From a virus: 24,769 bases of DNA. The notes beneath the pieces are model-generated. The model searched no databases. It saw nothing but the letters and a program-made list of their open reading frames with translations, and was not told where the DNA came from. A program made the translations under genes and the position numbers. Shown here piece after piece: positions 1 to 24,769 of the stretch (the first letter of the stretch is position 1; each line of letters starts with the position of its first letter). The stretch covers positions 1-24,769 of IMG/VR virus record IMGVR_UViG_3300025646_000345; one strand, written 5' to 3'.

Positions 1-1200
1 GTTGTTCGTTCCTTCAACCTGAAGCGATGGCACAATAGTTGTGCCCACTGTACGCGCAGTAGACGTGCCAACTAACAGGCGACCTGAACTATCTACACGA
101 AATGCCTCGCTGGCATTTCTAAAGATCATGTTATTAGACGCATCAATGAAGATGTCGCCTAACTGAGTTGTTGAATTATAAAACTCAAGCGTGCCACCAC
201 TGCCAGACGCACCTGCCAATCGCAGTTCTGCGAAACCCGACGATGCTGCAACGTGAAACTCAGTTCCGGGCGCAGTAGTGCCAATCCCTACGTTGCCTCC
301 GTCAGGGTTAAGGGCAAGCGCCTTGTAAGCTGTCCCAGCGTGAATTGATTGGATTCGACCAACGAGATTGGTTGTATCAAAGCCCCACCGGAGCTGATAG
401 TTTTGGTTTGTTGCTCCAGTGATTCGCGCTTGTGTTCCATCAATACTATCGGCTGCAACGTGAAACTTAGCGTCAACGCTATTAGTCCCTATCCCTACGT
501 TGCCTCCTTCAAATGTATAATTAACATTGGATGACGCATCTTGCGTCATACTCATGCCGTTGGTTAAACCGTTAATCTGACAGCGAAAGATCAAATTATT
601 CGCTAAGGAGCCAGAGGAGGCTATTCTTACTGCTGGATTCGTAGCTGATGCAGTTGCGGCTACATAAAGTTGTGCGTCAGGGCTACTGGTCCCCAAGCCT
701 ACGTTGCCGCCGTTTGGGTTAAGAAGCAAATTGTAGGTTTGGCTTAGATCAGTTCTGTCGGTTGCTTGAATCCAAGGCTTAGAAGAATTTGGCCCCATAT
801 CAATGCAGCCGGTTGTAGCTGAACTGCCGATTCGCAGGCTGCCATGTGTTTGAGTCGTGCCAGTTGTTGCGGGCAGCCCATTTGCGGCTGAGGAAATATC
901 AACAGGAACGTCAGGGCTACTGGTCCCCAAGCCTACTTTGCCGTCAGATGTGATGCGGAGGCGCTCTACTCCATTAGTCGAGATGGCTACTTGGTTCGCG
1001 CCAGGACGATAAATGCCGGTATCTGGGTCGCCGTCAAATGCAATGCCAGGAGCAGCAGCCGTACCACTGCCCGCATTCTCCAGTAGGTCCGCAATGCTGA
1101 CCTTCTTGGTGACATCCGCGCTAACGTCCACAATCGGCAATACGTCCGTACTTACCGGATCGGTATAAGCCCCCAGATCGGTGATTTTTACGTTTGCCAT
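1..1200 (-). CDS. Tail fibre protein with VGxGT repeats (C-terminus cut off)
   Basis: The frame is open from an ATG at 1200 to the left edge, giving 400 residues with no stop, so the C-terminus lies outside the window. Residues 1-40 resemble the N-terminus of the neighbouring collar fibre. A stretch reading DPDTGIYRPG (about 58-67) is followed by a beta-rich repeat carrying VG(L/I)GT at residues 89, 167, 235 and 304 and a variant LLVGTS near 376, a period of about 70 residues. Such repeats are typical of trimeric phage fibre shafts that often end in an intramolecular chaperone (S74-type) domain. That ending cannot be checked here. The role is probably receptor binding at the tail tip. It starts 36 bases after the collar gene stop with no clear Shine-Dalgarno. 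Fibre identity is fairly sure; the exact receptor role is inference. Confidence 0.85.
   Translation of the reverse strand, partial: MANVKITDLGAYTDPVSTDVLPIVDVSADVTKKVSIADLLENAGSGTAAAPGIAFDGDPDTGIYRPGANQVAISTNGVERLRITSDGKVGLGTSSPDVPVDISSAANGLPATTGTTQTHGSLRIGSSATTGCIDMGPNSSKPWIQATDRTDLSQTYNLLLNPNGGNVGLGTSSPDAQLYVAATASATNPAVRIASSGSLANNLIFRCQINGLTNGMSMTQDASSNVNYTFEGGNVGIGTNSVDAKFHVAADSIDGTQARITGATNQNYQLRWGFDTTNLVGRIQSIHAGTAYKALALNPDGGNVGIGTTAPGTEFHVAASSGFAELRLAGASGSGGTLEFYNSTTQLGDIFIDASNNMIFRNASEAFRVDSSGRLLVGTSTARTVGTTIVPSLQVEGTNN
675..936. repeat. 28-base direct repeat inside the fibre gene
   Basis: Positions 675-702 and 909-936 are identical over 28 bases and encode the same VGLGTSSPD segment of two successive shaft repeats. 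Shorter near-identical pieces recur at 246-260/453-467 and 287-300/495-508. Identity at the base level, not only the protein level, suggests recent duplication or gene conversion between shaft units. Confidence 0.8.
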
Positions 1201-1236
1201 GAGAACGCCGTCAGTATTTGTATTCTACTAAAATGC

Positions 1237-2334
1237 TCAAGTCTTGATACAAGCCAACAGGGCGATGTTTCTGGGACGTGACTCCGTGCCACCGTCGTTG
1301 GAAATGGTGTGGTTATGCGAAACGTCAAGATCAACCCGCCTGCCGTTGGCAAAATCACCTTCCTCTGGTGAGTTGACATTGCCGCCATCGCTAAAGACAC
1401 CCGTCGGGTTTGTTACGTGTGAACCAGGGGTAAAAGTACCCGTCAGGGATTTGGTGCTTGTAGTGCCGCCATGGTTGTGCTGCTTGTTCTGATCGGTCTG
1501 TGTGCTGCCTAACGTGCGGCCAGAATCAACACCTTTTCCATCATCGAATCCACGAATAAACTCACCGCGCAGATCGGGCAAATTAAACGTCGTTGAGCCA
1601 TTACCAGCGCCGTAAGTCGTGCCAATTGCAGCAAACAGCGTTGCATACGTGGTACGACTAACCGCTGCGCCGTTTGCCTTCAGGTATCCCGTTGGTGCAG
1701 TAGACCTAGCGGAATAAATGATCGTTCCAGCCGGAGTTAGATCGCTTGCTCCAGGAATCGCTGCAATTTGATCATCCACATATTTTTTAGTGGATGCCAT
1801 ATTGTCTGTAGTTGGCGCACCCACTAACGTCAAATTGCCGGTAAGCGCACCGCCAGACAGCGCCAAATACGTTGATGCAGCAGCAGTAATCTGCAAATAT
1901 CGCGCATCAGCAGCAGTTTGTGTGATGCCATCAGGATCAACACGCACCCAGCCGCTGCCGTCATACATTTTCAGCTCATCAGGCGTCTGACTCGTGTCCT
2001 GCCAAAGCTGACCCAATACTGGACTTGATGGTGCGGTTGCAGCCGGATTGGTAATAACTGAAGACGAAGGTCTAAAGCTGACGATGGTAAACGTCGCACC
2101 GTTCCACACCTTTAAAATCGGTGGGTTTGTCGTCGTATCGACCCAAGGCTGACCGTTATAGGGTGATGAAGGCTGAGTTGAGCCAACTGTTAGCCCTAGT
2201 TGCGTTAGGACAATACCCAGATTTTGAGCCGTAATCTTGCGCGTTTCACTCGCGCTAATACTGCTAAACGGAATGATGTCTGCGCTCGCAACCGTTGTAG
2301 CTGCTGGGAGCTGAGAAATACGTGCGTCTGCCAT
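1237..2334 (-). CDS. Tail fibre protein with phage tail collar domain
   Basis: This 365-residue fibre-type structural protein is encoded directly after the J-like gene, with a TGATG stop-start overlap at 2334. Residues 1-40 form an anchor-like segment shared with the next fibre. Two 'Q.W.DT' segments follow (about residues 85-145). A shaft-to-knob region (about 165-195) contains the GNLTLVGAPTTDNMASTKKY motif common in fibres. A tail-collar domain spans about 198-245 (PAGTIIYSARSTAPTGYLKA, then NLPDLRGEFIRGFDDG). The C-terminus is His/Asn/Gly-rich and ends in RPRNIALLACIKT, an ending typical of collar-domain fibres. The collar domain is known from T4 gp12-like and related fibres. Host binding is inferred from that family and from gene position. 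Confidence 0.88.
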   Translation of the reverse strand: MADARISQLPAATTVASADIIPFSSISASETRKITAQNLGIVLTQLGLTVGSTQPSSPYNGQPWVDTTTNPPILKVWNGATFTIVSFRPSSSVITNPAATAPSSPVLGQLWQDTSQTPDELKMYDGSGWVRVDPDGITQTAADARYLQITAAASTYLALSGGALTGNLTLVGAPTTDNMASTKKYVDDQIAAIPGASDLTPAGTIIYSARSTAPTGYLKANGAAVSRTTYATLFAAIGTTYGAGNGSTTFNLPDLRGEFIRGFDDGKGVDSGRTLGSTQTDQNKQHNHGGTTSTKSLTGTFTPGSHVTNPTGVFSDGGNVNSPEEGDFANGRRVDLDVSHNHTISNDGGTESRPRNIALLACIKT

Positions 2335-5300
2335 CAGTACCCAGTAACGATGAGATCAACAGTGCCGGCAACTGCGCTGCCAGATGAGTCGAGACACTTC
2401 ACTGTAACAGCACTGGTCGTTTTACTCACTATAACTGCCGTGACAGCAGTTGAGCCACCTGTTTGTAGTGCAGTGATGGCAACGCTTTCTACGCTGCGGA
2501 ATGTTTTCGTCAGATTTACCGCCGTTCCAGCACTGGAAATTGCGGCATCATTGATCTTTTCAACCACATCAGCGTAATCAAGCTGTGCCGTTAATGCTGT
2601 AATCTCCCCAGCAGTTGAACCGCCATCGGGACTCTTGAACAGCGTCCTGACGCGATACAAGTCTGCAAGTAATTTTTCGTACGGCGCGTAGGGGTGTAAA
2701 ATACCGCCTTCCGAAAGCTCCGATTCGGTGTAGAACCGCTGTTCAGCCAAAAGCTTGTCATCATTTTCTTGCAAAATGCTAAAATCATCTTCTTGCGTTA
2801 CTTCGATCGCTTCACCGGTCAATGCAGCAATTTGATGCTGATAGGTTGCATCAGCCGTTGTTGTTAGCAGCAGTGCGCTTTCAAGATTGTTGTTGTCAAA
2901 TGTCCACGTAAACGTGCTGTCTTGTGTTGCATCGGTTTGAACCAAGTCGCCAGAAACAACAGAGCAGTTGTCGTAGTCACCTGGCCAGTTTCCTGCACCC
3001 TGCGTTTTTGCGTTAATCGTTTGCACTGCATTGCTAATTGGCGGTGCCGTGATATTGACAAGAATGTATGCAGGGTCATCTGAACGCCATTGCGTTGCGT
3101 CAACGGTTTTAACCATGACGACCCATTGGTCAGAGTCAAATAAAGCAGTTTCAAACCACTGCTGCTGAGCGGGTAATCCGCCAGATGCCAATTCAATGCC
3201 TGCTTCCCACGTTTCAGATGGGCTGCTATTGACAAGATCGCCCTGCTTGTAACGCACTTCATAACCGACAATATCGGCAATTGTGTTTTGATCCCAGCTT
3301 CCGTATTCTGTAAGTGGTACTTGCCAACTAAACCGCTTGCCGCTGCCGTTGTAATTCTCAACAACACTGAAATTTGTTGGCGTTGGCGGCACGATCTCTT
3401 CACGATCCACCGTGTCGTACAGATAATCCGCTGGATTTTCGCCAAAAATTGAACTTGTAAATGCAACACGGAGCTGCCAATCACCTGGAGCGTGGAAAGC
3501 AATCGTGTAATATCCCGTCAACGGAATATCGGCCAAGAAGTACCAGCCATCAGCATCAGGTTCTTTGACGCCTGGAATGACTGTTGGCACATCAATTGGT
3601 TTGGCCCAGCACCGATAGCCTGAAACTCGCTCTGGAATTGGGCACGTACCAGAATCAACAATCAGCAGTTGAGTGCCGTCTGGTTGGTTTTGGTGGCGAA
3701 TGACGGCGTTGTACTCAGCATCTGAGAGATCTGGAATTGCTTCAAACGCATCAACATCATATACAAGCCAGTCAGATTGGCTGCCCAAACGATTGGTTGA
3801 TGCGACACGGACTTGATAGCTATTACCAAAAACATGCAACGAAAGTGGAATTTCAATTTTGGTTGTTGCAGTTTGCGCCATTTCGGACCATTCGGTATCG
3901 CCAGATTTGCGCCATTGGTATCTATAACCACGAATCAAAAGATCGGTCGCATCATTCCTTTGTGGTGCTCTCCATGTTGCACGGATTGATGTTTGACCAT
4001 TGGAATAACGCAGTGCCGCCGAAAGGTTTGTCGGTGCTGTTGCGCTTGAAATCGTAAAGCGATCTTTTGGTACGGCAATCGGAAGATCGTTATCAACATA
4101 AGCAAATTTGCTGTCGTTGTACTGAACAGCTTCAACTTGATAAATTAGCGGCTCGATTTCTGCTACGGAAATAATTTTATACAGTGCTGCATTAAGTTCA
4201 GACCATTCCAGCACCCACAAGGCGCCGACTTGAGAATCAATAACGCCATCAAGCTCAATCTTGGTTTCTGTTTCTTCTGATGTGCGAACAATGCCAACAA
4301 TAAAATCAGTGCTCTGTTGTGTTACGAAAAAGTCGCCAGATTGAGTAACGATATTTCGCTCACCAACTTCTTCTCCAACATCGGTAAAGCTAACCAGATT
4401 GAGAACCTGCAGCTTGGGTCTTGTAGTAATACTTCCGTCAGGATTCGTTGCTGTTTCCCCGTCGGGAACGACCAGCGTCAATGTGTAATCAATGCTTTCG
4501 CTTAGATTTAACTTTGCATCAAGCGTAATCGTGTTTCCATCAATTGCCCTGATTCGCCCGCCAAGGCGTTGACCCTGCTTCAGTGGATCGGCAATCTGAA
4601 TTACTTCACCGACACCAGCAGCAAGACCTTCGGCACCAATGCGGAAGCTGACACGCTCAGTCTCGTACCGATTGCTAAATAGCGTATGCTTTGCTGCGCG
4701 TAATGCTTGGCCGCGTGATGTTACTCCAAGCAACCGAAGATCAATTGGGTTATACCCAAAACGCTCCAGCAGTTGATCATCTTGCTGGTATTCAGTAACA
4801 CTAGAATAAACCTGATTCGGATCGTCCCAGTTCGCCAGAACAACAGTCTTACGCGCTGTTCGCGCAGTGCCGCTGTAATTAAAACAGGGCGAAGATACTT
4901 CACCGTTTTCGCCAACATCTTGGATGACGTTAGCTTCGCTGAATTGCTGGACAGGAAGTTGAGCGCGATCTTGCGTTAAATACAGTTGCCCTTCGCTGTA
5001 ATAAATCAGGCCACGGAAACATGACGCTAGCGCATTGAGAACTTCATAAACGCCGCCAGGATTCTGCAGGTAAACATTGCATGTAAAACGTGGCTCATAA
5101 CCACCTGCACCATTAGGGACCAACTCGTCGCAATACTGGCTAACGGTGTAGAGATACCAAGGGTCGATTGCGATTGAATTGACATACCGCCTGACACCAA
5201 AACGCTCGTTTAAAACGATGTCACGGAAGATCCATGCTGGGTTATCGGTCCATGCCATCTGGAACGTACCATCCCAGATTCCGGTGTAAGTGCGAGTTTC

Positions 5301-6155
5301 GGGATTGTAGTTAGTCGGAACCTGAACACGCTTACCCCGAAGCTTGACGGATACATCTGGAATTGAATTGAATTGCCGTGCGTCAATTTTTAACGCAAGT
5401 AATGCGGTGTTAGGGTAGGCAAACTTTTCATCAATAATTTCTACAAAACTTTGCCAGAAGATTGAATTTTGGATGTAGACAGAAGTGTTGTCTGCCGTTA
5501 CGCGAGAAACCCGCACGTTCCACGGGCCGCTACCAGGCAGCGCAAACTCATAGGCCCGCTGAAATTCGCTATCTGATTTGCCGCTAACTTCAACATACCC
5601 ATCATCAAAAACACTCGTATAAGGCCCGCCATTTGAGTTGACTTCAATGTTGTAACGTACAGACGTGCCACTTATGTCGCCATTTTGTTCGTTCTGCTCT
5701 TGCAATGCAGGATGCGAAATAATTACACGGCATCGCTCCGTATCGGTATCAGTAATTGCACGAATAATTGGGCCAACAGCTTGTGTTACTTCCGTTGAGA
5801 CGCCTACTGTATTTTCAGTGGTGCTAAACCCTTCAATCGGCGTCTGGGTTTCATCTTCACCAAAGCGATAATCAGATGTGTACCCGTCAAAATTGCTGGT
5901 GCCATCAGGGTTTTGAATTGGAACGCCGTCAAGATAAACGTCCTTTTCAAGGCTGTTGGGAAACCCTTCAATAATTCCTTCCGATACGGCATAAACCGTT
6001 TTGGCAAATGCAACAGAAAATAAGTTGTCTTCTGCAATAACAGGTTGACGAGTTGGCGCAACAACCGTGACGTTTTGAACAACCGTTTGGGACGAACCAC
6101 CGCCACCCTTGGCACCCTTGACCTGCAGCTCTTGGTTTTTATTGAAGTCTTCCAT
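2334..6155 (-). CDS. J: Tail tip attachment protein, lambda gpJ-like
   Basis: This is the central tail-tip protein, equivalent to the lambda host-specificity protein J, and is expected to form the trimeric tip that contacts the receptor. I place the start at the ATG at 6155, which overlaps the upstream stop as TGATG, giving 1273 residues; a GTG three bases upstream is possible. A Gly-rich N-terminus and the conserved J core (about residues 40-690) come first. Two fibronectin-III-like stretches follow (about 705-800 and 920-1030). The protein closes with a ~60-residue beta module from about 1212 (VNLTKTFRSVESVAITALQT onward) resembling C-terminal domains of other J-like proteins. Its length is close to lambda gpJ (1132). 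It follows the I-like gene, as in lambda, and precedes the fibres. Family assignment is firm; receptor specificity is not predictable. Confidence 0.93.
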   Translation of the reverse strand: MEDFNKNQELQVKGAKGGGGSSQTVVQNVTVVAPTRQPVIAEDNLFSVAFAKTVYAVSEGIIEGFPNSLEKDVYLDGVPIQNPDGTSNFDGYTSDYRFGEDETQTPIEGFSTTENTVGVSTEVTQAVGPIIRAITDTDTERCRVIISHPALQEQNEQNGDISGTSVRYNIEVNSNGGPYTSVFDDGYVEVSGKSDSEFQRAYEFALPGSGPWNVRVSRVTADNTSVYIQNSIFWQSFVEIIDEKFAYPNTALLALKIDARQFNSIPDVSVKLRGKRVQVPTNYNPETRTYTGIWDGTFQMAWTDNPAWIFRDIVLNERFGVRRYVNSIAIDPWYLYTVSQYCDELVPNGAGGYEPRFTCNVYLQNPGGVYEVLNALASCFRGLIYYSEGQLYLTQDRAQLPVQQFSEANVIQDVGENGEVSSPCFNYSGTARTARKTVVLANWDDPNQVYSSVTEYQQDDQLLERFGYNPIDLRLLGVTSRGQALRAAKHTLFSNRYETERVSFRIGAEGLAAGVGEVIQIADPLKQGQRLGGRIRAIDGNTITLDAKLNLSESIDYTLTLVVPDGETATNPDGSITTRPKLQVLNLVSFTDVGEEVGERNIVTQSGDFFVTQQSTDFIVGIVRTSEETETKIELDGVIDSQVGALWVLEWSELNAALYKIISVAEIEPLIYQVEAVQYNDSKFAYVDNDLPIAVPKDRFTISSATAPTNLSAALRYSNGQTSIRATWRAPQRNDATDLLIRGYRYQWRKSGDTEWSEMAQTATTKIEIPLSLHVFGNSYQVRVASTNRLGSQSDWLVYDVDAFEAIPDLSDAEYNAVIRHQNQPDGTQLLIVDSGTCPIPERVSGYRCWAKPIDVPTVIPGVKEPDADGWYFLADIPLTGYYTIAFHAPGDWQLRVAFTSSIFGENPADYLYDTVDREEIVPPTPTNFSVVENYNGSGKRFSWQVPLTEYGSWDQNTIADIVGYEVRYKQGDLVNSSPSETWEAGIELASGGLPAQQQWFETALFDSDQWVVMVKTVDATQWRSDDPAYILVNITAPPISNAVQTINAKTQGAGNWPGDYDNCSVVSGDLVQTDATQDSTFTWTFDNNNLESALLLTTTADATYQHQIAALTGEAIEVTQEDDFSILQENDDKLLAEQRFYTESELSEGGILHPYAPYEKLLADLYRVRTLFKSPDGGSTAGEITALTAQLDYADVVEKINDAAISSAGTAVNLTKTFRSVESVAITALQTGGSTAVTAVIVSKTTSAVTVKCLDSSGSAVAGTVDLIVTGY

Positions 6156-6802
6156 CACAAGTAATTCTGCAGTTCAAGGCCGAAGGACAGGACGGGCAAT
6201 GACCCGACAATGCGCTCACCGTAAAGAACGGGAACGACATCTCCTTGTATCGTATTTGCGTTGGATTTGTCGAATGTAAACGAATTGAGTTGTTCTGATT
6301 CGTTACGGCCTGAAGCCGAACTGCCGCCTACATTTTTGACATTCGGCATTTTGGGTGTTGGCGTTAGCAGCTCTGCGACACCGCCAAAAATCATTGATAA
6401 ACCGATTGATGCAACTGCACCAGCAGCAAATCCCCCAATCACGCCGCCTGCCGCTGCCGCTCCATAAAAAAGAGGCGCCCCAATCGGGCCAAGGACAATC
6501 GCAGCAGCCACCAGCGCCACGCCTGCAATAATCTTTCCAGTAGCACCACGACCAGCAGGTAATGGCGCGAGCACCATCCGTTTGCTCATTGGCCACAACA
6601 ACTGCTCTTCATCTAGCCCGTCGGGATGCTCGGTTACAACCCGCCAGTTGATACCCTTTTCGCCTGACTCCAGCAAATACTGCCTGAGTGCTGGGATCTG
6701 GATGCACAATGCCCGCATCGCTTCGGCTGGTGTTTTTACGGCAAGCTGAAACTTGCGACCAAAACGGCGACCTGCTTCCCCTAGCAATCGGATCGTGACC
6801 AT
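6155..6802 (-). CDS. I: Tail assembly protein, lambda gpI-like
   Basis: This 215-residue protein sits between the K-like and J-like genes, as in lambda, with TGATG overlaps at both ends. Residues 1-85 look like the ubiquitin-like (beta-grasp) region of the lambda tail assembly protein I family (VTIRLLGEAGRRFG, then NWRVVTEHPDGL). A long Gly/Ala-rich hydrophobic stretch (about 88-146) could insert in or cross a membrane. The C-terminal third is polar and ends in a VPVLYGERIVGS segment. In lambda gpI is needed for tail-tip assembly and is not a major virion component. The assignment rests on domain order, hydrophobic profile and strict synteny. Confidence 0.9.
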   Translation of the reverse strand: MVTIRLLGEAGRRFGRKFQLAVKTPAEAMRALCIQIPALRQYLLESGEKGINWRVVTEHPDGLDEEQLLWPMSKRMVLAPLPAGRGATGKIIAGVALVAAAIVLGPIGAPLFYGAAAAGGVIGGFAAGAVASIGLSMIFGGVAELLTPTPKMPNVKNVGGSSASGRNESEQLNSFTFDKSNANTIQGDVVPVLYGERIVGSLPVLSFGLELQNYL

Positions 6803-7524
6803 CAGCCCTCGCGTCGCACCACCATGTATGTATTATCGCGGAAATATCCGCTGTAGGGCATCACCCCAGACAACCGATCAAACAAATGCTGGTAGATCTG
6901 GTTGGCAGCAGGGTTTTCAACGACAGCGACATGGTTGCAGGTGTACTGATTGCGGATACGGAACAGCAAAACATCGCCACGTTCCAACGGTGCGGTTTTG
7001 GGGATCTGCACGAACCCTTCCTTTGCAAAATTGGTTTCAAAGTGCGTAAACCCCCGCTGCTTCCATTCGCCTTCATACAACCGCTCGTAATCTCCCATCT
7101 CAACGCCCATCTGCTGGAAATACCAGTCACGAACTGCCGCGTAGCAGTCATAGCCGCCATACATCCATGGGCGATTCAGCAATCCGGCAGACTGACGTGG
7201 GTCGTAATAAAAGATTTCGGTACTAGCGCAGTTCCACACCGCATAAGGCAGGTTCAACGCTTTTGACGCATTTACATCCGCAAAACTCAACGCTGCATAA
7301 TCATCGTGACTATGCCATGAAGCAACAGCATCATCCAAATATTTTGCGGTGTCAGCAGCACTGATCACAAACTGGTCTGGCACCGTAGACGTGTTAGCAC
7401 ACTCAACCACCGCTCCATCGGCAAGTACAAAACCGCAAGCTTCGGATGGAAAAGCCGCTTCCGCATAACCGCGAATCTGTGCTCGCTGTCGTGATGTAAG
7501 TGGATTAGAAAACGTGGATAACAT
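6802..7524 (-). CDS. K: Tail tip peptidase, lambda gpK-like (JAMM + NlpC/P60)
   Basis: I choose the ATG at 7524, preceded by AGGG at eight bases; a TTG at 7530 would add two residues. The 240-residue product has two enzyme-like halves. The N-terminal JAB/MPN domain carries PSEACG (Glu28) and a HSH...S..D signature (His71, His73, Ser80, Asp83), the zinc-binding JAMM pattern. The C-terminal NlpC/P60 domain has the catalytic-type Cys127 in YDCYAAVRDWY and His198 in CNHVAVVE. Lambda gpK has the same two-domain layout and belongs to the tail-tip assembly set. The P60 half may cut peptidoglycan during DNA entry and the JAMM half may act in tail maturation; both are inferences. All expected metal and catalytic residues appear intact. 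Its stop overlaps the start of I. Confidence 0.93.
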   Translation of the reverse strand: MLSTFSNPLTSRQRAQIRGYAEAAFPSEACGFVLADGAVVECANTSTVPDQFVISAADTAKYLDDAVASWHSHDDYAALSFADVNASKALNLPYAVWNCASTEIFYYDPRQSAGLLNRPWMYGGYDCYAAVRDWYFQQMGVEMGDYERLYEGEWKQRGFTHFETNFAKEGFVQIPKTAPLERGDVLLFRIRNQYTCNHVAVVENPAANQIYQHLFDRLSGVMPYSGYFRDNTYMVVRREG

Positions 7525-7526
7525 GA

Positions 7527-8429
7527 TCAACCCTGAGAATCGACGAGACCAGAAAAGCCGCCAAATGGGATGCGGTCTCCTGCAGTGGTAGGACTAAAGC
7601 GAATGGTCAACACAATACCGTCCGCAATCGTAACAGATGTCAACACGCCTGTTGTTGCATTGACTGTAAAATCTGTTGTCTCTTGATACTCGCCAACAAT
7701 CACCACGTTGGTTGGGCTGATGTTGGTGTAACCCAAAAACAAGGTGCCAGACGTGAAGGATTTCAGTACCTCGATGCGACCAAAACGAAGCCGGCAGCTG
7801 CTTAGCCGTTTGCCGCAGACATCGTTATCAATGCTTGCCACAGATTGATTATTGGCGTTGAAATAACGGTTGCCATCATAGTGACAGCCGATGTTGCTGC
7901 GGTAAATCCATTGGCATTGTTCCCGTAACAGACGACGACCAGGTAACGCACGGCCTTCTAGGTCAAACGGAATCGCAAGCTGGAATGAAACCGCAAGCTT
8001 GTTCTCGCTACTTTTTTGCTCAACGACCCATTCATCAGGCCCCCAGTAAGCATCAGGATCCGCACCAGGCAATCCGTCAAGGTAAGTGCTTAAAGTGCGA
8101 ATACGCTGAACCGTTGACCCAACAAGATCATCGTATGTATTGGTCAGCCCAGTAATCGTCAAACCGACATTTGCAAAGGTCAGCGTGGGACGCGCCAGTT
8201 GCCCAGAAGTATTAAGCTCAAATCCCGTTGCTTGAAGCGGCAAAGGCGTATAGGTGTTGCCTTGATATACAATGTCTTGCCCGTTGACTTGCGTCCAATT
8301 GCAAAAACGATAAATCGCTTGATCGGTTGATCCGGCAGGCAGCAACGTCGTAATATCCAGCGTAAACAGATCAATGACCTGCGGTAGCTGCGTTTTGAAT
8401 GTTTCGGCGTTAGGTGGTGATTGGGTCAT
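7527..8429 (-). CDS. L: Minor tail protein, lambda gpL-like, with inserted beta module
   Basis: This 300-residue tail-tip protein overlaps the M-like stop by four bases (ATGA). Four cysteines at residues 172, 182, 205 and 212 (QCQWIYRSNIGC, then CGKRLSSC) match the cluster that holds a [4Fe-4S] centre in lambda gpL. The usual family ending, CxxRFG followed shortly by a PFGGF motif, is interrupted here. About 60 residues (224-282) lie between RFG (215-217) and RIPFGGFSG near the C-terminus. That insert closely resembles a module in the adjacent M-like protein. Known role of the family: a component of the tail-tip ring joining the tube to J. The family call is firm; the function of the insert is unknown. 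Confidence 0.92.
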   Translation of the reverse strand: MTQSPPNAETFKTQLPQVIDLFTLDITTLLPAGSTDQAIYRFCNWTQVNGQDIVYQGNTYTPLPLQATGFELNTSGQLARPTLTFANVGLTITGLTNTYDDLVGSTVQRIRTLSTYLDGLPGADPDAYWGPDEWVVEQKSSENKLAVSFQLAIPFDLEGRALPGRRLLREQCQWIYRSNIGCHYDGNRYFNANNQSVASIDNDVCGKRLSSCRLRFGRIEVLKSFTSGTLFLGYTNISPTNVVIVGEYQETTDFTVNATTGVLTSVTIADGIVLTIRFSPTTAGDRIPFGGFSGLVDSQG

Positions 8430-8947
8430 ACATACACCTGCGTCAAAGAAAACTTGAGTCGATAGTAAGTCGGGGTTTCAGGAGTCAAGGTCCAACCGCT
8501 ATCAAGAAGGAATGTCCTTGGTGCAAGGGTAAGAGTCACATCAACAATTGTTTCATCGCTTATCGTGACGGAAGTCAATAATCCCGTTGCCAGATTGGCG
8601 GTATAGTCAGTCGGCCTTGTATAGCCATCAAGCGTCAAGCTGCTAAGGTTTTTGTACCCAAGAAGCAATTGACCAGACGCAAACGGTCTAGAAAAAGTTT
8701 TTGTATCTAACGGGCTTGACCACGTAATAGCTTGACCGGCCTGTGCAAGCAGGAAGCTTTCAATTGAATACGCTTCTTCAACGGTAAGAAGGCCAGTTGT
8801 GCAATCCCACCTTTCTACATCTGAATTAAGGCCATCGGTCAAAACTTGGCTGTAGCCATCGCCAAACTGAGCACGCTGAATGCGCGTAGTTCTGCTGACA
8901 GACGTAACCCGCTCTAGTTTGATGTCGTCAAAAGATAGATAGGCCAT
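8426..8947 (-). CDS. M: Minor tail protein, lambda gpM-like, with inserted beta module
   Basis: This 173-residue protein immediately follows the tape measure gene with a TAATG overlap. It matches the gpM family in an N-terminal strand region with TRIQRAQFGDGYSQVLTDGL (about 21-40) and in an aromatic-rich C-terminal strand (YYRLKFSLTQVYV). Family members are usually near 110 residues, and the excess is explained by an insert at about 89-142. The insert contains LLLGYKNLS and TDYTANLATGLLTSVTI and is closely similar to one in the downstream L-like protein. In lambda gpM joins the tail tip between tape measure and L. Assignment is by motif and synteny. Confidence 0.88.
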   Translation of the reverse strand: MAYLSFDDIKLERVTSVSRTTRIQRAQFGDGYSQVLTDGLNSDVERWDCTTGLLTVEEAYSIESFLLAQAGQAITWSSPLDTKTFSRPFASGQLLLGYKNLSSLTLDGYTRPTDYTANLATGLLTSVTISDETIVDVTLTLAPRTFLLDSGWTLTPETPTYYRLKFSLTQVYV

Positions 8948-11900
8948 TACAGCATTCCTCCACTGCGGCGCTCATTAGCAAGGGTTGAAAGCACAATCCC
9001 TTGCACCTGCCCTGCCAATTGCTTTTGTGCGGCAGGCGTCAATTGATCACCAGTATTTTCAATCGTAATGTTGATTGCATCCACCTGCACGCCTGCGCTT
9101 CCACGCATTGTAACCGGAATACTCCGCCCGTCAGGCAATGGCACATACGCTTCAGGCATAGACCCTTCGCCAAACATGGCAAGCTGTGGGCTGCGTGCAA
9201 TTCCACCGCGAGCATAGGTACGCAATGGCATCGGACCATCCTCGGTCATAATGCCGCCTTTTGCGAAAGCAGGTCCATAATAAGGAAGCCCCTGAGGCGA
9301 GACCGAGCCGGGAATGCCTGGCTTGCTGCCCATGCCGCTTCCGTACTGAGCGCCAGGCAGTAACCCGACAAGTGTATTCAAGACATACATCACGATCATT
9401 TTCTGAATAATTTGCGCAGCCATATCCAAGAAGTAATTAGCGATATTCTTAAAGAATCCCGCCAGCGCCTCTTGAGCTGTAGCACTACCACTAATAACGC
9501 TCTTGAAAGAATCGGCGAACGATGTACCAATTGCATTCGCGGCACCAGTGATTTGATTTGCCGGGTCCACAAGCGTCCTCAATTCATCGCGCAACTGAAC
9601 GATTCCAGTGCGCAATTTGTCTCCCGTAGATAAATTTTCAAGCGCCAGGGTGAGGGCTCTTGCCTCTTCAGTTGCTCGCCTGATATCTTCGGCGACCTTT
9701 GCGTATTCAGCCTCATCAACACGAATCCCCCGCCTATTGGCTTCTTCTCTAGCAACCTCTAGGTTCCTTAGCGCACTTGCCGCTCTAGTCTCTTGAGCGA
9801 ATAACTGCCTTGCTGTGCTCTCGGAATAACCTTCCTGCCTTAAGCGTAGAACACCTCTTTGCTCGGCAAGCTGCGTCTGGGCGACCATGAGGGCATTAGA
9901 AACTGGCGCCGCTTTCTCTCTGAAGATAGCATTAATTTCTTCGATGAGTTCAGAATCTGAGAGATCTTTACTCAGTCCTCGGATCTGCTGTCGAGTAGCC
10001 TCTAGCGCAGATTTGTTTGCGTTAAGCTTTGCGGTCAAATCGCTAATGTTGACACCAATTGAATCAATTGCGGGGGCGACTATGGCTGTAGATGTAGGCA
10101 GTGCATTAAGCTCTTCCGTGTATTTTTTTATTTTTTCGACTGCATCATCATACAATGCAATCTGCGTCCTGACGGCTCCGTATGACTGCTCGTCAAGAGA
10201 GTATCCAGGCAGTAGGTCGGCCCCCCCGTCCTTGGAAGGAACAACGCCAAGCTGATTCAATGTTGTTTCCGCGTTCCCTTTTCTTATAAGCTCAGCAACA
10301 ATCTTGCCAGAAATCTCTAATCGTTTCCCGGCTCTACCAGTTCCTTCTTCAATAATTTTTGCCACATTTCTTGCATACTCTCTTTGAATCTCCCCCATCC
10401 GCTTTGTATGTTGCTCATTGGCCTCCATGATGGCCTTGGCATTGCTTGACTTGAATTCTTCAATGGCTTCAGAGGTTTCGGCCTGCTCATCAAGCAACTG
10501 CCGATCTAATGCGATCTCTTCTTCTTTTTGCTGCCTTGAAATCTCAATAATCTGGCGACGGGTATTAAAGACTTCTGGATCTGCGCCAGCGGCTACCGCC
10601 CTGGCCTCTTCTGCGCCGAACGCAATATCCTCTTCCACATAAGCAAGCTGCCTCCTGAGGTCTTGCAGCTCGCGTTCTTTCTGCAATCGCTGATCAGCAA
10701 AGCGCTCTTCAAGCTGCCTTGCCTGCTCGATTGCCTGTTTTCTGATATTTGCCGCCTGCTCTTCAAGCTGAATCCTGGCCTGCGCAATGGCGTTTTCGCG
10801 CTGTTCGATTGCGTTGAGGAGGGATTGGGCGGCCTTTTCGGTTTCAAGTTTTTTCTTCGATTCCTCGTCTTCTTTCTTTCGCTGCTTGGTTTGCTGGTCT
10901 AATTGATCAAAAATTTCTCTTAATTCTTTCAAATTTTTTATCCTTTCTTCCAGTGCCTTTCTTGTGCCAGCGGGCACGGTAAAAGCAAAAAGAGGCTCAA
11001 AAATATCGGTAGCAAATGAGCCAATTTTGTTTTCTCTCATTTTCGCAACCTGAGCTTCGAGCGTTCTTAATTCGGCGTCTAGCTCTTCAATACCTTTCCC
11101 GGAAGACAGAAATTCTTGCATAAGAGCCTGCGGCCCCTTGCTTACCAAGCCAAGCTCATTTAAGGACAAAATCAAGCTGTCTATTGCACTCAAGAAATTA
11201 GACGCAAAATCCTGTAACGCCGCACCTGTCGTCTGGAATGTTCTACCAAGAGTAAGTTGAAGTCTTTCCAAGGATTTTTCGTAACGCCGACCAGCGTATT
11301 CAGCGTTTGTTGCTAGGTTGTCCAGGTAGCCTTCATTTTCTTTGAATTTATTTTTAGCAAAATCAACAAACTCTTCAAGAGTGACCTTGCTGTTTTGAAA
11401 AGCGTCTGCCAGCTCTTCTGGTGTTCGCTTCGTGAACCTAGCGAAATCAATAATTGCAGCAGGCAGCCGTTCGCCCAACTGTCCTCGAATTTCTTCTGCT
11501 TGTGGTGCGCCCTTGCTGAGAACTTGTACAACAGCCCTCATAGCGCCCTCCACTTCGGCCAGTCCACCGCCTGTTTTGTAAACAGAAGCAGCAATGCCTT
11601 CAAAAATTTTTCTTGTATCGTCTACCGAAATTCCAAGCTCTACTGTATTGGCGCGAAGCTGAGTCATGATTCTGTAGCTATCCGCCAGAGGAATCAGAAG
11701 ACGCTGAGATGCTTGCTCAGTAGCTTGAGTTGCCTGCACAAATTCCTTGAAATTATTGCTTGCTCCAGCAAGCCCCAACCGAAGACGATTGATTTCTGCA
11801 GCCATCTCTGTGTACTGGCCAATCTGCTGCCGAATCATTCCAACCTGAGCACCAGCGGCGGCACCAGCAAACGCACCGCCAACGCCACCAATCAATGCAC

Positions 11901-13947
11901 CACCAACACCACCCAAGAAACCCTCAGGGCCACCGAAAATACCACCCGAAATAGCAGCACCTGCAGCTTGGGTCATCTGCATTGGGGACATGCGGCGGCG
12001 ACCCATGCGGCGGCTAATCAATTCTGATTTGCGATCAAGCTCAACTAAGTCACGGGTCAATAACTGAAATCGCTTGCTAGTGGCGGGAAGCGTAACCCTG
12101 TAGCTCTCAATGGCGCCTCTGAGCCTGTTGATACTGTTAATGCTTCCATCGTATGCGCTTTTGGCGCTGCGAATCTCCCTGCGAAGATCTAAATCAGCTC
12201 TTCTTGCCGCTTCTTTTGCCTCCGTATTTTTCCTGATTGCATCTGTTTGAGAAATGTAGGATCTTCTCGCTTGATCATCAATCTCCGCTTCAATCCCAGC
12301 AGGACGCTGACGACGACCACCAACAGTTCCAAGATTTGTCGGCAATGCAGCAATTGGCTGCAGCGGCCCTACAGTTCCACGACGCGGCACTGCTCCGCCG
12401 CTCATCGCAGCACCAGTCCCTGGCGCAGTAGTGCCGCCAGCAGCGGGCAGCATCAATGGCGTTGCTGCGACGCCAGCACGCACGGCCTCTGCAACCTGAG
12501 CACCAGCAGCTTCTTGCGCACGCACCATTGCGCGATTCAGGTAATTTCTTGCAGTTGCCGTATTTGCATAAACACCTTGCGCAGCAGCGGCTTGCTGGGC
12601 CATATCAGAGACATGGCGATAACTATCTCCTAGCTGACGGAGCTGAGTCTCAAGATTCCTGACTTGGTTTGCTTTTTCTGCATAACGTCTTGATCCTTCT
12701 GCTGTTTGAACATCAAGTTCATTCATCTCAGACTGAAGCTGTCCAATCGCTTCACGCAGATTTTTTGAGCTTCTAGCGGCAACTCCGGTATTTAGGTCTC
12801 TGACGAGCGCAGCACCCAACCCCTCCGTCGCGGCAGCGGCTTCGCGTTGGACGCGAGCAATCTCTAATGCGACAGAAACGTAATTACCTCCATCGCGGAT
12901 GGTATTTACAAACCGCTGCTGAAGCTCTCGAAGACGCTGATTGAACCCCGCTGTTGTATTCGGTAATTCGCCAATCCTTTGATCAAGGTGATCAAGAATT
13001 CCAAGTAATTCTGGATCTGCAAATGCAGCGGCCATTGCACGTGCAGATTCCCTAGCAGCTCTTGAGGTTTCTTGAAAAGAAATCTGCAAACCGCGAGATA
13101 GCTTGCTTTCAATCTGTTGCTGAAATTCTGCAATTTGCAGTTCGACTTCTGCCAGTGCCGCTTTGATGTCTTTTTTTGAAAGAAGTTCTCTTAATGAGGT
13201 GCCAGACAGAACGCTTTCCGCGAGCGCCTCTTGATAGCTCCTCCTGCTGCTTGAGACTGCGCCTCGCTCTGCAAGATCAGCAACTCCTCGACGAATCCTC
13301 GCTTCACCTTCAAGCCTTCCCAGCTCTTCCTTCTGCTCGCGAAGCGCTTGAGTAACAAGATCTAAGTCCTTTATTTGTTGCTTAGCAGCGCCCGAAGACG
13401 CACTAATGGCTCTTCCAGAACGCGCCTGAGCATTTGCAAAATCTTGCGCTTCTTGATTTAGCTTTTCAAACCTTTCCGCAAGCCTGTCAATACTCTGACC
13501 AAAAGCGTTAAAAGCTTCAGAATCTAAGCGAGTCTCACTTCTAAGGACTGTCAGCGCCTTGATTGCGCTTTGAATTTGTGTAGCTGTTGCGTTGGCCGAA
13601 GACCCTAGCTCAACCAGGGACTTTCGTTTTGCTTCTACGGCAGCAGATGATCCACGAAGGGTTGACTTAAGCTCTGAGATTTCTTGCTTCAGTGCGGTGT
13701 AAGCTTTCCCGCCCATCGCGGCCTGCTCTCGCAGCCCCTCAAAAGCCTTGATCTGGCCCTTGATCGTCGCTTCGCTATCCCCAACCTTAGCGGCAAAATC
13801 TACAATGTCTTTCGTAGCCTGAGTTATATCTGCGTCAGAAAGTTTTACCTGTTTTGATAAATCACGAAAAGACCTGTTCAGCGCCGCAAGCTTTTCGCCG
13901 CCCTTGATGCCAAGCTCGATAGCAATAGGCTGAACAGTTTTAGCCAT
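8947..13947 (-). CDS. H: Tail tape measure protein, lambda gpH-like
   Basis: This 1666-residue protein sets tail length and in related phages is carried in the tube lumen. Residues 1-630 are mainly charged, predicted helical coiled coil (many Lys/Glu/Arg/Ala heptads). A Gly/Ala-rich hydrophobic segment (about 655-700) could span a membrane. About 705-870 matches the conserved tape-measure N-terminal-type domain (KGAPQAEEIRGQLGERLPAA). More coiled coil follows (about 960-1140). A second hydrophobic helix sits near 1510-1530 (QIIQKMIVMYVLNTLVGLL). The lambda gpH-type C-terminus has repeated small-residue turns (FAKGGIMTED, ARGGIARSPQLAMFGEG). The gene overlaps the T frame by eight bases. About twice lambda gpH (853), which predicts a tail roughly twice as long (inference from the ruler model). 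Confidence 0.96.
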   Translation of the reverse strand: MAKTVQPIAIELGIKGGEKLAALNRSFRDLSKQVKLSDADITQATKDIVDFAAKVGDSEATIKGQIKAFEGLREQAAMGGKAYTALKQEISELKSTLRGSSAAVEAKRKSLVELGSSANATATQIQSAIKALTVLRSETRLDSEAFNAFGQSIDRLAERFEKLNQEAQDFANAQARSGRAISASSGAAKQQIKDLDLVTQALREQKEELGRLEGEARIRRGVADLAERGAVSSSRRSYQEALAESVLSGTSLRELLSKKDIKAALAEVELQIAEFQQQIESKLSRGLQISFQETSRAARESARAMAAAFADPELLGILDHLDQRIGELPNTTAGFNQRLRELQQRFVNTIRDGGNYVSVALEIARVQREAAAATEGLGAALVRDLNTGVAARSSKNLREAIGQLQSEMNELDVQTAEGSRRYAEKANQVRNLETQLRQLGDSYRHVSDMAQQAAAAQGVYANTATARNYLNRAMVRAQEAAGAQVAEAVRAGVAATPLMLPAAGGTTAPGTGAAMSGGAVPRRGTVGPLQPIAALPTNLGTVGGRRQRPAGIEAEIDDQARRSYISQTDAIRKNTEAKEAARRADLDLRREIRSAKSAYDGSINSINRLRGAIESYRVTLPATSKRFQLLTRDLVELDRKSELISRRMGRRRMSPMQMTQAAGAAISGGIFGGPEGFLGGVGGALIGGVGGAFAGAAAGAQVGMIRQQIGQYTEMAAEINRLRLGLAGASNNFKEFVQATQATEQASQRLLIPLADSYRIMTQLRANTVELGISVDDTRKIFEGIAASVYKTGGGLAEVEGAMRAVVQVLSKGAPQAEEIRGQLGERLPAAIIDFARFTKRTPEELADAFQNSKVTLEEFVDFAKNKFKENEGYLDNLATNAEYAGRRYEKSLERLQLTLGRTFQTTGAALQDFASNFLSAIDSLILSLNELGLVSKGPQALMQEFLSSGKGIEELDAELRTLEAQVAKMRENKIGSFATDIFEPLFAFTVPAGTRKALEERIKNLKELREIFDQLDQQTKQRKKEDEESKKKLETEKAAQSLLNAIEQRENAIAQARIQLEEQAANIRKQAIEQARQLEERFADQRLQKERELQDLRRQLAYVEEDIAFGAEEARAVAAGADPEVFNTRRQIIEISRQQKEEEIALDRQLLDEQAETSEAIEEFKSSNAKAIMEANEQHTKRMGEIQREYARNVAKIIEEGTGRAGKRLEISGKIVAELIRKGNAETTLNQLGVVPSKDGGADLLPGYSLDEQSYGAVRTQIALYDDAVEKIKKYTEELNALPTSTAIVAPAIDSIGVNISDLTAKLNANKSALEATRQQIRGLSKDLSDSELIEEINAIFREKAAPVSNALMVAQTQLAEQRGVLRLRQEGYSESTARQLFAQETRAASALRNLEVAREEANRRGIRVDEAEYAKVAEDIRRATEEARALTLALENLSTGDKLRTGIVQLRDELRTLVDPANQITGAANAIGTSFADSFKSVISGSATAQEALAGFFKNIANYFLDMAAQIIQKMIVMYVLNTLVGLLPGAQYGSGMGSKPGIPGSVSPQGLPYYGPAFAKGGIMTEDGPMPLRTYARGGIARSPQLAMFGEGSMPEAYVPLPDGRSIPVTMRGSAGVQVDAINITIENTGDQLTPAAQKQLAGQVQGIVLSTLANERRSGGML

Positions 13948-14607
13948 CTTTCTTGTTCAGTTCTGCGAGCGCGGCTGCTTCCATTGTCTGGATGTCCTCT
14001 AGCAGCTCGCGGGGGTTCTCTATATCATACAGCGACATCAGTCCGCCCGCACCAAGCAGCACCTCATATCTCAGGCCAACGTAGCCGCCCATTGTGACGT
14101 TCCATTGCGTTTGCATACGCAGAAACATCATCAACGATTCCCAGTTTTCTTCCCATACCTCATAGTGCTGCTCAGTCGGTGCGGCGGGACGCTGCGGCTT
14201 CAATCCGAATGCCGCAGCGTCATCACTAGTCTTATCTTCTACTCTTTTGCCGCCTTTACACCAATACTCGACGGCACCTTTCAGTTTCCCAGACGGGCGC
14301 CCTCAAATGTCTCGGTGTAAGCCTTAAGCACACCGCGAATCCAATACGGATCGTCAGAGAATTCCTTCATCGTCGCCTGCGAAAACGGCACAGGCTTGCC
14401 ATCCTCATCGTCGATGCCTTCCCATCCAGTTAGCACAGACTTGAGCAGCTCAAGATCACCCTTGTCGGCAAGCTTTTGAAACTCAGAGCGAGGCACACGC
14501 TTGAAAATCGCATCAAACGTAGACTCCTCAAATACACCACCATCAGCAGGCTCTTCAATGGTTACAGGCCACTTAAAGGTCTTAACCTTCTTGCGAATAA
14601 AAGCCAT
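13940..14607 (-). CDS. GT: Tail assembly chaperone GT, made by -1 frameshift
   Basis: A ribosome that slips -1 on GGGAAAC (14290-14284), directly before the G stop, continues in the T frame to the TAA at 13942-13940. The fusion is about 222 residues: 108 from G plus 114. The junction continues as LKGAVEYWCKGGKRVEDKTS and then into the T part, which contains WEENWESLMMFLRMQTQW and WNVTMGGYVGLRYE, the pattern of the DUF1799-type T domain. No independent start for T is convincing; the only nearby candidate is an internal TTG at 14203. In lambda the G:GT ratio is essential for wrapping the tape measure and recruiting tube subunits. The tape measure follows at once. The slip site, the reading frame on both sides and the domain match agree. 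Confidence 0.92.
14188..14221 (-). other. Perfect 11-bp RNA hairpin within the T frame
   Basis: GACGCTGCGGC and GCCGCAGCGTC form an uninterrupted 11-bp GC-rich stem with a 12-base loop (14199-14210), about 60 bases after the slip site. No U-tract follows on either strand, so it is not an intrinsic terminator. It may modulate frameshifting, block internal initiation or protect mRNA; none of these is shown. Confidence 0.7.
14248..14276 (-). other. Candidate frameshift-stimulating hairpin
   Basis: Seven bases after the slippery heptamer, TGCCGTC (14276-14270) can pair with GGCGGCA (14254-14248) across a 15-base loop, with one G-U pair. The 7-base spacer is in the usual range for a -1 stimulatory structure. 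The stem is short, so the stimulatory role is inference. Confidence 0.5.
14281..14607 (-). CDS. G: Tail assembly chaperone G
   Basis: This 108-residue protein starts at the ATG at 14607 (MAFIRKKVKTFKWPV), 36 bases past the terminator. An in-frame upstream start at 14658 would lie in the terminator hairpin and is rejected. The position between tail tube and tape measure, the length, the acidic/aromatic composition (GWEGIDDEDGKPVPFS, PYWIRGVLKAY) and the slippery site at the stop identify it as the G-type chaperone. It is made without frameshifting and is the major product. It binds the tape measure during tail assembly and is absent from mature tails in lambda. Shine-Dalgarno is weak (AAGAG about 13 bases upstream). 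Confidence 0.9.
   Translation of the reverse strand: MAFIRKKVKTFKWPVTIEEPADGGVFEESTFDAIFKRVPRSEFQKLADKGDLELLKSVLTGWEGIDDEDGKPVPFSQATMKEFSDDPYWIRGVLKAYTETFEGARLGN
14284..14290 (-). promoter_or_regulatory. -1 ribosomal frameshift heptamer GGGAAAC
   Basis: Read on the minus strand in the G frame the sequence is CT G GGA AAC TGA, an exact X XXY YYZ heptamer one codon before the stop. Lambda uses GGGAAAG at the same functional place. Shifting back one base opens the T frame for 114 codons. Confidence 0.92.
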
Positions 14608-14642
14608 GAGTGAAAATAGACTCTTGCAAACTATACAGCAAT

Positions 14643-14668
14643 AAAAAAGGGACCGCAACGCGGTCCCT
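14643..14668 (-). terminator. Intrinsic terminator after the tail tube gene
   Basis: On the minus strand AGGGACCGC, loop GTT, GCGGTCCCT is followed by a run of T. The 9-bp perfect stem (14668-14660 with 14656-14648) begins 20 bases after the tail tube stop. No T-run follows on the plus strand, so it acts leftward only. Confidence 0.93.
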
Positions 14669-14688
14669 GCGGATCCATCTCTCGCCGA

Positions 14689-15624
14689 TCAAGTGTACAC
14701 CAGGCTGAACTCGTCGTTACCGGCAGTGGAAGGAATCGCGGTGTAGGGGATGTTCAGCATTGCGATGCCATCCTGATCACCGTAAGACACGTCGCCAATA
14801 TCGACCCGAGTGGATGCGAAATCAACGATGTTGCCAGCGGTGGTGCCGTGCTGGAACGTCAGGTTGCCCAAGGTTCCATCGGTAAGCGCAGCAGCGAAAT
14901 AATCCTTCTGCGCAATAGTCGGGGCTTCAACCACCACAGTGCCACTGCTGCTGCGATCAGTGATCAGCACCTCCTTGGTGCAACCAATCAACTCGCGATA
15001 GACCAGAGTGTTGCCCAGGTCAAGACTGACTGACTGAAGGCAGCCAGAATACGACAGCAGAGAGAAGGTGTCAGTATTGCCGTTTTTGAAGACCAGCGGC
15101 GTAGCCTGGTTCGCATAGGTCACGCTAGGCAGTGCCGAATCATCAGGAGCGTTGTAGATGCCAGTGAAGGTGAAATCAATCGTCGGGATCTCGCCCACGT
15201 TGGCATTCAGCGTGAAAGTACCGCGAGCGCCAGTCACCTTATGGCGAACACCATCAATGTTGTAGTGGATGGTGACAGAACCGAAGCTTGCAGACACAGG
15301 TGCGTAAGTCACGCTAACGCCAGCAGAAACAGTCTCGCTCAGGCCACAAGCCTGAAGAGCCTTGCCATACTGCGGCGCAGTACCAGCAGCGCCAGAGCCA
15401 GCAAGCTCAACACTAAAAGTACACTCAACACGAGTGTTGGCGAGAAGCTGCTCTGAAGCACCCAAATAAGGGCGGATCAGATCGCGGCTAACGACATCAC
15501 TCTGCTGTGGAGTAATGTTCAGATCCCTCACTAGAACGGCGTCCGCTCCGTCGGGAGTCGGATCTGTTCCGTAGGTTGATTCCGTCTCGACCAGAATCAG
15601 TCGTTTCCGAAGAAGAAGTGCCAT
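14689..15624 (-). CDS. V: Major tail tube protein
   Basis: This 311-residue protein is predicted to polymerise into the tail tube. The N-terminus (MALLLRKRLILVETESTYGT, then a D-rich PTPDGADAVLVRDL) is typical of long phage tube proteins with an N-terminal arm. The rest is beta-rich with frequent Thr/Ser/Gly (PTIDFTFTGIY; VVVEAPTIAQKDYFAAALTD). It lies between the tail terminator and the G chaperone, the lambda V position, and is followed by a strong intrinsic terminator, consistent with high expression. It is longer than lambda gpV (246). The start at 15624 has no clear Shine-Dalgarno, odd for an abundant protein; initiation may depend on the small ORF that overlaps it. The symbol marks functional position, not close sequence identity. 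Confidence 0.87.
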   Translation of the reverse strand: MALLLRKRLILVETESTYGTDPTPDGADAVLVRDLNITPQQSDVVSRDLIRPYLGASEQLLANTRVECTFSVELAGSGAAGTAPQYGKALQACGLSETVSAGVSVTYAPVSASFGSVTIHYNIDGVRHKVTGARGTFTLNANVGEIPTIDFTFTGIYNAPDDSALPSVTYANQATPLVFKNGNTDTFSLLSYSGCLQSVSLDLGNTLVYRELIGCTKEVLITDRSSSGTVVVEAPTIAQKDYFAAALTDGTLGNLTFQHGTTAGNIVDFASTRVDIGDVSYGDQDGIAMLNIPYTAIPSTAGNDEFSLVYT

Positions 15625-15730
15625 CTGCTTGAAGGGGTTCGGCGGGAAGTGTGCGCTTGATCAGAGTGCGTTTACCGGTTTCTGGATCGAGAAGATACGA
15701 CCCACCTTGACCGCTGTACTCATCAATCAT
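15497..15730 (-). CDS. Small ORF overlapping the tail tube gene out of frame
   Basis: This 77-residue ORF starts at an ATG with a strong AAGGA Shine-Dalgarno five bases upstream (15740-15736), 25 bases after the tail terminator gene. The first ~36 residues (MIDEYSGQGGSYLLDPETGK, then RTLIKRTLP) look like ordinary protein. The last ~42 residues overlap the tail tube gene start by 128 bases in another frame and become Ser/Arg-rich (SRRSGRRSSEGSEH), as expected of a shadow frame. It may be a short real protein with a neutral tail, or mainly a coupling leader that delivers ribosomes to the weakly initiated tube gene. I do not recognise a function. Confidence 0.55.
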   Translation of the reverse strand: MIDEYSGQGGSYLLDPETGKRTLIKRTLPAEPLQADGTSSSETTDSGRDGINLRNRSDSRRSGRRSSEGSEHYSTAE

Positions 15731-15755
15731 GGTAGTCCTTGCACCTTGTTAAATC

Positions 15756-16184
15756 TTACTCGGTGGTCAAGTCTGCAACTGCAGTTCTATATTTCACATC
15801 GTATTCGTTAGCGAACACGCCCGCAGGCTGATCGGCGTCGAGGAACTCGAATGTCGTAAGCACCGGTTGCACGTCAATTGCATAACCACCAAGCGTCAGA
15901 TCTGCCATCAGCTTTGAGTGCATTGATTCAATGATCGAATCGGCGTCCGTGTCAGGCGCACCTGATCTCACCACAACAACGATCCTCACGCGCATAGTCC
16001 AATCAAGCTTCGGTAACGAAGTGAACTGCTGCGCCGTATCGGTAACAGGCTCGATGATGATCATCGGGCTTTCGGCCCTCGCAACCGCAGTCACCCTCGA
16101 CCGATACACCCGACCGCTCACGCCAGCAGTACTTGCAAGCGTACTAGCAATCTGAGCAAGGATCTGTTCGCGTTTAGTAGTCAT
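15756..16184 (-). CDS. U: Tail terminator / tail completion protein (gpU-like)
   Basis: This 142-residue protein overlaps the upstream gene as TGATG. It begins KREQILAQIASTL and has VYRSRVTAV, an ESPMIIIEPV strand and a central TMRVRIVVVVRSG strand. After a helix with DADSIIESMHSKLM comes LGGYAIDV and a closing strand. This alpha/beta pattern and its place before the tail tube gene fit phage tail terminator proteins, which cap the tube and join it to the head. Lambda gpU (131 residues) does this job. The call rests on pattern and position because the family diverges strongly. Confidence 0.72.
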   Translation of the reverse strand: MTTKREQILAQIASTLASTAGVSGRVYRSRVTAVARAESPMIIIEPVTDTAQQFTSLPKLDWTMRVRIVVVVRSGAPDTDADSIIESMHSKLMADLTLGGYAIDVQPVLTTFEFLDADQPAGVFANEYDVKYRTAVADLTTE

Positions 16185-16507
16185 CAGTTACACATCACAG
16201 AGCCGGTGAAGCTTTCGCCTGCGCCAATGCTGGTTGCCTTCGCCCTGACATACAGCAAAGGCACATTCGCATAGGTGTGATAATCGACGCCCGATGCGTT
16301 ATGAGAATGAGACTCAAGATCGAACCAATCAGTCCCGTTCAGGGATCCCTGGTGAGTCACTGTTATATTGCTGCCAACAATTTTATCGACAAATGTAAAA
16401 AGAGTTGCGTTTACCTTTAGCGCAGGGGTCTCGCCATCGGCGGTCAAAGCATCCCACTCATGGATGTTCTTCTCGTTATTCGAGTAGTAGCCGATGATCG
16501 CTGTCAT
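16184..16507 (-). CDS. Small beta-rich structural protein in the gpZ position
   Basis: This 107-residue protein starts at the ATG at 16507 with a good AGAAGG Shine-Dalgarno seven bases upstream, one of the best in the window. The sequence is beta-strand rich: ITVTHQGSLNGTDWFDLES, then a YANVPLLYVRAKATSIGAGE hairpin. It stands where lambda encodes the tail completion protein Z, but I see no Z-like sequence, and Z is much longer (192). The layout recalls small Ig-like or jelly-roll phage structural proteins that measure out as 'S.NG..W..L' domains. It is likely a virion head-neck or decoration component. Function not recognised. Confidence 0.7.
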   Translation of the reverse strand: MTAIIGYYSNNEKNIHEWDALTADGETPALKVNATLFTFVDKIVGSNITVTHQGSLNGTDWFDLESHSHNASGVDYHTYANVPLLYVRAKATSIGAGESFTGSVMCN

Positions 16508-16509
16508 AA

Positions 16510-16794
16510 TTACACCTTCTGAAGCATGACCTCGCAAAAGGCGCCATCATCGATCAGCGCCGTGTTTCTAACAGTGTAATTCGTTCCATTGACTGTCACG
16601 GCATCACCGTGCAGCAAATCACCAAATTTCGACGCCTCGCACGTCAACTTGTAATCCGTCGTCAGCACTACGCCATCAGCAATAATCTCTGACGGCATAT
16701 CAAGAATCCCCAGCCCAGTCACCGCACCAGCAGTGACCGAAACAGCAAACTCGTCGCTGTCCAGAAATACACTCAGGTCTTCAACGAATGCCAT
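16510..16794 (-). CDS. Head-tail joining protein, lambda gpFII-like
   Basis: This 94-residue protein has the size and strand-rich layout of the lambda FII-type connector, which binds the completed head and gives the tail its docking surface. Visible segments are FLDSDEFAVSVTAG, a GLGILDMPSEI strand pair and a C-terminal GDAVTVNGTNYTVRNTALID strand run. It lies between capsid and tail terminator genes as expected. The ATG is four bases after the U-run of the upstream terminator hairpin, and the only AGGCG-type Shine-Dalgarno lies in that hairpin's arm. Translation is therefore likely to be limited, which fits a low-copy connector (inference). Confidence 0.72.
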   Translation of the reverse strand: MAFVEDLSVFLDSDEFAVSVTAGAVTGLGILDMPSEIIADGVVLTTDYKLTCEASKFGDLLHGDAVTVNGTNYTVRNTALIDDGAFCEVMLQKV

Positions 16795-16797
16795 TGG

Positions 16798-16824
16798 AAA
16801 AAGCGCCTGACCGGAGCCAGGCGC
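16798..16824 (-). terminator. Intrinsic terminator between decoration-like and FII-like genes
   Basis: On the minus strand GCGCCTG, loop GCTCCGGT, CAGGCGC is followed by TTTTT. The perfect 7-bp GC stem pairs 16824-16818 with 16809-16803. It lies 15 bases after the upstream stop and the U-run ends just before the next ATG. It fits a leaky leftward terminator that also hides the next ribosome-binding site. Confidence 0.82.
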
Positions 16825-16839
16825 ATATCGTGATCAAAC

Positions 16840-17250
16840 TCAGGCGTACTTCTTGGGGCCGAGAGCGTTGATGCTGTAGGTGTGGGTTGAAGTCGAAGTG
16901 GTAGACACAGCCTTCACCCAGCGCTTAGCAGAGCCCTTAGGGAACACCAGATACTGCTTAGAAGCAGTGGTGCTCACTTGGGCAAATGCCACAGCAGCAG
17001 AAGCTTGCTCGGTGCCATTCAGATCGAACACGCTGGTGACATCGGTATAAGAGCCGCCAGAAGTGTCGCTGGACTGCAGCTTCACATCAAGGGTGGAAGT
17101 ACCGCCGTTCTCAACGTCGAGGATGACAACAACGTCACCTTCATAGTCGTTCAGATCAACAGCGGTGCCATCAAGATCAGCAGTGCGCTGAGCGGTAGGA
17201 GCCAGGGCGAAGTGGGAAAGCTTCTCCAGGCCGGTGGAAAGAATAGCCAT
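16840..17250 (-). CDS. Putative capsid decoration-like protein
   Basis: This 136-residue protein starts at the ATG at 17250, which overlaps the upstream stop as TGATG; an in-frame extension to 17313 lies inside the upstream gene and is not needed. The sequence is Thr/Ser/Val-rich and beta-predicted: DVVVILDVENGGTSTLDVKL, QSSDTSGGSYTDVTS, QYLVFPKGSAKRWVKAV, ending LGPKKYA. This is the style of small beta-sandwich virion proteins found after HK97-type capsid genes. A terminator directly downstream suggests it is made in higher amounts than the following connector. Decoration of the capsid shell is the favoured reading, but no diagnostic motif proves it. Confidence 0.65.
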   Translation of the reverse strand: MAILSTGLEKLSHFALAPTAQRTADLDGTAVDLNDYEGDVVVILDVENGGTSTLDVKLQSSDTSGGSYTDVTSVFDLNGTEQASAAVAFAQVSTTASKQYLVFPKGSAKRWVKAVSTTSTSTHTYSINALGPKKYA

Positions 17251-17483
17251 CAGTCTTTGGAAGTAGAAGAACTGGTTCGCCCGCGACGAGACACAGGCTT
17301 GGTCGGTGGACATGCCGGTGCTTCCACCGGCTCAGGCTCTTTGATTGGCTCAGGGGCAGGAGCAGGAGCGGCCTTGCCCATTCCAATCAACAACATTGCC
17401 GCAGCGTCTTCAAGTTCTACAAAGGAGCCCGCCGCAGCAGGCTCCCCGGAGATCATGACGTTGCGCAGGATCTCAACTCGCAT
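17250..17483 (-). CDS. Small protein with Pro-rich tail, downstream of capsid gene
   Basis: This 77-residue protein starts at the ATG at 17483, six bases after the capsid stop. Residues 1-38 form a compact beta-type domain (MRVEILRNVMISGEPAAAG, SFVELEDAAAMLLIGMGKA). This resembles small proteins encoded after capsid genes in many phages. The remainder is Pro/Glu/Ala-rich (PAPAPEPIKEPEPVEAP) and ends in a basic Ser/Arg stretch, probably disordered. Lambda places FI, a packaging aid, here, but I see no convincing FI similarity. Its role is unknown; it may be a head-completion or packaging accessory. Confidence 0.65.
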   Translation of the reverse strand: MRVEILRNVMISGEPAAAGSFVELEDAAAMLLIGMGKAAPAPAPEPIKEPEPVEAPACPPTKPVSRRGRTSSSTSKD

Positions 17484-17488
17484 CACAA

Positions 17489-20104
17489 TCAGGTTCCGAA
17501 GCAGAAGGCGCCAGGCTGCTTGACGGCGAAGTCAACGTCTTGCAGAGCAATGACGCGGACGGTGCCAGCAGTAGCACCAGCGTAAGGATCCACAGTCAGA
17601 TCCAGGCCGGACCACATGCCCATGATCATCATGGAGAAGTCGCCGAACAGCGCATCGTTGTTCTGCAGTTGGTTGGACACGATCACGGGATAACCGTTGA
17701 TCTCGTCATCCATGAACACGAACTGAGCAGTGTTCGTGGCCTTCTCGGTGGACTTCAGGGCGCCACGTGCAGCAGCGTTGATGATGTAACGCAGGCTGCC
17801 AGCATCGGCGTTAGCAGAAGCAACATCGGTCTCCATGCCGATGTACTCCTCGAAGGTGCCGAAAGTGGTGATGGTCTGGGAACCAATGCCGGTGGTATTG
17901 GTCAGGCCCAGGGGCTGGTTGCTGGAGCCGGTGCCGTAGATAGCAGCGCGATCAATTTCCAGCGCAATCACACGAGCCAGGTCGTTACGGACCATGCCCT
18001 CAACATCGATGCTGCTCTGGAGCAGAAGACGACGGCTGTAGTCCACATAAGCACCCACGGTCTTGGGAGTCATGTTGACTTGATCAACAGCCTGCTGGCT
18101 CTCGGTCGGAGCAGAATTTTCGCCGACCCAGTACGCCGTGCTTGCGCTCGACTGTCGAGGAATGCTGATGTTGCCCTGCAGGCCGCTCAGCATGGTCACA
18201 CCAGCTTGAGCGAAGGCGAGGCGGTTACGCAGCAGTTCGATGAAGGAGCCAGCAAGCAGCTCATCATCAACAAGGTTGCCACCGGCAGAAGGAGTGCCGA
18301 CAACCAGATCACGACGCAGCACTTCGTTCGGCACCACAATGCCGTTAGAAGAACGCTCGTACTTGTCAGCAGCAGCTTTGCCGACTTCAATTTCAAACTC
18401 AGCTTCACGACGAGCCTGAGCGTCACCCTGGTTGGCCAGGAAGTTCAGAGCTTTGACGAAGCTAAATTGACGGGTCTCCTTTTCGGAGAGGCCAAGATCG
18501 TTGGCGTCGATGCGGTGTTCCACAGGTTGGGTGCCGATTTTTTCGAGGACAGCAGCACGAGCTTCATCAACAGACTTGCCGCCGTCGATCAGTTCACGTG
18601 CCAGTTCGGGGAGCTTATGACGCTCACCCAGTTTGTTGATGGCGGCGATACGGTTGCGCTCGGCCTCGACGGCCTCGGACCGGATCACCTCCAGGTCAGG
18701 AGTGTTGTCCATGACAGGTTCAGTCACAGGGTTTACAGGAGATGCGGCCGGGGCCGCTTGCTCGGTTTCGGTATCGTCCAATGAACGACCGACGCCGACA
18801 GTGGGATCAGCCGGAATGCTGACCACACTGACCTCGAAAGGCGACCATTGGGTCGCTACGAAGTCATTTTCGCGTTCCTCCATCTTATCAATGGAGTACC
18901 CGAATGAAACGCCACGAAGAATTCCGTCGCGTACATCTGCAAGCACCTCTTGTGCTTGCTTATTGCGCGAAAAGCGCACAATGACGTAACCGCGTTTCTT
19001 TTCACCATCGATCCATGCACACTCGACAACGCCGATAATGCGATCAGGATCGTGGTTGAACAACAACGGTGCGCCGTCATTCAGCCGCTCAAGATTGGCG
19101 GCTTCCATCTCGTGGCTCAAAATCTCGTTTCCGAAGTAACGAGCCACGGGATATTCAGAACTAAACGGAAACTCAATTGTCCGCTCATTCAGCATGTTGA
19201 AACTTGTTGTTTCAACACGCTTAAATTTCGCTCCCTCAAGGTCGCGAACATTCACTCCTTCCATTTCGCGTAGTGCTTCGATCTTTGTCAGTGTACTGAA
19301 TCGATGTCCAACCATCGTTTCAGTAGCCTCCCATCCATCGTCACCGGGACGATAAATACGAATCAACGCTGCAGGGTCTTCTGCGGTTGCATTGATGCTG
19401 AATTCTGAATCAGGTACTCCAAGTGTTCCTTCGCGCATAATGTGCTCAATTCGACCACGGGCGCGACCGCCGGAGCTATTCCAGCTAACAAAATCGCCTT
19501 CTTTCAGTTCATCAGGCTTAGCGCGATCACCCGTAGCTTCTTCAAATTCCATCACCTCATAGTCGCGTTCATCCAGCCATGCACGCGCCTCAGCGGCAGT
19601 GAACTTAGACAGCCGGAATCGAATCGCCTGTAGCTCGGCACCGTCTTCGCCTTCCTTGATTCCAAAGATGAAGTCAACGCCATCACCACCGCCATCATTC
19701 CGACGACGGAAGCTGTCATATTGATCAGGATCACGCAAGCGAGCAGCGTGCTCGTTCGGATATGGGCGATCACCATCGCCAATCACCATTGCACGATCCA
19801 TTTTCTCGACCAAACCATCAGACCAGCTTTTACCTGCATCACCACCCCAAGCAGCCCATGCAACGCGACCGGGTGACGGATAGCCATCTTCACCAACCTT
19901 GAACCCTTCCGCTTGCTTGTCCACTTCATGACGCGCAAACCATGCGCTCATCGTCACGATCGTCTCATCGCTCAGCTCATCGCCACTGAGAATCTGACTT
20001 GCACGACGAGCAGCAACCTCAGTGCCGCCGTCATATCCTTCCTCTTTCCATGCGCGGTAACGGCGAGCTTCCTCGCGCATCCCCTCGGTCGGCATAGCAG
20101 GCAT
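17489..20104 (-). CDS. HK97-type prohead protease fused to major capsid protein, with extra N-terminal domains
   Basis: One 871-residue frame encodes the maturation protease and shell protein together. Residues 1-105 contain a domain with GYPSPGRVAWAAWGGDAGKSW. About 114-190 holds YPNEHAARLRDPDQYDSFRR and an IRF..SKFTAAEARAWL motif. About 196-255 is tudor-like (LKEGDFVSWNSSGGRARGRI). The HK97-type serine protease lies at about 302-440, with His351 in LLFNHDPDRI, Ser400 in RGVSFGYS and Glu424 in SPFEVSVVSIPADP as the likely triad. A linker and helical delta-like region follow (about 445-590). The HK97-fold capsid domain covers about 600-871 (IPRQSSASTAYWVGE; EIDRAAIYGTGSSNQPLGLT). It overlaps the portal stop as TAATG. 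No scaffold gene is visible, and the delta-like region may serve. Self-cleavage must release the shell domain (inference). Confidence 0.94.
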   Translation of the reverse strand: MPAMPTEGMREEARRYRAWKEEGYDGGTEVAARRASQILSGDELSDETIVTMSAWFARHEVDKQAEGFKVGEDGYPSPGRVAWAAWGGDAGKSWSDGLVEKMDRAMVIGDGDRPYPNEHAARLRDPDQYDSFRRRNDGGGDGVDFIFGIKEGEDGAELQAIRFRLSKFTAAEARAWLDERDYEVMEFEEATGDRAKPDELKEGDFVSWNSSGGRARGRIEHIMREGTLGVPDSEFSINATAEDPAALIRIYRPGDDGWEATETMVGHRFSTLTKIEALREMEGVNVRDLEGAKFKRVETTSFNMLNERTIEFPFSSEYPVARYFGNEILSHEMEAANLERLNDGAPLLFNHDPDRIIGVVECAWIDGEKKRGYVIVRFSRNKQAQEVLADVRDGILRGVSFGYSIDKMEERENDFVATQWSPFEVSVVSIPADPTVGVGRSLDDTETEQAAPAASPVNPVTEPVMDNTPDLEVIRSEAVEAERNRIAAINKLGERHKLPELARELIDGGKSVDEARAAVLEKIGTQPVEHRIDANDLGLSEKETRQFSFVKALNFLANQGDAQARREAEFEIEVGKAAADKYERSSNGIVVPNEVLRRDLVVGTPSAGGNLVDDELLAGSFIELLRNRLAFAQAGVTMLSGLQGNISIPRQSSASTAYWVGENSAPTESQQAVDQVNMTPKTVGAYVDYSRRLLLQSSIDVEGMVRNDLARVIALEIDRAAIYGTGSSNQPLGLTNTTGIGSQTITTFGTFEEYIGMETDVASANADAGSLRYIINAAARGALKSTEKATNTAQFVFMDDEINGYPVIVSNQLQNNDALFGDFSMMIMGMWSGLDLTVDPYAGATAGTVRVIALQDVDFAVKQPGAFCFGT

Positions 20105-21588
20105 TACTCAATAACCTCCTGGGTTGGTTCGATGATGTCGCGATCAAGCTCAACACTAAGGTCAACCGCTGCTTGCTGCTCCCTTGCCAACTCAGTCAAG
20201 TTGTCATAGAAGTCTCCGCCTAGTTTCGCAACGATTTGCGATTTTGTCATGTATCCTGCCTGCTCCATTTCGCGATAAGCCTTAGCTTCCTTCAACGGAT
20301 CGACCCAATCCCAACCGCGAGCCATCCATCTTGGTGTGTCATAACGCTCAGGACGTGCGTCATAGTCATCAAACGGCAGCTCACCGGCCAGCACAGCCAG
20401 ATTCAGCCACTCGCGGAATACCCGCATGTGGAAGTGCTCAATCATGTACGACTGCACCACCTTCCAGTGCTCGCGATCCTCAAGCAGACTCAGCCGTGAA
20501 CTGCTGTAGTTGGCTTCCGAAAAATCACGACTCAGGGTTTCGTAGCTACAACCAAAACCACTCGCAAACCTGCGCACCTTGTTGCGCACAAACATCTCAA
20601 ACTGCTGATCTGGTGAATCAATGTCCGGCACCGTTACGTTCTGGCCGGGCTCCAAATACTTGAACATCCCAGGCTCGAACTCACTGATCCTGCGCTCTGC
20701 ATCAACATCATCACCGTCAAGCTCACCTTCGGATGACGTGACGAATCCCATGATCGATGCACCTGCACGCGCACGGATCACGGCAGCTTCCTCATAACCC
20801 TGAAGCTGATGCGCGTCTGCCATCACTGGATGGAACCACGGCACACCGCGATGTTGCTGCGGACGCTCGGGGATAAACAGATGAATCACATCCTCAGCAG
20901 GCAGGAATACATGCTTCCCACCTTTCTCGGGCGCATTCTGGAACCAATAGTCGCCTGGATGCCGCGTCAAGAATGCGTACCGCACTGGGCGGCCCCATTC
21001 ATTGATCTCCACACCCATCCGCCATTCATTCCCCTTGGCGAGGGTTGGTCCCTGATACTCCTCATCCAAGACATCGGCTTCAAGCATCTCAAGCGCCAAT
21101 GGCACTCGGCTGCCACCAAACGGACGGCGGATAATCCTGAAAAGCGCTTCGCCAGACTCGGGTAATGCACCAACAGCCAACCACTCCATCATGTGGAAAC
21201 TATGCCGACCAGCAACATCACAATGCTGCGCTCGGCACCACATATTCCATTTCTGTTCAATCAGGCGGTTGACCTGCTCATTCGGCTTCCGCGTCCGAAC
21301 CTGCTGCACCTGAGACTGCAGCTTGATACCCGATCCAACAACATTGATCTGCGTCGTACGCTTCGCCTGCTTGGCGTACGGATTATTCCGCACCATTTCG
21401 CGGCTGCGATCACGCAGTTTCCGCAAACTGGTCCGAATCTCAGCATCAGCACTCGCCTGTGATGACATCCAGTCATTCGTCAGGCGCGAAATCATTGCAC
21501 CCGCATAAGCACGCCGACGACGACGTGGCTCCTCACGCGGAATTGGCTGTAGCCCAAATCGCCGTAGCAGTCTTGTGCGGAATCCCAT
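20104..21588 (-). CDS. B: Portal protein, lambda gpB-like
   Basis: This 494-residue protein forms the dodecameric portal at the capsid vertex through which DNA is packaged. It matches the lambda gpB-type family (lambda 533 residues). The N-terminus is strongly basic (RRRRRAYAGAMISRLTNDW). A conserved segment follows, SREMVRNNPYAKQAKRTTQ and INVVGSGIKLQSQ, then GEALFRIIRRPFGG and the HLFIPERPQQHRGVPWFHPV wing region. A clip/stem region carries FASGFGCSYETLSRDFSEANYSS. It starts with a TGATG overlap from the gpW-like gene and ends in the start of the capsid fusion. In lambda part of gpB is cleaved by gpC; there is no separate gpC here, so any trimming would fall to the fused protease. Confidence 0.95.
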   Translation of the reverse strand: MGFRTRLLRRFGLQPIPREEPRRRRRAYAGAMISRLTNDWMSSQASADAEIRTSLRKLRDRSREMVRNNPYAKQAKRTTQINVVGSGIKLQSQVQQVRTRKPNEQVNRLIEQKWNMWCRAQHCDVAGRHSFHMMEWLAVGALPESGEALFRIIRRPFGGSRVPLALEMLEADVLDEEYQGPTLAKGNEWRMGVEINEWGRPVRYAFLTRHPGDYWFQNAPEKGGKHVFLPAEDVIHLFIPERPQQHRGVPWFHPVMADAHQLQGYEEAAVIRARAGASIMGFVTSSEGELDGDDVDAERRISEFEPGMFKYLEPGQNVTVPDIDSPDQQFEMFVRNKVRRFASGFGCSYETLSRDFSEANYSSSRLSLLEDREHWKVVQSYMIEHFHMRVFREWLNLAVLAGELPFDDYDARPERYDTPRWMARGWDWVDPLKEAKAYREMEQAGYMTKSQIVAKLGGDFYDNLTELAREQQAAVDLSVELDRDIIEPTQEVIE

Positions 21589-22175
21589 CAGCCTTGGTTA
21601 AACCGGACGTAAAGGTTATGCGGATCGCCGAGACCAGAAGCAATCAGTTTTGCCTTGTTCTCTTTCGCCACAACTGACTTTAGCCTTGATTCAAGCTCGA
21701 TCAACTCAGACAGGTCATATCGCTTCAGGTTTCTGTTGCCGATCCGATACTCGGAAACAGCACCGCCACTAATCAAGCTGCGAATCGCAGTTTGCACTGC
21801 ATCCAAATCCTGCTGCGCTTGCGTGCGGCCATCGAATGCGCCAGGCGTACCTGAATACGCCAGCGATGCCTTCACCTCAATCTGGCCGCGACTATATTCC
21901 TGCGTTGCGCCATCACTAATCGCAGTTGCAACAGCTTGGAAGTACCAGTCAGTGCTGGCATCCATCGTTGTCGTCACCGCAGCCGACAACGTGGTTTTCC
22001 AGCCGCTGTTATACGCAACCGCAACTGCAGTCACGCCCTCGCCAACAGTATTCAGCCTGAAGTAATAAGTAAGCGTATGCGTAGCACTCGTTACTGCATT
22101 GCCAAATACATCAACGGTCTCGACATCAGTCCAAACCGCATCCACGCCACTTGTTATGGACGGTGGGATTGACAT
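21588..22175 (-). CDS. gpW-like head-tail joining protein with N-terminal beta domain
   Basis: I choose the ATG at 22175, which has AGGTG 12 bases upstream; a GTG at 22190 would fall on that Shine-Dalgarno. The 195-residue product has two parts. Residues ~1-110 are beta-rich (THTLTYYFRLNTVGEG; STDWYFQAVATAISDG; RGQIEVKASLAY). Residues ~120-195 look like lambda gpW: AQQDLDAVQTAIRSLISGGA, a short NRNLKRYDLSELIELESRL helix-turn, and a LGDPHNLYVRFN ending. gpW itself has 68 residues and sits in the same place between large terminase and portal. In lambda it helps seal the filled head. The extra domain may contact portal or DNA; its function is unknown. Confidence 0.78.
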   Translation of the reverse strand: MSIPPSITSGVDAVWTDVETVDVFGNAVTSATHTLTYYFRLNTVGEGVTAVAVAYNSGWKTTLSAAVTTTMDASTDWYFQAVATAISDGATQEYSRGQIEVKASLAYSGTPGAFDGRTQAQQDLDAVQTAIRSLISGGAVSEYRIGNRNLKRYDLSELIELESRLKSVVAKENKAKLIASGLGDPHNLYVRFNQG

Positions 22176-22212
22176 CGACGAAAATATCACCTGATACGCC
22201 GAAGTCTAGCTC

Positions 22213-24066
22213 CTACCACTGTTTTATGAAACTCCTCCCGCTACGCGGTACAGCAGCAGACGCACGCTTGGATTTTCGCTCCTCCGGCGGCTTCTCCATC
22301 TGATCCCACAGTGTTCGGCGATCCTTCACCTGATACACCCGATTCAACGCCGCGTAGGCATACACCAGTTCGTCAAGCGCTTCGTTCCTTGCGCTACTCT
22401 TCTTCACCCACACACGCTCGGGGAAGCCATTCCTGAAGCGCATGATCTGCTTCTCTGCCGTCAGCTCTTGGAAGTAGTCCTCCCCAACCGTTGGATAGAA
22501 ATGCAAATATCCCGCACCAGGCTCGTTGTGCTTCAACCGCCCAAACAACAATGATTTCACGGTGTCCGAACCAACCGGAAATACCTGAGCACCTTTCTTC
22601 AACGTCTTTCCCTTTGCATTTAGGTCCACCTTGCTCGCCTTACCGATTGGTGGCTTGTTCTTCTGCGACATACCCTTAATCGCAATCACACCCATGCTCT
22701 GGCGTTCTCTTGCGTACTGATACACATCAGCGGTGTGGTGGCCGCCGGAGTCAATCGCAGTCACCATCGGCGTCAGCTTTCGATCGCCATCACCCTCGTA
22801 TGGCGCCTGCAAAATCTCATCCAACTGCTTCCACACATCCGGCCTGCTCGGATCGCCGTAAATCTTCACGCGATCAATTAGCCACCCTTCTTCTTCGCGG
22901 CCCCATCCCCACACACTCAAGCTGAGTCGATCGTCCTGCACGTCACAACCAATCGTCAGCAGCAGTGCTTCACTCGGCACTTGGCGATGCTGATACTCCT
23001 CAGATGCCGCACGCTCACCCAAGGCATCCGCACCAACCTTCGACGCATACTCGTCCTCCCATGTCTCACCAAGCACCGTGTTGACAAACGTCTTCAACTG
23101 CTCCGCATCATTCTTCGCATCAAGGAATTCCTCGACCAAGTTTTGCCATGTTGCATTCGGGCTATAGCTATACGCCGCCCAAATATGAAACGACACATGC
23201 TTACCATTACCAGGCGCGGTGGGCCGCCACTCGCCGCGCTCCACCATCCAACGCTTCTTCGCTGCTGGGATCCACACGCCGCATCCCTCGCACGCATAGC
23301 TCGCAGTATCGGGATCGTTATCCAACCACTTCATATTTGCCCACTTCAAATACTGCATGTGCCCACAGTCAGGGCAAGGTACGAAATATCGCCGTTGATC
23401 GCCCTGATGAAACATCCGCTCCACACGGCTGAAATCTTTCACCGTTGGCGTTGATCCCGCCACGATCTTCCGGTTCCAGTAATACTCGGTTCGACGAATA
23501 CCAAGCTTGATCTGGTCGCCTTCAGTACCAGCCGAAGGTGGATAACCATCAATCTCGTCAAACAACACGACCCGGCGGCTAACACGACGGAAGCCACGTG
23601 GACTATTAGCACCAACCAAACTCAAGCTCCCGCCTGGGAACTGCTTCTGCAGAATTGTGTTCGCGCCATCCTTTGCTTTCGCTTCGCTCACCAAGCCACG
23701 CAAGCAAGGTGTATCTCGCAGCATCGGCGCAATTTCTTCCTTGGAGTAGCCCTGCGCATCCTCAATCGTGGGCTGCACGATCATGATCGGGCACGGATCC
23801 TGGTGCACGTGGTAAGCCGCAACGTGGTTCAAGATCTTCGAGTACCCAACACGGGCAGACTTCATCACCGTGATCTGCTCGATGGTCGGATCGGTGATAG
23901 CATCCATGATTCCCTTCTGATAAGGGAGCGTGTGCCATCTGCCGCCTTCTGCGCTTGACTCTGAACTCAAATACGCATAAGTATCGGCCCATTCGCTTAA
24001 AGTCATCTTTTTTGGCGGTTTAAATGCCAAAAATGCTGCTTTTTTGAGCTTCTGTATGTTATTCAT
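22213..24066 (-). CDS. A: Terminase large subunit, lambda gpA-like
   Basis: This is the motor and nuclease for DNA packaging. I choose the ATG at 24066, overlapping the small-subunit stop by eight bases, giving 617 residues (lambda gpA 641); a TTG at 24078 is a weaker choice. The ATPase has a Walker A-like KSARVGYSK (69-77), as in lambda gpA, and a Walker B VVLFDEIDGYP with Asp170/Glu171. A Cys4 pattern (CPDC at 231-234, CEGCG at 259-263) suggests a bound zinc. The nuclease half contains acidic residues at Asp375 (IGCDVQDDRL), Asp439 (TAIDSGG) and Asp565 (DELVYAYAA). The ATP-coupling and nuclease residues appear intact. The family favours cohesive-end (cos) packaging, though no cos site could be identified. 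Confidence 0.96.
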   Translation of the reverse strand: MNNIQKLKKAAFLAFKPPKKMTLSEWADTYAYLSSESSAEGGRWHTLPYQKGIMDAITDPTIEQITVMKSARVGYSKILNHVAAYHVHQDPCPIMIVQPTIEDAQGYSKEEIAPMLRDTPCLRGLVSEAKAKDGANTILQKQFPGGSLSLVGANSPRGFRRVSRRVVLFDEIDGYPPSAGTEGDQIKLGIRRTEYYWNRKIVAGSTPTVKDFSRVERMFHQGDQRRYFVPCPDCGHMQYLKWANMKWLDNDPDTASYACEGCGVWIPAAKKRWMVERGEWRPTAPGNGKHVSFHIWAAYSYSPNATWQNLVEEFLDAKNDAEQLKTFVNTVLGETWEDEYASKVGADALGERAASEEYQHRQVPSEALLLTIGCDVQDDRLSLSVWGWGREEEGWLIDRVKIYGDPSRPDVWKQLDEILQAPYEGDGDRKLTPMVTAIDSGGHHTADVYQYARERQSMGVIAIKGMSQKNKPPIGKASKVDLNAKGKTLKKGAQVFPVGSDTVKSLLFGRLKHNEPGAGYLHFYPTVGEDYFQELTAEKQIMRFRNGFPERVWVKKSSARNEALDELVYAYAALNRVYQVKDRRTLWDQMEKPPEERKSKRASAAVPRSGRSFIKQW

Positions 24067-24613
24067 CGTCAACAGCAAGGTCTTCTAAGGCTTCACGCAC
24101 AATATCATCCAACGCGCCAATCGCATCCGTGTCTAAGTCCGGTATCCGCTGTTTTGCCTTGGTCGGTATTCCCAACAGCTTGGTTCTTGCTCGGGTGATA
24201 ATCTCTACCCACTCATGTTCTACGTCTTCAGCCTTAACGAGCAAACCCTCTTTCTGTTGGCGCTCAAGCTCAAGCAGCTCTGCCTTCAAGTGTTCCGTTC
24301 TGGCGCGAGACTCGTCATAATCAGGGATCGCTTCACTTGTTTTGCTAATCCTTTCTTGCTCTTTCGGTGCCATTCGCTCCTCCTTGCTTCGTAGCGGCTT
24401 CTTGGCTCGGCCCTCGCCAGGTGGCTTTGGGCCCATTCCAATTCTGGTCTGGGTATTGCGAGCCCACTCCTCACGCATTGTCTCGCTATTCACTAACGGC
24501 TTGCCGTCCCGACCAGTAACAACAGAAAGGCGACCTGTTTTTACTGCGGCATATACAGCTTCGGCACTAACACCTAATGCGCGGGCCGCTTCTGCGCGTG
24601 TGATTAACGCCAT
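24059..24613 (-). CDS. nu1: Terminase small subunit, Nu1-like
   Basis: This 184-residue DNA-recognition subunit of the packaging enzyme has an N-terminal winged-helix/MerR-like domain (about 2-45: LITRAEAARALGVSAEAVYA, AVKTGRLSVV). A charged linker follows, then a coiled-coil helix rich in Glu/Lys (RARTEHLKAELLELERQQKE) and a C-terminal EWVEIITRARTKLLGIPTKA segment typical of Nu1-type proteins. Length matches lambda gpNu1 (181). An in-frame TGA lies 21 bases upstream of the ATG, so the start is unlikely to be further out. No good Shine-Dalgarno is visible. It is the first gene of the leftward cluster and its stop overlaps the large subunit start. Confidence 0.93.
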   Translation of the reverse strand: MALITRAEAARALGVSAEAVYAAVKTGRLSVVTGRDGKPLVNSETMREEWARNTQTRIGMGPKPPGEGRAKKPLRSKEERMAPKEQERISKTSEAIPDYDESRARTEHLKAELLELERQQKEGLLVKAEDVEHEWVEIITRARTKLLGIPTKAKQRIPDLDTDAIGALDDIVREALEDLAVDDE

Positions 24614-24657
24614 GACATAGTTACGATCAAGTCAATATAGCGCACACCAAATATCTG

Positions 24658-24666
24658 TGGTAAAAT
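24658..24666 (+). promoter_or_regulatory. Candidate extended -10 promoter, rightward
   Basis: TGGTAAAAT matches an extended -10 element (TGnTAnnnT). No -35 hexamer is present at the usual distance, as is common for extended -10 promoters. A Shine-Dalgarno (GGAG, 24692-24695) and start codons follow about 26-43 bases later, so the spacing fits a short leader. Prediction from sequence only. Confidence 0.45.
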
Positions 24667-24688
24667 GGCCGGTTTTGCAAATTCGGTC
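24667..24688. promoter_or_regulatory. Imperfect dyad around TTTGCAAA, possible operator
   Basis: A perfect 8-base palindrome TTTGCAAA (24674-24681) is flanked by partly matching arms (CCG on the left, CGG on the right). It lies just downstream of the rightward -10 element, where a repressor would block transcription. It could also be a terminase-related site. No function is demonstrated. Confidence 0.3.
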
Positions 24689-24708
24689 CTTGGAGTAACT
24701 ATGCGTGT

Positions 24709-24769
24709 ATGCGCATCGAAACAACTTTTTGCGCAGATGCCTACCTGAACGGAGCGACTCGAATACCCT
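24709..24769 (+). CDS. Start of a divergent rightward gene (partial, start uncertain)
   Basis: The frame from the ATG at 24709 (MRIETTFCADAYLNGATRIP) is open to the right edge, so the gene is cut. A GGAG Shine-Dalgarno (24692-24695) lies 13 bases upstream, rather far. The same Shine-Dalgarno is better placed for an ATG at 24701, which reads only 15 codons (MRVCASKQLFAQMPT) to a TGA at 24746-24748, and for a GTG at 24705 in the third frame, also open to the edge. I favour 24709 because its composition looks most protein-like. The 15-codon ORF could be a leader peptide. Too little is present to assign a family. Confidence 0.35.
   Translation, partial: MRIETTFCADAYLNGATRIP

Follow-up and report, generated by a model that had tools for sequence, protein, structure and literature searches.

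A fused protease-capsid gene with a probable internal start for its scaffold-capsid part in a lambda-portal/HK97-type phage

The capsid gene at 17489-20104, on the minus strand of a 24,769-nucleotide stretch of viral DNA (the window; IMG/VR record IMGVR_UViG_3300025646_000345), is a genuine fusion of prohead protease, scaffold, and HK97-fold major capsid protein. It is probably a dual-start gene, encoding a minority protease-scaffold-shell chain and a majority chain resembling HK97 gp5 that assemble together. From start 1 (20104) would come the minority 871-residue chain, whose attached shell subunit would carry the S78 protease and optional modules into the prohead. Start 2 (Met465, 18712) would yield the majority 407-residue scaffold-capsid chain, the equivalent of HK97 gp5. 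Once long and short chains had co-assembled, the protease would cut near residue 607/608, the N-terminal remainder would be released, and about 264 residues would stay in the shell. Hundreds of such phage capsid genes look like 1:1 protease-capsid fusions and are annotated as a single major capsid protein of excessive length. Should the internal start prove real, each would be a pair of overlapping genes with a protease:capsid ratio like that of HK97, and stoichiometry and mass-spectrometry data for the family would have to be read differently.

The gene is a single open reading frame (ORF) of 871 codons, with no stop between the ATG at 20104 and the stop ending at 17489; the corresponding frame of the plus strand contains stops. 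The initial annotation had described an uninterrupted 871-codon frame encoding a four-part protein, and both descriptions hold, the frame lying on the minus strand and the parts being accessory modules, S78 protease, scaffold, and HK97-fold shell. The gene start overlaps the portal stop as TAATG and is preceded by the strongest Shine-Dalgarno (SD) sequence of the window. Gene order is lambda/HK97-like, with head-tail and tail genes downstream, and the dual-start reading probably concerns a head gene of a lambda-portal/HK97-type siphophage. The features are as follows.

24059-24613: small terminase-like protein, first in the order
22213-24078: GpA large terminase, second
21588-22190: head-tail joining protein, third
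20104-21588: lambda-family portal, fourth, followed by the fused capsid gene
20115..20120, minus strand: AGGAGG, SD of the gene's own start (anti-SD dG -11.0)
17489..20104, minus strand: the fused gene in full, 871 codons, running from optional N-terminal modules through S78 prohead protease and scaffold to the HK97-fold major capsid protein
19790..20104, minus strand: N1 module, residues 1-105, helical (PHROG 2859; occurs in many phage head proteins)
19529..19768, minus strand: second optional module, residues 113-192, alpha/beta, of lower confidence within the full-length model
19280..19498, minus strand: tudor-like beta module, residues 203-275 (PF11160 at 203-249)
18785..19192, minus strand: S78 prohead serine protease, residues 305-440 (H351/S400/E424)
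18713..18784, minus strand: linker, residues 441-464, disordered and rich in indels (alignment and model)
18710..18712, minus strand: ATG465, proposed internal start, without SD here; the equivalent ATG has an SD in most of the family
18683..18692, minus strand: GGAGGTGATC, 10 nt complementary to the 16S rRNA 3' end, about 20 nt downstream of ATG465
18284..18712, minus strand: helical scaffold (delta-like) domain, residues 465-607, with high-expression codon usage
17489..18283, minus strand: mature HK97-fold shell protein, residues 608-871 plus stop, N-terminus set by homology to R4C 8gta

Pfam matches bear out three elements read earlier from the sequence: the tudor-like segment (Hva1_TUDOR, 203-249, 1.1e-5), the protease triad His351/Ser400/Glu424 (Peptidase_S78, 333-439, 1.4e-10), and a complete HK97-fold shell domain (Phage_capsid, 608-870, 3e-44). 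The triad is identical in 83/83 sequences of the first alignment; across the wider family set, H351 and E424 are invariant and S400 nearly so. The shell part matches the virion structure of Dinoroseobacter phage R4C (PDB 8gta) at 2e-52 by sequence and 5e-21 by Foldseek, which also matched HK97 proheads. Structure models had good local confidence and low overall confidence (pTM 0.40 and 0.43), and domain packing was left uninterpreted.

The R4C structure locates the mature shell. Its shell chain (8gta_A, 268 aa) starts at GGVLV, position 362 in the R4C fusion of 629 aa, although the deposited chain may start slightly downstream of the true N terminus; R4C protease and scaffold are missing from it. 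The aligned position here is residue 608 (PSA/GGNLV). By homology to R4C, the scaffold of this phage would likewise be removed by proteolysis.

HK97 proheads contain 415 major capsid protein chains and about 60 proteases (PMC12749128). Faced with the 1:1 ratio of a fused gene, the initial annotation offered two ways out, departure of most protease domains after cleavage or correction by internal initiation, and we judge the problem well posed. In a true 1:1 polyprotein, each shell subunit would begin as a full-length chain and lose its protease, modules, and scaffold by cleavage during or after assembly; the cleaved parts would leave or be degraded, and the junction Met would be no start. We consider this unlikely, even though the gene has one strong SD at its own start and none at Met465, and R4C residues upstream of the shell are absent from the deposited chain. 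Crowding of the prohead interior argues against it: 415 full-length chains, each with 67.6 kDa ahead of the shell, would fill 76-118% of a T=7 prohead interior as bare protein volume, compared with roughly 20% for HK97, where inner radii of 190-220 A are our own assumption, scaled from the D3 prohead diameter (PMC12749128). Crowding would be more severe still for longer family members, in which as many as 815 residues precede the shell. The full-length chain is 96 kDa; the Met465 product, at 407 aa and a computed 43.8 kDa, is close to the 43-kDa HK97 major capsid protein gp5 (PMC12749128).

Family-wide sequence signals at the protease-scaffold junction carry the case for the second start. Grouping 354 core ORFs at 75% identity gave 102 clusters, and 101 of these have an in-frame ATG within 60 codons past the protease motif GxGR. 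The junction Met was defined as the first such ATG, a rule unbiased compared with taking the best of several Mets. Mean anti-SD energy at this ATG was -5.23 kcal/mol, versus -2.41 at 1319 other in-frame Mets. Synonymous shuffles of the same peptides gave -3.61 (200 shuffle means: standard deviation 0.23, minimum -4.16; Fisher p 1.4e-5), and out-of-frame ATGs within the same stretch gave -2.37 (p 3e-12), p values that are approximate because the clusters are incompletely independent. SD 4-mers peak at -15 to -9, reaching 0.23-0.30 per position at -14 to -11 versus 0.01-0.03 at other Mets. By the same measure, the known start of lambda Nu3 scores -6.4, and SD-preceded in-frame ATGs of this lambda C/Nu3 type occur in the wider family. 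Named cases are the junction starts of R4C (cggaggacgcaATG, a strong SD at -9.5), CRP-811 (taaggagaacactATG), and VP882 (agaggtgcagaaATG). Clusters with an SD lie on all deep branches, and much of the cyanophage-like clade to which the window belongs is among those poor in SD. A junction SD in most of the family argues against the 1:1 polyprotein.

Synonymous constraint is a second signal. Synonymous entropy is biased at variable positions; we used a pairwise synonymous test controlled for relatedness. Constraint at the internal Met was significant over 16 clusters (Fisher 5.6e-6), other Mets lying at a median percentile of 0.54, and was missing from a few clusters (L334, L090). In the window gene, with pair relatedness controlled, synonymous divergence relative to expectation is 1.0-1.4 across codons 1-440, drops to 0.74/0.41/0.54 in the stretch of codons 440-500, and averages roughly 0.85 beyond; the gene minimum lies 14 codons past Met465. 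The linker Met itself is present in every member of the window's 87-locus cluster. This constraint, too, counts against a 1:1 polyprotein. An RNA hairpin at the internal start found no backing, with no consistent fold (mean z about -1.4), and an Rfam search gave no match.

Codon usage provides the third signal. C-ending Phe, Tyr, Ile, and Asn codons are a common sign of high expression. Their share in the window gene stands at 0.42 across the N-terminal modules and protease, as in most window genes (0.29-0.49), and rises to 0.81 for the scaffold and 0.82 for the shell. The tail-tube and tail-terminator-like genes (14689-15624, 0.69; 15756-16184, 0.67) are closer to the capsid half than other window genes are. 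Across 99 clusters, the share in the shell exceeds that upstream by 0.13 (Wilcoxon 5e-13). The change point in the window gene (p 0.002) is best placed at residue 415, with a support interval of 395-474 that takes in Met465 and ends short of the mature shell. Among the 32 informative clusters, change points outside the window gene's cluster scatter, and change-point conclusions are drawn from the window gene and the pooled profile only. The step precedes the discarded scaffold, a further point against the 1:1 polyprotein. The codon contrast between HK97 gp4 and gp5 is small, which counts against a dual start.

In the window gene, ATG465 has an anti-SD dG of +0.4 kcal/mol and is not preceded by an SD of the lambda C/Nu3 type, just as the initial annotation had stated. 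This is weak counter-evidence and says little, because only 4 of the 18 gene starts examined in the window have a dG of -5 or below. The mRNA around Met465 is not unusually open, which also counts against a start there. The earlier leaning against internal initiation was not sustained: family SD signal, synonymous constraint, and codon usage point the opposite way, and we infer from them that Met465 initiates here despite having no SD, with the short form in the majority and both products co-assembling. Downstream, GGAGGTGATC is codon-fixed in the window's clade (87/87 at several codons), and no start codon follows it at a distance that would let it serve as an SD. It is conceivable, as a long shot, that this clade uses an SD-less internal start helped by the fixed 16S-complementary GGAGGTGATC at about +20 nt, which, if true, would be a mode of initiation undescribed for phage capsid genes.

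The junction signals might instead have other causes, such as a purine-rich linker, translational accuracy of the capsid, a recombination junction or other nucleotide element, with the Met a relic of an old fusion. The linker is fast-evolving, the window's clade is without an SD, and the N-terminal modules are shuffled, so the two gene halves may differ in history. We nevertheless find this reading improbable. The SD signal is spacing-specific and exceeds both synonymous shuffles and out-of-frame ATGs, and a relic Met would be unexpected in 101/102 divergent clusters. Selection for accuracy on the shell alone is disfavored because the discarded scaffold has the shell's codon usage.

The fusion itself is no rarity. 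Across 372 loci, the complete family ORFs number 325, and every one is a protease-capsid fusion; 357 ORFs at these loci contain both domains. The few single-domain ORFs run off contig ends; the one exception is phiPsal1, which has its capsid protein in a gene apart and was added to the set for a different purpose. A first IMG/VR scan gave 171 relatives, of which 80 were retained, all with an uninterrupted fusion. By tblastn, relatives occur in 133 phage records, the closest being S-CBS3 and S-CBS1, annotated plainly as major capsid protein. PHROG 617 matches residues 301-870 at 1.6e-162, and the window ORF joins S78 protease and HK97-fold major capsid protein without interruption, as that family does; the score against NCBIfam NF045541 was 183.7 bits, below the cutoff of 525 for the whole protein. 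An assembly error that removed a stop, which the initial annotation had named as fatal to its reading, or a pseudogene fusion can be dismissed, as the same uninterrupted frame is shared by 80 IMG/VR contigs and the isolates S-CBS1, S-CBS3, S-LBS1, CRP-811, and R4C, and we found no point in its support.

The 325 complete fused ORFs show eight combinations of N1, the second module, and the tudor module, and 127 of these ORFs have none of the three. On a 100-cluster tree, at least 11, 10, and 7 changes, respectively, are needed. N1 also stands N-terminal to separate prohead proteases in phiPsal1 (S78), DC31 (XkdF type), and Vibrio phage 1.013 (DUF2213-like region), and occurs in the HGTV-1 prohead protease, in the portal of HATV-3, and alone in S-CBS4. 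Because the combinations vary and N1 occurs in other head proteins, we regard these parts, on sequence grounds, as optional, shuffling head-morphogenesis modules, often beside prohead proteases. Structure prediction of residues 1-300, suggested earlier, yielded models of the modules and no significant solved-structure relative in the PDB (best E 0.02); matches in BFVD were phage prohead-protease and XkdF proteins. Of the two roles first proposed for these domains, scaffold or cargo, that of scaffold is better assigned to residues 465-607. Some close relatives (loci L015, L035-L052, and L058-L071) have an added Cys-rich module of ~97 aa between residues equivalent to 103 and 113 (CANCAFYAGPRACEIVSGDI..GVCKFW), which resembles phage high-potential iron-sulfur-like proteins. 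In phage DSL-LC01 (L095), a gene annotated high-potential iron-sulfur-like adjoins the N1-bearing capsid protease.

Protease-capsid fusion was already known from PHROG 617, NF045541, S-CBS1/S-CBS3, and R4C, with ClpP-type analogues in Gifsy-2 and MD8. Both profiles have the window's domain order and family, with its N-terminal modules outside them. Full-length homologues at 48-53% identity are the 836-aa gp04 proteins, annotated "major capsid protein", of the Synechococcus phages S-CBS1 and S-CBS3. As in the window, a single gene following a lambda-like portal combines N1, the second module, the S78 protease, the scaffold, and the shell, with a junction Met and no SD; unlike the window gene, it has no tudor module. 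We found no published analysis of their fusion. R4C gp6, a protease-scaffold-capsid fusion with 39% identity over residues 306-870 and a virion structure (PMC10276861), differs in having a strong junction SD and no N-terminal modules; the text of the structure paper does not discuss the protease (PMC10276861). Arthrobacter phages provide additional examples of protease-capsid fusion (PMC5513430).

Independent fusions in Gifsy-2 (Effantin 2010, as cited in PMC8814770) and MD8 (open text of PMC8508860) also place protease, scaffold, and capsid protein in one gene, with a ClpP-type protease rather than the S78 type found here. The open text on this type does not discuss an internal start (PMC8508860). 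In the Gifsy-2 capsid gene (L372:22471-24561), M221 is an SD-preceded in-frame ATG (dG -8.8, the strongest in the gene) just past the protease, which suggests that this unrelated fusion likewise has two starts. None of the open-access papers searched described an internal start within a protease-capsid fusion gene.

Mu-type protease/scaffold genes have an in-frame internal start within the protease gene that gives a scaffold product, the more abundant assembly protein (PMC4378225). The dual-start layout proposed here differs from both Mu and lambda C/Nu3, where the internal product is scaffold only and the capsid protein has a separate gene. Lambda Nu3, the more abundant assembly protein, is made from an in-frame internal start inside protease gene C. 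The lambda C gene (L373:1619-2938) has a second in-frame ATG inside its Nu3 part, at codon 309, with a strong SD (-10.8). HK97 has the same protease and shell types as the window gene, with a scaffold (delta) domain ahead of the shell; unlike that gene, gp4 and gp5 are encoded separately, by two genes. The components are thus already known, and the new part, as far as the open literature searched goes, would be a combination in which the shell lies inside the internal product. The dual-start model would join an HK97-style scaffold-capsid protein to a lambda-style internal start.
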